From positions 1,178,001-1,242,000 of the forward strand of contig NZ_CP040709.1 of the NCBI RefSeq assembly GCF_005952805.1: DNA of 64,000 nt. The letters are read 5' to 3'. Shown piece by piece: positions 1 to 64,000 of this stretch. The stretch is from Inhella inkyongensis (GTDB taxonomy: Bacteria; Pseudomonadota; Gammaproteobacteria; Burkholderiales; Burkholderiaceae_C). The position numbers were made by a program, and so were the translations under genes. The notes beneath the pieces were generated by a model. The model saw only the letters and a program-made list of their open reading frames with translations. It was not told the origin of the DNA and ran no database searches. Numbering within the stretch: the first letter of the stretch is position 1; each line of letters starts with the position of its first letter.

Positions 1-348
1 TTGACTGAGATCGGCGAGCCGTACTTGGCATGTGATTGGGATGGTGTTGCAGTGCTCCCGGAGGCTATATATCAACTGAGCGCGAACCATTTGCTCGGTG
101 TCTTGAGTTTCGAGCTTGGAGAATACCCTTGAGCGTTCGCTGGCCAGCTCTTGAGTGCGCAGCGTCCGTGCTTCAAGTTCACTTGGGTTCGCTCGATTAA
201 TCCTCGTGACTAGCTGCTTGGCACTTGCTGAGAGGACTGCAGTCTGTTGGGCCAGCTCGTCCGCACCCGCCCAAGCCACAATTCCGATCAAAAGACAAAG
301 CAGCGACAGCAGTCGCGACGGCGCCTGTGAAAGTGAAACTTTATTCAT
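1..348 (-). CDS. GspM-like T2SS inner-membrane protein (3' part outside window)
   Basis: The first 116 residues of a minus-strand gene are visible; the rest lies left of the window. The ATG at 348 overlaps the TGA of the gspL-like gene (ATGA), so the two are translationally coupled. A short cytoplasmic tail is followed by one hydrophobic segment (about residues 12-28), then a charged, probably coiled-coil stretch. That layout, and the position directly after gspL, fits the bitopic GspM/PilO-type partner of GspL in the T2SS inner-membrane platform. The call rests on position and topology, not on a sequence motif, and the C-terminal ferredoxin-like domain cannot be seen. Confidence 0.55.
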   Translation of the reverse strand, partial: MNKVSLSQAPSRLLSLLCLLIGIVAWAGADELAQQTAVLSASAKQLVTRINRANPSELEARTLRTQELASERSRVFSKLETQDTEQMVRAQLIYSLREHCNTIPITCQVRLADLSQ

Positions 349-1388
349 GGTTTTTGACTGGTAGGTAGGATCAGCCTTTTCAAGGCTGTGGTCTTCATTC
401 CGAAGGTGGCCCCAGTCAATTCTGTGTGCTCTCTGAGCTCGACATCGGCGAAGCCATGGATGGCTTCTAGGCGCTTTAGCAGCGCTGGGAGGTCGATTTC
501 TCCCCCTGCGGTGGTAACCTGTATCCGCAGTTGGTCTCCCCTTAATTCGAGCTCTTTGATTACAACTCCAGAGTGCTCTAAAGCTGGACGCAGAGCTTCA
601 AGAACATAGTCGAAAGGAACGCTGGCTGCGAAGGTCTTGTATTGGACAAGCCATTCATCATCTTTTTTGGCCTCGGAGCCGAGGCTGGCCATGCTGGAAA
701 TGCGCTGATCTGCCAGTGCAGCTTCCGCCTCCAGAATGGTGAGACGCTGCCGGGCGCCTAACCAGTAGGCGCCATGGTAGGCAAGCCAGGCCAGACTAAG
801 CCACAGTACAGTTGTCGGTGTCCAAGTAAGCAATCGTTGAGTCTTGGCGCCTACAAGCTGAACGAGGTTCGCATTTGATCGGGTATCGAGTGGGCGAAGA
901 TCGGAAGCCCAGGCCCTGCGAAGTGGGTGCGGCGCTTCAATTGCAGTCATTTGCCAGCGGGAACTCTGAACGATCCCGTGCCGAAGCGTCCATAGTTCCG
1001 CCCCGGCGGCGCAGGGGCGGATCACTTCTCCATCCCCAAGAGGTTTCTCGAGGTAAAGGCTTTCTACGCTAAAGCGCAGATTCCTTGGTTGCCAATTAAG
1101 AGCCTCTAACGCTTGGCCGACCTCTTCAGCATCCCAGAACCATAGGCACAAGCTGTCTCCGTGAATGGCTGCAGAGCACCCTGACCGGGTGAAGGGCTGA
1201 AGGCGTTCTGCCTGCATCCTGGCGAAATTGCGGCGCTCGTTCCAAGAGAGCCCTTTGCATGGCAATGTCTCGAAGACACAGAGGCTTCGCGGCACCAGTA
1301 GCGTTCGCTGAAACGCCTTGACCCCAGTTCTGATGAGGCAAGGGCGACGGTCCTCAGCGAAGGTTAAAAGGTAGACGTGGTACAGCAT
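345..1388 (-). CDS. gspL: GspL-like T2SS platform protein
   Basis: 347 residues from the ATG at 1388; an upstream TTG at 1412 is possible but overlaps gspK further. A cytoplasmic domain of about 190 residues is followed by one transmembrane helix (about 192-211) and a periplasmic part with a coiled coil and a small alpha/beta domain. This is the GspL plan: the actin-like cytoplasmic domain recruits the GspE ATPase and the periplasmic part pairs with GspM. A stretch near residues 47-65 (LSWNERRNFARMQAERLQPF) gives a basic amphipathic surface. The gene overlaps gspK by 35 bp and the gspM-like gene by 4 bp. Family assignment comes mostly from synteny and topology, because GspL proteins diverge strongly. 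Confidence 0.7.
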   Translation of the reverse strand: MLYHVYLLTFAEDRRPCLIRTGVKAFQRTLLVPRSLCVFETLPCKGLSWNERRNFARMQAERLQPFTRSGCSAAIHGDSLCLWFWDAEEVGQALEALNWQPRNLRFSVESLYLEKPLGDGEVIRPCAAGAELWTLRHGIVQSSRWQMTAIEAPHPLRRAWASDLRPLDTRSNANLVQLVGAKTQRLLTWTPTTVLWLSLAWLAYHGAYWLGARQRLTILEAEAALADQRISSMASLGSEAKKDDEWLVQYKTFAASVPFDYVLEALRPALEHSGVVIKELELRGDQLRIQVTTAGGEIDLPALLKRLEAIHGFADVELREHTELTGATFGMKTTALKRLILPTSQKP

Positions 1389-2361
1389 TCTGGCTTGTTG
1401 GATCCTGCTCAAGAGCCTGGTGGTCGGGCGCCGGCAGCGCCGCTGCGGGTCGAGTTGAGCGATCCGGACAAGATGACACCCGGAGCTCGTGCAGGACCCA
1501 CGGCGGCGCGGTGCGCGAGGGAGACAATTCCAAGGTGTAGCTCAGGCACCATTCTACGTTTTGCAATTGGTGGGTCACCCGAGCCGCTCGGCCCACGTAC
1601 CCGCTTCCCTGCCATGTGAATGGATTGCTAGAGTCCGCTCCACGGGCCTGTGGCAGTGCCTCCGAGAGGCCGTCTTCGCGCGCTTGCACGAAGGCCAGGG
1701 CGCCTTCTTTGGTCATGCCGGTGAGCTCCAGAACAGCTGCTGGCGCAGTGTTGTGGTTCAGCACCCCATCGCCTTGCAAAATGGAGATCTTGTGACAGTC
1801 GCTTTTGGTCCAGGCATCCTTGACTGCGGGAAAGCCTTGTACGCGCCACAGCTCATCGACGCTCAACAGAGGTGAATTGCGCGGCGGCGGCTGGCTGGCT
1901 CTGCGGTATTCGAACGACTCAGCGCCTCGTATTCGTTTCAGATCATCACTATCGACGTAGTCGAGCAGCGAGTCTTTCAATGATTCGGCTTCAGTCTCCG
2001 CTGCTCCACAAAGTTGAATCAGCTTTTGCAAAGTTGACTCATTGCTCTTCATGAGATTGACTAGACCGCGGGCGTCCTGCACTGTGACCCACTCGCTATC
2101 GCTGGCGGCCAAGGTGCGTCCATCGACAAAGAGTCGACCTCGAGGGCCATTGAACGAGTGGAATTGAGGCGCGCCCGTCGCCATCAGCAGGCCAACTCTT
2201 GAGCGGGTGCTAACAAAGGCGCGCTCTGCCTGAACGCGATCCCGCAGGGCCTTGACACTTTGTGCGTTGGTGTAGGTGTGGCTTGCAACTGCGGCTGCAA
2301 CGACTGAGAGTCCTGCTAGCACCCAGAGGACCATGGCCAAGGCAAAGCCTGAGGTGCGCAC
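1354..2361 (-). CDS. gspK: T2SS minor pseudopilin GspK
   Basis: 335 residues from a GTG at 2361 that overlaps the gspJ TAG (TAGTG) with GGGAG five bases upstream. A GTG at 2373 with AGGGAAG upstream is an equally good alternative. The short leader MRTSG ends at a prepilin peptidase site (G5/F6), followed by the hydrophobic helix FALAMVLWVLAGLSVV. Position +5 of the mature protein is Met rather than Glu, which is normal for GspK, the large minor pseudopilin at the pilus tip. The bulk (about 280 residues) matches the size of the GspK globular domain. It lies in the expected order J-K-L within the operon. Confidence 0.85.
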   Translation of the reverse strand: MRTSGFALAMVLWVLAGLSVVAAAVASHTYTNAQSVKALRDRVQAERAFVSTRSRVGLLMATGAPQFHSFNGPRGRLFVDGRTLAASDSEWVTVQDARGLVNLMKSNESTLQKLIQLCGAAETEAESLKDSLLDYVDSDDLKRIRGAESFEYRRASQPPPRNSPLLSVDELWRVQGFPAVKDAWTKSDCHKISILQGDGVLNHNTAPAAVLELTGMTKEGALAFVQAREDGLSEALPQARGADSSNPFTWQGSGYVGRAARVTHQLQNVEWCLSYTLELSPSRTAPPWVLHELRVSSCPDRSTRPAAALPAPDHQALEQDPTSQNAVPRLPFNLR

Positions 2362-3008
2362 TACTGCTCCCACGGCAACTTCCCTGGGTTCTGTGAAGGG
2401 GTTGTGGCGCCTTCGAACGCATACCATTGCAGCCAAACGCCATCTTGGCTTCGCCGCACCCCGATTGCCCTGGGCAGTACGGCTTTATCGGCGGGGGGCG
2501 TATTGGCTCGATTCACAGGTGGCCAATGGCCTGTGCTTATGCCTGAATCGTTTTGATAAAAGAACTCAACCTGTTCTTCGAAGTGGGCTACATCTGCCCA
2601 AGGTGCATTGGCTTTGGTTCCGATTTCTCGGTATATCAAGCGACTGCCTTGAGCCGCAGGAGCAGCAGAGACCAGCTGTAACTCGAACCTGGTTACGCCC
2701 GACATTTCTCGATTCAGAGGCAGGGTCGAGAATCCACTGACCTCATCGGGTGAGCCTATAAATGCTTTCTCACCCGCTTCTGGCGGGGCACTCAGATTTT
2801 CGAATAGCTCACGTACACTCCAGCCTTTACCCCAATGGGAGTTCAGGCTTTCGCTGGTATTCTGGGCCGCCATACTGATCCGGGCGCTTTGATGAATGGC
2901 TTGGGAAACCAGAACCATCATCAAGCTGAGTATCGTGAGGGATACCAGCAGCTCAACGAGTGTGAGTCCTCGATCGCTAGAGCTGGGTGAGGGGTTAACG
3001 CATGTCAA
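2361..3008 (-). CDS. gspJ: T2SS minor pseudopilin GspJ
   Basis: 215 residues. The start must be a TTG at 3008, because no ATG or GTG precedes the prepilin leader; AGGGGTG lies just upstream. Leader cleavage is predicted at G14/L15, followed by LTLVELLVSLTILSLMMVLV with the conserved Glu at mature +5. GspJ forms the tip complex of the T2SS pseudopilus with GspI and GspK. It overlaps gspI by 14 bp and is followed at once by gspK, so the minor pseudopilins are co-translated. Confidence 0.88.
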   Translation of the reverse strand: MTCVNPSPSSSDRGLTLVELLVSLTILSLMMVLVSQAIHQSARISMAAQNTSESLNSHWGKGWSVRELFENLSAPPEAGEKAFIGSPDEVSGFSTLPLNREMSGVTRFELQLVSAAPAAQGSRLIYREIGTKANAPWADVAHFEEQVEFFYQNDSGISTGHWPPVNRANTPPADKAVLPRAIGVRRSQDGVWLQWYAFEGATTPSQNPGKLPWEQ

Positions 3009-3429
3009 ATGGCACCCCTGTCTTTGATTCCCGGACGCGTTTCCATCCGACCAAAAACAACTCTTGTGTCGATTTGATGTTCAGTCGCTCCGAGGTGAGC
3101 TTCACCCGATAGAGCGCGACTTCATGATCACCGCTGCCGCCAGATTCCGCAGTGGTATTTAATGGCGCATTGATGATTTCACTAGTCCAGCTAAGGTTGA
3201 GTTCCCCGAGTTGAACTGTCCCGGTAGGCTCGCGCATCGGGTTAATGCCGCGTGCATACTCAAGGCTGTCAAGTTCAGCGAACAATCGGCTCTGCTCGAA
3301 CTTCAGCTGGTTCAACCGAGCGGCTGTTTGCCCGACCCAGGAAAATAGCACCACGGCTGAACTGCTAAAGATCACCATTGCTGCCAGCACCTCGATCATG
3401 CTGAGTCCGCGCTTGTTCCGTGATCTCAT
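2995..3429 (-). CDS. gspI: T2SS minor pseudopilin GspI
   Basis: 144 residues from the ATG at 3429, directly abutting the gspH stop (TAAATG). The leader MRSRNKRG is cut at G8/L9; the mature N-terminus LSMIEVLAAMVIFSSSAVVLF carries Glu at +5. Length and the small globular domain fit GspI, the initiator of the GspI-J-K tip complex. Confidence 0.88.
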   Translation of the reverse strand: MRSRNKRGLSMIEVLAAMVIFSSSAVVLFSWVGQTAARLNQLKFEQSRLFAELDSLEYARGINPMREPTGTVQLGELNLSWTSEIINAPLNTTAESGGSGDHEVALYRVKLTSERLNIKSTQELFLVGWKRVRESKTGVPFDMR

Positions 3430-3882
3430 TTAAGAAGCGGCGGGATCGGTTTGCCACTCGAACTGGCAAATTGGCCCTTTTATATGGATCAGAAGCGGCA
3501 AACCGCTGGCGGAGCTAAAGGCCACCACGCCTGGATCGCATAATCCATTGGACAAAAAACGCGCGGGCCTGACTCGTCGAACCGACCAGCCTGGTGGCAG
3601 TTGCACCGAGGCCAGCCCTTTAATTCCGGACTTGCTCGAAAAGCTAGCTTCGTTCAGTAGCAAGTCCATCCGCCGGGCGCCAGCCTGGAAGGCTTGGCTG
3701 CGCAGCGCTTCGATCACCAAGCCAGCCTCAGCGCGCCCGGTCAGTGCGGTCTGCCATCGCTGCAGAGATGGCAGCGTCAGGCTGCCGAGCAGCCCAAGCA
3801 AAACCATCACGACCATCATCTCTAGGAGGGTGAAGCCTTCTTCTGCGAGGCGCGCGCTCGCGCTAGCCCCCCACATCAGCAT
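3430..3882 (-). CDS. gspH: T2SS minor pseudopilin GspH
   Basis: 150 residues from the ATG at 3882, which lies inside the 3' end of gspG (20 bp overlap). The leader ends LAEEG, with cleavage at G16/F17; the mature start FTLLEMMVVMVLLGLLGSLT has Glu at +5. The C-terminal beta-rich domain includes two cysteines, one in each half of the segment NGLCDPG...KGPICQFEW, possibly disulfide-bonded. GspH bridges the major pseudopilin shaft to the tip complex. Confidence 0.87.
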   Translation of the reverse strand: MLMWGASASARLAEEGFTLLEMMVVMVLLGLLGSLTLPSLQRWQTALTGRAEAGLVIEALRSQAFQAGARRMDLLLNEASFSSKSGIKGLASVQLPPGWSVRRVRPARFLSNGLCDPGVVAFSSASGLPLLIHIKGPICQFEWQTDPAAS

Positions 3883-4312
3883 TCAGGCCTTCGCCGCCCG
3901 GTTTGCCATCTGCTCCGAAAGACATGATCGAAAAAGGCTGCCCATTAGGGCCAGGCACCGTGTAGACATAAGGTGTATTCCACGGGTCAAGAGGCAGGCT
4001 GCCATCAATGTAGGGCCCCTTCCATTGGCTGCGCAGTGGCTCGTTTGCAGGGGCCTCCAAAAGCAGTTTGAGGCCTTGATCGCTGCTTGGGATGACGCCG
4101 ATGTCGAGTTGCATGATGCCAACGGCGCTTTGAAGCATTTTGATTTGGGTCTTGGCTGTTTGAACCTTAGAGGACTCAGCCTTGCCCAAGATGCGTGGGC
4201 CGACAAGTCCTGCGAGTAGGCCGATGATGACCATCACGATCAGGATCTCGAGGAGCGTAAAGCCGCCAAGACGGGTACGTGGTGGGCGGCTAGGGTGCAA
4301 ATGTGGCGTCAT
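3863..4312 (-). CDS. gspG: T2SS major pseudopilin GspG
   Basis: 149 residues. Prepilin cleavage at G17/F18 gives FTLLEILIVMVIIGLLAGLVGP with Glu at mature +5. The globular part carries hallmarks of the GspG fold: GPYIDGSLPLDPWNTPYVY, then SFGADGKPGGEGLNADVGG, the loop that binds calcium in characterised GspG proteins. GspG polymerises into the pseudopilus that pushes folded substrates through the outer-membrane secretin. It lies 41 bp downstream of gspF. Confidence 0.93.
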   Translation of the reverse strand: MTPHLHPSRPPRTRLGGFTLLEILIVMVIIGLLAGLVGPRILGKAESSKVQTAKTQIKMLQSAVGIMQLDIGVIPSSDQGLKLLLEAPANEPLRSQWKGPYIDGSLPLDPWNTPYVYTVPGPNGQPFSIMSFGADGKPGGEGLNADVGG

Positions 4313-4353
4313 GGGGGAGGGTGAGTGCGGCCTCTTGGGCTGGCATTCCTGTG

Positions 4354-5544
4354 CTAAAGCACATTGGTCAAGCTGGTGATGGCGAGCATCACTGAAATCA
4401 TGATACCGCCCAGAACCACTGAAATCGCCAGAATGGTGATGGGCTCTAGCAGTACAAGAAAGCGCTTCAATCGCTGCTGACTCTGGTTGGCGTGAAGGCG
4501 GGCAAGCGAGGCGACCGTGTGGGGGAGGGTGCCCGAGCGTTCCCCGACACGAATCATGTTGAGGCCTGACACATCAAGCATTGCGTGTTCTGCCAGGGCG
4601 CTGCTCAAGGCTTTGCCTGCGCGCACATCGCTCAGGACCATTTGTCCTCGGGTGTGTAGGCTCTGCCTGCGAAAGGTTTGATTGGCTTGAGCCAGTGCTG
4701 TCAGCAGGGGTACCTTGTTTTGAAGAAGAACGGCTAGTAGTGAGGCCCAGCGGGCCAACTCCGAATGCAGGGTCCAGGGCCCCAGTACCGGCAAGCGACT
4801 GGCGAATTCCCAAGCTGCCGCGCGGACATCGCGTCGCTTGAATAGCGCAACGCCTCCTAGGATGACGCCGGCCACGATGCCGCCTACCACAATTTGGTTC
4901 TGCGTAAGCCAGAGTCCGGCGTTCAGAACCATGCGACTCAGCCAGGGCAACTCGGCCTTGGGGTTGGTCAAAATTGGGGCGAAACGCGGCACAACAAAGA
5001 TGAACATCACCAGGGTGGCCACGATGCCGCTTGCCACCAAGACCATGGGGTAGATCAGCGCGTTGCGCGCCTCTTGCCGAAACTGGCGGTCTTGCTCCAA
5101 ATGACTCGCCGCTGTTCGTAGCGCAGCGCCCAATTTGCCTGTGGTTTCCCCGGAGCGCACCAGTTGCTCAACGTAATTGGGCAGATCCAGGCCGCTGTCG
5201 AGGAGTGCTTGTGAGAACGAACTACCTGCGCGGATCTGACTTCTGACTTTGTGTAGGGGGTGCCCACTCGGATGGGCCTGGGCCAAGGTTCCTACCGCCT
5301 CGGCCAATGGCACGCTTGCCTCCAGCAGCGTGGCCAACTCATCTACCAATTGAGCGGCATCTACTGCTTTGCCGACTTTGGGTGACTGGCCATGGGGGGC
5401 AGTTGAGTCCCGGACTTGTAGCTTCACCAGGACTAGTTGCTGTCTGTGCAGCGACTGTTTGGCGGCATCGTCATGCTCCGCCAAGACCGTGCCAGTGCGA
5501 CGGACGCCCTGTGCATCCAGTGCGACATAGCTGTATTGCTTCAT
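4354..5544 (-). CDS. gspF: T2SS inner-membrane platform protein GspF
   Basis: 396 residues beginning MKQYSYVALDAQGVRRTG, the standard GspF N-terminus. Two repeated T2SSF cytoplasmic domains (about 65-190 and 270-390) are each followed by membrane helices, with strongly hydrophobic stretches around 165-190, 215-240 and 370-395. GspF is the polytopic protein that interacts with GspE and GspL and transmits ATPase motion to the pseudopilus. It is the first gene of the minus-strand operon gspF-G-H-I-J-K-L-M. Its ATPase partner gspE is not adjacent but lies about 3 kb away on the plus strand. Confidence 0.93.
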   Translation of the reverse strand: MKQYSYVALDAQGVRRTGTVLAEHDDAAKQSLHRQQLVLVKLQVRDSTAPHGQSPKVGKAVDAAQLVDELATLLEASVPLAEAVGTLAQAHPSGHPLHKVRSQIRAGSSFSQALLDSGLDLPNYVEQLVRSGETTGKLGAALRTAASHLEQDRQFRQEARNALIYPMVLVASGIVATLVMFIFVVPRFAPILTNPKAELPWLSRMVLNAGLWLTQNQIVVGGIVAGVILGGVALFKRRDVRAAAWEFASRLPVLGPWTLHSELARWASLLAVLLQNKVPLLTALAQANQTFRRQSLHTRGQMVLSDVRAGKALSSALAEHAMLDVSGLNMIRVGERSGTLPHTVASLARLHANQSQQRLKRFLVLLEPITILAISVVLGGIMISVMLAITSLTNVL

Positions 5545-5960
5545 GAGGGGGCGGATTGTGCCTCAGCGTTCCATTTCACTAGGGAAGTGGACAAGGTGCG
5601 CCTCTGTTCGATGTAAAGGTGGCTATGAGGGGCAGTTGCAGCGCACAAGCAGTGGTCGGCGTGCGAGGCGCACTCGCAGTGCCAACACGCCTCTATGCAG
5701 GGCCTTCTGTTGTTGAGTGGCAACGCAGGTTGGAAGCGCGGTGCCAAAACGCAGGCGTTAACCCTCAGAATCACCCTGCTTGCGCGCGGTGTTCGCCGCT
5801 TTTTTGGTGCTGAGCTTGCAGAAGGCTTCAGAAGTTCGCTTAGACTGCCGCCTGACAACGCATTACACAGCCTTGGCGCTGCTTGGCGTTTGTTGAGGCG
5901 GTGGTCTCACCAGGAAAGTGGGAGGAGCGCCGTTTGTTAACCAAACATGAGGTTCACTCA
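5545..5960. other. Divergent promoter region between gspF and the exported-protein gene
   Basis: 416 bp without a convincing coding region. It must hold the promoters of the minus-strand gsp operon and of the strongly codon-biased plus-strand gene at 5961. A weak sigma70-like pair TTGCAG (5816-5821) and TAGACT (5841-5846) has a 19 bp spacer and is only a suggestion. The last 20 bases hold GAGG eight bases before the ATG at 5961. Short ORFs on both strands here show no protein-like character. Confidence 0.45.
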
Positions 5961-7931
5961 ATGAAGGCAATGAAGAAATTGCATGTTGCTGCTGCTGTCG
6001 CCAGTCTGTTTGCTGCTGGCTCGGCAATGGCTGCCACCATCAGCCAGTCGGGCGTGACCGTTGCTCGCGAAGTTATCGCGGTCAACAGCCAGTCCATCAT
6101 CGGCCCGGCCGCTAGCTTTACCTATGCGGGTAACCTGAGCGCGAACGCGGCGTCGAGCCAGGACTTCAACCTGGTGCTGAAGCTCGGCGGCGATGGCGCC
6201 CCGGCGTGGTTGCAGACCGCCGGCAACCTGCCCAACCTGGAGACCATGCAGGTCAAGGCTTTCGTTGCAGGCTCGCCTGTGAACGTTCCGGTGCTGGCTG
6301 CCGGTACCACTGCCGCTGGCAAGGCCGCCGTGGAAGTTCTGGAAGTCGAGGCGGTGGATGCCCAGACCCTGCGCGTCAAGTTCCGCCTTGAGAACAAGAC
6401 CGCCGTGCCCGTGAACCTGACGACCGCTCAGGTGAACTTCAACGTCACCACCGCCGCTATTGCCGCTGCGACCGTGGGCGGCGTGGACTTTGACGCGCAG
6501 CCTGCTCCGGCGGCGGCCAAGTTCGCCAAGGTGACCAACCTTGTGCCTACCGTGGGTACCGTCGACAGCGACGGCGCTTCCGAAATCGCAACGGACGTGT
6601 GCTCGGATGGCGACAAGCGCGTCAGCCTGAACATCCGCAACTACACCGGTTCGGGTGTGGGCGTGATCGGTGAGTCGGGCGAAGCCGGTGTGACCAATAA
6701 TGGTTACATCCTGTTCTCGCAGGCCCTGAATGTGATCGTTGGCAAGGGCGTTGCGGTCAACCGCTCGACCAACCCGGCGACCGAAAACAAGGCCCTGTCG
6801 ACCGACACCGCTGGCTTCGGCACCACCACCACGATGCCGCTGGGCTACATCAAGTTCCGCAACTTGAATGTGGATGCTTGGGATACGGACATCGCCACCG
6901 ACTTCTACAAGTTGCGCGCCAACAACGTCAACAACAACGGTGACCTGAACACCCTGACGGTGCTGAACACCGACGGTGCTGTGGACACCCTGGGCGCTGT
7001 GGTGAAACTGATGTCGAGCAACGGCTTTGCCGCTGGTTCGACCATCACGCTGAGCAACAGCCCGTTCTGCTCTGCGACCGGCGCCAACAACGTCAGCGCG
7101 GCTGGCACTGCTGTGGCGAGCAATGGTGGCAAGGACTGGACCGTCACCTTCACGCACGCTGACCTGGTCAGCATCGTGACGGGTGGTGCCGTTACCAACA
7201 CGATCACCGCCATTGGTGACGCCCTGGCCACCGGCCCCCTGGGTGCTGGTGCTGACCCCGTTGCAGGTTACACCGCCACCACGGACCGCGCCTACATCTG
7301 CTACAACGTGCCCGGCAACGTTGAGATTCCGCAGTCGACCTTCACCGGTCTGGCTCGCCTGACCAAGGAAGTCGGCGCAAACGAGCAGACCAACCAGTCG
7401 TGCGTGCGCGAGCTGGCCGGTCTGGGCGGTGGCGTCAAGATCGACGTGCGTAACTTCCTGGGCTGGGATCCGGCCAAGGCCACCACCGAAGCCTACGGCG
7501 AGTGGATCAACGTGGTTCGCGTGATCAACAACAGCGAAACCCAAGAAGCCGACCTGATCGGTCAGTACATCCGTGCTGACGGCAAGTACGGCAAGTGGGG
7601 CGAGATGGGTACTCTGCCTGCTCGCGGCGCTCGTTACTTCACCGCCAAGGAAGTGCACAACCTGCTGCTGAACAACTCGTCGACCAACGGTGCCGATAAC
7701 ACTGGCCCTGGCGGTCTGACCGCTGCTTCGGGTCAGGAGTTGGCTGCCAACACCCGTCTGCGTATCTCGTCGACCAAGGCCGCTACGCTGCGCGTGCAGA
7801 ACTACTTCTACAACACCCGTACGGGTGCTCTGACTGAAGTGTCCGGCTCGCAGGGCGCTGACTTCGTGAACCTCGGCGCTTCGCCTCGCGATCACATCGA
7901 TCAAGACGCGCAGACCGGCATCAAGAAGTAA
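5961..7931 (+). CDS. Abundant exported protein, candidate T2SS substrate or surface-layer protein
   Basis: 656 residues from the ATG at 5961 (GAGG eight bases upstream); the longer reading from 5883 would bury the signal peptide. A Sec signal peptide MKAMKKLHVAAAVASLFAAGSAMA ends at AMA/A (cleavage after residue 24). The mature protein is rich in Ala, Thr, Val, Asn and Gly, with only four Cys, and looks beta-rich. Codon use is strongly biased to CTG, AAG, GGC, GTG and ACC, unlike neighbouring genes, indicating very high expression. A strong terminator follows immediately. I do not recognise a named family. Its place between gspF and gspE suggests it is the cargo of this T2SS; a surface-layer role is inference from abundance, size and composition. 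Confidence 0.8.
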   Translation: MKAMKKLHVAAAVASLFAAGSAMAATISQSGVTVAREVIAVNSQSIIGPAASFTYAGNLSANAASSQDFNLVLKLGGDGAPAWLQTAGNLPNLETMQVKAFVAGSPVNVPVLAAGTTAAGKAAVEVLEVEAVDAQTLRVKFRLENKTAVPVNLTTAQVNFNVTTAAIAAATVGGVDFDAQPAPAAAKFAKVTNLVPTVGTVDSDGASEIATDVCSDGDKRVSLNIRNYTGSGVGVIGESGEAGVTNNGYILFSQALNVIVGKGVAVNRSTNPATENKALSTDTAGFGTTTTMPLGYIKFRNLNVDAWDTDIATDFYKLRANNVNNNGDLNTLTVLNTDGAVDTLGAVVKLMSSNGFAAGSTITLSNSPFCSATGANNVSAAGTAVASNGGKDWTVTFTHADLVSIVTGGAVTNTITAIGDALATGPLGAGADPVAGYTATTDRAYICYNVPGNVEIPQSTFTGLARLTKEVGANEQTNQSCVRELAGLGGGVKIDVRNFLGWDPAKATTEAYGEWINVVRVINNSETQEADLIGQYIRADGKYGKWGEMGTLPARGARYFTAKEVHNLLLNNSSTNGADNTGPGGLTAASGQELAANTRLRISSTKAATLRVQNYFYNTRTGALTEVSGSQGADFVNLGASPRDHIDQDAQTGIKK

Positions 7932-7957
7932 TTTTCCAGAGCCGTGTTTGGTTGAGA

Positions 7958-7980
7958 GGGGGCCTTCGGGCCCCCTTTTT
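7958..7980 (+). terminator. Intrinsic terminator after the exported-protein gene
   Basis: A perfect 7 bp G+C stem, GGGGGCC-TTCG-GGCCCCC (7958-7975), with a TTCG tetraloop and a TTTTT tract (7976-7980), 27 bp after the stop at 7931. It separates the highly expressed gene from the lipoprotein and gspE downstream. Confidence 0.92.
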
Positions 7981-8012
7981 CATGAATACTTGATATGTCA
8001 GGAAGCCTGGGT

Positions 8013-8540
8013 ATGGCAGAGAGTTGGGGGCGAAGGCGGGCGGCAATTCAACTTTCATGTTGCGTGCTGGTGGTGGGGTGCACTCTTTCCTCGGTCGCGC
8101 AGGTGATTGCGCCGGCGGTCCGTGCCGCAGTCACGGTGGACCAAGCTCTCCAGGCGATGGCGGTTAAGCCGGAGCCCAGTGGCTATCTGTTGCTTGATTT
8201 GCCGGATATCGCGCCGGCTGGCCCCCTCCAAGTGCGCATGCGCAGCGAAATATCCGGCACGGGCTGGTTGGTGCTACTCAGGGGCAAAAGAGGGCAAACG
8301 CCTCGCTTGCAGGCTCCGGGAGCAGCTCAGCCTGAACCTGTACTCATTCAAGCTATCCCAATCAAGGGGGGGCAAATAGCTAGTGCTGAGGTATCAATGG
8401 ACTTCAAAAAGGGGGGCTTCTACACGCTCTTGGCCTACGCGCGAGGGCGGTGGTACGTGACTGAGCGAGAAGTTAAGTTGGCAAAGCCTGGGTCGGGGGC
8501 TGCGAAGGATCCTGCGCAGACGAGTCAAGGCCTTCATTGA
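8013..8540 (+). CDS. Putative lipoprotein of unknown function in the T2SS locus
   Basis: 175 residues from the ATG at 8013, chosen because AGGAAG lies seven bases upstream; an ATG at 7995 lacks a ribosome binding site. The N-terminus is basic (GRRR), then hydrophobic, with a lipobox-like V-V-G-C ending at Cys23, so an outer-membrane lipoprotein is plausible (inference). The rest is a small, probably beta-sandwich domain ending in a strand-rich GGFYTLLAYARGRWYVTERE segment. No family recognised. The gene sits between the candidate cargo and gspE; a pilotin-like or cargo-anchoring role is possible but unproven. Confidence 0.65.
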   Translation: MAESWGRRRAAIQLSCCVLVVGCTLSSVAQVIAPAVRAAVTVDQALQAMAVKPEPSGYLLLDLPDIAPAGPLQVRMRSEISGTGWLVLLRGKRGQTPRLQAPGAAQPEPVLIQAIPIKGGQIASAEVSMDFKKGGFYTLLAYARGRWYVTEREVKLAKPGSGAAKDPAQTSQGLH

Positions 8541-8618
8541 GTCGGTTGAAATAGCTACTGCTGAATAGCCCCTTCCATGGTCAGTTGTTGACCCAGACAG
8601 TATTTGCTTGGTATCTCA

Positions 8619-10328
8619 ATGGAAAAGTTGATAACTCCGCCGCTTCAGGTCTTAGGCGAAAGCTCATTGCTCCTGGCTCTGCTGGAGCAGGGACTGATTG
8701 ACGAGCGAACCAAACAGGCCGCGGTGACGCTTTCGGAGAATTCGCATCTGCCTGTTGCCACCGCACTGCTTAGGCTGAATGCGCTGGCTGAGTTGCCACT
8801 CTATAGTGCGATGGGCGCTTTGCTGGACTGGCCCTTGATGCGGAGTGAAGAGACTGAGGGCCTCGATGGCTTCTCGCTCCAAAAAGCCGCGTCAGACTTG
8901 GGGCTGAATCCGCACTGGCTGCGCGCCAAGGGGGTCTGGATATTCCGAGGGAGCCAAGGATATTTGGTGGCCTTTAGGGATGCGCCTGCGTCGGAGGTCT
9001 GTGAGCTGTTCAACCGCTTGATCTCCAGGCCGTCCCCGCCGCTGCTGAATTGGAGACTAATTCTTCCTTCGGCCTATGAGCGACTTTCCAATTTCGCCGA
9101 TGAGGAGGCCAATGCCCAAGTTGGTCCGATCGATGACCTTCAGGCGTTGCGGGAACTCGCTGAAGAGGGGCCGACCATTGAGTTGGTCAACGGCACACTA
9201 TCTAAGGCTGTGACGCAGCGAGCATCGGATCTGCACTTCGAACCTGAAGAGGGTGACTTTGTGGTCCGCGCACGCATTGATGGGGACATGCAAGAGTTGG
9301 CTCGCTACGGGCGTGATCGCTTCGATGCAGTGGCTTGCCGGGTGAAAATTCTGGCGAATTTGGATATCGCTGAACGTCGGTTGCCGCAAGACGGTCGAAT
9401 TGGGGCGCGTGTAAACGGAGAGAACTTCGACATTCGCGTCTCTATCCTCCCGGGAGCGCACGGCGAATCAATGGTTTTGCGTCTGTTGCGCCAGGAGCGC
9501 AAGCCGACGCAGTTGCAAGACTTGGGCATGAATGCCGAGCAAGCAGACATGTTTGAGGCCTGGGGCCGCCTGTCGAATGGCATCGTGCTGGTTACGGGGC
9601 CCACGGGCTCTGGCAAGAGCACCACGCTCTACACGGCGCTTGAGTTGGCCAATGATCGTAGCAAAAAGATCATTACGGTTGAGGATCCGATCGAGTACAA
9701 AATTCGAGGAATAACCCAGCTACAGGTCAATACAGATATTGGATTCACCTTTGCTGCCGCCTTGCGATCTATCTTGCGGCATGATCCTGACACCATTTTA
9801 CTTGGTGAAATACGCGACAAGGAAACTGCAGGTATAGCTATCCAATCTGCTCTGACGGGCCATTTGGTGCTTTCGACATTGCACACCAATAGCGCAATTG
9901 GGGCGATTACTCGCCTTGTGGATATGGGGATCGAGCCTTTCCTGATTGCTGCGAGTGTGCGTGGACTCATCGCGCAGCGCTTAGTTCGACGGCTGTGTGA
10001 CCATTGTGCCGAGCCGGACTCGAGCCCCGACGAGGCGCTTCAGGCCTTACTTAGACGGTTTGATTTTTTGGAGCATGCGCGGCCGCGCAAAGCGACGGGC
10101 TGCGCGCATTGCGCGGGCATTGGTTTTTTCGGGCGGCTTGCGATTTATGACATGCTGGAGGTCAATGAGCAAATGGGCCACCGTATTGCAGCGGGAGACG
10201 GCGAAGCTGCCCTGTTGGCCGCAACTGGGAGAAGCAGGGACGACGGACTGTTGCGCAGCGGGGTAAGGCAGGTGGCTGAGGGGCGTACAACTTTAGCTGA
10301 AGTGCTTCGTGCAAGTTCTTCAAACTAA
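8619..10328 (+). CDS. gspE: T2SS assembly ATPase GspE
   Basis: 569 residues from the ATG at 8619; a TTG at 8604 is in frame. An N-terminal GspE/PulE N-domain (about 1-150) precedes the ATPase core. Walker A GPTGSGKSTT is at about 327-336, the Asp box ITVEDPIEYKI follows, Walker B LLGEIRDKETA is near 393-403, and the His box is STLHTNSA. Two CxxC pairs (CDHC near 459, CAHC near 495) form the tetracysteine zinc site typical of GspE and PilB. It powers pseudopilus assembly with GspF and GspL. The gene is split from the rest of the gsp operon and overlaps the convergent glycosyltransferase by 4 bp. Confidence 0.93.
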   Translation: MEKLITPPLQVLGESSLLLALLEQGLIDERTKQAAVTLSENSHLPVATALLRLNALAELPLYSAMGALLDWPLMRSEETEGLDGFSLQKAASDLGLNPHWLRAKGVWIFRGSQGYLVAFRDAPASEVCELFNRLISRPSPPLLNWRLILPSAYERLSNFADEEANAQVGPIDDLQALRELAEEGPTIELVNGTLSKAVTQRASDLHFEPEEGDFVVRARIDGDMQELARYGRDRFDAVACRVKILANLDIAERRLPQDGRIGARVNGENFDIRVSILPGAHGESMVLRLLRQERKPTQLQDLGMNAEQADMFEAWGRLSNGIVLVTGPTGSGKSTTLYTALELANDRSKKIITVEDPIEYKIRGITQLQVNTDIGFTFAAALRSILRHDPDTILLGEIRDKETAGIAIQSALTGHLVLSTLHTNSAIGAITRLVDMGIEPFLIAASVRGLIAQRLVRRLCDHCAEPDSSPDEALQALLRRFDFLEHARPRKATGCAHCAGIGFFGRLAIYDMLEVNEQMGHRIAAGDGEAALLAATGRSRDDGLLRSGVRQVAEGRTTLAEVLRASSSN

Positions 10329-11419
10329 TATTGCTGCAGCAACTCCAGCAATATTTCTGCCGACCGTCTCCAGCTGAACATCGAGGCGCGACTTAAACCT
10401 TGAGTGCAAAGTTTTTCGCGGCCATTGATGTCCATCGCAAGAAGGCTTAGGGTTTGGATGATTTCTGCTTCATTCTTCGGGTCGAAATACAAAGCAGCTT
10501 CACCACATACTTCTGGCAGTGAGGCGTAATTGGAAACCGCGACGGCGCAGCCCGACTGCATGGCCTCCAGCGGTGGTAGGCCAAAACCTTCGTAAAACGA
10601 CGGCAAAACGAAGCCCAAGGCTTGCTGATAGAGTGCCACAAGCTCTGCATCATTGACCGGACCCAGGAAGAGCTGCGACCCATCTCCGCAAGGGCTTAAT
10701 GCTATGTCTGCAAAAACGGCTGCATTGCTCCCGCCGACCAAAACCAGTGGGTATTGAAGACGTAGCTTCCAAGACGCATGTGCGCGAAGGAGCCCCGCAA
10801 GGTTTTTGCTGGGATTATTACTAGCCACAGTGAGCAAGAAATTCTTTGGAGCTAACTTGTGCTTCTCAAGAATCCTAAGATCCGGGATCTGCTCCAGGAT
10901 GTGGCTTGCTGCGCAAGGCAGAACATGCAAACGGTCTAAACGTAACCCAGTTATGCACGCGGCGAGTCGCTTTGCAGAAAAACAAGAAGGGGTCAACAGC
11001 AGCTCCGCCCGTCGGCCCAATCGCGTGAATAGGAACTGATACCAGCGCCGAAAAGCCCAACTGTATGCCTCTGGCCAATCGAATACTGCGGCATCATGCA
11101 GCATGCAGGCTTGTCGCCGGCCCATCCAAGGTGTGGAGCCAGAGAGATTCAACAACAGGCCGTCTCGTGCGCTCCAAGGCAAGACCAATTGCTCCCAGAT
11201 GGGGCCGCTCAGAGAGGCGGGGCCAACACTTTTTCCCTCGATCACTCGCCAAGCAGGAGACTCGGTCCCATGCGGGTACAGCACGACGAATTGCAGGCCA
11301 GAATACGCAGTCTCGGCTAAAAGGCTGTCTAGCGACCGGAGCAGCTCGCCGGCTACCCGTTGGACACCCGTTAGACGCTGCGTCAGAAATTTGCCATTGA
11401 CGTAGACAATGCGAGCCAT
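10325..11419 (-). CDS. Glycosyltransferase, GT4 type
   Basis: 364 residues. The N-terminal Rossmann half starts MARIVYVNGKFLTQRLTGVQRV. The C-terminal half has the GT-B signature LPSFYEGFGLPPLEAMQSGCAVAVS, including the E-x7-E acid pair used for sugar-nucleotide binding. These proteins are retaining transferases that add sugars to a lipid-linked oligosaccharide at the cytoplasmic membrane. The gene is monocistronic on the minus strand, diverges from the methyltransferase operon and marks the left edge of the polysaccharide cluster. Donor and acceptor cannot be told from sequence. Confidence 0.85.
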   Translation of the reverse strand: MARIVYVNGKFLTQRLTGVQRVAGELLRSLDSLLAETAYSGLQFVVLYPHGTESPAWRVIEGKSVGPASLSGPIWEQLVLPWSARDGLLLNLSGSTPWMGRRQACMLHDAAVFDWPEAYSWAFRRWYQFLFTRLGRRAELLLTPSCFSAKRLAACITGLRLDRLHVLPCAASHILEQIPDLRILEKHKLAPKNFLLTVASNNPSKNLAGLLRAHASWKLRLQYPLVLVGGSNAAVFADIALSPCGDGSQLFLGPVNDAELVALYQQALGFVLPSFYEGFGLPPLEAMQSGCAVAVSNYASLPEVCGEAALYFDPKNEAEIIQTLSLLAMDINGREKLCTQGLSRASMFSWRRSAEILLELLQQY

Positions 11420-11579
11420 GTGGATTCGTGGAATGCGTAGTGATGCATGTGTTGCCAGTCATGCATAGTGGTCGAATGTTGCCGCATCTCGCCACCTTGG
11501 TTCTGTGTCGGGGGCGGGTCTTGCAAAAAGTCCTTCAATGGTGGGCGCTTATGCCATTCACCCATTTCGCAGCAACCTG

Positions 11580-12245
11580 ATGCTTAACAATGAGATCGTT
11601 CTTGATACGCCGGAGTATGTGGGCTACTACCAAAAGGCACGCTACGAACTGTTGAATCTCGCGGCAAACACGTGCCCCCAGCGGATCCTGGAGATCGGGT
11701 GCGGGGCAGGTGCCAACTTGAGCGAGGCGAAGAAGCGATGGCCCTCATGCCACACCGTCGGCGTAGAAGCACGCGCAGACGCTGCAGCCATTGCTGCGTC
11801 TTGCTTAGACAGAGTGATATTGGCAGATGTGCGTCTCTTGCCGAATGAGGCCTTCGCTGCGGCGGGATTTGATCTCATTATCCTTAGTCATGTGCTAGAG
11901 CATTTCGAAGATCCTTCTGCCATCTTGGCCAAATCTCTTAATTGGCTCGGCCCGAACGGGCAGCTATTGGTCGCCTTGCCGAACGTGCGGCATGCATCGG
12001 TGTTGGTGGATCTGGTTTTCCATGGTGAGTTCCGATATCGAAGCTCTGGAATCCTGGATCAAACCCACCTGCGCTTCTTCACGCGCCGCAGCGCCCAACG
12101 CATGCTTGAGCAAGCTGGGTTTGAATTGATGCAAGTTGTGCCTGAGTTCGGTGGAAACAAGTCCAAGGCACTCAATCGTTGGACCTTGGGCTTGGCAGAA
12201 GAATTTGCTGCCTACGCTTACAATTTTAGGCTGGCTCGGGCATGA
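11580..12245 (+). CDS. Class I SAM-dependent methyltransferase
   Basis: 221 residues from the ATG at 11580. In-frame starts at 11538 (ATG) and 11505 (GTG) exist, none with a good ribosome binding site. SAM motif I ILEIGCGAGAN is at about 36-46, and the post-motif region SHVLEHFEDP near 101-110 has the His-Glu pair common in Methyltransf_11/23 enzymes of polysaccharide loci. It probably methylates a sugar of the exported polymer or caps its end. The stop overlaps the next start (ATGA), so it begins a four-gene plus-strand operon. Confidence 0.82.
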   Translation: MLNNEIVLDTPEYVGYYQKARYELLNLAANTCPQRILEIGCGAGANLSEAKKRWPSCHTVGVEARADAAAIAASCLDRVILADVRLLPNEAFAAAGFDLIILSHVLEHFEDPSAILAKSLNWLGPNGQLLVALPNVRHASVLVDLVFHGEFRYRSSGILDQTHLRFFTRRSAQRMLEQAGFELMQVVPEFGGNKSKALNRWTLGLAEEFAAYAYNFRLARA

Positions 12246-13483
12246 GTCGCCGGGTCTATGCCAGCATAGTTTCGGCTAACTATCTAGCGCACGCTCTGGT
12301 TTTGCGAGATTCATTGCTTCTGCATCAGGCAGAAGCACGTTTCGAGTTGCTGCTTGTGGAGCGTCGCAGCTCTGCGCTGGTTCACAAACTGCAGAGCCTG
12401 GGCCTGAAAGCGCGCTTTGCCGAAGACCTGGGGCTGGCCCAGTTCGAGCGGCTGGCCTTTAAGTTTGACATCCTGGAACTGAACACCGCTCTGAAGCCCA
12501 GCTTTTTGCGCCGCCTGTTCGAAGAGGGCTGCGAGGAACTGATTTATGTCGATCCTGACATCTGCTTCTATGCACCGCCGCTGGCGCTGGAGGAAGCCTG
12601 GCGTGAGTACGAGGTGCTGTTGACGCCGCATGCGCTCGCGCCGATCTTGGATGGCGAGCGTCCCTCCGATATCGATTTCCTGCGCAATGGTGTATTTAAC
12701 CTGGGCTTTGTGGCACTGCGAAAAGGGCCGACGGCACAGGCGATGCTGAGCTGGTGGGAGAATCGTTGCCTAGGCCTCGGTTTTAACGACGTTGGCTTCG
12801 GCACCTTTGTGGATCAGAAGTGGATGGATCTCGCGCCGGCGTACTTCGAAGGCGTGGGAATTCTTCGTGACAAGGGCTGCAATGTGGCCTATTGGAATCT
12901 GCACGAACGCGAGGTGACCCGACTGGGCGAGGAGTACCGTGTCGCACGGCAGCCCTTGGTGTTTTTCCATTTCAGCGGGCTCAATCCGGCCACTCCCAAC
13001 GTCTTGTCCAAGCATCAAACACGCCATGCGATCGAAGCCGGTACTGTCTTACAAGGCCTAGTGGCGAATTACGCCAAGGCGCTGCAGACTGCGGGCCTCG
13101 GGCAGTACCAGGGTCTGGACTACAGTTTTGCGCGCCTGGACGACGGCCAAGCCATCACTCCCTTGATGCGGCGTGCGCTGTGTTGCCAAGGGGTCAATGA
13201 GGTGCATCCGTTTGCAGCGCAGTCGGCGTTCCAGCGAGAGCTGCGGCGCTGCGGCCTGCACGCCGGCCCGGCGCAGCCGGCCGGGGTGCGCACCGCTAAT
13301 CTGCACGCGTTGGGCTGGAAGCTGCGCCTAGCGGATGGAATGGTACGGCTGCTGGCGCGCCTGATGCGTGCAGACAGAATGGCGCAATTGCTGCGCTATG
13401 CGGCATTGCTGAGTCGTGAGGCGCATCTGGCAAGCGTGCTGCTGCGCAGGCCCCTTCGCATGGACCACCTGCCTCGCGAATGA
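12242..13483 (+). CDS. GT8-like glycosyltransferase
   Basis: 413 residues starting MSRRVYASIVSANYLAHALVLRDSLL, typical of GT-A transferases that scan for nucleotide sugar. A DxD-type metal/nucleotide motif appears as IYVDPDICFY near residues 99-108. Later FNLGFVALRK and the VFFHFSGLNP segment match the conserved core of GT8-like enzymes. ATGA overlap with the methyltransferase upstream and with the GT4 gene downstream puts it in the same operon. Sugar specificity unknown. Confidence 0.78.
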   Translation: MSRRVYASIVSANYLAHALVLRDSLLLHQAEARFELLLVERRSSALVHKLQSLGLKARFAEDLGLAQFERLAFKFDILELNTALKPSFLRRLFEEGCEELIYVDPDICFYAPPLALEEAWREYEVLLTPHALAPILDGERPSDIDFLRNGVFNLGFVALRKGPTAQAMLSWWENRCLGLGFNDVGFGTFVDQKWMDLAPAYFEGVGILRDKGCNVAYWNLHEREVTRLGEEYRVARQPLVFFHFSGLNPATPNVLSKHQTRHAIEAGTVLQGLVANYAKALQTAGLGQYQGLDYSFARLDDGQAITPLMRRALCCQGVNEVHPFAAQSAFQRELRRCGLHAGPAQPAGVRTANLHALGWKLRLADGMVRLLARLMRADRMAQLLRYAALLSREAHLASVLLRRPLRMDHLPRE

Positions 13484-14676
13484 GTGCATCTGGTCGCCAG
13501 CCTACCATTCAGAATTCGAATCTAGAGTCCATGTCCTCCCCATTGCGTCCGTTGCATGTCGGCAAGTTCCTGCCTCCGCCTTTTGCGGGCATGGAGACTC
13601 ATGTCGACACTTTGCTGCGGGCCATCGCGAATGAATCCGCGCCCACCCTGGTGGCGAGCGAGCCGACCGGTCGGCAAAGCCATCCGCTGGAGGGCTTGCC
13701 CTACCGCGTGATCTCGGTGCCCTATTACGGCATGGTGGCCTCGGTGCCGCTGTGCCCCGGAATGCTGAAGGCTGTGCGCACCGAGTATCGCCAAGGCCGT
13801 GCGAATCTGATGCACGTGCATGCGCCCAATCCATGGGGCGACATGGCCATCCTGCGCGCGCCCAAAGACTTGCCGGTGGTGATGACCTGGCACAGCGACA
13901 TCGTGCGTCAACGCACGCTCTTGAGGTTTTACGGGTCGGTGCAGCAGGCAGCCTTGCGGCGCGCTGATCGGATCTTGGTCTTTACGCCTAATCATTACGA
14001 GAGCTCGGCGCAGCTCCATGTCGAGCGTCTGGACCAGAAAATCGAATTCGTGCCCATTGGCATCGACTTCGACGCCCTTGACAACACCCTCAGTGACACC
14101 CGGGTGCAGGCAGAGCTGCAGCAATGGGTCCAGGGGCGTCCTCTGATCCTGACCGTGGGTCGGCATGTCTATTACAAGGGCTACAACCATCTGCTGGCGG
14201 CCATGGCGCGCCTGCGCAGCGATGCGGTGCTGCTTATGGTGGGCACCGGCCCGCTGCTTGCGGACTTGCAGCGTCAGTGCCAGGAACTTGGCCTGGGCGC
14301 GCGGGTGCGTTTCATGGGCGAGGTTGACCGCGCCGCTCTGGTCACGGCACTGCGCCAATGCGATCTGTTCTGCCTGCCCTCGATCGAGCGCGCAGAGGCC
14401 TTTGGCATCGCCAGCGCGGAGGCGATGGCCTGCGGCAAGCCGACCGTTGTCTGCGATCTGCGGAATGGCGTCAACTTTCTGAACCGTGCCGGCGAGACAA
14501 GCCTTATAGCGCCCCCGCGCGACGAGGCTGCGCTGGCCGACGCGCTTGACACGCTGGCGCGCGACGCGGGCCTTCGCGAGCGCATGGGAGCGGCGGCACG
14601 CGCCTGGGTGCGTGCGCGCTTTGACATCGCAGCGATGCGCGAAGGCACTCTGGCCCTGTATCGCAAGCTCGTGTGA
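13480..14676 (+). CDS. Glycosyltransferase, GT4 type
   Basis: 398 residues. Near the N-terminus the glycine loop FAGMETHVDTLLRAI binds the donor. The C-terminal half contains LTVGRHVYYKGYNHLL, then SIERAEAFGIASAEAMACGKPTVV with the E-x7-E pair. The first about 25 residues precede the conserved HVGKFLPPPF segment, so the start may be later (Met at codon 18). It overlaps its neighbours by 4 bp on both sides and works in the cytoplasm on the lipid-linked repeat unit. Confidence 0.87.
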   Translation: MSASGRQPTIQNSNLESMSSPLRPLHVGKFLPPPFAGMETHVDTLLRAIANESAPTLVASEPTGRQSHPLEGLPYRVISVPYYGMVASVPLCPGMLKAVRTEYRQGRANLMHVHAPNPWGDMAILRAPKDLPVVMTWHSDIVRQRTLLRFYGSVQQAALRRADRILVFTPNHYESSAQLHVERLDQKIEFVPIGIDFDALDNTLSDTRVQAELQQWVQGRPLILTVGRHVYYKGYNHLLAAMARLRSDAVLLMVGTGPLLADLQRQCQELGLGARVRFMGEVDRAALVTALRQCDLFCLPSIERAEAFGIASAEAMACGKPTVVCDLRNGVNFLNRAGETSLIAPPRDEAALADALDTLARDAGLRERMGAAARAWVRARFDIAAMREGTLALYRKLV

Positions 14677-16556
14677 ACGCCGCGGGGGAACCATCGGCCC
14701 ATGCCGGCTACCGAGCAGATATCGATGGCCTGCGCGCTATCGCAGTGCTGGCAGTGTTGCTCTTCCACGCCTATCCCGCGGCCCTGCCCGGCGGCTACCT
14801 GGGTGTCGACATTTTTTTTGTTATCAGCGGCTACTTGCTGACCGGTATAGCCTTGCGCGAAAGGGCGGCCGGGAGTTTTCGCTGGGGGGACTTCTACGGG
14901 CGGCGTGTGCGCCGAATCGTGCCGGCCTTGCTGCTAGTGCTGATCGTGAGCCTGCTGCTGGGTGCCTGCGTGCTGCACCCGCGTGAACTCAAGCTGTTTG
15001 CGCAAAGCCTGACTGCCACCCTGCTATGGGTATCCAACCTCTACTTTTGGCGCCAGTCCGACTACTTCGCACAGTCGGCGGCTCAGCAGCCGCTGCTGCA
15101 CACTTGGAGCTTGGCGGTCGAGGAGCAGTTCTATCTGCTCTTCCCACTGGGACTTTGGTGGTTGTGGCGCCGGCCAGGCCAAGCCCTGCGTTTGGCCATT
15201 GTGGTGCTGTTGGGGCTATTGGGCTTCGCTGCTTGGGCGCAGCAAGTCTTCCCGACAGCCAGTTTTTATGTCCTGCCAACGCGGGCCTGGCAGCTAATGG
15301 CTGGGGTGACATTGGCGGTCTGGCACCAGCGCGACACCACCATGGTGAGCCAGGGCCGATGGCTGCAGGTACTGGGCTTGGTTGCGTTGGCGCTGGCACT
15401 GGGATGGCCGCACCTTCTGGCCCCGATACTGGCGCTCGGGCCGCAATTGACCGCCGTATCGGGGGCGGCCTTGCTGCTGCAGGCGGGCCGCGTCGCGGCA
15501 GGACCGCAATGGCTGGCAAGCCGGCCATTGGTGGGCATTGGGCTGATCTCCTACAGCCTCTATCTATGGCATCAACCGCTGCTGAGCCTAGCCCATTTGC
15601 GGTGGGGCGAAGCGGCTCTCCAGCGCTGGCTGCCAGCTCTGCTGACATTGGCCGGTTTGCTGGCATGGCTGAGCTGGCGCTTCGTCGAGCGTCCGTGGCG
15701 CCGCCACGCTCAGGGCAAGATCTTGCCGTTGCGTCATCTCGGTTACGGTGCGGTGCTACTTCTCCTGGCCAGCTTGTGGCTGCAGTTCCAGGACGGCAGC
15801 TGGCGGCCCGCCAGTTCCCCACAGCGCGAATGGGTCAATCTGCACTACGAATATGCCGACGAGTACCGGCTCGGTAGTTGCTTCCTAAATTATTGGCAGG
15901 GCCCGGCACATTGGCGGACTTGCGCCGAGCCGGGGCAGGGCGGCCCCCGCGTGCTGTTGTGGGGCGACTCCTACGCCGCACATCTGCGCGCCGGACTGCT
16001 GGCCCGGTCGGACCAGTATGGAGAGTTGGTGCTGCGCGCCGCTACGGCTTGTCCGCCATTGCTGGCTAAGGCGGGTGATAGGTCTAAATGCGCAGAGCTG
16101 CAGCGCGACATGTTGGCGCAGCTCCAGCGCAGTCCGCCGGACGTGCTGATGCTGTCGGCACGTTGGACACCCGAGCTGCTAGAGCGCCTGGACGCGACCT
16201 TGTATCAGGTCCGTGCTGCTGGTGTGCGCGAGTTGGTGGTGATGGGCAACACGCCGCGCTGGCGTGGCGGGCTGCCGGGACGCCTGGCTGGTACCTTGGA
16301 TGCGCAAGGGCGAGCACCCAAGCACCTGATGCCTGATCATGTCGAAGCTCAGCTGCACCTGCGCCAGCAATTGCGGCTGAGGGCTGAAGCGGCTGGTGCA
16401 CGCTTTGTTGATTTGTGGGTCGCGCTCTGCCCAGAGGAGCGCCTGTGCGCTACAACCGACGATGCCCAGCAGCCGCTCTACTGGGACGAGGGTCACTTGA
16501 CGCGACTCGGCTCCGAGCGGGCTCTGCGCGACCTATCGCTACCGCGAGCTCAGTAA
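14673..16556 (+). CDS. OafA/YrhL-type O-acyltransferase with C-terminal SGNH domain
   Basis: 627 residues from a GTG overlapping the preceding TGA. The N-terminal acyltransferase_3 domain (about 1-350) has around ten membrane helices and the signature YRADIDGLRAIAVLAVLLFHAYP; its His is the catalytic candidate. FFVISGYLLT and WSLAVEEQFYLLFPL follow. The C-terminal periplasmic SGNH domain has block I LLWGDSYAAHL and block V YWDEGHLTRLG (Asp and His). Such fusions move acetyl groups across the membrane onto O-antigen or exopolysaccharide. It ends the plus-strand operon and overlaps the convergent GT by 18 bp. Confidence 0.9.
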   Translation: MNAAGEPSAHAGYRADIDGLRAIAVLAVLLFHAYPAALPGGYLGVDIFFVISGYLLTGIALRERAAGSFRWGDFYGRRVRRIVPALLLVLIVSLLLGACVLHPRELKLFAQSLTATLLWVSNLYFWRQSDYFAQSAAQQPLLHTWSLAVEEQFYLLFPLGLWWLWRRPGQALRLAIVVLLGLLGFAAWAQQVFPTASFYVLPTRAWQLMAGVTLAVWHQRDTTMVSQGRWLQVLGLVALALALGWPHLLAPILALGPQLTAVSGAALLLQAGRVAAGPQWLASRPLVGIGLISYSLYLWHQPLLSLAHLRWGEAALQRWLPALLTLAGLLAWLSWRFVERPWRRHAQGKILPLRHLGYGAVLLLLASLWLQFQDGSWRPASSPQREWVNLHYEYADEYRLGSCFLNYWQGPAHWRTCAEPGQGGPRVLLWGDSYAAHLRAGLLARSDQYGELVLRAATACPPLLAKAGDRSKCAELQRDMLAQLQRSPPDVLMLSARWTPELLERLDATLYQVRAAGVRELVVMGNTPRWRGGLPGRLAGTLDAQGRAPKHLMPDHVEAQLHLRQQLRLRAEAAGARFVDLWVALCPEERLCATTDDAQQPLYWDEGHLTRLGSERALRDLSLPRAQ

Positions 16557-17636
16557 ACCTGCATAGGTGGCAAGCACCTTGCGTTCGTCGAATTCCTCCT
16601 CCATGAAGGCGCGCCCTGCCTGACCCAGGGCTTGCAGCTGTGCGTCAGACATCGCCAGCAGGTCGGAGAGCCCGGCCTCCAATGCTGATGCGCTCCGCGC
16701 TTCGCACAGCAGGCCGGTGCGGCCTGGCCGCACGGTATCGCGACAACCGGGTACATCGGTTGCCAGCACCGGGCGGGCCATGGCGGCAGCTTCAAGCAGG
16801 CTGCGCGGAACGCCCTCGCGATAGCTGGGCAACACTACACAGTGCGCGCGTGCCAGCTCGGGGCGTACATCGTCGAGCTGTTCGATATGCTGGACCCAGC
16901 CGGCCTGCAACCAGGTCTGCAACTCCGAGATCGGCACTGCCGTCGGATTGCCCGAGCGCGAGGAGCCCAGCATTACGAACTCGCAGTCCTTGCGCTGTGA
17001 GCGGATCGCCCGCGCGGCCGCGACAAACTCATTCACGCCCTTGTCACGCAGCAGGCGGCCAACGAAGAGAAAGCGGCGAGGACCGGTCGGCCATGCTTGA
17101 GGTTGGAAGCGCGCCAGGTCCACGCCTGAACCCGGCACGCGCAGGCTGCGATCGTGCGTGACGATGCCGAACTGTACAAACGCGTCCCGATCGTCCTCGT
17201 TCTGAAAGATTACGCGCTGGGCGCGCTGCAGCGCCTGTCGGTAGAGCAGGGTGACCACATGGGTCAGCAAACCGGGTTCGATGAAGGCTCGCCCCAGTCC
17301 CGAGATATTGGGTAGGAAGACAGCACGCCGCCCTGTTAGTGCCAGGCCGCTGTAGATATTGCCCTTGGGCGTGTATGACAGTACCGCCTCGACGGCCTGC
17401 GCATCCAGCAGGCGCCTCAGTGAGCGCACAGCATGCATTTCGCGCCAAGGGTTGGTGCTGGCGCTGGCCAATGGCCAAGCTTGAAACGCGAAGCCCTGGG
17501 CCGTTAGCTTGGACTCGTGTCCGTCGGCAGGCGAAACGAACAGCACTTCGTGCCCTAACCCCAGCAGATGTCGCGCCAGGCCGAGGCGGAAGTTCTGCAA
17601 GTACCAGGCAGAGTTGGCAACGATGGCGACTTTCAA
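16539..17636 (-). CDS. Glycosyltransferase, GT4 type
   Basis: 365 residues starting MKVAIVANSAWYLQNFRLGLARHLL. Its N-domain has LSYTPKGNIYSGLA and FLPNISGLGRAF, and its C-domain has FLFVGRLLRDKGVNEF and LPSYREGVPRSLLEAAAMARPVLATDV. This resembles the WbnK/PglA group of retaining hexose or N-acetylhexosamine transferases. It is the last gene of a minus-strand operon, 81 bp after asnB. Donor not assignable. Confidence 0.87.
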   Translation of the reverse strand: MKVAIVANSAWYLQNFRLGLARHLLGLGHEVLFVSPADGHESKLTAQGFAFQAWPLASASTNPWREMHAVRSLRRLLDAQAVEAVLSYTPKGNIYSGLALTGRRAVFLPNISGLGRAFIEPGLLTHVVTLLYRQALQRAQRVIFQNEDDRDAFVQFGIVTHDRSLRVPGSGVDLARFQPQAWPTGPRRFLFVGRLLRDKGVNEFVAAARAIRSQRKDCEFVMLGSSRSGNPTAVPISELQTWLQAGWVQHIEQLDDVRPELARAHCVVLPSYREGVPRSLLEAAAMARPVLATDVPGCRDTVRPGRTGLLCEARSASALEAGLSDLLAMSDAQLQALGQAGRAFMEEEFDERKVLATYAGLLSSR

Positions 17637-17717
17637 GCTTGGGAATCCTTCGGCAACCTAGCCGCCGCACACGCCCCTTGGGGTTGCGGCGAACCACCTG
17701 TCCAGCGACCGGAAGTA

Positions 17718-19631
17718 TCAGAGCGAATCACGCCAGGCTTCAAACATCAAAACGTCCCACAACAGGTACTGCCAATTACGCCGACCGCGCAAGTGCTCCT
17801 GCCAGCGCTGCTGCACCAGCTCAGCATCCAAAAAACCGGCGTGGCGCAGGCGCCGCGGATCCAGCAAGGCCTGCGCCCAGTCGCGCAGTGGGCCCCGCAA
17901 CCATTGGTCAAGTGGCACTGCGAAACCCTGCTTGGGTCGGTCGATCAAAGCCTGCGGCACATGCCGATAGAGCAGCTGTCGCAGCAGCCATTTTGTCTGG
18001 CCATGGCGCAGCTTGAAGGACAGGGGCAGCTGCCACGCGAATTCCACGACCCGATGATCGAGCAATGGCACACGGGTCTCCAAGCTGACCGCCATCGCCG
18101 CGCGATCAACCTTGACCAGGATGTCATCGGGCAAATAGGTCAATTGGTCGGTCAGGGCCATTTGGTCGACGGCCTGCGTTAGGCTGGGAATGCGACCGGG
18201 TTCGAGCAAGGAGCTGGATTCTCGTGCGCCGAGTACTACTTGGCTGGGATTCGCCCAATGCGAGACCAGCGCACGGTACATCTGCTGCGGGTTCGTGACG
18301 GTCAAAACGTTGTCGGCGAATTTGTGCAGCTTATCGCCAGGATTGACATGGTGGCGCAACTGGGGCAACAGCTTTATCACTTGATCCCAGGCACCAGGCG
18401 AAGCAGCCAGCACACCACGCGCTAGCAGACGGCGCAGGCCCAGTGGGATGCGGTCCAGATGGTGCCAGATCCGCTGTGCCAGCAGGTAGCGGTTGTAGCC
18501 GGCAAACAGCTCGTCGCCGCCATCGCCGGATAAGGCCACAGTCACGTGCTGCCGTGCCAGGCGCGCTACCAGATGTGTGGGAATTTGCGAAGAGTCTGCA
18601 AAGGGCTCATCATAGATTTGCGGCAGACGCGGAATGACGTCCAGCGCGTCCTGGGCGCTGACATAGAGTTCAGTGTGTTCGGTTCCGAGATGGCGAGCGA
18701 CGGCTTTGGCGTGCTCGGCCTCGTTGAGTCCGGGCTGCTCGAAGCCAATCGAGAAGGTGCGGACTGGGCGGTTGCCGATGCGCTGCATGAGCGCAACGAT
18801 GGTCGATGAATCCACACCGCCAGAGAGGAAGGCGCCCAGGGGGACATCGGCGATCATCTGGTCGCGGATGGCGTCGGTCAGCAATGCTTCCAGTCGGTCG
18901 ACGGCCTGTTGCGGATCGAGCGTCAAGCTTGATGGATGGCTGGCGATGCGGCCGAGGTCCCAGTAGGTTTGGCAAACCTCGCTGCCATCTTGCCCCACGG
19001 TGAGCCAATGGCCGGGTCTCAGCTTGCGAACGCCTTGGAAGATGGAATGCTCGCCTGGCACCGCGTTGTGCCGCATGTAAAGGGCCAGTGCCCCGCGGTC
19101 GACCTCGCCCTGCCAGCGAGGGTGGGCGCGCAAGGCCTTGAGCTCGGAAGCAAACACAAAGTCGCCGCATGGCAGCCGGCCGTAGTAGAGCGGCTTCTCA
19201 CCCATTCGGTCGCGCGCCAGCAACAGGCGGCGCTGCTGGCGGTCCCAGACCGCAAGCGCGAACATACCGACCATGCGTGCCAGCGTGGCCTCGAATCCCC
19301 AGGCACTCAACGCAGCCAAGATGGTTTCGGTGTCAGAGTGGCCGCGCCAAGACTGGGGCTCTAACTCTTGTCGCAGCGCCAGGTGGTTGTATATCTCGCC
19401 GTTGAAGGCCAACACATAGCGCCCGCAGGCCGACGCCATGGGCTGATGGCCGGCTGGGGAAAGGTCGACGATGGCAAGGCGGCGATGGCCCAGGGCCACG
19501 CCCTGCTCAAACCAGGCGCCAGCGCTGTCGGGCCCACGATGGACTAGGGCATCGCTCATGCGCTGGAGCTTTGCCAGCATTTCCTCTTGTGGCGCTATGG
19601 CCTGGGTCAGGAATCCGGTCAGGCCACACAT
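17718..19631 (-). CDS. asnB: Asparagine synthetase B-like glutamine amidotransferase
   Basis: 637 residues, full length for AsnB. The class II glutamine amidotransferase domain starts MCGLTGFL with the N-terminal nucleophile Cys2 and has HRGPDSAG and the RRLAIVDLSPAGHQPM loop. The synthetase domain has the PP-loop FLSGGVDSSTIVALM and the later SGDGGDELFAGY. The family transfers ammonia from glutamine to an adenylated carboxylate. Within a polysaccharide cluster such enzymes often amidate uronic-acid residues rather than make free asparagine; this is inference from context. The start lies 14 bp after the preceding GT stop. Confidence 0.88.
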   Translation of the reverse strand: MCGLTGFLTQAIAPQEEMLAKLQRMSDALVHRGPDSAGAWFEQGVALGHRRLAIVDLSPAGHQPMASACGRYVLAFNGEIYNHLALRQELEPQSWRGHSDTETILAALSAWGFEATLARMVGMFALAVWDRQQRRLLLARDRMGEKPLYYGRLPCGDFVFASELKALRAHPRWQGEVDRGALALYMRHNAVPGEHSIFQGVRKLRPGHWLTVGQDGSEVCQTYWDLGRIASHPSSLTLDPQQAVDRLEALLTDAIRDQMIADVPLGAFLSGGVDSSTIVALMQRIGNRPVRTFSIGFEQPGLNEAEHAKAVARHLGTEHTELYVSAQDALDVIPRLPQIYDEPFADSSQIPTHLVARLARQHVTVALSGDGGDELFAGYNRYLLAQRIWHHLDRIPLGLRRLLARGVLAASPGAWDQVIKLLPQLRHHVNPGDKLHKFADNVLTVTNPQQMYRALVSHWANPSQVVLGARESSSLLEPGRIPSLTQAVDQMALTDQLTYLPDDILVKVDRAAMAVSLETRVPLLDHRVVEFAWQLPLSFKLRHGQTKWLLRQLLYRHVPQALIDRPKQGFAVPLDQWLRGPLRDWAQALLDPRRLRHAGFLDAELVQQRWQEHLRGRRNWQYLLWDVLMFEAWRDSL

Positions 19632-19644
19632 GGTAGGCTTGCTT

Positions 19645-20790
19645 TCACGACTTGCACAGGGATTGGTAGAGCTCTAGATAACGCTGCCACACATCGGGCA
19701 GGGCGAATTCGGCTTTGATGCGTTGGCGCTGAGCTTGACCGAGTGCGTGCCGGGCCTCTGGGGGCATGGCGGCAACGCTCAATACACAATTTGCTAAGGC
19801 TGAGGCGTCCTCTATGGGTGCGAGGCGGGCGCCGTCCTGTATGAGCTGCGCACTATCACCGCACCGTGTGCTCACGCAGGGAATTTCGCAGGCCATGGCT
19901 TCGCCCAGTACATTCGGGAATCCTTCGGCGCGCGAGGATAGGCAGAACAAATCGAGCGCCGACATCAGTGAAGCCACATCGGATTGCTGATCTAGACGGA
20001 GCATTCGGCCATTCAGGCCTAGCTCAGAGATCGACAGAGTCAATTCAGCGTCCTCTAGGACGCCGCGTCCGGCAAGAAGGAATCGCGCCTGTGGCATGGC
20101 CTTGGCGACCAGGGCCGCCATGCGGAGAAAGGTCGAGTGATCCTTTTGGGGATCTAGGCGGGCTACCAGTCCGATAAGGAACTCGGCATCGGTCAAGCCG
20201 AGAGACCTGCGCCATTGCCTGCGCGCTGGATCTGAGCGTTTGAACGCGTTGGTGTCGAATCCATTGGGGATCACAGTGAAGCGCGAACTTGCATAGCCAA
20301 CGTTGACATGCACGTCGATGGCTGCCTTTGCATTGGTGACGATCATGCGTGGAAGCCAATTTGACAGCCAGGCTGCGCAACGAACCAGGCAACGGGTTCG
20401 GGCGGAAATGTCGGCCGCGCTCAGCCCCGTCTGCCGCACGTTCCAGACTACACGCTTTTGCCCGGCCAGTCTGGCCAGCAGACCTCCGAGCAGGTCGGCG
20501 TGGTACATCCAGGTTTGAACAACGGTCGTAGCTCGCTCCTGGCGAAGCAGCCGCCACAGGCTCCACCAGGTGGATAGCTGCCAGGGGAGGCGGTCCAGGC
20601 TCAGGCAGTGAACGCTGATCCCCGCCTGCTGCAGTCGCGGTCCGATGACACCCAATCCGCCCAAAGACACTACCTCGTGATTTACCCAAGGGCTGTCTGC
20701 GCAGCTTGTGAGGATCAGACGCTCCATGGCGGTCTCAGCCCCGCCTTGGCCGAGACCGGAGATCAAATGGAGAACGCGTAAGGATGCCAA
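19645..20790 (-). CDS. Glycosyltransferase, GT4 type
   Basis: 381 residues. A TTG at 20790 is the only start before the conserved RVLHLISGLGQGGAETAMERL glycine loop, and it lies 1 bp after the preceding stop. The C-terminal domain has LIGLVARLDPQKDHSTFL and CLSSRAEGFPNVLGEAMACEIPCV with the E-x7-E pair. It belongs to the minus-strand glycosyltransferase operon. Similar to lipid-linked glycan transferases of O-antigen and capsule clusters; specificity unknown. Confidence 0.87.
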   Translation of the reverse strand: MASLRVLHLISGLGQGGAETAMERLILTSCADSPWVNHEVVSLGGLGVIGPRLQQAGISVHCLSLDRLPWQLSTWWSLWRLLRQERATTVVQTWMYHADLLGGLLARLAGQKRVVWNVRQTGLSAADISARTRCLVRCAAWLSNWLPRMIVTNAKAAIDVHVNVGYASSRFTVIPNGFDTNAFKRSDPARRQWRRSLGLTDAEFLIGLVARLDPQKDHSTFLRMAALVAKAMPQARFLLAGRGVLEDAELTLSISELGLNGRMLRLDQQSDVASLMSALDLFCLSSRAEGFPNVLGEAMACEIPCVSTRCGDSAQLIQDGARLAPIEDASALANCVLSVAAMPPEARHALGQAQRQRIKAEFALPDVWQRYLELYQSLCKS

Positions 20791-20791
20791 C

Positions 20792-21829
20792 TTAGCAGGC
20801 CTTGTTGAGAACGCGATGTATTAGTTCAATCAACTGTTGGCCGACTCGATCTCTGGAGAATTTGCTCTCCGCTACCGCTCGCCCCTCGGTGCCTAAACGT
20901 GCTGCCAGGGTCTCGTTGCACAGCAGAGTGAGCAGTGCATCGGTCCAATCGTCTAGGCTGCGGGCAGCCAAGCCCAGTTCGCCCAGCGCCAGCACTTCGG
21001 CGTTCATGCCGACTGGCGCGACCACACAAGGCAAGCCGCTGGCCATGTAGGTCAGCATTTTGAAGCTGCACTTGCCTCGCGCCCATGCGCTGTCTTCGAG
21101 CGGCATGATGCCGACGCTGAATTCATGCAGCACCTTGGCCTCGCTGGCTGCGGTCCAGGCACGGAACTCGACCTGAGCCGCCGGCAGACTTCGGAAAGAA
21201 GGCGGTTGGTCCGAGACGATCAGCAGGCGCGCTTCAGGAAGGCGCTGCAGTACCGCACCTAATGCAGGTTCGATGTCGTACAAATAGCCGAAGCCGCTCG
21301 AGGAGCCCGACCATCCAATGGTCGGACGGCCGCTTGAGGCGTGGCGACGTGGATGGAAGTGGTCTGTATCAACGGCCGTCGGTAGGAGTGCGACCGGTCC
21401 GCAGTTGGCAAAGTGATCTGCCAGGAATCGATTACCACAAATGATGAGTGAAGCCCGACGTGCGACCGCGAGGGCGCTGCCCCCACGTGGTCCGAGAAAG
21501 ATGGCGTCGTCAACGTCGAATAGGAAGGGACGACGTAGTAGCCGCTCTGATGTGTGGAGCGTGGACAGTAGATTGCGCTGGAGGAAGCACAGGTCGGCGC
21601 GGCGGTTGACCTCCAGCGCTCGCCAAGTGGACTCAGCAATCGCTGCCGCCCCCCAGAACGGCCGTTGCCACTTGGCGCTCGGCGGATAGGCGCCGAAGCC
21701 CGCATGCAACTCCTCGACGCGCAGGCCGCTCGCTCGCAACTGCGGAAGGTGTTGGCTCCATCTAAAGCGTGTGCTTGGTGTTAGCAAGCCTTGCGTCAAG
21801 CCGATGAGTGTGGGGGCGTGCGCGGTCAC
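20792..21829 (-). CDS. Glycosyltransferase, GT4-like
   Basis: 345 residues from a GTG at 21829 that overlaps the wzy TGA (GTGA); the longer ORF from 22045 would lie inside wzy. After a TPSTRFRWSQHLPQL loop come FLFDVDDAIFLGP, then PTIGWSGSSSGFGYL, and near the C-terminus a GKCSFKMLTYMASGLPCVV segment, the GT-B donor site. It is a cytoplasmic transferase in the minus-strand polysaccharide operon. Confidence 0.82.
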   Translation of the reverse strand: MTAHAPTLIGLTQGLLTPSTRFRWSQHLPQLRASGLRVEELHAGFGAYPPSAKWQRPFWGAAAIAESTWRALEVNRRADLCFLQRNLLSTLHTSERLLRRPFLFDVDDAIFLGPRGGSALAVARRASLIICGNRFLADHFANCGPVALLPTAVDTDHFHPRRHASSGRPTIGWSGSSSGFGYLYDIEPALGAVLQRLPEARLLIVSDQPPSFRSLPAAQVEFRAWTAASEAKVLHEFSVGIMPLEDSAWARGKCSFKMLTYMASGLPCVVAPVGMNAEVLALGELGLAARSLDDWTDALLTLLCNETLAARLGTEGRAVAESKFSRDRVGQQLIELIHRVLNKAC

Positions 21830-23079
21830 TGGGCTTGCTGGCCAGCTGGCGTTCCGCGAGATGTTGGGACGAACACTCGGGGCAACAACCAGCACACAAA
21901 AGCCACTTTGACAAAGAAGTTTAGTTGAGCGAGGAAACCGTCCAGGAAGATCGACAAGACGGCGGCCGAGAAGAGATGCGCCGCCGCAAGAATATGGAAT
22001 AGCGAGCGCCCCTGAGTAGCGCGACGGTGGTGGAAGGCCGACCAAGCTCCGTACGCGCTGAGAAGGCCCAGGGTGCCGGCTAGGCCATAGCTCGGAAACA
22101 ACGAGAAGAAAATCGAGTAGACATTACCGACCCGGTCACCAACTCCAAAGTAGAGGAAGTCTTGATGCAGTTGGCCGACCTCGCACCAGCTCGGCGATTG
22201 CAGCGCCGAGCAGATCACGCGAAACGGGTCCCATGTTGGGTTGATCAGATGGGGGTTCTCGAAATACGCTGAGAACAGGATCGGGCCTTGCAGAGCGTAG
22301 TCGAACAAGTTCAGCATGATCAGTTCTGGGATGTCTCCTAAATCGGAGCTACTGGCGATGCCACCTTTCCCGACGAGTACCGCTCCTGCGCCGAACAACA
22401 GTGTGAGTAGGAGTAGTAGTTTGACGATGGCTAATACAGGCAGACCGGGGTTGTGGAGGAGTCGCAGGTATAGCAGAACCAGAGTGAGCTGGACGAGGGC
22501 GGCACGTCCGTTGGTCAGGAGATTGGTGACTACCCAAGGCAGGCAGACCAGGGCAACAGTCTTGAAGCTGATTTGTTTGCGCAGCACTCCGATGGCGAGC
22601 ACCGGCGTCAAGATTAGGCCGACCACCAGATAGTTGCCCACCAGGCTGCCGACCGTCACTGCGTCGTATACGCTCTTGATGCGTAGTTGATAAGCGAAGG
22701 CGAACATGTCCTCCGCGCCTTCAGTGATCGCATAAACCTCTTGCCACCACAACGGCAGTATCAGTGCATGAAGTAGCCAAGAAAACGCGACTACGAGGTT
22801 TAAGCTGATCGGCAGCGGATTCGTGAGTGGAAAGGGTTGCTCACAGCGCGCTACTCTTCCTCCCAGCCATGCCCCAACGGAGAAGAATAAGCTGCCTGTG
22901 AGGAACAGCACCAGAGCCGGCAAGTGGACCGGGAAGTAGCCAAATGGTTGCGCGACTTCGATCAGGATCAGGGTGAAAGCCCAGACCGCCGGGAAACTGA
23001 CGCCGGGATGCAGGACGCTGCGCGTTACGCGCCACGTCAAAAGTGCTATCAGGAAGATGCCGAGTCCAACAAACGCCAT
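21826..23079 (-). CDS. Wzy-like O-antigen/oligosaccharide polymerase
   Basis: 417 residues with about ten to eleven predicted membrane helices separated by short loops, and a larger periplasmic loop in the second half containing the NPTWDPFRVICSALQSPSWCEV region. No catalytic motif is conserved in Wzy proteins; the call rests on topology, size and position between a GT2, a GT4 and a Wzx gene in a cluster that also has Wza- and Wzz-like genes. Wzy joins lipid-linked repeat units in the periplasm. A 131 bp untranslated gap separates it from the GT2 gene upstream. Confidence 0.75.
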   Translation of the reverse strand: MAFVGLGIFLIALLTWRVTRSVLHPGVSFPAVWAFTLILIEVAQPFGYFPVHLPALVLFLTGSLFFSVGAWLGGRVARCEQPFPLTNPLPISLNLVVAFSWLLHALILPLWWQEVYAITEGAEDMFAFAYQLRIKSVYDAVTVGSLVGNYLVVGLILTPVLAIGVLRKQISFKTVALVCLPWVVTNLLTNGRAALVQLTLVLLYLRLLHNPGLPVLAIVKLLLLLTLLFGAGAVLVGKGGIASSSDLGDIPELIMLNLFDYALQGPILFSAYFENPHLINPTWDPFRVICSALQSPSWCEVGQLHQDFLYFGVGDRVGNVYSIFFSLFPSYGLAGTLGLLSAYGAWSAFHHRRATQGRSLFHILAAAHLFSAAVLSIFLDGFLAQLNFFVKVAFVCWLLPRVFVPTSRGTPAGQQAQ

Positions 23080-23210
23080 TCGGGTCGATGAAGAGGATCG
23101 CAGGAGGCGCCGGTCCGGCTATTCCTGGTCTGCAAAAGGGAGTATCGAGAAAGGGTGACATTCTCCCATGGCCGCTGCAGGGTTGCGGTCAGCGAGCCAC
23201 GCCGAACAGC

Positions 23211-24143
23211 TCAGCGTCGCGCGAGTATCAGCGCTAGGCCCGGGACGCAGCCCAGCAGCATGAGCAACGGATGGCGTAGGGTTGCGCTGCAAACCGCATT
23301 TGATTTTGCGGACAACAGACCGAATCGCCAGAGATTGGCCGCCGCTTTGAGTCGATCGCGCATGCTGATTGGCAGGTCCAGGACTTCTATGTAATACATC
23401 AAGGTCGCAGTCGGGCTTTGGCGCCGAATCGCAACCATCTTGGCGCTGAGCCCATCGGATGAACTGAAGTAGTGGCGCAAGGATTCGTTGACGAAACGAA
23501 TCTGATATCGGCGGCCGATTCGGTTCCACACTAGACCCTCGGGAACGAATCGCTCGCTTGGGATCTCTGGGAAGCGGAACTGACGCAATACGTCGGTCCG
23601 ATGGAACCCCCACATTTCGCCTTCGCGGCGTAGTCGTGAAATCACTTCGAAAGGCGGCCCGTCTATGAAAGCTTCAGGCAGGGGACCTCCCAGCGCTCGC
23701 CCCTGTTGATCTTGGCAGAGGCAGGTGACACCCGAGAAAGACGGTCGTTGCGCTGCGGGAATGCTAAGCCAATGATGATGGAAGCGTGCGAGTGCGTAGG
23801 GGCTGCATGTGTCATCTGAATCAAGTGCAAGGAAGAGCTCTCCATTTGCCTCCTCGACGCCACGGTTATAGGCGAAGTGCTTTCCTTGGTTCACTTGGCG
23901 AATGTAACGAATCGGAAAAGACTGATGCTCGATCCAGCTCCGGACTAGGTCCTCGGTGCCATCGGTGGATCCGTCGTCGACGATCAGCCACTCAAAATCC
24001 TTTAGCGTTTGTTTGCACAGGCTGTCATGCACGCGATGCAGGGTATGGGCGCGATTGAAAGTTGCGGTGAAGACTGTGAACAGCGGAGCCGGGCTATGCG
24101 TGGCATCCATGGGATCAGGGGCGTGGCGTTGGGTGTTGGTCAT
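23211..24143 (-). CDS. Glycosyltransferase family 2
   Basis: 310 residues. The GT-A fold is evident from FTVFTATFNRAHTLHRVHDS, LIVDDGSTDGTEDLV, NRGVEEANGELFLALDSDD (the DxD motif) and a WGFHRTDVL acceptor segment. An N-terminal extension of about 20 residues precedes the fold, so a Met at codon 12 may be the real start. Inverting transferase adding a sugar to the lipid-linked unit. It lies 43 bp after wzx in the same operon. Confidence 0.87.
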   Translation of the reverse strand: MTNTQRHAPDPMDATHSPAPLFTVFTATFNRAHTLHRVHDSLCKQTLKDFEWLIVDDGSTDGTEDLVRSWIEHQSFPIRYIRQVNQGKHFAYNRGVEEANGELFLALDSDDTCSPYALARFHHHWLSIPAAQRPSFSGVTCLCQDQQGRALGGPLPEAFIDGPPFEVISRLRREGEMWGFHRTDVLRQFRFPEIPSERFVPEGLVWNRIGRRYQIRFVNESLRHYFSSSDGLSAKMVAIRRQSPTATLMYYIEVLDLPISMRDRLKAAANLWRFGLLSAKSNAVCSATLRHPLLMLLGCVPGLALILARR

Positions 24144-24186
24144 GGTCCGGGAGTGGAGGGGTGGGGCTCGCGGATCGGTGGGCTCG

Positions 24187-25620
24187 TCAGAGCATGCGTC
24201 GCTGCAGTCTGTCGAAAACTTGGCGCCGCAACTGCCCGACGTTTAGGAGCAAAGCTAGTAATACGAATAGCAGGCAGCCAGCGATGGCCTGCACAGTGAG
24301 GCTCAAGAAGCCTAATGTCGGCGCCTGTGCAGGGCTCACTACCTCGTGCATCTGTGTAGTCACTGCCGTACAGACCAGCACTTTTAGTGCATCGAGGCCC
24401 AAAGCGGGTGTTAGCCCTGCCTTCCGACCCAACCCGTAGCTGATCAGTAAACCCACCAACATGACAAACGCAGCCACCTTGGCGGCGCCGAGCGCACCGT
24501 AGTTGGGCACTAGATAAAGATTGCCGCTCCAATTCAGCAGGGCCATGAACGCGATTATTCGTAAGGGAATGCCGGGTCGCTTTTGCAACTGAAAAGGAAT
24601 GTCGAGCAGGTAGCCGCGAATCGCTGCCAATGCAGTGGCCAGCGCAATCCAGGGCATGATCAAGGCGGCCTGTGCTGCCAGATTGCCACCGAAGACCAGC
24701 GATGCCAGTGAGGGCGCCAATCCGAACACCACAGCGCAGGCGGCGCCAGCCATCATGAGCTGCGCCGTGGCCATGGTTTGCAAGATTTGTTTGACGTTGC
24801 TGTGCTCTTCTTGCTCCCAGGCACGCACCGCCCGTGAGAAGCCACTGAGATAAACGACACCTAGGAGCACGCCCAGGGTCTGTTGGCCGAGATCGCTGCC
24901 GGCGGCATAAGCGGCGACCGCAGCTGTACCGTGCCAGGATGCGATGATGAAGCGGTCGCCGGTATCCAGCAGCGCGATGCAGAAGAAAGTGAGCATCTGC
25001 GGTGTGCCGTAAGAGAACAGCTGCCGAGCCAGTCCACCATTTATGGGTGCGCGTGGCCATGCCGGCAGCCCGCTTAGGAGACAGGCCAGAAAGGCGGCCA
25101 GCGCAAAGGCCAGCATCGCCAGCGTGGCGTCGGGAAAGAGGTAGCAAATTGGCGCAGCCAACCCAATGAAGCTGGCTCCCCTGATGACTGTCAAGCGACC
25201 ATAGCGCAGGGGCTCGGCGCGTGCCGATGCGAACTGCAGCTGAAGGGTAAACAAACTCATGGTCACTATGCCTGCGCCCACGGCCAGCACGTAGGTGGGC
25301 GAAACGCCCAGGTGCGGACCAAACGCTGCTGCTATTGAGGCAAGCACGCCCAGAGCTAAGGCTAGTGCGCGCCAGATCTGCAACGTGGTTGACACCAGTG
25401 CAGAGTCGGCCCGCCCCTCTTGGTCGCTATGGAAGCGCGAGTAGGCTGTGCTGAGCCACTGCAGCAACACAGCGCCGCCGGATGAAACGACGCTCACCCC
25501 GAGCGCATACTGCCCGTATTCTGACGGACTAAGGACACGAGTCATGATGGCCAAAGTGCTTAAGGCCATGATCCCATTTAATGCTCGCACTCCGAGGTAA
25601 AGAAGGGTGTCTCGAATCAT
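24187..25620 (-). CDS. Wzx-like lipid-linked oligosaccharide flippase
   Basis: 477 residues from the ATG at 25620 (MIRDTLLYLGVRALNGIMAL); the upstream in-frame extension is non-conserved and reaches towards the IS element. Twelve to fourteen hydrophobic helices give the MATE/PST topology of the MurJ-Wzx superfamily. The opening LGVRALNGIMALSTLAIMTRVLSPSEYGQYAL is diagnostic. It moves undecaprenyl-PP-linked repeats to the periplasm. First gene of the minus-strand operon wzx-GT2-wzy-GT4-GT4-asnB-GT4. An IS3 element lies 118 bp upstream and may affect its promoter. Confidence 0.87.
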   Translation of the reverse strand: MIRDTLLYLGVRALNGIMALSTLAIMTRVLSPSEYGQYALGVSVVSSGGAVLLQWLSTAYSRFHSDQEGRADSALVSTTLQIWRALALALGVLASIAAAFGPHLGVSPTYVLAVGAGIVTMSLFTLQLQFASARAEPLRYGRLTVIRGASFIGLAAPICYLFPDATLAMLAFALAAFLACLLSGLPAWPRAPINGGLARQLFSYGTPQMLTFFCIALLDTGDRFIIASWHGTAAVAAYAAGSDLGQQTLGVLLGVVYLSGFSRAVRAWEQEEHSNVKQILQTMATAQLMMAGAACAVVFGLAPSLASLVFGGNLAAQAALIMPWIALATALAAIRGYLLDIPFQLQKRPGIPLRIIAFMALLNWSGNLYLVPNYGALGAAKVAAFVMLVGLLISYGLGRKAGLTPALGLDALKVLVCTAVTTQMHEVVSPAQAPTLGFLSLTVQAIAGCLLFVLLALLLNVGQLRRQVFDRLQRRML

Positions 25621-25738
25621 GCGATAGGTGTGGTGGAGTGGGGTGGGGCGAAGGTGACGAGCGGCTCGCGCGAGCTCGCCGGCGCTCAAGAGCATTTTCC
25701 GCTGCTCTAGCGCATAGGTTCGTGGAGGTTGAGGAGAG

Positions 25739-25764
25739 TGAACCGCCCCGGGTGTCGCGGAGGC
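25739..25764 (+). repeat. IS3 terminal inverted repeat (left in window)
   Basis: Starts TGAACCGCCCCGGGT and continues to GGAGGC; pairs with 28334-28359. The orfB reading frame runs out through this repeat into flanking DNA. Confidence 0.85.
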
Positions 25765-25925
25765 CAATTGGCTTAAGTCGGACCATCACGGCCTGACCCT
25801 CGCGGCGGCGATGGTAGTTGGCTTCGAGCTCGGCCGGCGGCAGATACCCCAAGGGCGCCATCAACCGGTGGTTGTTGAACCAGGCCACCCATTCCAGTGT
25901 GGCCAGTTCAACCGCCTGCTTGGTC
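25739..25925 (-). pseudogene. IS3 transposase orfB, C-terminal fragment
   Basis: Encodes TKQAVELATLEWVAWFNN and HRLMAPLGYLPPAELEANYH, the conserved C-terminal end of IS3-family OrfB that contains the end of the integrase core. It is cut off from the rest of orfB by the IS30 element, so it is not translated as transposase. About 45-50 residues that normally link HSDRGSQ to this segment, including the catalytic Glu, are absent on both sides. Confidence 0.85.
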
Positions 25926-25952
25926 GGCGGATTCAACCGGTCGTCGCAACAC
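25926..25952 (+). repeat. IS30 left inverted repeat
   Basis: Begins GGCGGATTCAACCGGTCGT and ends GCAACAC; matches the reverse complement of 27351-27377 except for one C/T difference. Confidence 0.9.
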
Positions 25953-25972
25953 CCCTTACCAAGGAGGTGTCT

Positions 25973-27370
25973 ATGGAGCGCCCCTCAAGTCGAATCCAGA
26001 ACGCAACCTGGCGAGAGTCCATGCGTTCGCCAGGCGCGCCATCACTGCGGCGTGAGACGGAGCGGCAATTCTGGCGGCACATAGCGACAGGGATCACCAG
26101 CGAGAAGGCGGCCGAACCCAGTGGCGTCTCGCAGGCCGTCGGATCGCGCTGGTTCCGTCATCGTGGCGGCATGCCACTGTTCATGTCCAAGTCGGTTTCT
26201 AGTAGATTCCTGTCGTTCGAGGAGCGTGAGGAGATCGCACTGCTGAACGCCCAGGACGTCGGTGTGCGCGAGATCGCACGCCGCATCGGACGAAGCCCAT
26301 CGACGGTCGCTCGAGAGCTGACCCGAAATACTGCAACCCGAAGTGGCCGCCTTGAGTACCGAGCCACAGTCGCGCAGTGGAAGGCGGATTGGATGGCACG
26401 ACGACCGAAGTCGGCCAAGCTGGTGACTCATCCTCAACTGCGTGGCTACGTTCAGGACCGCCTTGAAGGGAAGGTCCGCGATGCCGATGGGCGTGCGATA
26501 GAGGGTCCGCAACAGGCGCCCTTCATAGGACGCAACAAGCCTCACCGTGGGGATCGCAAATGGGTAAACGGGTGGTCGCCGGAGCAGATATCTCGCCGGC
26601 TAAAGATCGACTTCCCGGGTGATGAGTTGATGCGGATATCCCACGAGGCTATCTACCAAGCTCTGTACATCCAAGGCCGTGGGGCGCTGAAGCGCGAACT
26701 GGTGAGCTGCCTGAGAACGGGCCGGGCACCACGGGTTCCGCGAGCCAGATCGCAGGCCAAGGCCTGGGTCCATGTCAGTGAGGATGTGATGATTTCCAAC
26801 CGACCGGCAGAGGTGGAAGATCGCGCCGTCCCGGGGCATTGGGAGGGCGACCTGATCATTGGTTTGAACCGCTCTGCAATCGGGACTCTGGTGGAGCGTT
26901 CGAGCCGGTTCACGATCCTGGTGCATCTGCCCCGCGAGGAGGGCTATGGCGTGACTCCACGAACGAAGAACGGGCCAGCTTTGGCAGGCTATGGCGCCGT
27001 CACGATGGCCAACGCGCTCAAACAAACGGTGACGACTCTGCCTGCGCAGCTATGGAGATCGCTCACTTGGGATCGCGGTAAGGAGCTGTCAGATCACGCA
27101 CGGTTTACCGTCGAGTCTGGCGTTGACGTAATCTTTGCCGACCCCCGAAGCCCATGGCAGCGCGGTACGAACGAGAACACGAATGGGCTCCTGCGCCAGT
27201 ACTTCCCGAAGGGGACCGACCTGTCCCGGTGGAGTGAGCAAGAGATCCAAGCCGTCGCGAATGCGCTCAACAGCAGGCCAAGGAAAACGCTGGACTGGAA
27301 GACTCCGGCAGAGGTCCTGAACGAGTACCTACGATCAGTCGCACCAACCAGTGTTGCAACGACCGGTTGA
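25973..27370 (+). CDS. IS30-family DDE transposase
   Basis: 465 residues from the ATG at 25973, preceded by a perfect AAGGAGG seven bases upstream. An N-terminal helix-turn-helix region (LSFEEREEIALL, VREIARRIGRSPSTVARELTRN) binds the inverted repeats. The DDE core has PGHWEGDLIIG (first Asp), LTWDRGKELSDH (second Asp) and WQRGTNENTNGLLRQYFPKG (Glu). This is full length for IS30 transposases. The reading frame is uninterrupted, so the enzyme is likely functional. Confidence 0.93.
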   Translation: MERPSSRIQNATWRESMRSPGAPSLRRETERQFWRHIATGITSEKAAEPSGVSQAVGSRWFRHRGGMPLFMSKSVSSRFLSFEEREEIALLNAQDVGVREIARRIGRSPSTVARELTRNTATRSGRLEYRATVAQWKADWMARRPKSAKLVTHPQLRGYVQDRLEGKVRDADGRAIEGPQQAPFIGRNKPHRGDRKWVNGWSPEQISRRLKIDFPGDELMRISHEAIYQALYIQGRGALKRELVSCLRTGRAPRVPRARSQAKAWVHVSEDVMISNRPAEVEDRAVPGHWEGDLIIGLNRSAIGTLVERSSRFTILVHLPREEGYGVTPRTKNGPALAGYGAVTMANALKQTVTTLPAQLWRSLTWDRGKELSDHARFTVESGVDVIFADPRSPWQRGTNENTNGLLRQYFPKGTDLSRWSEQEIQAVANALNSRPRKTLDWKTPAEVLNEYLRSVAPTSVATTG

Positions 27371-27377
27371 ATCCGCC
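27351..27377 (-). repeat. IS30 right inverted repeat
   Basis: Inverted copy of 25926-25952 with one mismatch; the transposase TGA (27368-27370) lies within it. Confidence 0.9.
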
Positions 27378-27986
27378 TTGCGAACCCCTGTCGGAGTGGT
27401 GCACCAACCCATCCTCCTGGCCGGGCTTACGGTCGTACAGCGACTGCTCCAGCGCATCGAGCACGAACTCGGTGTGCATCGAACTGCTCTGGCGCCAGCC
27501 CACGATGCGACGGCTGAACACGTCCACCACGAAGGCCACATAGACCCAGCCCTGCCAGGTGGAAACGTAGGTGAAATCCGAGACCCAGGGCTGATTGGGC
27601 CGCTGGGCCTTGAATTGCCGATTGACCCGGTCCTGCGGACATGGCGCCTTGGGGTCGGGCACGGTGGTGCGCTGGCGTTTGCTCCGGCGTGCGCCCTGTA
27701 GGCCTTGCAGACCCATGAGCTGTTCGACGGTGCAGCGCGCCACCGTCTGGCCTTCGCGATTGAGTTGGCGCCAGACCTTGTCGGCACCATACACCAGCAA
27801 ATTGCTCTGCCAAACGCGCTTGATCTCGGGCGCCAAGGCAGCATCGCGCTGGGCGCGCGTAGAGCGCATGGCTGGATTGCGCTGGCGCGCCGCGTGGCGC
27901 CGGTATGCCGCTGGGGCAATCTGCAGGGTGCGGCAGATCGACTCGACCCCCAGGGCGTGGCGATGCCGGTCGACGAAGTCCCTCAA
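27378..27986 (-). pseudogene. IS3 transposase orfB, N-terminal fragment
   Basis: Reads [27 protein letters not shown], then the rve integrase start QPWVSDFTYVSTWQGWVYVA (first catalytic Asp), VDVFSRRIVGW, and ends at LVHHSDRGSQ (second Asp), where the IS30 element begins. The frame is -1 relative to orfA; orfB can start at a TTG at 27986 or be made by frameshifting near the T6 run at 28019-28024. The third catalytic residue (Glu) is lost, so the transposase is dead. Confidence 0.88.
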
Positions 27987-28306
27987 GACTTGATGCGGCG
28001 GTCGAGCTCCGCCTGGGCAAAAAACGTGCTGGCCAGCTTCAAGATCTCGTTGGCCTTGCGCAGTTCGCGCACCTCGCGCTCCAACTCCTTGATGCGCTGG
28101 ACCTCGGTCGTTGAGACGCCCGTGCGCTGGCCGGCGTCGAGCTCATGCTGCTGCACCCACTTGAGCAGGGTCTGGGGCACGCAGCCGATCTTGCCGGCGA
28201 TGGATTCGACGGCTGCCCGCTGGGACGGGTACTCGGCGCGGTGCTCGAACACCATGCGCACGGCGCGCTCCCGAACCTCGGGCGAAAACTTCGGTGACTT
28301 CCTCAT
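27983..28306 (-). CDS. IS3-family OrfA (helix-turn-helix subunit)
   Basis: 107 residues starting [22 protein letters not shown], the standard IS3 OrfA start, with an HTH of the HTH_Tnp_1 type. A leucine-zipper-like segment [20 protein letters not shown] precedes the stop. It overlaps orfB by 4 bp in the -1 frame, as in other IS3 elements making an OrfAB fusion. Intact, but without a working OrfB it can only act as a DNA-binding protein. Confidence 0.93.
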
Positions 28307-28333
28307 GATGGCTCCATGTTCTCAAACGAAGGA

Positions 28334-28359
28334 GCCTCCTCAAAACCCGGGGCGGTTCA
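28334..28359 (-). repeat. IS3 terminal inverted repeat (right in window)
   Basis: Mirror of 25739-25764; ends GGGGCGGTTCA at 28359, 53 bp upstream of orfA's start on the minus strand. Confidence 0.85.
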
Positions 28360-28400
28360 AAAGAGCCGAAGGCTACAATCAAAGTGGTTCCCATTAAGCC

Positions 28401-28425
28401 AGCCGCCGTTCAGGCGGCTTGTTTT
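28401..28425 (+). terminator. Hairpin plus T-run in the leader of the Wza-like gene
   Basis: AGCCGCC (28401-28407), loop GTTCA, GGCGGCT (28413-28419), then TGTTTTT. It has the form of an intrinsic terminator on the plus strand and lies 31 bp before the ATG at 28456. A TACAAT box at 28373-28378 could be a -10 element placing this hairpin in the transcribed leader, as an attenuator. Alternatively it ends a gene removed when the IS3 element arrived. Confidence 0.5.
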
Positions 28426-28455
28426 TGGGCTTGTCCTGTTCTTCTGTACGAATTC

Positions 28456-30414
28456 ATGGTTAGTCCTCTAAGTTCTGGCCTTCCTACTCTTCGCTCAATA
28501 CTGGGCGCGGGCCTGCTCTTGCTGGTCCAAGCCGGAAGCGTCTGGGCCGAAGGCGAAGCTGTGATTCCCAATGGCGCCGGTTTGGGGCCAGTGAGATTGC
28601 AGCAGTCGCCCAGCAAGCCTCGAGTCTTGGGGCCTCTGGTGGAGTCGCCCGACTCTTTGACCGCATCTTCGCAGACACTCGATATACGCTCTGACTTGAA
28701 CTCGTCTCGCGTCGCGCGTCACAAATTGGATGACTACAAGCCGAGTGAGTTCGAGTTGATGGCCTCCCGTTTGGCTAAAGCTGGCTTGCCTGAGTCCTTA
28801 CCAGGATTTCCGGGGGCTGAGGAGCGCATACCTGCGGTGCGGCGTTTTGGTTTTTCTTTGCTTTGGAAGGGCGTCAGCGGTGAGTCAATAACCGACGATG
28901 TTGACGTGCCGGAGGACTATGTACTTGGGCCGGGTGACGAAGTGCTGCTCGACCTCTGGGGAAGTGTGGAGGCTAGCCTGCGCCTGCGTGTATCTCGAGG
29001 TGGCAGTATTGCGGTGCCTCGTGTTGGTACGATTCAAGTGGCCGGTATGCGCTTCTCTGAGCTACCGGATCAGATTCGGCAGCGTGTTGCCAGGACGTTT
29101 AAGCAATTTGGCCTTGCGGTGTCTATGGGCGAGTTGCGCACTATTCGCGTTACGGTGACCGGCCAAGTGGCGCGTCCAGGAGAGCATCGAGTTTCCAGTC
29201 TGGCAAGTCTGACTCAAGTGCTCGCGAGCGCTGGTGGCCCGACTGCCGTGGGCAGCATGCGACAGATCCTGCTTCGCCGCGGAGGCAAAGAAGCTGGCAA
29301 GTTTGACCTTTATGACTGGTTGCTCAAGGGCCAAGTCTGCACTGACTGTCGCATCCGAAGTGGCGATGTTGTGCATGTTCCGGCTGTCGGTGCTCAGGTG
29401 GCTGTGATTGGCAGTGTGAATCACGCGGCAGTCTTCGAGCTCAAGGGTGAAGAGGCGGTCGAAGATCTGTTGGAGATGGCTGGCGGCCTGTCTGCAGTTG
29501 CCGATCGCAGCTCGGCGACGGTGCTATCCCTGGGTATGGCTCAGCCAGTGCGCGCGCTTGATTTGGAGCGCGATCGGCGAAAGGTCTTGCGCTCTGGCGA
29601 AGTACTGCGCGTGAGTAGCTTGGCCGACCTTAGTCGCCCCGGTTTCTCGCAGCTTAAGAGGGTCCGTGTCGAGGGCGAGGTCAAGCGCCCGGGGGACTAT
29701 GTGCTGCCAGCCGGAGCCACGCTTAATGATGCTATGGCCGCGGCCGGTGGCCCCAGCGGAGAGGCCTTCATTTATGGTGCTGAGCTTCGCCGTGAAACGG
29801 CGCGCAAGCGGCAGATCGAGAACTTGGACAAGGTTCTGCGAGAGCTCGAGACTGAGCTTACGCGTGCTGCTGTGAACCGCAAGGAGCTCGCAATGACGGC
29901 GACGACACAGGATGAAAGCCTGCGTGTCAGCCATTTGCGTCTGATTGAGCGTTTGCGCCAAGCGCAGCCGACGGGGCGTGTCGTTCTCCAAACCGACCCC
30001 GAAGCGACGGGACTTCCCGCCATGCCGCTGGAAGATGGCGACCGGCTGATCGTGCCTTCGCGCGTGCAGCCAGTGAACGTTTACGGTAGCGTTTTTGGGG
30101 GAGGTAGCTATCAGTACACCGATAAGCAGACTCTTGGGCACTTCCTGCGCATGGCTGGAGGGGCGACTCGTGGCGCTGACTCGGGCAGTATGTTTGTATT
30201 GCGGGCCGATGGTTCGATCGTGGGTAAGCGAAAAGGCGGTTCTTGGTGGTCTTCGCGACCAGCTTTTGAGCAGATTGCGGCTTTGCCAGGCGACACGATT
30301 TTTGTTCCTGAGGAGATGGACAAGGTCCGCTTGACCCAGGAGCTTAAGGACTGGGCGCAGATCTTGTCGCAGTTTGGCCTGGGTGCTGTGGCCTTAAAGA
30401 ACCTGACCCAGTGA
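28456..30414 (+). CDS. Wza-like outer-membrane polysaccharide export protein (SLBB domains)
   Basis: 652 residues from the ATG at 28456, giving a signal peptide that ends near VWAEGEA. After a linker comes the polysaccharide export domain (DYVLGPGDEVLLDLWG, about residues 150-240), then repeated SLBB domains with the typical VTVTGQVARPGEHRV, VRVEGEVKRPGDYVL and VNVYGSVFGGGSYQY starts, split by a predicted coiled coil around 460-500. The C-terminal helix probably spans the outer membrane. It forms the export channel for the polymer made by this cluster and overlaps the Wzz-like gene by 4 bp. Confidence 0.9.
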   Translation: MVSPLSSGLPTLRSILGAGLLLLVQAGSVWAEGEAVIPNGAGLGPVRLQQSPSKPRVLGPLVESPDSLTASSQTLDIRSDLNSSRVARHKLDDYKPSEFELMASRLAKAGLPESLPGFPGAEERIPAVRRFGFSLLWKGVSGESITDDVDVPEDYVLGPGDEVLLDLWGSVEASLRLRVSRGGSIAVPRVGTIQVAGMRFSELPDQIRQRVARTFKQFGLAVSMGELRTIRVTVTGQVARPGEHRVSSLASLTQVLASAGGPTAVGSMRQILLRRGGKEAGKFDLYDWLLKGQVCTDCRIRSGDVVHVPAVGAQVAVIGSVNHAAVFELKGEEAVEDLLEMAGGLSAVADRSSATVLSLGMAQPVRALDLERDRRKVLRSGEVLRVSSLADLSRPGFSQLKRVRVEGEVKRPGDYVLPAGATLNDAMAAAGGPSGEAFIYGAELRRETARKRQIENLDKVLRELETELTRAAVNRKELAMTATTQDESLRVSHLRLIERLRQAQPTGRVVLQTDPEATGLPAMPLEDGDRLIVPSRVQPVNVYGSVFGGGSYQYTDKQTLGHFLRMAGGATRGADSGSMFVLRADGSIVGKRKGGSWWSSRPAFEQIAALPGDTIFVPEEMDKVRLTQELKDWAQILSQFGLGAVALKNLTQ

Positions 30415-31556
30415 GCATGAGCGAAATACAGACGAATGGCAGCCAGGAATTGGGCACCCTGGACTATGTGTTGGAGTTGGCGCGCCACTCCAGGCTGATC
30501 GTGCTCGGAGGTCTGCTCGCAGGCGTGCTGGCAGTTGCTGGGTCATTCTTGGTCAAGCCCACCTTCACGAGTCGGGCTGTGGTTCTGCCGCCAGTTCAGC
30601 CGCAATCAGGTGCAGGAGCGGCGTTGGCCTCTCTAGGGGCTTTGGCTGGCCTGCCAAGCTCTAGTGGACGGGGCCCCGATCAGTTCGTATCGTTGCTATT
30701 GAGTGCAAATGTCGCCGATCGCATGATTGAGCGATTCGACCTCATGCAGGTGTACGACAGTGAGCTGCGTATTGTGGCTCGCGAAGAATTCTGGCGAAAC
30801 TTGCGCGTCATCATCGGTCGGCGTGACGGTCTGATCGTGATTGAGGTCGATGACAAGGAGCCATCACGCGCTGCCGCAATGGCGGAGGGCATGGTGGACG
30901 AGTTCCGCCGCGTTTCCAACGAGCTCGCAATTTCTGAGGCGCAACAGCGACGGAAGTTCTTTGAGGTGCGGCGCGCAGAGGCTGCAGAACGACTGCAGGC
31001 TGCTCAGGAGGTCTTGCAGAGGGTCGGTTTCGCTGCAGGCAGTCTTAAGGCTGAACCAAAGGCTGCAGCCGAAAACTATGCCCGCTTACGCGCTGAAACC
31101 ACGGCTGCTGAAATCCGAGTGAAGATGCTCTTGAGTACCATGACAGAGCAGGCTCCTGAGGTTCAACAACAGTTGGGAGCCCTGGCAGCGTTGCGCGTCA
31201 GGCTCCAACAGCTTGAAAGGGTCGGACCTAAGGAGGAGAGCGGAGACTACATCACGAGATTTCGTGAGTACAAGTACCAAGAAGCCCTTCTGGAGCAGTT
31301 CTCGCGGCAATACGAGTTGGCGCGAGTCGACGAGGGGCGCGAAGGCGGATTGTTGCAAGTTGTCGATGCACCTCAGGTTCCCGAGAGGAAGTCCAGGCCC
31401 AAGCGCGCCATGGTCGGCATAAGTGTGAGCTTGGGAGTTGGATTGCTGCTGACGCTGTGGGTGATTGTGCGTTTCCAATTGAGATGCGGACAACGGAGCG
31501 ACAGGCGGCAACAACTACTTAGGCAGATTTGGCCCGCCCTGCGTGGCCACCGCTAG
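30411..31556 (+). CDS. Wzz-like chain-length determinant / polysaccharide co-polymerase
   Basis: 381 residues. The GTG at 30411 overlaps the preceding TGA; an ATG two codons later is possible. The Wzz domain is bracketed by two membrane helices (about 30-50, ending in the proline-rich stretch VLPPVQPQSG, and about 337-360), with a long periplasmic coiled coil between. A PxxPxxKxxP-type segment VPERKSRPKRAM precedes the second helix. No tyrosine-kinase domain follows, so it resembles Wzz/PCP-1 rather than BY-kinase fusions. It sets polymer length with Wzy. Confidence 0.87.
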   Translation: MSMSEIQTNGSQELGTLDYVLELARHSRLIVLGGLLAGVLAVAGSFLVKPTFTSRAVVLPPVQPQSGAGAALASLGALAGLPSSSGRGPDQFVSLLLSANVADRMIERFDLMQVYDSELRIVAREEFWRNLRVIIGRRDGLIVIEVDDKEPSRAAAMAEGMVDEFRRVSNELAISEAQQRRKFFEVRRAEAAERLQAAQEVLQRVGFAAGSLKAEPKAAAENYARLRAETTAAEIRVKMLLSTMTEQAPEVQQQLGALAALRVRLQQLERVGPKEESGDYITRFREYKYQEALLEQFSRQYELARVDEGREGGLLQVVDAPQVPERKSRPKRAMVGISVSLGVGLLLTLWVIVRFQLRCGQRSDRRQQLLRQIWPALRGHR

Positions 31557-31568
31557 GGGCCGTCAATC

Positions 31569-32681
31569 GTGTCTGAAATTATTACGGCGGCAGTCTTTGG
31601 GCTATTGACTGCCGCTCTGGTGGCTCTGCTCATCGTGCGTTCGGCGCGCATACATGCTTGGTGGTCAGCCGACTCGGATCTCAGCGGCCCCCAGAAGTTC
31701 CACGCTCGGCCCGTCCCCAGGGTTGGTGGGGTGGCGCTCTGCGTAGGATTTACGCTGGCTATTGTCTGGTGGGCCTTGCGGCATCCTGAACATAGTGGTT
31801 TCGTGGGTACTTTGTACCTGTGCGCGCTTCCAGCCTTCATCGCCGGCCTGTGGGAAGACTTGACCAAGAGTGTCAGCCCTTTGCAGCGCATGCTGGCTCT
31901 GCTGTTAGGCGCACTGCTGGCGGCAATCTGGTTGGGTGCGCGAATTACGCGCACCGACATCCCTTTGCTCGACCCACTGACTGCGAGCACAGGCGGCGCA
32001 GTCTTTCTGGCCTTGTTTGTGGTCGCTGGGGTCACTAACTCGATCAACATCATCGATGGGTTCAACGGTCTAGCCTCAATGTGTTGTGTGATCATGCTTT
32101 CTGGCCTGGGGTTGGTGGCCTTTGTGGTCGGCGATTCGGTAATTGCAATCTGTAGTTTGCTGATGGTTGCTGCGACCCTTGGCTTGTTCTTGGTGAACTT
32201 CCCCTTGGGCCTGATTTTTCTGGGTGATGGCGGAGCGTATTTCTTAGGATTTATGCTCGCCGAACTTGGCATTCTTTTGGTCGCGAGCCAACCCGAGGTC
32301 TCTCCTCTGTTCCCTTTGGTTCTGTGCGCCTATCCGATCGTTGAGACAGTGTTCTCGATGTACCGGCGCAAGGTTTTGCGGGGTCGGCCGATGGACAAGC
32401 CGGATGGTGTTCATCTGCATAGCCTGATCTACCGGCGCCTGATCAGGTGGGCAGTTGGTAGTCGCGATGCACGCGAGTTGGTGCGTCGCAATTCACTGAC
32501 TGCGCCATATCTGTGGGTGGCCTGTGCCTTGGCTGCGGTGCCGGCGGTGATCTGGTGGAATAGCAGTCGTGCCCTCTCCATCGTGCTGCTTGTCTATGTA
32601 CTGACATATGTGAGTCTGTATTGGCGCATCGTGCGCTTTCGCACTCCGCGCTGGCTGGTGCGGCGCGGATCCCACGCCTGA
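31569..32681 (+). CDS. WecA/MraY-like undecaprenyl-phosphate sugar-1-phosphate transferase
   Basis: 370 residues from a GTG at 31569, 12 bp after wzz. About ten helices with family motifs: KFHARPVPRVGGVAL, the catalytic INIIDGFNGLA (Asp pair region), FLGDGGAYFLGF and the His-rich loop DGVHLHSLIYRR. This family moves a sugar-1-phosphate from UDP (usually GlcNAc) to undecaprenyl phosphate, so it likely starts repeat-unit synthesis for this cluster. Last gene of the wza-wzz-wecA-like operon. Confidence 0.88.
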   Translation: MSEIITAAVFGLLTAALVALLIVRSARIHAWWSADSDLSGPQKFHARPVPRVGGVALCVGFTLAIVWWALRHPEHSGFVGTLYLCALPAFIAGLWEDLTKSVSPLQRMLALLLGALLAAIWLGARITRTDIPLLDPLTASTGGAVFLALFVVAGVTNSINIIDGFNGLASMCCVIMLSGLGLVAFVVGDSVIAICSLLMVAATLGLFLVNFPLGLIFLGDGGAYFLGFMLAELGILLVASQPEVSPLFPLVLCAYPIVETVFSMYRRKVLRGRPMDKPDGVHLHSLIYRRLIRWAVGSRDARELVRRNSLTAPYLWVACALAAVPAVIWWNSSRALSIVLLVYVLTYVSLYWRIVRFRTPRWLVRRGSHA

Positions 32682-32719
32682 AACCGGCTGATTTGCCGAA
32701 GCGGCGACAATCGCCGCCT

Positions 32720-34228
32720 ATGACCCAAGAAGCAACCCCGGCGCCTCAGCGCTTTGACACGCTGCCGCTGGACCCCAAACTGCTCCGCGCAGTCAGCGAT
32801 TCCGGCTATACGGCGATGACGCCGATTCAGGCCAAGGCCATCCCCATCGTGCTGGACGGCCGCGATGTGATGGGCGCGGCGCAGACCGGTACCGGCAAGA
32901 CTGCCGCCTTTTCTATTCCGCTGCTGCAACGCATGCTCAAGCATGAGAACAGCAGCATGTCACCGGCACGGCACCCTGTGCGTGCGGTGGTGCTGGCCCC
33001 CACTCGGGAACTGGCTGACCAAGTGGCGCAAAACGTGTTGGCCTATGCCAAGCACACCAATCTGCGCGTAGCCTGCGTGTTTGGTGGCGTTGACATCAAG
33101 CCCCAGGCGCTGCAATTGCGCGGCGGGGTGGAGGTGTTGATCGCCACGCCCGGCCGCCTGCTGGATCACATCGAGGGCAAGAATTGCGCGCTGCATCAGG
33201 TCGAGTACGTGGTGCTCGATGAAGCCGACCGCATGCTGGACATCGGCTTCTTGCCGGACCTGCAGCGCATCCTCAGCTACCTGCCCAAGACCCGTCAGAC
33301 CCTGCTGTTTTCGGCCACCTTCTCGCCCGAAATCAAGCGGTTGGCTTCGAGCTATCTGCAGAACCCCGAGTTGGTGGAAGTGGCCCGGCCGAATGCCACC
33401 TCGGCCAATGTGGAGCAGCGCTTCTACGGCGTGGGCGATGACAAGAAGCGCGCGCTGCTGCTGCAGCTTTGGCGCGAGCGTGGTGCCAAGCAGGCCATCG
33501 TGTTCATGAACAGCAAGCTCGGCGCGGCGCGCCTGACGCGTGCGCTTGAGCGTGAGGGCATCAAGGCCAGTGCGCTGCATGGCGACAAGAGCCAGGACGA
33601 GCGCCTGAAGACGCTGGCGGCGTTCAAGGCGGGCGAAGTGGACTTGCTGATCGCTACCGATGTGGCGGGTCGCGGACTGGATATCGCCGAACTGCCCCTG
33701 GTGTTTAACTTCGACGTGCCTTTCAACGCCGAGGACTATGTGCACCGCATTGGCCGTACGGGTCGCGCGGGCGCATTGGGTGTGGCCATCACCTTTGTGT
33801 CGCCGACCGATGCGCGCCTGGTGGCGGACATCGAGAAGTTGATCAAGCGCAAGATGGACCTGGAGACCGTGGCCGTTGCGGACGAAGAGCGTGAGCGCCG
33901 TCCTGCCCGTGGAGACTGGGGAGATCGTGCGGAACGATCTGAGCGTCCAGAGCGTCGCGAGCGCTTCGAGCGCAGCGATGTCGGCCGTTCGGAATACCGC
34001 CCCGCCCCGCGTCGAGCGCCGGCCGATCCGTTCTTCGACAAGCCTTACGAGCCCAGCGCGCCGGTTGAGCCGCCGGCCTGGGAGCGCGCGGCAGCCACGG
34101 CGGCCAAACCGGCGGGTCCGTCGCGCTACATCAAGCCCAAGCGCCAGATGGCCGCTTTGTTTGCGCCTCGCGTGGTGGCGGCGGATCAGCCTTTGGAGTC
34201 CGCCAGCCAGGAGAACATTGCGGGTTGA
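32720..34228 (+). CDS. rhlE: DEAD-box ATP-dependent RNA helicase RhlE
   Basis: 502 residues from the ATG at 32720; the longer ORF would overlap the preceding gene. It has the Q motif GYTAMTPIQAKAIP, motif I AQTGTGKT (about 53-60), PTRELA, TPGRLLDH, the DEAD box VLDEADRML (near 165), SAT in FSATFSPEI, DVAGRGLDI and HRIGRTGRAG. A basic/acidic low-complexity C-tail rich in Arg-Glu-Arg repeats (about 385-470) fits RhlE proteins that remodel RNA in ribosome assembly and decay. Its 3' end overlaps the convergent methyltransferase by 43 bp. Confidence 0.93.
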   Translation: MTQEATPAPQRFDTLPLDPKLLRAVSDSGYTAMTPIQAKAIPIVLDGRDVMGAAQTGTGKTAAFSIPLLQRMLKHENSSMSPARHPVRAVVLAPTRELADQVAQNVLAYAKHTNLRVACVFGGVDIKPQALQLRGGVEVLIATPGRLLDHIEGKNCALHQVEYVVLDEADRMLDIGFLPDLQRILSYLPKTRQTLLFSATFSPEIKRLASSYLQNPELVEVARPNATSANVEQRFYGVGDDKKRALLLQLWRERGAKQAIVFMNSKLGAARLTRALEREGIKASALHGDKSQDERLKTLAAFKAGEVDLLIATDVAGRGLDIAELPLVFNFDVPFNAEDYVHRIGRTGRAGALGVAITFVSPTDARLVADIEKLIKRKMDLETVAVADEERERRPARGDWGDRAERSERPERRERFERSDVGRSEYRPAPRRAPADPFFDKPYEPSAPVEPPAWERAAATAAKPAGPSRYIKPKRQMAALFAPRVVAADQPLESASQENIAG

Positions 34229-34962
34229 TCGTTGGGCAATCGGCTGGGCTGGCGGCGCCAGTCCGCCACTTTGGCAGTTCGGGTCCAGGCCTTCGGCGTG
34301 CACAAGGAAGTACTGACTGAGAGCAGGGTGCCGGGTTGCAGCGATTGCAACAACGCATCCAGCAGGGCTGGGTTGCGATACGGCGTCTCAATCGCCAACT
34401 GAGTCTGGCCTTCGCGGCGCGAGCGCTGCTCCAGCTCACGGATGCGCACTTGACGGCTTGCGGGCTCCACCGGCAGATAACCAATGAAGGCAAAGCACTG
34501 GCCTTGCAGTCCGCTGGCGGCCAGGGCCAGCACCAAACTGCTGGAGCCGGGCAAGGTGACGACCTCGATGCCCTGTGAATGCGCCAGGGCGACCAAGGCG
34601 CTGCCCGGGTCGGCCACCGCGGGCAGGCCTGCCTCGGAGAGCAGCCCGATGTCCATGCCTTCGTGCGCCGGTTGGAGCAGCGGTCCATGGGTCGATGCTG
34701 TACTCTCTGCTTCGGGTCGGCCTTTGGCGGGGCGTGGCAGCTCTTGAATGCTCAGCGCCTGCAGCGGCTGTGTCAGCGGAAATACGGCATCCACTCTCTT
34801 GAGAAAGGCGCGTGCCGTCTTGGCGTTTTCAACCACCCAGTGCGTGAGTTGCGCCGCCCGGTGCAGGGTGTGCCGGGGCAGCACATCATCCAGTGCGGCC
34901 AGCTCCGTGGCGACACCGAAATCCAGGGTGTTGGGTACCAGGTAGAGGCGGCCCTTGCTCAT
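34186..34962 (-). CDS. RsmI/YraL-like tetrapyrrole-methylase-fold SAM methyltransferase
   Basis: 258 residues starting MSKGRLYLVPNTLDFG. The TP_methylase fold shows in EGMDIGLLSEAGLPAVADPGS and VVTLPGSSSLVLALAASGL, and a late QLAIETPYRN segment matches RsmI-type enzymes. RsmI methylates the ribose of C1402 in 16S rRNA; this shorter paralogue, commonly next to maf in Burkholderiales, has no proven substrate. It overlaps maf by 4 bp. Confidence 0.85.
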   Translation of the reverse strand: MSKGRLYLVPNTLDFGVATELAALDDVLPRHTLHRAAQLTHWVVENAKTARAFLKRVDAVFPLTQPLQALSIQELPRPAKGRPEAESTASTHGPLLQPAHEGMDIGLLSEAGLPAVADPGSALVALAHSQGIEVVTLPGSSSLVLALAASGLQGQCFAFIGYLPVEPASRQVRIRELEQRSRREGQTQLAIETPYRNPALLDALLQSLQPGTLLSVSTSLCTPKAWTRTAKVADWRRQPSRLPNDQPAMFSWLADSKG

Positions 34963-35552
34963 GCTGCCAAGGGGTCCAGCCCCGCCTCGCGCAATATCCG
35001 ACCCAGCGCGATCAGGGGCAGGCCGATCAGTGCGGTGGGGTCGTCGGACTCGATGGACTCCAGCAGGCTGATGCCCAGACCCTCACTCTTGGCGCTGCCA
35101 GCGCAGTCAATGGCGGGCTCAAGAGCCAGATAGCGCGCGATTTGCGCGGCACTCAGCGTTCGAAAGCGAACTTTGACCGGAACGACGATGCTGCGCTGCC
35201 AGCCGTCGGCTGCACGCACCAGGGCCAGGCCGGTTTGGAACACCACAGTGCGGCCACTCAGTCGTTCCAGTTGGGCTTGCGCACGCGCCAGATCGCCGGG
35301 CTTGCCGATCGGCTCCCCTTCCAAATCGGCGACCTGATCGGCGCCAATGACCCAGGCTTGCGGCGATTGCCGAGCCACGGCCAGCGCCTTGGCCAGCGAC
35401 AAGCGCTCGGCCAACTGCGCTGGTTGCTCGCCGGTCCGCGGGGTTTCATCGGTTTCGGGGGCCTGCACCGTGAAGGGCAGGTGCAGGCGCTCCAGCAATT
35501 CACGCCGATAGCGCGAGGTGGAGGCCAGGATCAGATGGGAGGCAGCATGCAT
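34959..35552 (-). CDS. maf: Maf-family nucleotide pyrophosphatase (YceF-like)
   Basis: 197 residues from the ATG at 35552, giving MHAASHLILASTSRYRRELLERL; a start at 35585 is possible but would overlap the divergent gene. Conserved Maf motifs are ASTSRYRR, APETDETP, VIGADQV and CAGSAKSEGLG. Maf/YceF enzymes hydrolyse non-canonical nucleoside triphosphates such as m7GTP. Divergent from yceD with only 31 bp between starts, so both promoters must overlap neighbouring coding DNA. Confidence 0.9.
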   Translation of the reverse strand: MHAASHLILASTSRYRRELLERLHLPFTVQAPETDETPRTGEQPAQLAERLSLAKALAVARQSPQAWVIGADQVADLEGEPIGKPGDLARAQAQLERLSGRTVVFQTGLALVRAADGWQRSIVVPVKVRFRTLSAAQIARYLALEPAIDCAGSAKSEGLGISLLESIESDDPTALIGLPLIALGRILREAGLDPLAA

Positions 35553-35583
35553 GGCGCCATTCTTCCATTCGTACACTGCCGCC

Positions 35584-36135
35584 ATGAAAGCCGAATTGAA
35601 CTGGAAGCCTGAGCGCTTGGATGTTGAGGCCTTTGCCAAGCAAGGTGCGCGTCTGGCAGGGGAGTGGCCGGCGTCTGAGTTGACGCGTTGGGTGGAGTCG
35701 AATTTGCCGGATCAGGCTTTGGTGCCCGTACAGTGGACGCTGACCGGCGAGTGGCGCAAGTCAGTGGGCGCTGCGCCCGAGGTTTGGCTGCATCTGGATG
35801 TGGGTGCCGCAGCGCGACTCTGTTGTCAGCGCTGCCTGCAGGCTTTTGAGCAGCAGATTCGTTTCGAGCGGGCTTTCCGCTTTGTGCGAGATGAGGCTAC
35901 GGCCCTGGAGTTGGACCCCGAGGCCGAGGAAGACTTGCTGGTGCTGAGCCGCAGCTTTGATGCGCGGGAGTTGGTTGAGGACGAACTGCTGCTGGCGCTC
36001 CCTATCGTGCCCATGCATGACGACTGCGAACCTCCGCCCATCCCGCAAGGCGAGCCCGAGCCAGAGCAGCAGGCCGAGGTCAAGCCCAATCCGTTTGCGG
36101 TGTTGGCAGCCTTGCGCGCCGAGCCAAAGAAATAG
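35584..36135 (+). CDS. yceD: DUF177 family protein YceD
   Basis: 183 residues from the ATG at 35584 (MKAELNWKPERLDVEAFAKQG). It has the DUF177 core with the conserved cysteine pair LCCQRCLQAF (about 79-88) and the acidic segment ending LLALPIVPMHDDC. The gene usually precedes rpmF, as here, and family members have been linked to 23S rRNA accumulation. Most likely co-transcribed with rpmF, though a promoter in the 176 bp gap is possible. Confidence 0.88.
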   Translation: MKAELNWKPERLDVEAFAKQGARLAGEWPASELTRWVESNLPDQALVPVQWTLTGEWRKSVGAAPEVWLHLDVGAAARLCCQRCLQAFEQQIRFERAFRFVRDEATALELDPEAEEDLLVLSRSFDARELVEDELLLALPIVPMHDDCEPPPIPQGEPEPEQQAEVKPNPFAVLAALRAEPKK

Positions 36136-36150
36136 ATTTGCGCTCCACTC

Positions 36151-36179
36151 TTTCGCGGACTCGAAAACTGTTCTAGAAT
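36151..36179 (+). promoter_or_regulatory. Possible sigma70 promoter upstream of rpmF
   Basis: TTTCGC (36151-36156), a 17 bp spacer and TAGAAT (36174-36179) upstream of rpmF, in a gap where a ribosomal-protein/fatty-acid operon promoter is expected. The -35 is weak. Confidence 0.35.
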
Positions 36180-36311
36180 CGCGGGCTTTTGTCGCTGCCG
36201 CTACTTCCAAAGGTGCTGGCAGGTTTGTCGTTTCTTGTGGGTTGGCCCTGCAGGGGCGAAGGTCGGAGTGAGTCAGCAGAGCCTGGCCACCCGCACAGCA
36301 TTGGAGCAATC

Positions 36312-36497
36312 ATGGCCGTTCAACAAAACAAGAAGTCGCCTTCCAAGCGCGGCATGCACCGTTCGCACAATGCCCTGGTTAGCCCGGGCACCGGCATCGA
36401 GCCGACCACTGGCGAAGTGCATCTGCGTCACCACATCAGCCCCACTGGCTTTTACCGTGGCCGCAAGGTGCTGAAGACCAAGGCTGACGCCGCCTAA
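36312..36497 (+). CDS. rpmF: 50S ribosomal protein L32
   Basis: 61 residues starting [20 protein letters not shown], the proteobacterial L32 sequence without the zinc-binding cysteines. Right length for the family. It stands in the usual place between yceD and plsX, linking ribosome and membrane-lipid synthesis in one operon. Confidence 0.97.
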
Positions 36498-36630
36498 GGA
36501 TCCTCCTGGGGCTGTTGGGGTCAATGCCACGCGGCATGCGTGATCTCCAGTCCCTGTTGAGTCCAAGACTGCGCCCGACGTCCCCGCAAGGGGTCGGCGG
36601 GCGTTGTGCTTTGCGCTGAAGGAAATCTCA

Positions 36631-37665
36631 ATGCAGTTGGTGCGTTTGGCGGTGGATTGCATGGGGGGCGACCAAGGGCCGGCCATGACCCTGCCGGCCT
36701 GCAAATCCTTTTTGGCCAGTCACCCCCAAGCCCATCTGGTGCTGGTGGGTCGAGCCGATGTGCTGGCTCAAGCCAAAGCTTGGCCGCGATGCACCCTGGT
36801 TGAGGCTACCGAGGTGGTGGAAATGCACGACCCGGTTGAGCTGGCGCTGCGTCGCAAGAAGGATTCTTCCATGCGCGTGGCCATCAGCCAGCTCAAGCCC
36901 GATGAGCAGGGTAGGGCGTCGGCCGATGCCTGCGTGTCGGCCGGCAACACCGGGGCGCTGATGGCGCTCTCACGCTATCTGCTCAAGACAGTGGACGGCA
37001 TCGACCGCCCGGCCATTGCCAGCGCCCTGCCCAATCAGACCGGCGGCTCCACCACCGTGCTGGATCTGGGCGCCAATGTCGATTGCAGCGCCGAGCATCT
37101 GCTGCAGTTCGCCGTCATGGGTTCGGCCCTGGTGGCCGCCATCAGCGAGAAGGCTGCCCCCACGGTGGGCCTCCTGAATGTAGGTGAAGAGGTCATCAAG
37201 GGCAGCGAGGTCATCAAGCAGGCGGGCGAATTGCTGCGTGCGGCGCATGCTGCTGGGCAGATCAACTTCCACGGCAATGTGGAAGGCAATGACATCTTCA
37301 AGGGCACGACCGACATCGTGGTCTGCGACGGCTTTGTTGGCAACGTCGCGTTGAAGGCCGCCGAAGGCCTGGCTGGCATGATTGGCGCGCAGCTCAAGGC
37401 CGAATTCGGCGCCAGTTGGCTGTCCAAGCTCAGCGCCCTGGCGGCCCTTCCGGTCCTGAGGCGCTTCAAGCATCGGGTGGACCATCGTCGATTCAACGGC
37501 GCTGCGTTGCTGGGCTTGCGCGGTCTGGTGTTCAAGAGCCATGGCTCGGCCGATGCTTTCTCGTTTGAGTGCGCGCTGACCCGCGCTTATGAAGCCGCCC
37601 GGCACGATCTGCTGGACGGTGTGCACGCGCGCGTGGCCGCCACCCTGGCCGCAGCGCCCCAATGA
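36631..37665 (+). CDS. plsX: Phosphate acyltransferase PlsX
   Basis: 344 residues from the ATG at 36631 (GAAGGAAAT upstream); the longer reading from 36604 is not conserved. It starts [17 protein letters not shown] and contains [29 protein letters not shown] and [14 protein letters not shown], all PlsX signatures. PlsX makes acyl-phosphate from acyl-ACP for phospholipid synthesis at the membrane. It overlaps fabH by 4 bp. Confidence 0.96.
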
Positions 37666-38666
37666 GTGAACGCATGAACCTGACTTCACTGCCGCGCTTT
37701 GCGCGTGTTCTGGGCACCGGCAGCTATTTGCCTGAGCGCCGTGTTTCCAATGCCGATTTGGCCGCCGAACTGGCCGCTGATGGGGTGGAAACCTCGGATG
37801 ACTGGATCACCGAGCGCACTGGGATCAAGGCGCGTCACTTTGCGGCGGCCGATCAAAACACCAGCGATCTGGCGCTGCCGGCTGCCCAAGCCGCATTGCA
37901 GGCGGCGGGCATCGGGGCCGATCAGCTTGATCTGATCATCGTGGCCACCACCACGCCGGACATGGTTTTCCCCTCCACTGCCTGCCTGTTGCAGGCCAAG
38001 CTGGGCGTGGCCGGCTGCGCGGCTTTTGACGTGCAAGCGGTTTGCTCTGGCTTTCTGTACGCCCTGTCGGTGGCGGACGCCATGATCCGTGCCGGCCAGG
38101 CCCGGCATGCCTTGGTGATCGGCGCTGAGGTGTTTTCTCGCCTGCTGGACTTCAAGGACCGCACCACCTGCGTTCTGTTTGGTGACGGTGCTGGGGCCGT
38201 GGTGCTCGGCGCCTCCGAAGAGCCTGGCATCCTGGCTACCGCCTTGCATGCCGATGGGGCGCAGGCCGAGGTTCTCTGTGTGCCTGGGTCCGTCAAAGGC
38301 GGGCATGTGACGGGTCACCCGGTGGTGCGCATGGATGGTCAGGCGGTGTTCAAACTGGCCGTCTCGGCGCTCGACAAAGTGGCGCGAGAGGTCATTGAGC
38401 GCGCCGGCATGAAGGCCGAGCAGATTGATTGGCTGATCCCGCACCAAGCCAATCTGCGCATCATGAAAGGCACGGCCAAGAAGCTGGGCCTGCCCGAAGA
38501 GCGCATGGTGGTGACGGTGCAAGAGCACGGCAACACTTCTGCGGCCTCTGTGCCGTTGGCTTTGGACCAAGCGGTGCGCAGTGGCCAGATTCAGCGCGGC
38601 CAAAACCTGTTGCTTGAGGGCGTGGGGGGCGGCTTCACCTGGGGCGCGGCCCTGCTGGCCTATTGA
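37662..38666 (+). CDS. fabH: Beta-ketoacyl-ACP synthase III FabH
   Basis: 334 residues with the Cys-His-Asn catalytic triad: [10 protein letters not shown] (Cys128), IPHQANLRI and [10 protein letters not shown]. FabH condenses acetyl-CoA with malonyl-ACP to start type II fatty-acid synthesis. ATGA overlap with plsX; the fabD start lies 16 bp downstream with its own strong ribosome binding site. Confidence 0.97.
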
Positions 38667-38682
38667 TTCCAAGGAGTCTTCC

Positions 38683-39639
38683 ATGACTGCAGCATTTGCT
38701 TTTGTTTTCCCGGGTCAGGGCTCGCAGGCCGTCGGCATGCTGGATGCCTGGGGCGACCACCCCGCTGTACGCGCGACTTTGGCCGAGGCCAGCGAGGCGC
38801 TCGGCCTGGACATGGCCGCTTTGATTCAACAGGGTCCCAAGGAGCAGTTGGACCTGACCACCAACACCCAGCCGGTGATGTTGACGGCCGGTGTGGCCTG
38901 CTACCGCGCATGGGTGCAGGAGACCGGGCTCACGCCAGTGGCCGCCGCCGGCCATTCGCTGGGGGAGTACAGCGCGCTGGTGGCTGCCGGCGTGCTGACC
39001 CTGGCCCAGGCCCTGCCGCTGGTGCGCCTGCGTGCCCAAGCCATGCAGGAGGCCGTGCCCGTAGGGCAGGGCGGCATGGCTGCCATCTTGGGGCTGGAGG
39101 CCGAAGCCGTGAAGGCCGGGTGCGCCCAGGCCCGCGAAGCCAGCGGCGAGGTGGTGGAAGCCGTTAACTTCAACGACCCCAAGCAGACCGTGATCGCGGG
39201 CAGCAAGGCCGGTGTCGAGAAGGGCATGGAGGTCTTGAAGGCGGCCGGTGCCAAGCGCGCGCTGCCGCTGCCGGTGTCGGCCCCGTTCCACAGCAGCTTG
39301 ATGAAGCCGGCGGCCGAGCGCCTGCGTCAGGCCTTGTCCGTACTGGAACTCCAGGCGCCAGCCTTTGCCGTGGTCAACAACGTCGATGTGGCCGCGCCCT
39401 CCGATGCGGCCGCACTGCGCGACGCGCTCTATCGCCAGGCCTATCAGCCGGTGCGCTGGGTCGAAGTGATTCAGGCGCTGAAGGCGCGCGGCCTTGGCCA
39501 TGTGATCGAGTGCGGTCCGGGCAAGGTGTTGGCCGGCATGGTCAAGCGCATCGACGCTGGCCTGCTGACGACCACGATTTGCGACCCCTCCAGCCTGGCC
39601 GAGGCCCGTGCTCTGCTGGAACAGAACCCTGGAGCCTGA
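38683..39639 (+). CDS. fabD: Malonyl-CoA:ACP transacylase FabD
   Basis: 318 residues from the ATG at 38683, preceded by AAGGAG. FVFPGQGSQ is at the N-terminus, the nucleophile elbow GHSLGEYSALVAAG has Ser92, and the catalytic His is in SAPFHSSLM. It loads malonate onto ACP for FabH and FabF. One base separates its stop from the fabG ATG. Confidence 0.97.
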   Translation: MTAAFAFVFPGQGSQAVGMLDAWGDHPAVRATLAEASEALGLDMAALIQQGPKEQLDLTTNTQPVMLTAGVACYRAWVQETGLTPVAAAGHSLGEYSALVAAGVLTLAQALPLVRLRAQAMQEAVPVGQGGMAAILGLEAEAVKAGCAQAREASGEVVEAVNFNDPKQTVIAGSKAGVEKGMEVLKAAGAKRALPLPVSAPFHSSLMKPAAERLRQALSVLELQAPAFAVVNNVDVAAPSDAAALRDALYRQAYQPVRWVEVIQALKARGLGHVIECGPGKVLAGMVKRIDAGLLTTTICDPSSLAEARALLEQNPGA

Positions 39640-39640
39640 G

Positions 39641-40378
39641 ATGAGGAATCCGACTTCCATAGCCCTGGTCACGGGCGCCAGCCGCGGCATTGGCGCGGCC
39701 ATCGCCCAGACCTTGGCCGAGCAAGGCCACAAGGTCTTCGGCACTGCCACCACGGCCGATGGCGCCGAGCGCATCACGGCTGCTCTCGCGCCTTGGGGCG
39801 GCCAGGGCCTGGCCTTGAATGTGAACGACGCGGCGGCCTGTGAGGCCGTTGTCGATCGCTTGGTCAAGGAGCAGGGCGGCCTTCATGTGCTGGTGAACAA
39901 TGCTGGCATCACCCGGGACACCCTGGCCCTGCGCCTCAAGGATGAGGACTGGGACGCCGTGCTGGATACCAACCTGAAGGCCGTGTTCCGCATGTGCCGT
40001 CTGGTCATCAAGCCCATGATGAAGCAGCGCATGGGCCGGATCATCTCCATCACCTCGGTGGTGGGCGCCTCGGGCAACCCTGGGCAGGCCAATTACGCCG
40101 CCGCCAAGGCAGGACTGGCCGGCATGAGCCGCGCACTGGCGCGCGAGGTGGGCAGCCGTGGCATCACCGTGAACTGCGTGGCGCCGGGCTTCATTGCTAC
40201 CGACATGACCGCGGCCCTGCCCGAGGCGCAGCAGGCCGCCTTGCTGGCGCAGATCCCGCTGGCCCGCCTGGGTGAGGCCAAGGAAGTGGCGGCTGCTGTG
40301 GCCTTCCTGGCCGGCTCCGGCGGCGGCTATGTGACGGGCAGCGAGCTGCACGTCAACGGTGGCATGTATATGTGCTGA
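39641..40378 (+). CDS. fabG: 3-oxoacyl-ACP reductase FabG
   Basis: 245 residues from the ATG at 39641. A classical short-chain dehydrogenase: NADP-binding TGASRGIG, NNAGITRD, the catalytic Ser in SITSVVGASGNPGQ and Tyr/Lys in NYAAAKAGL, and a C-terminal GSELHVNGGMYM. It reduces beta-ketoacyl-ACP. A 166 bp gap follows before acpP. Confidence 0.96.
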   Translation: MRNPTSIALVTGASRGIGAAIAQTLAEQGHKVFGTATTADGAERITAALAPWGGQGLALNVNDAAACEAVVDRLVKEQGGLHVLVNNAGITRDTLALRLKDEDWDAVLDTNLKAVFRMCRLVIKPMMKQRMGRIISITSVVGASGNPGQANYAAAKAGLAGMSRALAREVGSRGITVNCVAPGFIATDMTAALPEAQQAALLAQIPLARLGEAKEVAAAVAFLAGSGGGYVTGSELHVNGGMYMC

Positions 40379-40460
40379 ACGAAAGACTGACTTGCCGCAC
40401 GCGGTGTCAGGAGGCCCTGTGGCAACCCGACGAATGCGGCAGTTCAGTGGATTGCGTTGA

Positions 40461-40784
<324 letters not shown>

Positions 40785-40872
40785 TTCAGGCTTGAGCAGC
40801 GGGGCCTGGCTCCGCACTTCAATGGGGCCGTAAGGCCCTTTTGACCATCTGTAGCGCTAAGAAGTTTTTCGC

Positions 40873-42120
40873 ATGAGCCGTCGTCGCGTCGTTGTCACCG
40901 GGTTGGGTCTGATTTCGCCAGTGGGCAATACGGTGTCGGAGGGCTGGGCCAACATCCTGGCCGGTCGCTCGGGCATTGCCACTGTCAGTCGTTTTGATGC
41001 CAGCAATCTGGCCTGCCAGTTCGCCGGCGAGGTCAAGGGCTTCAAGGTGGAGGACTACATCTCCGCCAAAGAGGCTCGCAGCATGGATACCTTCATCCAT
41101 TACGGCTTGGCGGCGGGCATGCAGGCGGTTCAAGACGCAGGCCTGCCCACGGGCGAGGCCTTGAGCGAGGCCCAGGCCGAGCGCATCGGTTGCCTGGTCG
41201 GCTCGGGCATCGGTGGTCTGCCGATGATTGAAGAGACGCAGACCGAGTTGCTCAATCGCGGCCCGCGTCGCGTATCGCCCTTCTTTGTGCCGGCGTCGAT
41301 CATCAACATGATCTCCGGCCACTTGTCGATCAAGCTGGGCTTTCAGGGCCCCAATCTGGCGGTGGTGACGGCTTGCACGACTGGTTTGCACAGCATCGGC
41401 GTGGCGGCACGTTTGATTCAAGCCGGCGATGCGGATGTGATGGTGGCCGGCGGTGCAGAGTCCACCGTTTCGCCCTTGGGCATTGGTGGCTTCGCGGCCG
41501 CCCGCGCCCTTTCCACCCGCAACGATGACCCGGCCAGTGCCTCGCGCCCCTGGGACAAGGGCCGCGATGGCTTTGTGCTGGGTGAGGGCGCCGGTGTTCT
41601 GGTGTTGGAAAGCCTGGAACATGCTCAGGCTCGTGGCGCGCGCATCTATGCCGAGTTGATCGGTTTCGGCATGGGCGCTGACGCCTACCACATGACCGCG
41701 CCCAATGTGGACGGCCCCCGGCGCTCCATGCAGGCGGCCCTGCGCGACGCCGGTCTGAACGCTGATGAGGTGCAGTATCTGAACGCCCATGGCACCTCGA
41801 CGCCGCTGGGTGACGCCAACGAGACCAATGCCATCAAGAAGGCTTTTGGTGAGCATGCCAAGAACATGGTCGTCAGCTCCACCAAGTCCATGACCGGGCA
41901 TCTGCTGGGTGGCGCGGGCGGCATCGAGTCGGTGTTCACCGTGCTGGCGCTGCGCGACCAGATCGCACCGCCGACCATCAATCTGCAGGACCCGGATCCC
42001 GAGTGCGATCTGGACTACTGCGCCAACCAGGCGCGCGAGATGCGCATCGAGGTGGCGGCCAAGAACAACTTCGGCTTTGGTGGCACCAACGGCACCCTGC
42101 TGTTCAAGCGCTTTCAGTAA
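40873..42120 (+). CDS. fabF: Beta-ketoacyl-ACP synthase II FabF
   Basis: 415 residues, full length. The catalytic triad is Cys168 in [12 protein letters not shown], His in [11 protein letters not shown] and His in [14 protein letters not shown]. It elongates long-chain acyl-ACPs. It follows acpP by 88 bp and is followed by a small ORF 3 bp later. Confidence 0.97.
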
Positions 42121-42123
42121 GCC

Positions 42124-42447
42124 GTGAGCACCCGCCAACTGCCCGCCCTGAGCTGGCCGTTGGCGCACCCGCAGTGGCGGGCACTGGTCTGCGAGGCGGG
42201 GCATTGGGTCCTACTGCCCACAGACCCCGGCGCGGAGCCAACGCCCTTGCAGCGCGTGGACGTGGTGCTGGATCTGAACGAATTGCTTTGGCTGCGTCTG
42301 CGCTGCCCGGTCGGCCGTGGCTGGCGGGCGTTGTGGCCCGAGCAGTGGCACGTGATCCTGCGTCAGGCGCAGCATCCGGGGCTGTGGCCTATGGTGCGCG
42401 CGGCGCTGGCCGGCAGGCGACGCCGCCATTGGTGGGGCGCCCCTTGA
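42124..42447 (+). CDS. Small hypothetical protein after fabF
   Basis: 107 residues from a GTG 3 bp after fabF. Rich in Trp, Leu and Arg, with WPLAHPQWRALVCEAGHWVLL, then a VDVVLDLNELLWLRLRC strand and a basic Trp-rich C-tail ending GRRRRHWWGAP. I recognise no domain. Similar small uncharacterised ORFs stand between fabF and the rpoE-rseA region in related bacteria, but rpoE and rse genes are absent here. Confidence 0.6.
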   Translation: MSTRQLPALSWPLAHPQWRALVCEAGHWVLLPTDPGAEPTPLQRVDVVLDLNELLWLRLRCPVGRGWRALWPEQWHVILRQAQHPGLWPMVRAALAGRRRRHWWGAP

Positions 42448-42548
42448 AATCCAGCGCCGAGCCGTCAACTGCCGCGTGACTTCCGGGCGTTGAGGCGCCC
42501 GCAGCGGCATGATGCCGGTGTTTCCCTCCTGAACTGCTTGTTTTCGCC

Positions 42549-43124
42549 ATGAACTTCAAAGCTGCCCGACTGTTGCCTGTGTCTCGTATTGCGTTGGCCT
42601 CTTGTGCGCTGGCCTTGGGTTTGCAGGGGCTGCCCACCGCTGTAGCGGCCCAGCACGCCAACTTGCCGGACTTCACGGAGCTCGTTGAGCGGCTCGGCCC
42701 CTCAGTGGTCAATATCCGCACCTCGGAGCGCATGCGCGGCGGCCAGACACCGGAGATCGATGCCCAGATGCAGGAATTCCTGCGGCGCTTCGGCATTCCC
42801 TCACCCCGCCGTCCGGCGCCGCGCGGCGGCGAGGAGGACGATCAGCCCCAGCGCCGTGGCGTGGGCTCGGGTTTCGTGCTGGCCGCCGACGGCGTCATCA
42901 TGACCAATGCCCATGTGGTGGATGGAGCCGACGAGGTCATCGTCACCCTGACCGACAAGCGCGAGTTCAAGGCCAAGGTGCTGGGCGCGGATCGCCGCAC
43001 AGACGTAGCCGTGCTGAAGATCGAGGCCACCGGCCTGCCGGCAGTGCGCCTGGGGGATGTAGGGCGGCTCAAGGTGGGTGAGTGGGTGATGGCGATTGGT
43101 TCGCCCTTTGGTGAAGGGGGTTGA
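42549..43124 (+). pseudogene. degP: DegP/MucD-type periplasmic serine protease, truncated by prophage DNA
   Basis: Signal peptide (residues 1-33) and the first part of the trypsin-like domain remain: GSGFVLAADGVIMTNAHVV with catalytic His122 and DRRTDVAVLKIEA with Asp152. The frame follows the family up to IGSPFG, then meets foreign DNA (from about 43112) and stops after three codons (GEGG). The catalytic Ser segment (GNSGG) and the PDZ domains are lost, so the product cannot be a protease. The missing half is expected beyond the other prophage end, outside the window. Confidence 0.9.
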
Positions 43125-43218
43125 GATATTCCAAGAGAACGGCGCGCGATATTTCCGGGATTTTGTGGAACTAGGCCGGAAGAAGTGGGACGAGCCAGAA
43201 AAAAGGCTTGCGCAATGA
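43111..43218 (+). pseudogene. C-terminal remnant of an unidentified gene at the prophage/degP junction
   Basis: Starting exactly at the junction, a plus-strand frame reads VKGVEIFQENGARYFRDF then VELGRKKWDEPEKRLAQ and a TGA at 43216-43218. It is protein-like and uses codons rare in the neighbourhood (ATA, CGA, CTA, AGG). There is no start region or ribosome binding site, so it looks like the tail of a gene cut by the junction. Family not recognised. Convergent with the late operon. Confidence 0.45.
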
Positions 43219-43241
43219 AAAAGACCCGCTGAAATCAGCGG
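43217..43241 (-). terminator. Intrinsic terminator of the prophage late operon
   Basis: On the minus strand CCGCTGA-TT-TCAGCGG is followed by GTCTTTTTC, 11 bp after the gpG stop. It shows that the terminase-to-gpG operon ends here by design and also abuts the end of the convergent remnant. Confidence 0.8.
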
Positions 43242-43251
43242 AAAGCGCCGA

Positions 43252-43710
43252 TCAGCCCAGGAAATGATCGCGCAGCAGTTGATCGATTGCGGCGACGTCG
43301 TCGGGTGCCAGTGTCCCAGCGTCTGGGTCGGCGGTAAGTAGACCGCGACGGGGCATGTGGGCGGTGCCGAACTCGTGATAGATCGCGTACACGTCACCCT
43401 TGTGGCTGGCGGCGGCGCCAAAGCCAATCAGCACGCTCGTGGAATCGGCCTGCCAGCTCAAGCTGCTCAGCATGTCACCGTGGCGCTCCAGAAGCTGGCC
43501 TCGGCCATTCTTGGGATAGGCGGCGGCTGTTGATGGTGCCCAAGGTGCCCAGGAAGAACCGGAAGGATCGGTGCGGGTCTCGAACCGATTGGCCACACGG
43601 CTTTCCATCTCCGCACCAATCGCCTCCATGGCGGGCCGCACATCCGCCAGCCGCTTCAGCAGTTGCTCAAGTGGGTTTGGGCTCGGCTGGGTTGAAGAGA
43701 TCCTGATCAT
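43252..43710 (-). CDS. Phage virion morphogenesis protein, Mu gpG-like
   Basis: 152 residues. An N-terminal helix pair (LEQLLKRLADVRPAMEAIGAEME), then RFETRTDPSGSSWAPWAPSTAAAY and GTVYAIYHEFGTAHM-type core (here DVYAIYHEFGTAHMPRRG), the hallmark of the Mu gpG/phage virion morphogenesis family involved in head completion and tail joining. ATGA overlap with gpF. Last gene before the operon terminator; the usual next genes (protease, capsid) are absent. Confidence 0.87.
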   Translation of the reverse strand: MIRISSTQPSPNPLEQLLKRLADVRPAMEAIGAEMESRVANRFETRTDPSGSSWAPWAPSTAAAYPKNGRGQLLERHGDMLSSLSWQADSTSVLIGFGAAASHKGDVYAIYHEFGTAHMPRRGLLTADPDAGTLAPDDVAAIDQLLRDHFLG

Positions 43711-44540
43711 GGCGCGCCCTCCAGGTCATCACGCAGCTTGGTAGCCACATCGAAAGACAAGGCCGCCAGTTTGTCCGACGCGGCCTTCTGTACACCTTCG
43801 GCGCGGGCCACGCCGGGGTTGTAGCCAAAGCCGGGATCGACCCCCACCGGCACTCGCTCCACCACCCCGGTGCGCTTGTTGACCCACTCTCGCTCGCCCA
43901 AGTCCACGGCCGTCTTGCGCATTGGCCTACCACCGGGCGTCGTTCCCCTGTCGTAGTCTCGCTGGTTGACGGCCACCACTCGGCAGCGGCAGCGCCAGCC
44001 ATTGGGCGGCATATGGCTGCGCCAGAAGTGGTCATCGACTGGAAGCGTCACGCCGTTCCACGCCCGGTGCGCCGGCCGCACCCGATCATCTGCAGCCGTC
44101 ACATAGCGCAGATAGGGGTGGGTGCGCTTGGTCCGCTGAATTCGCTCCCACTGTCCAGCCGCATAGGCCATTCGGGTGTTGGTGTCGAAGATCAGCTTGA
44201 GTCGGGCAGGATCAAAGCGGGTGACCTGGCGCTCACCGCTCACTGGGTCAAGCACGTGCTTCTCGCCCCACCACCCAGCGCGAGACAGAAGCTGCTTGGC
44301 ATCAAGTTCGAAGCCACTGCGTGAAAGATCGCCATCCACGGCCTCGGTTATCAGCCGCTGCAGGTCCGCCAGCAGGTCCGCACGGGCTAGTCGGCTCACG
44401 GTGAACTGCTGCGCATGTTCTTCCTGCCAAAGGTCCTGCCATGAATAGGTCAGCGTCCGTTCGGTGCGACCGGCCAAGTACTGCATAGCCTGGACGGGCG
44501 TCAGTTTGTGCAAGGCCGCGAAGGCCTGGGCGTCGCTCAT
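43707..44540 (-). CDS. Phage head morphogenesis protein, Mu gpF (gp30)-like
   Basis: 277 residues of the SPP1 gp7/Mu F minor head protein family. Diagnostic features are RYVTAADDRVRPAHRAWNG, the Cys-containing motif PPNGWRCRCRVVAV, and the Pro-rich VDPGFGYNPGVA near the C-terminus. It normally directly follows the portal gene; here about 5.5 kb of tail-fibre-type genes intervene. 4 bp overlaps on both sides. Confidence 0.92.
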   Translation of the reverse strand: MSDAQAFAALHKLTPVQAMQYLAGRTERTLTYSWQDLWQEEHAQQFTVSRLARADLLADLQRLITEAVDGDLSRSGFELDAKQLLSRAGWWGEKHVLDPVSGERQVTRFDPARLKLIFDTNTRMAYAAGQWERIQRTKRTHPYLRYVTAADDRVRPAHRAWNGVTLPVDDHFWRSHMPPNGWRCRCRVVAVNQRDYDRGTTPGGRPMRKTAVDLGEREWVNKRTGVVERVPVGVDPGFGYNPGVARAEGVQKAASDKLAALSFDVATKLRDDLEGAP

Positions 44541-44755
44541 GGTTTCACCAGCAGCAAGAACTCTTCATTGCGCCGCCGTGCACGGCGGTCGGCGTCTGGC
44601 CTAGCCTGCCTGAAGTGCAGGCCGACCAATCGCCCACCGCTGCCATGCCGCCTAGGTGCATCCACTCGGACAGAGGACACAACGCCTTGCAGGGCAAGCA
44701 CGCGACCCGGGTAGCCCACTCCCTGCAGAGCCAGTGCACGGCCAAGAAAGCTCAT
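44537..44755 (-). CDS. Small phage protein of unknown function
   Basis: 72 residues between the 177-residue tail-module protein and gpF, with ATGA overlaps on both sides, which argues it is translated. An internal duplication LGRALALQGVGYPGRVLALQ opens it, followed by an Arg-rich middle. No family recognised. Confidence 0.6.
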   Translation of the reverse strand: MSFLGRALALQGVGYPGRVLALQGVVSSVRVDAPRRHGSGGRLVGLHFRQARPDADRRARRRNEEFLLLVKP

Positions 44756-45285
44756 TGGCGGCTCACTGTCGTGGTGGTCTGAGACGTCACCACCGACTGC
44801 ACCACGGCCCCGGCCGAGCGCGTGCCGTTGGCGTCGTCCACCACCAGCGGTGCCCCGGGCTCCAGGCCGTGCAGCAGGGCCAGCTCGCGCAGGCGCACCA
44901 ACTCTGCGGTCAGCTCGCTCCGGACCGCTTCCGCGATGCTTATCGCGCTCGGGCCGCTACCGCCAATGGCCGTGGTCACATAGGCCGCGCTGGTCTGGCG
45001 CTCCACATAGACCCCGGCCACCGGCAGGATGGTCCCGCCCAGATTGCCCCGGATGGTGTAGTTGCCCGGCGCCGGGAACCGAAGCTGCCAGCCGTTGACC
45101 AGATCCACTGCTGGAAAGATCGCCCCGCCGCCGAGCGGGATCTCTTTGTAGGTGTGCGTCACCGGGTAGACGGCCGCCTCTGCGCTGTCCTCCCAGTCGC
45201 GCAGGGCGGCGTGAAAGGCGGGCAGGTCCAGGATCGAGCTGTCGGACTCGATCACCAGACTGCCGGGGAGAAAGGTCAGCGCCAT
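44752..45285 (-). CDS. Phage distal-tail module protein (NGW-type)
   Basis: 177 residues. It has an N-terminal VIESDSSILDLPAFHAALRDW segment, DLVNGWQLRFPAPGNYTI and GNLGGTILPVAGVYVERQTS, a pattern common in small structural proteins encoded near tail-fibre genes of many siphophages and Mu-like phages. The C-terminal half is helical. Ten bases separate it from the 487-residue protein upstream. Exact virion role unknown. Confidence 0.7.
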   Translation of the reverse strand: MALTFLPGSLVIESDSSILDLPAFHAALRDWEDSAEAAVYPVTHTYKEIPLGGGAIFPAVDLVNGWQLRFPAPGNYTIRGNLGGTILPVAGVYVERQTSAAYVTTAIGGSGPSAISIAEAVRSELTAELVRLRELALLHGLEPGAPLVVDDANGTRSAGAVVQSVVTSQTTTTVSRQ

Positions 45286-45294
45286 CGCGTGCCT

Positions 45295-46758
45295 TTAGGC
45301 GTCGGCCGTGCGAACCGTGTTGCCCGAGCCGCCCGCTTCTGTCACGCTCAGGGTGGACTCGAAGGGGACGATGGGCGAGCCGCCGCCGTTGCGCACCTTG
45401 TAGCGCACCGTGAACGGCGCCGAGAACTGGAACGCCCCGCTGCTGATCGTGGCGCCGCTGGCCACCGCATCCACGAACGGGATGAACACCGGCAGGCCCG
45501 AGGCGTATCCGCCCGCAGGAACGGCCGGCGACAGGCCGCTGATCACGTTGCCCGCGCGCCCGGTGTAGGTGTGCGGCTTGCCGTTGATGCGGATGTAGCC
45601 GGCCCCCGTGGGCGTGTCCCCCGGCGCGGCGGTCAGCGTCACGCTGGTTGCTCCAACGCTGGCGGTGCTGGCCAGGGTCGTGTCGTTCAAGAACCCGCCC
45701 GAACCGTTGTCACGCGCCGCGATCACATAGTCCCCCGCCACCAGGCCGGCGATCTGGACTTGCACGCTGGTCGGCGGGCTCTGCGTCGTGCCGTCATGGG
45801 CGATGAGCTGGTAGTTCTTCGAGTCGGCCGACATGACGCCAGCAATGAACCAGCCCTGAGCCAGGAAGAACTTGCCGCCCGCGAAATTGCCGAACGGAGC
45901 GGCTGCGTTCTCCGCGTAGTTCGTGTTGAGCTTGCGGTAGCGCCAGCCCGGCACGCCCACTACGGTCGCCGTGCTGCTCTCGCTGCAGGCCCACATCAAG
46001 GCTTGGTATGCCTGGGCCAGCGTCGTGGTGCCGTTGAGGGTGATGGTGCCCTTGTAGAGCTTGGACCCGTTGCCGTTGCCGAGGTCTTGGTTCGTGTCGC
46101 CGGCCGCCACGGTCATCGTGTTCCAGACGGCCTCGGCGGCTGCAGCGCTCAGGGAGACGTTGCCGTCCGCCGCCGTCGAAATGGCCGCCACCTGCTCGCC
46201 GCCCGCCGACAGGCTCACATCGAAGTGGCTGAAGGTCTGGCCGTACTTGCGCGAGTAGACCGCCACCGACCCAGCCGGCAAGTCGCCGCCTGCGATCAGC
46301 GCGCCGCCGCTCTTGGCCTTGACCAGAATCTGAAAGTTCGCAATCTCCGAGTCCGCCCAGGACTTCGTGATCTTGGCGTTGTTCTGCGTGATGTAGATGG
46401 GCGTGTTGGCCGGGTTCGTGCCCAGCACCTTGAGGCCGGTGTAGAGCGTCTGCCCCGCGTCCTGCTCCACCGACCCGAAGTTGAACCACTGCGCCGTGGC
46501 GTCGTTCAGGTTCATGGTCGGCAGCAGCGTCAGCGCCATCGGGCGCGCGGCGTTGCGCTTACCGGCCAACTCGGACGGGTTGCTGCCCAGGATGCTCACC
46601 AGGTCGTCGCCGCTGGCGCTGGGGTTGTCCGCCAGGTCTTGCAGCCAGGCGTGCAGATCCAGGGTCGGGTAGCGCGTGTCCGTGCCGGGCACGAAGGCGC
46701 TGACCTGGCGGATGTTGCCCGATCCGTCGATGGTGAATTTGCTTGCGTCGATGGCCAT
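45295..46758 (-). CDS. Phage structural protein, tail-fibre/appendage-like
   Basis: 487 residues starting MAIDASKFTIDGSGNIRQVS, then RYPTLDLHAWLQDLADNPSA, a signature I know from predicted tail-appendage proteins of several phages of Burkholderiales and Pseudomonas. Ala/Gly/Thr-rich, beta-repetitive, with SAGGEQVAAISTAADGNVSL. Late Ig-like or beta-sandwich portions (SVTLTAAPGDTPTGAGYIRI). Family knowledge gives virion location, not function. Confidence 0.75.
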   Translation of the reverse strand: MAIDASKFTIDGSGNIRQVSAFVPGTDTRYPTLDLHAWLQDLADNPSASGDDLVSILGSNPSELAGKRNAARPMALTLLPTMNLNDATAQWFNFGSVEQDAGQTLYTGLKVLGTNPANTPIYITQNNAKITKSWADSEIANFQILVKAKSGGALIAGGDLPAGSVAVYSRKYGQTFSHFDVSLSAGGEQVAAISTAADGNVSLSAAAAEAVWNTMTVAAGDTNQDLGNGNGSKLYKGTITLNGTTTLAQAYQALMWACSESSTATVVGVPGWRYRKLNTNYAENAAAPFGNFAGGKFFLAQGWFIAGVMSADSKNYQLIAHDGTTQSPPTSVQVQIAGLVAGDYVIAARDNGSGGFLNDTTLASTASVGATSVTLTAAPGDTPTGAGYIRINGKPHTYTGRAGNVISGLSPAVPAGGYASGLPVFIPFVDAVASGATISSGAFQFSAPFTVRYKVRNGGGSPIVPFESTLSVTEAGGSGNTVRTADA

Positions 46759-46766
46759 GGCTTACC

Positions 46767-47162
46767 TCAATCCGGGATCTGGGAGACGTAGACCGACCCG
46801 CTGCCCAAGAAGGCCGTGGTCAGGGTGTCGAAAGGGATGTAGTACGGGGCGCTGGTGCCCTTGCGCACCTTGATGCGCAGCTGGTCGGCCGGCGCCGCGC
46901 CGCCGAAGGTGGGGACGCTGAAAACCTCAGAGCTGCTGGCGGCCGTGCGGAACTCGATCAGCGCGCCCGTGCTCTGCACTTCGATGCGGATGGCCGATCC
47001 AACGACCAGATTGGTCAGCGACAGCGTGAAGGTGCCGATGGGCTCCGAGGGCAGGCGCTCAATCGTCGTGATGAGGCTCAGGCGCCCGAGCACGTTGCCG
47101 GGCACATCGACTTGGGCAGTCGAGGGCGGCAGGCGCGAGCCGATCTGCCAAACCCAGGGCAT
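46767..47162 (-). CDS. Phage distal-tail module protein, unknown
   Basis: 131 residues from the ATG at 47162 that overlaps the preceding TGA (TGATG); the longer ORF from 47222 would lie inside the 658-residue gene. Beta-rich: LSLITTIERLPSEPIGTFTLSL and VVGSAIRIEVQSTGALIEF. Probably a small structural protein associated with the two large appendage proteins on either side. Confidence 0.65.
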   Translation of the reverse strand: MPWVWQIGSRLPPSTAQVDVPGNVLGRLSLITTIERLPSEPIGTFTLSLTNLVVGSAIRIEVQSTGALIEFRTAASSSEVFSVPTFGGAAPADQLRIKVRKGTSAPYYIPFDTLTTAFLGSGSVYVSQIPD

Positions 47163-49138
47163 CAGGCGATCTCCACTTCCGGGCTGACGTAGAACAGCAG
47201 CGCGGGGGTGCGCGATGCGCACAGGCTCCAGCGCACCAGCATTTCGCTGTTCTGCATCACCGGGAACGCGGTCGTGACTTCGAGCTTCTTGGCCGAGTGG
47301 CCGGGCACGCCGTTGGGGGTCCAGGTCTTTGCCGACGCGGCCAGTGCGGTTCGGCCGGACCCTGCGAGCTGCAGTCCACGCGCGCCGCCGACCGACTCCA
47401 CTTTCCAGCCGTCCGCCGCGCTCATGTAGCTCACCTCAAGCTCCAGCTCGTCGGTGTAGATGGTGTCCGTGTCTGGCACATAGAGCTGCAGCGTCAGCGT
47501 GCGAACCGCAGCCGCAGAGCGGTGCATGATGCTGGTCCGCATCGGGGACACGCTGGCAGAGAGGCCAGACACGGCGCCCCAGGTCACGCGATGGCTCCAG
47601 GGGTCGCCCTGCAGCGTCAAGGCGCCGCAGTGTGGGAAGCCGCTGCCGCCCTTCCAGTCGCACACGAAGCCGATGGCCTCGTGGCGGTAGCCCCGGTTCT
47701 GGCCCTCGGTCTGGCTCCAGGTGAACTTCGCCGGCCCGGCCGTGGCCGTGAACCCGACGCTGGGGTCCGTCACGCCGACCACGCCCTGAATCTCGAACTC
47801 GCTGGTCTGATTGGCGACGTTGACGCTGAAAGGGTTCGTGCAGGTGTAGGAATTGCTGGCCTTCGGGGAGATAGAGCCGCCGATCCACTGCACGGAGTAG
47901 CCTGCCGCCGCCGTGGTGTTGACGAAGCTGGCGATGGCCGTGAGGGTTGCGGTGGCGCCGACCACCTCCACGCGCAGGCCGTTCAGCGTCAGCCGCGTAC
48001 TGCAGCTTGCCGAGGCGTAGCGCCAGAGAATGCGGCTGACCGTCTGCAGCTCGACAAAGCTGCCGTTGAAGTCGTTGACGCTGAACTGCGCCCCGCTCTC
48101 ATCGACCGCGAAGATGCTGCCGATGTTGTTCGACCCCTCCAGCAAGCCGCACCGGACGAACCCGAACTGGCCTCCCGCGCCCGGGTAGAGCAGGGATACC
48201 GAACTGTTCGCACCACCCGAGGCCGTGAGCGTCAGGTCGAGATTGCGGTATCCCCGGCTCGCATGCACCGTGCGGCCCGAAGCCGTGCCGGTGAACCGCA
48301 TGGCGTTGGAGCCGGTGTTGGTGTTCTGGATCGTGACGCCCAGCTTGCCGTTGTCGCCGGCCCAGACCGTGCCGTTGTCGTAGAGGAACGCGCCCTGGCG
48401 CCAAGCCCAGGTGCCGGTCGTGGCCGCATAGGTCAGGCTCAGATCGGCACCGCTGCGGCGGGTGCGGACATGGCGCACATCATTGGCGCCCGGGTCGGTG
48501 CCCGCGCCAGACGCCGCAATCCACGCGCCGTAGGTGCCGGCCGTCTTGCCGAACACCGTGGCCGTGGTCATCAGGTAGGCAAACGGGCCGTCCGCGCCGC
48601 CTGCGAACTGCGTGATCGTCGGAGGCGTTGCCCAACTTGCCGAGGAAATGGCGATGAAGCTGTTGATCGCGTGGTTCAGGTCCGAGCCCGCAAACCGGGT
48701 CGCGATCTGCACGGTGTCCGTGGCGCCGGGCTTGACCCGCGCATAGGCGAAGTACGGCAGGGCCAGCAGCAGCGGGGACACCGAAGACGAGACGGCCGCA
48801 TCACACTGGGCCGTGCCGGTGCCGAAGGTGTTAAGCAGCGCAACGAGGTTGGTCGCGCAGGCGGAAACCGAGGCCCCAATCGTCCACTGGTTCTTGGCCG
48901 CCGCTGCTGTCTTGGCGGTCAGCACAGCGCCGGCAATGGTGAGCGTATTGCTGTCCGCCGGCAGCGCGTTGATCTTGATTTCCGCGATGGCCACCGCCGC
49001 TGCATGCCCAGGCCCGGCCTTGCCGGTGCCGTCCTGTGGCAGGGGTTTGTCGGCCGCACCAGCACCCCAGGCGGGGGCCGCCGCGTAGGCTTGGTACTCG
49101 ATGCCGATGGCCGAAATGTCGATGTAGTAGTCAGCCAC
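47162..49138 (-). CDS. Large phage structural protein, probable tail fibre or adhesin
   Basis: 658 residues from a GTG at 49138 overlapping the upstream stop by 8 bp. Low charge, rich in Ala, Gly, Ser and Thr, with a beta-helix-like central part (YRNLDLTLTASGGANSSVSL, SIFAVDESGAQFSVNDF) resembling receptor-binding or spike proteins. No enzymatic motif. Called from composition, size and location between other distal-tail-type genes. Confidence 0.68.
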   Translation of the reverse strand: MADYYIDISAIGIEYQAYAAAPAWGAGAADKPLPQDGTGKAGPGHAAAVAIAEIKINALPADSNTLTIAGAVLTAKTAAAAKNQWTIGASVSACATNLVALLNTFGTGTAQCDAAVSSSVSPLLLALPYFAYARVKPGATDTVQIATRFAGSDLNHAINSFIAISSASWATPPTITQFAGGADGPFAYLMTTATVFGKTAGTYGAWIAASGAGTDPGANDVRHVRTRRSGADLSLTYAATTGTWAWRQGAFLYDNGTVWAGDNGKLGVTIQNTNTGSNAMRFTGTASGRTVHASRGYRNLDLTLTASGGANSSVSLLYPGAGGQFGFVRCGLLEGSNNIGSIFAVDESGAQFSVNDFNGSFVELQTVSRILWRYASASCSTRLTLNGLRVEVVGATATLTAIASFVNTTAAAGYSVQWIGGSISPKASNSYTCTNPFSVNVANQTSEFEIQGVVGVTDPSVGFTATAGPAKFTWSQTEGQNRGYRHEAIGFVCDWKGGSGFPHCGALTLQGDPWSHRVTWGAVSGLSASVSPMRTSIMHRSAAAVRTLTLQLYVPDTDTIYTDELELEVSYMSAADGWKVESVGGARGLQLAGSGRTALAASAKTWTPNGVPGHSAKKLEVTTAFPVMQNSEMLVRWSLCASRTPALLFYVSPEVEIA

Positions 49139-49601
49139 GGTAGACCTCCCGCTCCGCCACCTGTTCGCTGAGTACGGCGGCGCCTTGCTCGTGGTTCAGC
49201 CGCAGCGGCAGGGTCACGCCGTCCAGCGTGACGGTCAGCGGAAAGTTCTCACTCATGAGGTCGCCAATGCCGCTGATCGTGTCCGCGTCTCGAAGGTCGA
49301 CAAACGGGCCGTCACTGACCAGGACTTGATGAATCCCAAGGCGCCCCGCGAGCAGGGACGGTGCGCCGCTGCGCAGAATGGACTGCATGGCCCACAGATT
49401 CGCTTTTGGCAGCCGACCCCAGAATGCACGGCGGGTGATCTTGATAGGCTCAAGCGGCGCGGCCGGTGGCGCAGGCTCGGCCGGCACCTCGGCGTGGGTG
49501 TGCGTGGCGAACTCGAAGCCCGCCCACTCCACGACCGCCTCCGCCTGGTAGCGGTAAACGATCTTGCTGTCCGCCGTGCGGGTGACGATCCACTCTTTCA
49601 T
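49131..49601 (-). CDS. Phage tail-module protein, unknown
   Basis: 156 residues. A Pro/Ala-rich linker separates an N-terminal strand region from KITRRAFWGRLPKANLWAMQ and FVDLRDADTISGIGDLM. The YIDL/FVDLxxADT pattern recurs in small proteins encoded beside phage tail fibres. ATGA overlap with the papain-like gene upstream. Confidence 0.65.
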   Translation of the reverse strand: MKEWIVTRTADSKIVYRYQAEAVVEWAGFEFATHTHAEVPAEPAPPAAPLEPIKITRRAFWGRLPKANLWAMQSILRSGAPSLLAGRLGIHQVLVSDGPFVDLRDADTISGIGDLMSENFPLTVTLDGVTLPLRLNHEQGAAVLSEQVAEREVYRG

Positions 49602-50092
49602 GCGGCCACCTTGAAGCGCAAGGTTTGCGGGTGGACCGACGAGCCCAGGTCGCCCATGTCAAAGCCCGCGCGAATCAGCGCGGCGGCGTCCTTCTCCGAG
49701 CAGAACCACCAGCGGGGGTTTTGCCAGTCGGCGCGGAACGGCACCGCGAAAGCGCCCGGATAGTCGTAGTCCTTGCCGATTTGCTCGCGCTGGAAGGTCA
49801 ATGCCAGGTCGGGGCGCTGCACGGGCACGGCCACGCACTCGTAAGCGCTATACCGGCCGAACCACTCATACCAGGGCGTCTCAACCACGCCCCGGAACAT
49901 CAAGGCTTCGTTGAACACGCGGCGCTCCGGGTCGTAAAAGGCGGTGTGCCCCCAGAGTGCGCCGACCTCGAACTTCAAGACGCCGGGCGCGGTGCAGCGG
50001 TTGACGAAGTTGGCGACGCCGTGCCGACGCGAAAAAGCCTGAAGGACATGCGGGCGGTGGGTGTCGCCGATCACCGGAAACTCATAGTGCAT
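49598..50092 (-). CDS. Permuted NlpC/P60 (papain-like) phage protein
   Basis: 164 residues. A His in GALWGHTAFYDPE and a Cys in NPRWWFCSEKDAAALIRAG, with YDYPGAFAVPFRADW between, match the circularly permuted papain-like amidase family found next to tail-tip genes, where the WFCSE Cys is the nucleophile. It could be a peptidoglycan amidase used during DNA entry. It overlaps the portal gene by 11 bp. Confidence 0.72.
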   Translation of the reverse strand: MHYEFPVIGDTHRPHVLQAFSRRHGVANFVNRCTAPGVLKFEVGALWGHTAFYDPERRVFNEALMFRGVVETPWYEWFGRYSAYECVAVPVQRPDLALTFQREQIGKDYDYPGAFAVPFRADWQNPRWWFCSEKDAAALIRAGFDMGDLGSSVHPQTLRFKVAA

Positions 50093-52016
50093 TGGGATCT
50101 TCCACCTGTTGTTTGAATTCGTAGTCGGTCACCGTGCCGGCCAGCTCGCCGTCTTCGCGGCGCTGCACCGTCTGCACCGCGCGCGATGGGTGCATCGGCA
50201 CCACCGTCACCTCTGCAGGCTGCACGGCATTCGTCACCTGCACCACGGGCGCTGCTTGCTCGGGCAGGGCGTTATGGACATGCACCACGGGCGGGGCCTG
50301 CTCGGGCAGGGTGTTCGTCACCTGCACCACAGGCGGCTCAGCGGCCGGCGTGCTCAGGTGCACATGCACCTCCAACTTCTGGGGCTGGGTCGGCGGCGCC
50401 AGCTCGCTGAAGGCTGGGCCGGGCGGATCGGCCGGCTGAGGCTCAATGCCATCACTGCTGCCATCGGCCTGCAGGCCCGCCAGCGCGCCCACGCGGGCTG
50501 TCACAGTTGCCTGCGTCAGCGCCGTCTCCAGCGCCCGCACATCCAGGGTCTGCAGCAGCTCCGGCAAGCGCGCCAGCAGCTCGGCTGCGGTCTCCCCGCG
50601 CGCGGCAGCTTCGTCCAGCGCCGCCTGCAGGGGCTGCACCAACGGCGCCATCAAGGGCTCCCAGTCACCCATGGCCTCGTGCACTAGGGCGTCCAGGGCA
50701 TCGGTCTCTGGTGCGGGAGCGAGTGCTTCGGCGAACTGCACCTCTGCTGCGGTCGGCGGCAGATTGGTTGGGGCGGCAGCCAGTGGCTCAGTCGGCTCCG
50801 GCTCGGTCTCTTCGGCCAGGTCACCCTCTTCCAGGTCATAGGTGCGACGGAAGTACTCGCGCGTGAGCTTGGCGCCAGCACGCACCAGGATCTCGTCGCG
50901 CTCGGCTTGCTGCTTGTCCACTTCCTCCTGCTCGAAGAGCTCGAAGGTGGGTGCGGCGGCGGCCTCGCCCTCGTTCAGGTCCACCACCCAGCGCAGCAGC
51001 TGGTTCACGGTGGCCTCCACCAGGCGGGCGTCGGCGTCGCGCAGGTCTTCCGTCACCTGCAGGCCGGCCGTGGCGCTGGCGCGGTTGCTGTTGCTCTCGG
51101 TGGTCTGGTTCTGGCCCAGCAGCGCAATCGAAATCTCGCTGCGGCAGAACATCAGCAGGCGCTCGTACAGCTCGGCACTGGCCGTTCGGCCGCTGGACTC
51201 CACCACATCTACAGAGGCATCGTCCGGGATCACCGCCACCGCGTCCTGCACCATGGATTCCAGTTGGTCCAGCAGCGCGTCCTGCTCCTTCTTGGCCGTG
51301 CTGCGCGGCACCTTGCCCACCAGCCAGGGCGTGCCGAATTTCTCGGTGAAGGTCACCCAGAATTTCAGCCCGCCGCGCTTGAACACCGTGGGCCAAAAGC
51401 ACATCGAAAGGTCTGCGAAGCCGTAGGGGTTCGCATAGCTCGCATCCTGGGCCGGTACCAGGAACTTGCGGGCCGGCAGCAGCTCGCCGTCGAACGGCGC
51501 TTCGCGGCTCTTGAAGCGCAGTTGCGCCTCGGCATCAAAGTGGAACCACTGCGCCGGCTTGGCTTCCACCGCCACCGGCACCATGGCGCCCTGGCCGCCC
51601 GACCAGGTCACTTCCAGCGGCTGCCAACCCAGCAGCGGCGCCTGCAGGGTCTCGCGCATCAGGCGGCGCAGGTCCAGCTCACCCAGCAACTGCTCGCACA
51701 GCTTGGCGCTGCGGCTGCTGGCGCGGCCTCGCTCCACCCGCCACTCCATCTTCACCACACCCGCCTTGCGGCGCCGCACCGAGCCGCCCACCAGGGCGTC
51801 GCTCAGCAGGTCGGTATAGACCTGCACGTCTTTGCCCTGTTTCTTCAGGATCGGGTCCGGGTTGGGCAGGTACAGGCCCAGCGCCGAGAAGTCCGGCGAG
51901 CGCTGGCGCGTCGCGATCTGGTCGGCCAGCTGGCGGCGCGCGGTGCGCTCGCCTTCAGCAAAGCGCACGAACTCGGTGGGGCTCACATAGAGACCGGGGA
52001 CGTTATTCATCATCAT
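50082..52016 (-). CDS. Phage portal protein, Mu gp29-like (DUF935)
   Basis: 644 residues. DUF935 signatures: GLYLPNPDPILKKQGKDVQVYTDL-type start, SVRRRKAGVVKMEW, PLLGWQPLEVTW, FGTPWLVGKVPR and LLGQNQTTESNSNRASATAG. The dodecameric portal sits at the DNA entry vertex. The last about 140 residues are a Pro/Glu/Ala-rich extension containing three 14-residue repeats. ATGA overlap with the large terminase. Confidence 0.93.
   Translation of the reverse strand: MMMNNVPGLYVSPTEFVRFAEGERTARRQLADQIATRQRSPDFSALGLYLPNPDPILKKQGKDVQVYTDLLSDALVGGSVRRRKAGVVKMEWRVERGRASSRSAKLCEQLLGELDLRRLMRETLQAPLLGWQPLEVTWSGGQGAMVPVAVEAKPAQWFHFDAEAQLRFKSREAPFDGELLPARKFLVPAQDASYANPYGFADLSMCFWPTVFKRGGLKFWVTFTEKFGTPWLVGKVPRSTAKKEQDALLDQLESMVQDAVAVIPDDASVDVVESSGRTASAELYERLLMFCRSEISIALLGQNQTTESNSNRASATAGLQVTEDLRDADARLVEATVNQLLRWVVDLNEGEAAAAPTFELFEQEEVDKQQAERDEILVRAGAKLTREYFRRTYDLEEGDLAEETEPEPTEPLAAAPTNLPPTAAEVQFAEALAPAPETDALDALVHEAMGDWEPLMAPLVQPLQAALDEAAARGETAAELLARLPELLQTLDVRALETALTQATVTARVGALAGLQADGSSDGIEPQPADPPGPAFSELAPPTQPQKLEVHVHLSTPAAEPPVVQVTNTLPEQAPPVVHVHNALPEQAAPVVQVTNAVQPAEVTVVPMHPSRAVQTVQRREDGELAGTVTDYEFKQQVEDPNAL
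50227..50340 (-). repeat. 42-bp tandem repeat in the portal gene
   Basis: About 2.7 copies of a 42 bp unit (50227-50268, 50269-50310, 50311 on) encoding PPVVQVTNTLPEQA, PPVVHVHNALPEQA and APVVQVTNAVQPAE. The unit alternates Val with polar residues, so a beta-strand extension is likely. Confidence 0.75.
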
Positions 52017-53428
52017 CCTGGGTAAGCGGCCAGGCTGGCGCCCAGGCCAGAGCGGCGCGGCCGGCTGGCCACCAGCGGCGGGCCCGATGGGCCTTCGCTC
52101 GCGTGCTTGGCCAGGGCCAGGGCCCAGAAGCGGTCGGCGTGGCCGTCGGGCGTGCTCTCGGCCACGAAGCGGATGTTCCCGGCCGCCGTGGTCACCTTCT
52201 GCACCTTGCGCAGATCGGCGCGGATCTTGGGGTCATCGGGAATGCGCAGCTTGCGGTCTTCCATGGCGCCGCGCAGCGGGTAAGCCAGTGCCTCCTTCAC
52301 CGGGCCGGTGAAGCTCACGCCTTCAATGCGGCGCTCGCCAAAGCGGTCCTGCGCGTCGTCGGTCCAGCCAATCCCCAGGCCCGTTTGGTCAATGCACACC
52401 CGCTCGCAGATGGCGAACCAGGGCCACAGAATCTTTTCCTGCTCGCTCTTGCGCATGCGCTCCAGCGTCTCGACGTGGCGGGTGTAGAGCACATCACCAA
52501 TCAGTTCCACCACCCAGAGCACCGTCAGGTCCTTCTTGCGGCCGATGTCCACGCCTGCGAACAGCCGGCCGGTGAAAGGGCCCTCCAGGCCGCGCTGCCA
52601 GTCCACCCCGGCCGCGTACTCGCAGGCGGTGATCAGCCCGTATTCCAGGAACTTCTCATCGTCGTCGGCCGGGATGCACATGTATTCCTGGTCGAACGAC
52701 TCTTCATCCGCCGCGCCGCGCCGCACGAAGTCGAAGTAGGCCGCCTCGTCCATGTCCTGCTGCTCGTCGTCGGCAGGCAGGGCCTGCTGCAGCTTGTACA
52801 GAAAGCCCTGGTCCAGCGCGTCTTGCAGCGTCACCCGGTGCAGGCTGATCTTCTTGGGGTTGCCGCGTTCCTTGGCCTCGCGGATCAGCCCGTTGAAAAA
52901 GCTGTGCGAGCCCCGGTGCGTGCTCACCAGCTCCATGCTGCCGCCCCAGGTGATGCCGGGGTAGGCAATGGCCCAGAGCTTGCGCTGGTCGGCGTGCAGC
53001 GCGAACTCGTCCAAGATGCGGCTGCCGCGCTTGCCGGCCTGTGCGTCCGGATTGCTGCTCATGCTGTGGATGCGCCGCCCGCTGGCGAACTGCAGCACGT
53101 AGGCGCTGATCTTCTTGTCCGGGTCGATCACCACCTCGCCCAGGTCGCGCGCTGCCAGGTTCATCAAGCCGGCCCAGAGCTTGCAGTCTTCGATGAACAG
53201 GCGGGCCTGAATGTCATCGCGGCTGCTCACCCATTCGTCAAAGCGCGCACCTTGTGCGGCCGCGCGCTCGGCCGCGCCGTAGGCCGTGGACCAGCTGATG
53301 CCGATCTGCCGGCTCTTCTCCATCAGCTTGATGCGCGAGCCGTCCTTGATCCAGCGCGACTGAAACGGCAGAAAGACCGCATCGCGGTCCACCGGCAGCA
53401 CCTTGGCCCGGCCCTTGATCTTGGCCAT
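52013..53428 (-). CDS. Phage terminase large subunit, Mu gp28-like
   Basis: 471 residues from the ATG at 53428 overlapping the DUF3486 stop (TGATG). The ATPase domain has FLPFQSRWIKDGSRIKLMEKSRQIGISW (Walker A-like) and SRILDEFALH (Walker B). The nuclease domain has LFAGVDIGRKKDLTVLWVVE, CIDQTGLGIGWTDD and later acidic residues. Packages phage DNA through the portal. Confidence 0.93.
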   Translation of the reverse strand: MAKIKGRAKVLPVDRDAVFLPFQSRWIKDGSRIKLMEKSRQIGISWSTAYGAAERAAAQGARFDEWVSSRDDIQARLFIEDCKLWAGLMNLAARDLGEVVIDPDKKISAYVLQFASGRRIHSMSSNPDAQAGKRGSRILDEFALHADQRKLWAIAYPGITWGGSMELVSTHRGSHSFFNGLIREAKERGNPKKISLHRVTLQDALDQGFLYKLQQALPADDEQQDMDEAAYFDFVRRGAADEESFDQEYMCIPADDDEKFLEYGLITACEYAAGVDWQRGLEGPFTGRLFAGVDIGRKKDLTVLWVVELIGDVLYTRHVETLERMRKSEQEKILWPWFAICERVCIDQTGLGIGWTDDAQDRFGERRIEGVSFTGPVKEALAYPLRGAMEDRKLRIPDDPKIRADLRKVQKVTTAAGNIRFVAESTPDGHADRFWALALAKHASEGPSGPPLVASRPRRSGLGASLAAYPG

Positions 53429-54000
53429 CACACGATCCCCAGCGCCTCGCGGATCGCCCGCTTGGTGTCCTCGGTCACGCCGCCCTTGTTGCCCAGCGCA
53501 TCCAGCTTGGCGCGCTGTTCTTCCAGCAACTGCTTGCGCGCGGCGGCCTCCACCTCGCGCTGGAACTGCTTGAGGTTGACCGAGCTGCGCGTCAGCGTGG
53601 CGATGTTCTTGGCGGCGCTGCTCAGCATGGCCACCCGCTCGCCGGCATCGGCCTCGGGGTCATCGGCCTCCTGCAGCGCCAAGATGGCCTCGAACAGCTC
53701 GGTCTGCACCAGGGCGGTGAGCGCCTCGCTGCGCGCGTCCTTGTCGTCGCCGGCCTGCGCCTGGATGAGCTTGGCGGCTTCGGTGCTGGCCCGTATGGCG
53801 GCCAGCCGGCGCTCCAGCTTCTGGCCATAGCGATGCACCGCCGTGCGGCTGGGCAGCTCGCCGGCTTCGGCCGCGCTGGGCCAGCGTTCGCGCAGCTGCG
53901 CGATCAGCTCGTCCAGCGTGCAGCGGCCGGCGGCGATCTGCGCCTCCAGGAAGGCGCGGACGTCCGCAGGTAAGCGGCTGATGCGGCTCTTTTGACCCAT
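53428..54000 (-). CDS. DUF3486 protein, Mu gp27-like small terminase
   Basis: 190 residues starting MGQKSRISRLPADVRAFLEAQI, then LPSRTAVHRYGQKLERRLAAIR, which is the DUF3486 signature. Almost all helical. It precedes terL, as in Mu and BcepMu, and probably recognises phage DNA for packaging. Confidence 0.9.
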   Translation of the reverse strand: MGQKSRISRLPADVRAFLEAQIAAGRCTLDELIAQLRERWPSAAEAGELPSRTAVHRYGQKLERRLAAIRASTEAAKLIQAQAGDDKDARSEALTALVQTELFEAILALQEADDPEADAGERVAMLSSAAKNIATLTRSSVNLKQFQREVEAAARKQLLEEQRAKLDALGNKGGVTEDTKRAIREALGIV

Positions 54001-54006
54001 GCCAGC

Positions 54007-54321
54007 TCAACCCGGCCAGTACTTCACAGGACGAGCAATGCCCGGGTCGCAGTCCACGGTGTACTCGGCCACGTCCACGCCGTGGCGCGTCAACTCGGCA
54101 GACCAGTGGCCATCAGGATGACGCTTGATTTCCACCAGCTTGCGGTCTTCCAAATAGTCCAGCTCACGGCGCAGCTCCAGCGCCGTGGCGTCCGGGAACA
54201 CGCTTTGCGCCACGGACAGCACGACGGACTCAACAGCACCCATAGGACGGGCGTTGTTCAGCGTCAGGATTACCAGCCAGCGCAGCTGCTCGCGCCGCGC
54301 CCGAGCCATGTCAATCTGCAT
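54007..54321 (-). CDS. Phage protein, Mu gp26-like winged-helix
   Basis: 104 residues: an N-terminal helix MARARREQLRWLVILTLNNARP, then ATALELRRELDYLEDRKLVEIKRH and a beta wing, consistent with a small winged-helix protein found between the lysis cassette and DUF3486 in Mu-like phages. It overlaps the preceding gene by 11 bp. Function unknown. Confidence 0.72.
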   Translation of the reverse strand: MQIDMARARREQLRWLVILTLNNARPMGAVESVVLSVAQSVFPDATALELRRELDYLEDRKLVEIKRHPDGHWSAELTRHGVDVAEYTVDCDPGIARPVKYWPG

Positions 54322-54649
54322 GCTTGCCTCCGTTCACCATGCCGCGCAGTAGGGCGTTTTCAAACTTGGTGGCCAGTCCGTCGAGCTTGGCCTCGATCAC
54401 CGACTGACCACGGATGTAGTCCTCTCGCCGCACATAGTTCAGCGGCAGATCGGCCTTGAGCATCAGCAACTCACGCTCGATTCGGTCCCACTGGCTGGCC
54501 TCATTGGTGATCAGCTCTTCAATCGCCTCAAAGCGGCGGTCCTGGTGCCGCTGCTGCTGCGAGAGCAGCAGCTTGGCCACCGACCAAAACGCGCCAATCA
54601 GCAGCGAGACCAACGACACCACGTGCCAGGCATCCAGTTGCACAGTCAT
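54311..54649 (-). CDS. Membrane-anchored coiled-coil phage protein (DUF2730-like)
   Basis: 112 residues: one N-terminal membrane helix (about 8-28, VVSLVSLLIGAFWSVAKLLL) and a long charged coiled coil. Position matches Mu gp25/DUF2730 proteins. ATGA overlap with Rz. Role not known. Confidence 0.68.
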   Translation of the reverse strand: MTVQLDAWHVVSLVSLLIGAFWSVAKLLLSQQQRHQDRRFEAIEELITNEASQWDRIERELLMLKADLPLNYVRREDYIRGQSVIEAKLDGLATKFENALLRGMVNGGKHAD

Positions 54650-55215
54650 TGCAGCGGCCCTTTCACATCGGCGCGGGTGTTGTCATGCCAAGCCCTCAGC
54701 GCGTCGATGCGCTGTCGGCAGGCTTCGTACTGCTGCCCAACGTCGAGGGCCCAGCCGGCCAGGTCGCGGTCGCTGGCAGCGGTGGCAGTGGGGGCATCGG
54801 CTCCAGCAGCAGCCTGGGCGGGCGCGGGCACTCGGGCAACGCGAAGCCCTGGGGCACCGTCGAGCAAGCGCAAAGCGTCATCGCCCAAGCAAGGGCTGCC
54901 CCGCGTGAAATGAACCATCGCATCGCTGCGCTCCTTCGCCTGCTGGCGCTGTTGGTGTTCCAGGTGGCGCAACTCCGCGCTGAGCCGCTCGCCGTGTGCG
55001 TGCGCGGCGGCCAAGCGGCGCGCCTGCTCCACCGCCGCCAGGCGGGCCGCTTCCGCGTGCTCAGCGCGGGTCTGACTCAGTTCGCGCTGCAGGGCCTCAA
55101 TGCGGGGCGCCTGCTCGGCCAGGCCGGCGCGGTAGCCTTGGCCCCGGCCGCAGGAGCCGCCCATCAGCAAGCCGCCCAGCAGGGCAACCGCCACGGCAAT
55201 CAGCAGCGCCCTCAT
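54646..55215 (-). CDS. Rz-like i-spanin
   Basis: 189 residues: an N-terminal membrane helix (MRALLIAVAVALLGGLLMG) followed by a long helical coiled coil rich in Ala, Gln, Glu and Arg, the plan of inner-membrane spanins. A second gene (Rz1) is embedded in another frame. With the outer-membrane partner it fuses the membranes at the last step of lysis. ATGA overlaps with the transglycosylase and the DUF2730-like gene. Confidence 0.82.
   Translation of the reverse strand: MRALLIAVAVALLGGLLMGGSCGRGQGYRAGLAEQAPRIEALQRELSQTRAEHAEAARLAAVEQARRLAAAHAHGERLSAELRHLEHQQRQQAKERSDAMVHFTRGSPCLGDDALRLLDGAPGLRVARVPAPAQAAAGADAPTATAASDRDLAGWALDVGQQYEACRQRIDALRAWHDNTRADVKGPLQ
54696..54923 (-). CDS. Rz1-like o-spanin lipoprotein, embedded in Rz
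   Basis: 75 residues wholly inside Rz in a different frame. The signal sequence ends with lipobox L-C-A-C (ALAWAMTLCAC), and the mature part is short and proline-rich (ECPRPPRLLLEPMPPLPPLP), exactly the Rz1 design. Embedded Rz/Rz1 genes are established in lambda and many other phages. Confidence 0.82.
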   Translation of the reverse strand: MRWFISRGAALAWAMTLCACSTVPQGFALPECPRPPRLLLEPMPPLPPLPATATWPAGPSTLGSSTKPADSASTR

Positions 55216-55883
55216 AGCCCAGCCCCCCAGCTCGCGTAGCGCGGTTGCAGCACGTTCAAGATGCGGTGGGGGTAGCCCAGGTTTTCAGCGCAGTGCAGTG
55301 CTGCGCGCCGCGCCTGGCCGCACGCGGCGTCCACGGCCGCTGGGGTATCAGGGCGGCCGGCAGCCAGCGCCACGCGGCGTTCGGCCTGCCAGTGGCCCAA
55401 GCCCCCGTTGTAGGCCCGCAGCGCCACCCAAATGCGTTCGCGCGGTGCGTACTGCGGCGGCGCACGGTCGAACAACCAGCGGTCATAGCCGGCCAGTGCG
55501 CGCAGGGCCCAGGTGGGGTTTGCGGGTTGGCAGTCGAGCGCGCTCAGGCCATGCAGCTCACACCACCACTTCGCCGTGGCCGGCATGAACTGCGCCAAGC
55601 CTTGGGCGCCCACATGGCTCACAGCCTGAGGCCGCCAGCCACTCTCTTGATGCACCTGCGCGGCCAGGGCAGCTACTGGTGCGTCCAGCCCCCAGTGCAG
55701 ATGCGCCGCGCGGGTCAGTTCCGCGCGGTAGGGCGCGGCCGCTGCGGGCGTTTGGGCCAGCAAGGCCATGGGCCAGACCAGCAGCGCGGCCCAAGCCACC
55801 AACAGCACCAGCACCGCCAGGCGTTGCAAGCGTGCCGCGCGCACGGGGCGCCACCCCTCCGGGGCCTTCATGCGCCCAGCCAT
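55212..55883 (-). CDS. Phage endolysin, SLT-type lytic transglycosylase
   Basis: 223 residues from the ATG at 55883 overlapping the holin stop (TGATG). An N-terminal hydrophobic segment (about 22-44) acts as signal or signal-arrest-release anchor. The SLT domain has the catalytic Glu in AQVHQESGWRPQAVS, then GAQGLAQFMPATAKWW and RAYNGGLGHW. It cleaves peptidoglycan glycan strands. Confidence 0.9.
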   Translation of the reverse strand: MAGRMKAPEGWRPVRAARLQRLAVLVLLVAWAALLVWPMALLAQTPAAAAPYRAELTRAAHLHWGLDAPVAALAAQVHQESGWRPQAVSHVGAQGLAQFMPATAKWWCELHGLSALDCQPANPTWALRALAGYDRWLFDRAPPQYAPRERIWVALRAYNGGLGHWQAERRVALAAGRPDTPAAVDAACGQARRAALHCAENLGYPHRILNVLQPRYASWGAGL

Positions 55884-56254
55884 CACGCGCCCAACCCCAT
55901 GGCCACCATCGTGGCCGCCACGATCAGGGCGCGGCGCAGCATGCATGTGCCCGCCAGGCGCAGCTGATCAGGGTCGCGCAGCGTCTCCAAAAGCACCGGC
56001 ACTTCGCCTGCCCTTGCGGCCGGCGCAATCTCTTGCTCGCAAGGCAAAAAGTGGTCCGGCCGCGCATAGGGAAACAGGCTGCGGTCCAACCAGTAGCCCA
56101 CCACGCCCGCCAGGCTGACCAGGCTGAGCTTGTACAGGCTCACCGGCAGTTGCTGCGGTGCCAGCAGGGCCACAAGCAGCGCCAGAGCCAAGGTGATGAA
56201 CAGCCAACCGCTCAGGCGCGGCAGCACGGTAGGTGAAAGGGTTTTAGGTGCCAT
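55883..56254 (-). CDS. Putative phage holin
   Basis: 123 residues with two to three hydrophobic helices (about 15-32, 38-56 and near the C-terminus, ALIVAATMVAMGLGA), separated by a loop with LDRSLFPYARP. This is the family of putative two/three-helix holins of BcepMu-type phages. First gene of the late operon, beginning 118 bp from the double palindrome that ends at 56306. Confidence 0.8.
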   Translation of the reverse strand: MAPKTLSPTVLPRLSGWLFITLALALLVALLAPQQLPVSLYKLSLVSLAGVVGYWLDRSLFPYARPDHFLPCEQEIAPAARAGEVPVLLETLRDPDQLRLAGTCMLRRALIVAATMVAMGLGA

Positions 56255-56270
56255 GCAGCCACTTTGATGC

Positions 56271-56306
56271 GGGCGCGCGCGCGCGCCCGAGTAAAGCGCT
56301 TTACTC
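56271..56306. promoter_or_regulatory. Two adjoining perfect 18-bp palindromes in the divergent late/early region
   Basis: GGGCGCGCGCGCGCGCCC (56271-56288) abuts GAGTAAAGCGCTTTACTC (56289-56306); both are perfect. They lie between the holin operon (minus) and the gene at 56388 (plus). The second is a good candidate operator for a dimeric regulator such as a Mor/C-type late activator or the repressor; the alternating CG run could form Z-DNA. Function is inference. Confidence 0.55.
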
Positions 56307-56387
56307 GTTCACGGTGACGCATGCGCGCGAGCATGGCCACCTCACCGAACGGGCGTCAGCCCAACCCCAGCCTAGGAGCCACAAAGC

Positions 56388-56720
56388 ATGAACCTCATCA
56401 AACCCACCGTGGGCCGCAAGGTCTGGTACCGCCCGAGCTTGTACGACCTGGCCGGCCCCGTGCCCATGAGCATCTCGGGCTCTGTGGCGGCTGGCAACGC
56501 ACAACCCCTGGATGCCACCGTGCTGGCCGTGTGGGGCGACCGCTGCATCAATGTGCAAGTGCTGGACATCACCGGCAAGGCCTTCACCAAGATGTCGGTG
56601 ACGCTGAAGCAGGAGGGCGACACCATGCCGGTCGATTCCGAGGGCAAAGAAGTGCTCGGCTATTGCGAATGGATGCCCTACCAGCAGAGCGCGGCCAAGA
56701 AGGACGCCTGCGAGAGCTGA
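56388..56720 (+). CDS. Conserved small phage protein, unknown function
   Basis: 110 residues from the ATG at 56388 (GGAGCC upstream). MNLIKPTVGRKVWYRPS, AVWGDRCINVQVLD and YCEWMPYQ form a pattern I have seen in many phage hypothetical proteins, with an SH3-like beta-barrel feel. Its job is not known. It faces away from the late operon. Confidence 0.75.
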   Translation: MNLIKPTVGRKVWYRPSLYDLAGPVPMSISGSVAAGNAQPLDATVLAVWGDRCINVQVLDITGKAFTKMSVTLKQEGDTMPVDSEGKEVLGYCEWMPYQQSAAKKDACES

Positions 56721-56724
56721 CACG

Positions 56725-56949
56725 ATGCAACGCATGCATCGCCTGGTTGCAGCTGTCGGCTATGTGGTGCTGCTGCTGTGGCTGCTGGGCTGTGTGGGCG
56801 CGGGCGATTTCACGCTCCGGTTCACAGCCTGGCAGCCAGCGAAGCCTCCCGTGCCTTCCGTGGGCGAACAGGCAAAAAAAACCCCGGCAGTGCCGGGGTT
56901 CGAAGCCTTGATGCTGTCATCACACGCAAGGCCCTGCTCAGGGAGGTGA
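56725..56949 (+). CDS. Small membrane or lipoprotein-like ORF
   Basis: 74 residues starting MQRMHRLVAAVGYVVLLLWLLGCVG: one hydrophobic helix with a possible lipobox ending at Cys23. Both it and the gene at 57067 are preceded by CTGACACG. Against it, its 3' part contains a strong minus-strand terminator hairpin (56874-56898), so the coding status of that half is doubtful. Confidence 0.4.
   Translation: MQRMHRLVAAVGYVVLLLWLLGCVGAGDFTLRFTAWQPAKPPVPSVGEQAKKTPAVPGFEALMLSSHARPCSGR
56874..56898 (-). terminator. Intrinsic terminator for the repressor operon
   Basis: On the minus strand CCCCGGC-ACT-GCCGGGG is followed by eight T. Its direction fits transcripts coming from the repressor operon to the right. 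In the plus direction only two T follow, so it is unidirectional. Confidence 0.82.
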
Positions 56950-57066
56950 AGCAGGTGGCCGAAGCCAGCCCGCAGGGTAACAGAGGGCCCGGCTTGTTCG
57001 CCTTGTAGGGCACCGATGAAATCGGCCATCAGGCGGCGCGTAAGAGCGCCAGTGAGGACTGACACG

Positions 57067-57285
57067 ATGAAGCACCACATCCGCCCAAGGCTGAAGCGCA
57101 TGGCGCTCAAGGCCAGCCAGGCGCTCACCGCACTGGCTGGCGCGGCCCTGCTGGTGCCGGCCTTGGAGGGTCAGCGTGAGGCCCTGGCTTGGCTCATCGT
57201 CGGCCTCGGCCTGCTTCAGGCCGCCTGCGGTGACAGCGAAGCACAGCCAGCGAGCGACCCCACCCTGCCGGCCCTACGCGAATGA
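57067..57285 (+). CDS. Small phage membrane protein, unknown
   Basis: 72 residues from the ATG at 57067 (an ATG at 57016 is in frame). A basic N-terminus (RPRLKRMALKAS) and two closely spaced hydrophobic helices (ALTALAGAALLVPAL, LAWLIVGLGLLQAACG) suggest a hairpin membrane protein, holin-like in shape. No family recognised. Plus-strand, facing the minus-strand repressor operon. Confidence 0.5.
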   Translation: MKHHIRPRLKRMALKASQALTALAGAALLVPALEGQREALAWLIVGLGLLQAACGDSEAQPASDPTLPALRE

Positions 57286-57330
57286 CACCTGCGCTGATCC
57301 CCGGCGGGCTGCTTGCGGCCAGCGCCCACA

Positions 57331-57636
57331 TCAGTCTTCGCCGCCAGGGCGAAGCGGGCCCGGCGCAGGCCCTTCAACTCGCTGCCGGTCTGTTAGCGCG
57401 GCTGCAAAGCCCTGCCACAGCTGCGGCATCTGCAAGCGGGGCGGCAACTGCGTGGCCAGGCGGTCCAGCGCCTGCTCGTACTCCTCCAACACCCCCGCCA
57501 CCGCCGCAGGCTCCAGACGCAGAACCAAGCTGTGCAATAGCGCCTCGCAAGCCAGCAGGCGGTTCAGGATCTGCGTCTGTGAGTGCCCCAGTTCCCTGAT
57601 CGCGCGGTGCGTTGGGTCTTCGGGTTGATCGCTCAT
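57331..57636 (-). CDS. Small helical phage protein in the repressor operon
   Basis: 101 residues from the ATG at 57636 with GGAAAG upstream. MSDQPEDPTHRAIRELGHSQ, ILNRLLACEALLHSLVLRLE and EEYEQALDRLATQLPPRL are amphipathic helices; the protein looks like a small helical bundle. A plus-strand ORF over the same bases is Pro/Ala-biased and less protein-like. Fourth and last gene of the repressor operon. Confidence 0.6.
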   Translation of the reverse strand: MSDQPEDPTHRAIRELGHSQTQILNRLLACEALLHSLVLRLEPAAVAGVLEEYEQALDRLATQLPPRLQMPQLWQGFAAALTDRQRVEGPAPGPLRPGGED

Positions 57637-57686
57637 GCGTGGGCTTTCCAAGGCTCAGGGGTTCACGGTGAGCACAGCGTTGCCGA

Positions 57687-58172
57687 TCACGCTATGGGTC
57701 TCTGCCGAAGCGCCTGCAGGCGCTGTGAGCTCGCCGCTGCGGCTAGCGGTTCGATCTGGTTCACGATGCGGCGGTATTGATCTGCACGCGCCTGGTAGGC
57801 AGCCTGTTCGGCGCTGCGCTTGGCGCGCTTGCAGATCAGCACGCCGGCCTCCAGCACCCGGCTGACAAAGCCCGCACGCTGGCGCTGCCGCACGGTAGCG
57901 GGCTGGTGCCCGAACATCCCTTGCGCCCAGGCATGGCTGTTGGCCACCAGCCATTCAATCTCCTGCAGGGCCTCCTCGAATTGGCCCGCCTGCTGCAGAT
58001 ACTTGGCCAGCTTGTCGTCGGCCCAGCCCTCGCCCAGCAGCGCCTTGCGCCGCCGCAGCGCTGCAATGGCCCCGGCCCAGTCGCCCGCGCGTTTCAGCGC
58101 CGTGGCTTGGCGGTCGAGCTGGTACTCCTCGGCGTCCATCACGGCCGCCAGCGCTTCGCTGCGCGTAATCAC
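57687..58172 (-). CDS. TPR-like helical protein in the repressor operon
   Basis: 161 residues from a GTG at 58172 overlapping the upstream TGA (GTGA); an ATG at 58139 is possible. LKRAGDWAGAIAALRRRKALL and LAKYLQQAGQFEEALQEIEWLV look like two TPR/helical hairpins, followed by a long basic helix region. No catalytic motif. Tight coupling to the motif-bearing membrane protein suggests a partner or adaptor role. Confidence 0.65.
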   Translation of the reverse strand: MITRSEALAAVMDAEEYQLDRQATALKRAGDWAGAIAALRRRKALLGEGWADDKLAKYLQQAGQFEEALQEIEWLVANSHAWAQGMFGHQPATVRQRQRAGFVSRVLEAGVLICKRAKRSAEQAAYQARADQYRRIVNQIEPLAAAASSQRLQALRQRPIA

Positions 58173-58627
58173 CACCGCCCCGCGCGGGAAAGGGCCACGG
58201 CGCGCTCCAGGTACTGAACCTCCGCCTCCCAATCTGCGATCACGTGGCGCATGCGCCGGCGCACCAGATCCAGCCAAGTGGCCGACCCCAACACGCCAAG
58301 GGCCCAGACCGCCAAGGCCGGCACCGGCATGGGCAAAGCCTCACCTGAGAACAACGGTCGGCGAGTCAGGCCCAGGACGAAGAGCCCGGCACCCAGAGTC
58401 GTCCATCCCAGCAGCAGCAAACAGGGCGCATTCACATAGAAGCCCAGCCGAGCACGCCAGCTCTCAGCTTGCGCCTGGCGCAGTTGGGCTTCCAGCTCAC
58501 ACAGGGACGGGCGCTCGGGCTCTGCCAGCGGCTCCGCACAGTTGACATCACGCCCGGCCACGTGACCAAACACCGGCGCATGGATATTGATCGTGGTGTG
58601 GTGCGGCCCTTCTTCTGAATCGCTCAC
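58169..58627 (-). CDS. Two-helix membrane protein with an N-terminal motif shared with the repressor
   Basis: 152 residues from a GTG at 58627 overlapping the repressor TGA (GTGA). Residues 11-29 read TTINIHAPVFGHVAGRDVN, nearly the same as the repressor C-terminus. A coiled-coil stretch (about 36-60) leads to membrane helices at about 66-87 and 101-118, then a charged helical tail (120-146). Topology predicts both ends in the cytoplasm, where the motif could meet the repressor. The arrangement recalls amyloid-signalling effectors in which an N-terminal or C-terminal motif nucleates on a partner; its activity is unknown. Confidence 0.72.
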   Translation of the reverse strand: MSDSEEGPHHTTINIHAPVFGHVAGRDVNCAEPLAEPERPSLCELEAQLRQAQAESWRARLGFYVNAPCLLLLGWTTLGAGLFVLGLTRRPLFSGEALPMPVPALAVWALGVLGSATWLDLVRRRMRHVIADWEAEVQYLERAVALSRAGRW

Positions 58628-59121
58628 TTCTTTCTTCCCCCTGGGGTCTCGCCCCTGTTGTTGATATTTCGCCCGGCCACGCCGCCGTAGACCGGGGCGT
58701 TCACATTGACATTGGCGCCGCCGCCCACTTGCACGGTGTGCGCGCCGCTGTTACTCATGCCGCCTGCACCGGCAGGGCTACCGGCCCCTAAGCCTGCAGC
58801 GAACAACGCCGCCGTCTGGATGAGGTTCTGCCGGGCCTGCGCGTTGCAGCGGCGATAGCTGTCGAGCAGCACCTGCTCGGCAGCGTCGAGCTTGGCGCCG
58901 GCAGGGTCGCGCGATCCGGTCAGCAGGTAGTTCACATCTGCGCCGAACTCTGTCACGAGTTTCAACAGCGACGAGCCATCTGGCAGGCGCTTGTCCGCCT
59001 CCCAACCAGCTACCGATTTGCGATCAACCCCAAGCCGCTCGGCGAACTCCGTCTGGGGCATGTCGCCCCTCAAGTCACGGATCCGCATCCCTGCCGAAAA
59101 CAAACTCTCGTTAGGGTTCAT
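58624..59121 (-). CDS. XRE-family prophage repressor with a C-terminal beta/amyloid-like motif
   Basis: 165 residues from the ATG at 59121 with AAGGGA upstream. The HTH_XRE domain (about 11-66) includes MPQTEFAERLGVDRKSVAGWE and VNYLLTGS. A helical segment (78-112) may dimerise. A Gly/Ala linker leads to HTVQVGGG and NVNVNAPVYGGVAGRNINN (137-155). VQVG matches the core tetrad of RHIM-type amyloid motifs. There is no LexA/S24 peptidase domain, so RecA-stimulated self-cleavage is not available. It heads a four-gene minus operon and diverges from the transposition genes, the position of the Mu c repressor. Confidence 0.85.
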   Translation of the reverse strand: MNPNESLFSAGMRIRDLRGDMPQTEFAERLGVDRKSVAGWEADKRLPDGSSLLKLVTEFGADVNYLLTGSRDPAGAKLDAAEQVLLDSYRRCNAQARQNLIQTAALFAAGLGAGSPAGAGGMSNSGAHTVQVGGGANVNVNAPVYGGVAGRNINNRGETPGGRKK

Positions 59122-59123
59122 AA

Positions 59124-59153
59124 ATTCCCTTGCAAGTGGGAAATGAATTCCCC
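59124..59153. promoter_or_regulatory. Candidate repressor operator (ATTCCC half-sites)
   Basis: ATTCCC (59124-59129), GGGAA (59138-59142) and ATTCCCC (59147-59153) form an imperfect dyad plus a third half-site, three bases upstream of the repressor ATG. The first half-site contains the repressor's own ribosome binding site (AAGGGA on the minus strand), so binding would autoregulate. A weak minus promoter TTGGTT (59181-59176), 16 bp spacer, GATTAT (59159-59154) sits just beyond. Confidence 0.45.
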
Positions 59154-59236
59154 ATAATCACACCCAAGCCAGCCAAACCAAACCTAACCGCACCGCCCAG
59201 GCCAAAAAATGAACCGACTGTTTGCCCTCAGAAACC

Positions 59237-59473
59237 TCATTGCGTGGGCCCTGCTTCGGACCTTGTTTCCGCGAGCGCTCGCCCGAGCAGAAGGTGCAGC
59301 TGTGCTGCTGATTCGGGCGTCAGCTCCCACGTCACCGGCACCAGCTTTGGCCCCACCGGCCCCGCTTGAGCTCGCACTACTAGACCTTCACCCAGCAAGG
59401 TCCACGCCACGCCGTCAATCTGTTTCAGACAGCCTAGGGACGCGAGTAGTCCAAGTTCGCCAATCGCCTGCAT
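59237..59473 (-). CDS. Small phage protein in the control region
   Basis: 78 residues. DGVAWTLLGEGLVVRAQ, KLVPVTWELTPESAAQL and LHLLLGRALAETRSEA look protein-like, with beta strands then a helix. The ribosome binding site is poor. An overlapping plus ORF (59209-59493) is Pro/Ala-biased and less convincing. If real, it would be an extra minus-strand gene ahead of the repressor. Confidence 0.42.
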   Translation of the reverse strand: MQAIGELGLLASLGCLKQIDGVAWTLLGEGLVVRAQAGPVGPKLVPVTWELTPESAAQLHLLLGRALAETRSEAGPTQ

Positions 59474-59521
59474 CGACCCCCCCGGTTCGTTGAGTGTTCT
59501 TACACCTATTCACACCATTCT

Positions 59522-59785
59522 ATGAAGCAGCTTCGCACCCCGGCCCAAGCCCGCGCCTGGCTGGACTTTCAGGGCATCTCCATCGCCCAGTGGGCGCGTG
59601 AACACCAGGTGCATCACAGCCTGGTGCGCGAGATCCTGGCCGGCCGCAAGAAGTGCCTGCGCGGCATGAGCCACAACATCGCCGTGCTGCTGGGCATGAA
59701 GGCCGGCGTCATCACCACGCGGCCGGGCCGGGTGCGGCCGGCAGGCGCGCCGGGCGAAGCCGCTCAGCAAGGGGTCGCCGCATGA
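59522..59785 (+). CDS. Ner-like phage DNA-binding protein
   Basis: 87 residues from the ATG at 59522: MKQLRTPAQARAWLDFQGIS, IAQWAREHQVHHSLVREILAGRKK and CLRGMSHNIAVLLGMKAG. This is the helix-turn-helix type found as the first early gene of Mu-like phages, where Ner limits early and repressor transcription. An Arg/Pro/Ala-rich tail follows. GTGTTCTTACAC (59494-59505), an interrupted dyad, lies upstream. Confidence 0.8.
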   Translation: MKQLRTPAQARAWLDFQGISIAQWAREHQVHHSLVREILAGRKKCLRGMSHNIAVLLGMKAGVITTRPGRVRPAGAPGEAAQQGVAA

Positions 59786-59803
59786 AGCCGCCGATCCCCA
59801 CCG

Positions 59804-60082
59804 TCATTCCACTGGACCAATTCGACCCAGCTTGGCCCGCAACACCGATTCTTGGTGGCTCGTACGCAAGGCATCCAGCGCCTGCGCCAGCTCGTGCAGC
59901 GTGTTGCGAGCGGTGCGCAGACTGCCCGCATCGGCCTGCGGCGGCACCGACTCCCGCCACCGCCGCGTCAGCGTGAGGCCGTCCATGTCTGTCTCGCACT
60001 CCACCGCCCAGGCCAGGGTCAGCACGGCGCGGGCCAGGCCCTCTATGCGGCCGGCCAGTTCATCGAAGTCAGTTGCGTCCAT
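59804..60082 (-). CDS. Small helical phage protein on the opposite strand of the early region
   Basis: 92 residues from the ATG at 60082 with an excellent AGGGAGG eight bases upstream. DATDFDELAGRIEGLARAV, LTRRWRESVPPQADAGSLR and RNTLHELAQALDALRTSHQE are amphipathic helices. It fills a gap between two plus-strand genes, so minus transcription here would oppose early mRNA. Function unknown. Confidence 0.6.
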   Translation of the reverse strand: MDATDFDELAGRIEGLARAVLTLAWAVECETDMDGLTLTRRWRESVPPQADAGSLRTARNTLHELAQALDALRTSHQESVLRAKLGRIGPVE

Positions 60083-60205
60083 GGACAGCGCCTCCCTGTG
60101 TCGTTATTCGGAGCCTGCAATGTGCCACCCCGTTGGCGCTTGGACGCCTGGCACGGGCGGCCTTTGTTTGGATGCTGAGTGCAAGCACCTCGGAGGGCTC
60201 TTCCA

Positions 60206-60679
60206 ATGAGCGGACGCGCTTGGAAAACCTACCAACCCAGCACCCTGCGCGACGCGCTGCAGGCCTGCAAGGACTACGCGCTGCAAAAGCACCGCCTGAG
60301 CGTCGAGCGCCTTGCCGAGCGCATGGGGCTGGAGGACCACTGGGCCCTCTACAAGTGGATCGCCAACGGCCGCATGCCGCTGGTGAATGTGCCGGCCTAC
60401 GAGCACGCCTGCGGCTGCAACTTTGTCACCCGCTGGCTGGCCGCCACCAGCGGCAAGCTGCTGGTGGACATGCCCAAGGGCCTGGCGCCCCAGCCGGGCG
60501 ACCTGGTGGCGCTGAACACCAGCTGCGCCCAGGCGCTGCAACTGCTCACCGAGTTCTACGCCGCCAACGGCCAGGCCGACGCGGCCCCGGCCCTGGAGGC
60601 CCTGCGCACCCACCTGGAACAGGTGGCCTTTCACCACCGCAACGTGGCCGCCTACCGCGCGCCCGAACTGGAGTTCTGA
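60206..60679 (+). CDS. Phage early regulatory-type protein
   Basis: 157 residues from the ATG at 60206. YQPSTLRDALQACKDYALQK, LSVERLAERMGLEDHWALYKW and AYEHACGCNFVTRWLAATSG form an HTH-like N-domain followed by a helical C-domain (ALQLLTEFYAANGQ, EQVAFHHRNVAAY). It resembles a family of BcepMu-type early proteins with presumed DNA-binding function. TGATG overlap with the next gene. Confidence 0.72.
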   Translation: MSGRAWKTYQPSTLRDALQACKDYALQKHRLSVERLAERMGLEDHWALYKWIANGRMPLVNVPAYEHACGCNFVTRWLAATSGKLLVDMPKGLAPQPGDLVALNTSCAQALQLLTEFYAANGQADAAPALEALRTHLEQVAFHHRNVAAYRAPELEF

Positions 60680-60906
60680 TGAGCACCCCGATTCAAGTTA
60701 GAGCGGCCGACGTGCTGCGCGCGGTCATGGGCAGTGACGCTGCACCGCAGGATGTGCTGCTGCACGACGCCGAGCGCGTGATCGCCGCGACCCTTCAGGC
60801 CTTGGCGCTGGCTGCTCTGAGTCGCTCCGTGGCCGTGCATCTTGGTAACGGCCACGCACTGGTGATCACCGTGCAGCCATCGCGGCAGGCCGGGGGGCAT
60901 GCATGA
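60679..60906 (+). CDS. Small early phage protein, unknown
   Basis: 75 residues from the ATG at 60679 (TGATG overlap). MSTPIQVRAADVLRAVMGSD, DAERVIAATLQALALAALSR and VHLGNGHALVITVQPSRQ: two helices and a strand pair. Overlaps the next gene by 4 bp. No family recognised. Confidence 0.62.
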   Translation: MSTPIQVRAADVLRAVMGSDAAPQDVLLHDAERVIAATLQALALAALSRSVAVHLGNGHALVITVQPSRQAGGHA

Positions 60907-61274
60907 GCAACCCAGCCCGCCCCGAAACCACCACCGCCCTGAAACCCCTGCCCAGCCCCGTCAAGAAAACCTGCGACCTGTTTCGCCTGCTCTCAGGCCA
61001 TGAGTTGCTCGGTCTGACCCCGGGCGAGATCGCCAAGGGCTTGGCCGTATCGCCCAGCTGGGTGTCCATCAACCTGCCCGCTCTGGCTGCCGAGACCGGC
61101 TTTGTCGAGCAGGTGCCCGGTACCAACCGCTGGCGCCTGGGTGTGCCCTTGGTGCGCATTGCCGTCACGGTCAGCGTGCAGCTCAACCAAGCGCGCCGGC
61201 AACTGGATGAATTGCAGCAGCGCTATGGCGGCATGGCGGACATGGATGCCATCCGCGACCGCTACAGCCGCTGA
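60903..61274 (+). CDS. Winged-helix (IclR-like HTH) early phage protein
   Basis: 123 residues. TCDLFRLLSGHELLGLTPGE, IAKGLAVSPSWVSINLPALA and VPGTNRWRLGVPLVRI form a winged helix resembling the IclR N-terminal domain. A C-terminal helix LNQARRQLDELQQRYGG may dimerise. Likely a transcription regulator of the transposition operon; target unknown. Confidence 0.75.
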   Translation: MSNPARPETTTALKPLPSPVKKTCDLFRLLSGHELLGLTPGEIAKGLAVSPSWVSINLPALAAETGFVEQVPGTNRWRLGVPLVRIAVTVSVQLNQARRQLDELQQRYGGMADMDAIRDRYSR

Positions 61275-61303
61275 ACCCTCCCTACAACCACACCACTCCC
61301 AAC

Positions 61304-62206
61304 ATGCCCAAAAAGCCCACCCCTGCACTGCAAGCCCAGGAAACCGCTCTCGCACCCCAGGTGCTGGAGGCCGACATTGCCGCCCACAACCAGCGAGCCG
61401 TGGCCAAGCTGGAGCAGAACCAGCGCGTCACGGCATTGGCGCACCAACTCAACTACCAGGGCAGCACCGACCCGGCGGTGCTGGAGAACTCAGCGCAGGA
61501 CGCTATTCGCCGCCTGGGCGCCGCGATCTTTGAGTTGGGCGCTTACCTGCTGCTGATGAAAGAGGCTTGCGCCCACGGCGCCTTCCTGCCTGCTTTGGAG
61601 CGCCTTGGCATCGTTCCTGTCACAGCCCAGCGCTACATGAACGTGACGCGCCGGTTTGCAAATGCGTCCCCGGGGATGCATTTGGAGAAGGCCGGCATCA
61701 AGAAGATGGTTGAGCTGCTCCCGCTCGACGATGAGCAAATCGGCGAACTGACCGAGCTGGGCCAGACCGGAGAGCTGGCCTTGGACGACGTGGCCCGCAT
61801 GTCGGTGAGGGAGCTGCGCGCCGCCGTGCGCGAGATTCGTAAGGATCGCGAAGCCGACGCCACCCTGCTGGAAAAACGCAACTCCCGCATCGACAAGCTG
61901 GAGCGCGACCTCGGCCGTATCGACCGCCTGGACCCCGCCGACAAACTGGCGCAGCAGCAGAAGGCGGCCACCGAGGCGCAGCGGCACGCCTCGGCCATCT
62001 TGATCGGCGAACTGCGCCAGCGCTTCATTGCCGTGGACAACGCCGCCGACGAACGCGCCCCCCAGACCCTGTTCCTGGCCGGACTGGTGGGCCAGTTGCA
62101 GGCCGACCTGGCCGCGCTGCGCGAAGAGTTCAACCTGCCCGACGTCAGCCGGGCGGCCGACGCCGAATTGGTCGCCGAGGTGGCGCAATGGAACAAGACC
62201 ACCTGA
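61304..62206 (+). CDS. DUF3102-like early phage protein
   Basis: 300 residues. The N-terminal half has IFELGAYLLLMKEACAHGAF and ERLGIVPVTAQRYMNVTRRF, a DUF3102/ParB-like helical DNA-binding arrangement. The C-terminal half is a long coiled coil (REIRKDREADATLLEKRNSR onward). Found directly before the transposase in BcepMu-type phages. Overlaps the transposase start by 19 bp. Confidence 0.75.
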   Translation: MPKKPTPALQAQETALAPQVLEADIAAHNQRAVAKLEQNQRVTALAHQLNYQGSTDPAVLENSAQDAIRRLGAAIFELGAYLLLMKEACAHGAFLPALERLGIVPVTAQRYMNVTRRFANASPGMHLEKAGIKKMVELLPLDDEQIGELTELGQTGELALDDVARMSVRELRAAVREIRKDREADATLLEKRNSRIDKLERDLGRIDRLDPADKLAQQQKAATEAQRHASAILIGELRQRFIAVDNAADERAPQTLFLAGLVGQLQADLAALREEFNLPDVSRAADAELVAEVAQWNKTT

Positions 62207-64000
62207 GCCCGAGCGCCGCCGCCATGCCCATGAGCCCCACCACCGTGGCCCGCTGCGCGCAGCTGGCGCAGCAGCTGGCCCGCGCGCCGCACGGCGCTGG
62301 TGCGGCGCTGAAGCAGGCGGCCTGCGCTGAGCTGGGCGTCAGCCTGGCCACCTTGCACCGCTACCTGGCCCAGGTGGCCCAGCGCCCCGAGCGCAAGCAG
62401 CGCGCCGATGCCGGCGAGGTGGCGCTGCCCCTGGCCGAGGCACAGCTCATCACCGGCCTGCTCACAAGCAGTGCCCGCAAAACGGGCAAGCGCCTGCTTT
62501 CCATCGGCCAGGCCGTCGAGATCCTGCGGGCCAATGGCGAACTGCGTGCCGAGCGCATGGACGCTGCGACGGGCGAGCTGCACCCGCTGTCGGACAGTGC
62601 CATCGCCCGCGCCCTTCGCGCCCACGGCGTACACCCCGACCAGCTGGCTCGCGCCACCCCGGCGGTGGAGCTCAAGAGCCTGCACCCCAACCATGTGTGG
62701 CAGATCGACGCCAGCCTCTGCGTTCTCTACTACCTACACGCCGAGAAGGAGGCCGAGGCGGGCCTGCAGGTGATGCACCGCGATCAGTTCTACAAGAACA
62801 AGCCCAAGAACCTGAAGGCCATTGAGGCCGACCGGGTGTGGAGCTACGAGGCCACCGACCACCACAGTGGCGCGCTGATGCTGCACTACGTGATGGGCGC
62901 CGAGAGCAGCGCCAACCTGGTCGAGAGCTTCCTGCAGTTCGTCCATGCCCGTGAGGCCGACCCCGTGCACGGCGTGCCGCGCATCCTGATGATGGACATG
63001 GGCAGCGCCAACACCAGCGGCCTGTTCAAGAACCTGGCGCGCCGCCTGCAAGTCGAGCTGATTGCTCACATGCCCGGCAACGCGCGCGCCACCGGCCAGG
63101 TGGAAAACGCCCGCAACATCATTGAGCGCAGCTTCGAGTCGTCGTTGCGCCTGGCGCCGGTGCGCAGCCTGGCCGAGCTGAATGCACAGGCGCAACGCTG
63201 GGTGCGTTGGTACAACGCCACCAAGGTGCACAGCCGCCACGGCCGCACCCGCAACGACCAATGGCTGAGCATCACGGCCGAGCAGCTGCGCCTGGCGCCC
63301 GGCATTGAGTTGTGCCGCGAGCTCCTGAGCCACGAGCCCGAAACCCGCGTGGTCAGCCCCACGCTCACGGTCAGCTTCAAGGGCCGCGAGTTCGATGTGC
63401 GCGGCGTGCCCGGCGTGATGGTGGGCGAGCGCCTGGCTGTTGCCATCAACCCCTACCAGACTGACGCCGCCTATGCCGTGCTGCGCGACGCCGAAGGCGC
63501 CGAGCTGCTGCACGCCGTGCCGGTGGTGGAGCGCGATGCCGCTGGTTTCCGCGAGGATGCCAACGTCATCGGCGAGGACTACGCCCGCCCGGCTGACACC
63601 GTGCTGGACACCCGGCGCAAGGAAGTGGAGCGCCAGGTCTGGGGCGGCGATACCCAGGAAGAAACCGAGGCACGCAAGAAGTCGGCTCAGGCGGTGCCCT
63701 TTGGCGGGCGCATCGACCCCTACAAGGTCATCGACCAGGCGCCAGCGCCCACCTACATGCCGCGTAGGGGCACTGAGCTGCAGCCCGCAGCGGCCATGGC
63801 GGCCCGCGCACCAACCCGTGTACTCACCCTGTTTGAAGCGGCTCAGCACCTGGCCCAGGCCGGCGTGGCCCTGAACCCCGAACGCCATGCGCTGCTGCGC
63901 CAGTGGCACCCCGAGGGCGTGCCTGAAGACCAGCTAGCTGCTTTGCGCGACCGACTTGAAAAACGCACCGCGCTGCGCGTGGTGGCCGGAGGTGCCCCGT
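62188..64000 (+). CDS. Mu-type DDE transposase (MuA-like), 3' end outside window
   Basis: 604 residues visible from the ATG at 62188, reading to the window edge without a stop. An N-terminal HTH region (about 17-70, LGVSLATLHRYLAQV) precedes the RNase-H-like core with D174 in HVWQIDASLC, D270 in ILMMDMGSAN and E306 in ATGQVENARNIIERSFE: a DD35E triad. A beta-barrel domain follows (TVSFKGREFDVRGVPGVMVG). It joins phage ends to target DNA during lysogeny and lytic replication. The B-type ATPase gene is expected just downstream. Confidence 0.94.
   Translation, partial: MEQDHLSPSAAAMPMSPTTVARCAQLAQQLARAPHGAGAALKQAACAELGVSLATLHRYLAQVAQRPERKQRADAGEVALPLAEAQLITGLLTSSARKTGKRLLSIGQAVEILRANGELRAERMDAATGELHPLSDSAIARALRAHGVHPDQLARATPAVELKSLHPNHVWQIDASLCVLYYLHAEKEAEAGLQVMHRDQFYKNKPKNLKAIEADRVWSYEATDHHSGALMLHYVMGAESSANLVESFLQFVHAREADPVHGVPRILMMDMGSANTSGLFKNLARRLQVELIAHMPGNARATGQVENARNIIERSFESSLRLAPVRSLAELNAQAQRWVRWYNATKVHSRHGRTRNDQWLSITAEQLRLAPGIELCRELLSHEPETRVVSPTLTVSFKGREFDVRGVPGVMVGERLAVAINPYQTDAAYAVLRDAEGAELLHAVPVVERDAAGFREDANVIGEDYARPADTVLDTRRKEVERQVWGGDTQEETEARKKSAQAVPFGGRIDPYKVIDQAPAPTYMPRRGTELQPAAAMAARAPTRVLTLFEAAQHLAQAGVALNPERHALLRQWHPEGVPEDQLAALRDRLEKRTALRVVAGGAP

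Follow-up and report, generated by a model that had tools for sequence, protein, structure and literature searches.

Why does a prophage repressor carry, near its C-terminus, a stretch that recurs near the beginning of the membrane protein encoded by the next gene? The locus that raises this question lies on the minus strand of a 64,000-nucleotide stretch of Inhella inkyongensis DNA, referred to here as the window. Its repressor, an XRE-type protein of 165 residues (58624..59121) with matches to HTH_3 and to PHROG transcriptional regulators, has a DNA-binding helix-turn-helix at residues 14-66 (58924..59082; Pfam HTH_3, E 2.2e-8), is 50% identical over residues 9-103 to the repressors of B3-related Pseudomonas phages, and gives no Pfam peptidase match that would indicate an S24/LexA-type autocleavage domain. 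Its stop codon overlaps the GTG start of the next gene in the sequence GTGA (58624..58627), and this second gene (58169..58627) encodes a membrane protein of 152 residues, the partner, which bears the motif in its N-terminus and has aligned relatives in locus L090 and in phages B3 (ORF20) and Ps59 (Ps59_18). The overlap joining these two minus-strand genes and the two membrane helices behind the partner motif had both been described in an earlier, sequence-only reading of the locus, and both hold up: the helices are predicted by hydropathy at residues 69-87 (58367..58423) and 104-122 (58262..58318), within helices 42-88 and 102-148 of an AlphaFold2 model in which the partner forms a long hairpin of helices and its N-terminus is disordered (pLDDT <50 at residues 6-27). 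A GGGGGA about 9 nt upstream of the partner start could be its ribosome site.

The shared stretch is VNVNAPVYGGVAGRNIN in the repressor tail (residues 138-154; 58660..58710) and INIHAPVFGHVAGRDVN in the partner (residues 13-29; 58541..58591), with 10 of 17 positions identical in a gapless alignment. The sequence-only reading was right about this likeness and wrong about its register, its alignment of residues 137-155 with 11-29 being off by one and leaving 2 identities in 19 positions; it also had the repressor end with the motif, which is in fact followed by 10 further residues (RGETPGGRKK). The VQVGGG that it placed upstream of the motif is found at residues 130-135. VQVG itself (residues 130-133; 58723..58734) stands in the same column as the (I/V)Q(I/V/M)G core of aligned related tails, here called QIG, and with the APVYGGVAGRN motif following it the window tail looks like one to which a second motif was added. 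The motif regions are disordered in the AlphaFold2 models.

The surroundings are those of a B3-like immunity region (repressor, then a two-helix membrane gene, with divergent HTH early genes), as judged by order, annotation and the repressor/partner alignments. On the repressor's other flank lie an HTH protein like PHROG 925, a CII-like activator, a regulator like PHROG 1368 and a PHROG 1748 protein, and these flanking genes resemble the early region of B3 and Ps59, which are transposable phages, a resemblance of order and annotation rather than of gene-by-gene alignment. A third gene (57687..58187; start ambiguous) overlaps the partner and is possibly in the same operon; it is weakly TPR-like, with Pfam TPR matches only at E of at least 0.1, and matches PHROG 38637, of unknown function, at E 8.6e-10. 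There is also a likeness between its start and the partner's end (score 47, p 0.001 in shuffles). No RNA element reached gathering score in 57000-60500. A 42.6-kb IMG/VR contig carries the same repressor/partner pair at 99-100% identity, and the genome of the window encodes, around 780 kb, a related repressor with a helical-looking tail (L122). No family claims the window partner above threshold in Pfam, PHROG, PADLOC or NCBIfam; a marginal Pfam 8xMP match (E 0.033, under the cut-off) was given no weight, and nothing significant was found for its model among BFVD folds (best E 0.11).

Matched pairing of repressor and partner is not peculiar to the window. Among 20 fetched phage loci with related repressors, there are seven in which the tail motif finds its match at the beginning of the gene that follows: B3, Ps59, the P2-like Burkholderia phages KS5, Carl1 and AP3, the Mu-like KS10, and the P2-like 520873 of E. 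coli, in whose record an interruption breaks the partner frame, although intact copies exist. Komp_PAO1_1 has the tail, the matching gene being absent, and 12 of the 20 have, as judged by reading, neither tail nor partner; the repressor of the Acidovorax phage Acica is long and differently built. Tail and partner are thus often missing from relatives, and the module is not needed for lysogeny. B3 repeats the window layout with its own matched motif (VTGDGNRTAGRDF / VTGSNNIVAGRDF) and a partner with two transmembrane segments, Ps59 likewise joins such a repressor to a two-helix partner through its own matched motif, and L090 has the same layout down to the 4-nt gene overlap, with an ATG start. 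The E. coli locus, counted as repressor plus partner start, occurs in 510 of 5,426 complete genomes; among the matches listed, NCBI names its partner a membrane protein in 10 of 40, and mostly a hypothetical protein otherwise. With this locus so widespread in E. coli, and B3 being a laboratory phage, the pairing is open to direct experiment.

Bacterial genomes extend this picture. A profile of whole repressors (A3), nine of whose 12 rows have tails, finds matches in 55 of 349 host-family genomes; loci were read with about 1.5 kb per side, repressors being located with an HTH-only model. From these came 64 distinct testable repressor-like frames, a set that leaves out repressor hits without a downstream candidate, tails of <20 residues and repeats of one tail. 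Eleven, the window included, give shuffle p<=0.001 against their best candidate for the next gene, and the value that follows is 0.023; because A3 was built mostly from tailed repressors, this proportion may overstate the frequency of tails. L088 is a twelfth match once the search is not limited to 70 residues (score 64, against 45 for the best of 50 shuffled tails), and its partner (L088:2157-2399; start ambiguous, later than the automatic call) comprises 80 residues that include a zinc ribbon besides the motif and end in a tryptophan-rich stretch. For the Gly-rich tails of L086, L094 and L104 no match was found within the locus. L094 is one of four repressor matches with the same score in genome G181, perhaps four prophage copies, and the only one of the four places that was read. 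A class-wide search found such repressors in 31 of 279 genomes and led to 28 new loci that were read, 8 further places having no locus; these yielded one further pair, L160 (AAGRD type, p 0.004), and one unmatched tail, L163. Two peptide patterns representing four QIG-type partners, run against 84,980 genomes, gave 30 candidate stretches and seven confirmed loci, all in named Burkholderiales or in an unplaced proteobacterial bin; three of the seven repeat earlier pairs, and L153, L154 (p 0.002), L156 (p <0.002) and L158 (p 0.008) are new.

The sequence-only reading had staked its proposal on the motif recurring in homologous repressor/partner pairs, and altogether 24 pairs were found in which a motif in the repressor C-terminus matches the N-terminus of the next protein. 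Its picture of a repressor followed by a two-helix membrane protein is too narrow: that layout recurs in B3, Ps59 and L090, but with the window these make up only four of the 24 partners, and the others carry other domains. KS5, Carl1, AP3 and E. coli partners have a helical domain and one transmembrane segment; those of KS10 and L160 are helical by reading, with no transmembrane segment; L088 has the zinc ribbon; and the remaining 13 (L084, L085, L095, L097, L100, L103, L112, L113, L121, L153, L154, L156 and L158) form the QIG class, of which the L113 partner is a short version. The two-helix class is rare in the genomes searched. A direct phage search with the window partner gave one weak match (E 0.7), and IMG/VR the same phage; 399 family genomes gave 12 marginal matches besides the window (E 0.001-0.009), judged to be chance; profile A1 found the window only in 369 genomes of the class; and profile A4, run on 299 genomes, had no match beyond the window and G235, the genome that contains L090.

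Sorted by eye, the motifs fall into an AGRD type (window, L090, B3, Ps59, E. coli and L160), a QIG type (13 pairs) and a GQVxGD type (KS5, Carl1, AP3 and L088), KS10 having a type of its own. Tails of the QIG class mostly contain the (I/V)Q(I/V/M)G core, and most of its pairs have xIQIG-type cores on both sides. In a matrix of 23 pairs, which omits L155, L157 and L159 (repeats of L103, L085 and L095), the interrupted 520873 partner and L088, tails score a mean of 49.6 with their own partners against 28.5 with others, and none of 100,000 random pairings reaches the own-pair sum. Co-variation between partners, on which the earlier proposal also depended, is therefore found, and it extends within motif classes: no permutation in 100,000 does as well within the QIG class (13 pairs) and 262 in 100,000 do within the AGRD class (6 pairs), although the permutations take no account of shared ancestry and four pairs of partners are >60% identical. 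Common descent by itself, however, gives a repressor tail no likeness to the N-terminus of another protein. In 12 of 23 rows and 18 of 23 columns the highest score belongs to the own pair; AP3 is weakest, its own score of 34 ranking sixth of 18, and the L112 score takes in a stretch upstream of the motif. Departures from the core appear on both sides of a pair, with VNIG/VNIG in L121 (Q to N), IHIG/VHMG in L156 (Q to H) and TQLG/TQVG in L112 (T before Q). The partners of L090, L160 and L023 have a second Gly-rich stretch (e.g. SIHIGAIHGGQNVIGHTGDIYL) after the matched motif.

Tails and partners also appear to move as units. L153 (L153:1860-2492) has a QIG tail and partner behind an apparent other HTH that gives no match to the HTH model, and it reads as a swap of the DNA-binding domain with the partner kept. 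The middle helix of the window repressor (AAEQVLLDSYRRC.AQARQ.LIQTAAL.AAGL) recurs in L085, where tail and partner class are different. The repressor/partner motif system is real, recurrent, co-varying and modular.

Could a likeness of this kind arise without selection on the proteins? The tails are rich in G, N, Q and S, and Gly-rich, low-complexity ends might resemble each other by chance; we find this barely credible, given that composition-keeping shuffles rarely reach the observed scores (for the window pair the BLOSUM62 local score is 64, whereas 5,000 shuffles of both proteins gave no more than 51), that cross pairs of similar composition score lower, and that adjacent genes in general rarely match. 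As background, 976 adjacent ORF pairs were scored that excluded the surveyed repressors, with shuffling applied only to those scoring >=36, and 10 are at p<=0.001; six of these are repressor/partner pairs themselves, leaving four, and in one of the four it is the end of the window partner that matches the third gene. A degenerate DNA pattern representing the motif occurs in the window only in the repressor tail and the partner N-terminus, with 0 expected from 100 shuffles. The likeness could instead lie in the DNA, as a recent duplication of coding sequence or as a translated element such as an operator or recombination site. That 36 of 51 nucleotides agree in the window, with the same codon at 6 of 10 identical residues, speaks for such an origin, as does a same-codon rate slightly above usage expectation across 18 pairs (87 of 189 identical residues, with 72 expected). 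Codons nevertheless differ at more than half of the identical residues, and those shared number only 2/9 in KS10, 2/9 in AP3 and 3/11 in L100, so that we hold a DNA origin to be very improbable. With codon agreement only slightly above expectation, the likeness is not a fresh DNA repeat, and the codons indicate that it is held by protein-level selection or old conversion, not by fresh duplication.

What the partners are is best answered class by class. Transmembrane segments, predicted by hydropathy alone, occur in 8 of 23 partners, and 10 others have an N-terminal helical moment >=0.46, six of these ten beating shuffles at p<0.05; a strong amphipathic N-terminus is found in 10 of the 13 QIG-class partners, and neither feature in five of the 23 (L084, L112, L113, KS10 and L160). 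The L090 partner matches PHROG 17537, of unknown function. Residues 35-166 of the E. coli partner match Flk (NCBIfam PRK10715) at 58.3 bits and E 7.8e-16, against a curated cut-off of 353 bits, and the same protein gives weak antirepressor PHROG matches (E 0.004 and 0.024). A profile of the KS5/E. coli class matches an AntA antirepressor outside its AntA domain (probability 87.9), in a region that Pfam places weakly in ORF6C; the KS5 and AP3 partners give weak Pfam ORF6C matches of their own (0.046 and 0.089), and the window partner has no Pfam match to that region. QIG-type partners show no clear match to the KS5/E. coli class (probability 18.6) or to the AntA protein; since the two cannot be joined into one family, we do not claim a single common partner domain. 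PHROG 5825 had one match in 274 genomes, an AntA antirepressor, and among 14 control genomes a match in E. coli. PHROG 17822, whose first third matches the repressors and whose middle matches the KS10 partner (E 0.0036), may be a natural fusion. The L097 partner model found nothing significant among PDB folds (best E 1.3), the C-terminal domain of lambda Red-beta being among the weak three-helix matches.

Membership of a known defence family was considered and rejected, with no PADLOC match among the scanned partners and HTH-type matches only for the repressor. In an E. coli P2-like prophage the partner (L041:2920-3570) is a relative of Flk. Six other loci (L110, L122, L130, L147, L148 and L164) have helical-tail repressors followed by a 4-nt-overlapping gene with one or two predicted membrane helices and no matching motif, and three more (L123, L137 and L150) have the 4-nt overlap with no predicted transmembrane segment; a membrane partner next to the repressor may be a wider theme.

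We propose that the two window genes are the immunity module of a B3-like transposable prophage, in which the repressor would bind its membrane partner through matched beta-type motifs and capture would tune immunity, an account for which we see about as much reason to accept as to doubt. Matching motifs in neighbouring genes that change together point to direct pairing of repressor and partner, and the membrane segments of many partners point to capture of the repressor at the membrane. In the available part of PMC9936078, the lysogen transcript of Fc02, a B3 relative, covers the repressor and the next gene, so that partners are probably made in the lysogen; the Fc02 repressor matches that of the window over residues 11-103. 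The N-terminal HTH of the repressor would bind operators, while its flexible C-terminal tail carries the short, Gly-rich, putatively beta-type motif; the translationally coupled next gene would supply a membrane protein with a copy of the motif in its presumed cytoplasmic N-terminus. If the two copies bind by like-to-like beta stacking, some of the repressor would be tethered to the inner membrane or tied up with the partner in mixed assemblies, and capture would set the amount of free repressor. Changes at the membrane, such as infection, stress or partner turnover, might then release or capture repressor and shift the balance of lysogeny without RecA cleavage. The same pairing would serve in other phages with different partners, among them a class that is like antirepressors and Flk. 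Counting against this account are the disorder predicted for the motif regions, the tails for which no matching gene was found, the relatives that do without the module, and the five partners with neither a predicted transmembrane segment nor a strong amphipathic N-terminus.

Two other readings accept the motif and dispute what it does. It might serve self-assembly only, the repressor oligomerising on DNA and the partner in the membrane with no mutual binding; like motifs may self-assemble, and a repressor that lacks an S24 domain and ends in a short tail is consistent with this. Such an arrangement leaves unexplained why tail and partner change jointly within pairs while motifs differ between them, and why L085 and the window differ in both at once, and we think it unlikely. 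We hold a similarly low opinion of the reading in which the partner is an exclusion or abortive-infection effector, by a Rex-like logic, that the repressor silences or triggers through the motif and that acts on superinfecting phages rather than on the repressor. A two-helix membrane protein would suit that role, other repressor-adjacent genes of B3-like phages have exclusion activity according to the part of PMC9936078 available, and the accessible text of PMC7889193 describes pairs of bacterial amyloid signalling (BASS) proteins as thought to end in a membrane-acting effector. No scanned partner matched PADLOC, however, no lysis or pore feature was recognised, and the likeness of one partner class to antirepressors suggests a modulator of the repressor rather than a killing protein.

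Temperate phages of several kinds might run a prion- or RHIM-like switch in which the repressor is the receptor-like part, captured or released through homotypic cross-beta assembly with a dedicated, membrane-linked partner; immunity would then be set by nucleated assembly and switchable without RecA, and a motif type proper to each phage would prevent cross-talk between co-resident prophages. We offer this tentatively, as a reading clearly more likely to fail than to hold, and amyloid assembly in particular is borrowed by analogy from the RHIM-like core (PMC7885112) and the BASS layout (PMC7889193), both sources being available in part. The recurrence, in several kinds of phage, of matched pairs with differing motifs does suggest that these repressors may be retained or regulated by binding to a partner of their own, in many cases at the membrane. 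Were this borne out, a new way to set prophage immunity would be at work in some phage repressors that lack an SOS-cleavable domain, each paired through its motif with a dedicated protein that in many cases sits at the membrane; several repressor-adjacent phage proteins now annotated only as hypothetical or membrane proteins would acquire a role; and, as far as is known and a literature search shows, this would be the first known place where RHIM/BASS-like pairing acts on a transcription factor.

No description of a phage repressor with such a motif was found in print among titles and the beginnings of abstracts, and the main text of PMC12261475, in the portion available, has 0 occurrences of phage, repressor, helix-turn-helix or HTH. 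Repressors of the LexA/CI type carry an S24 autocleavage domain, for which the window repressor has no Pfam match. Lambda cI-rexA-rexB is likewise a repressor operon that includes a membrane protein, expressed in the lysogen; we know of no motif common to CI and RexB. Flk (RflH), a regulator of enterobacterial flagellar secretion, ends in a membrane helix, as does the E. coli partner that is akin to it, but the latter is phage-borne and has an N-terminus matched to its repressor. Among AntA/ORF6C antirepressors, an AntA-type protein has a helical region in common with the KS5/E. coli class of partners, a likeness that the window partner does not have; no scanned partner matches the AntA domain, and partner genes adjoin the repressor gene and copy its motif.

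The closest comparison is with BASS and RHIM proteins. The RHIM core is G-(I,V)-Q-(I,V)-G in the accessible part of PMC7885112; the (I/V)Q(I/V/M)G core of the QIG class is close to this and to the fungal PP and BASS3 motifs, but usually has no G directly before it, whereas the window pair is matched through APVxGxVAGRxxN and has VQVG only in the repressor. BASS systems, as far as PMC7889193 could be consulted, comprise adjacent or overlapping genes whose products have one matching short motif, drawn from many motif families, with a membrane-linked partner. Pfam matches of the window repressor are of HTH type only, with no NLR-type receptor (NB-ARC/NACHT) among them, and Pfam, PADLOC and NCBIfam show no BELL, CHAT or TIR domain in the scanned partners, although these libraries may lack a BELL model. 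The analogy with BASS and RHIM proposed in the sequence-only reading therefore stands for the RHIM-like core seen in most of the QIG class (13 pairs) and for the BASS-like layout, and is not supported for membership of the BASS families, with no NLR, CHAT or TIR found and with opposite polarity, the motif here being C-terminal in the first protein and N-terminal in the second. Neighbouring or overlapping genes with one common short motif are found in both, and the layout thus resembles BASS/RHIM pairs without the NLR that defines BASS: where BASS NLR/BELL pairs have an NLR as sensor, a phage repressor appears to stand in its place.
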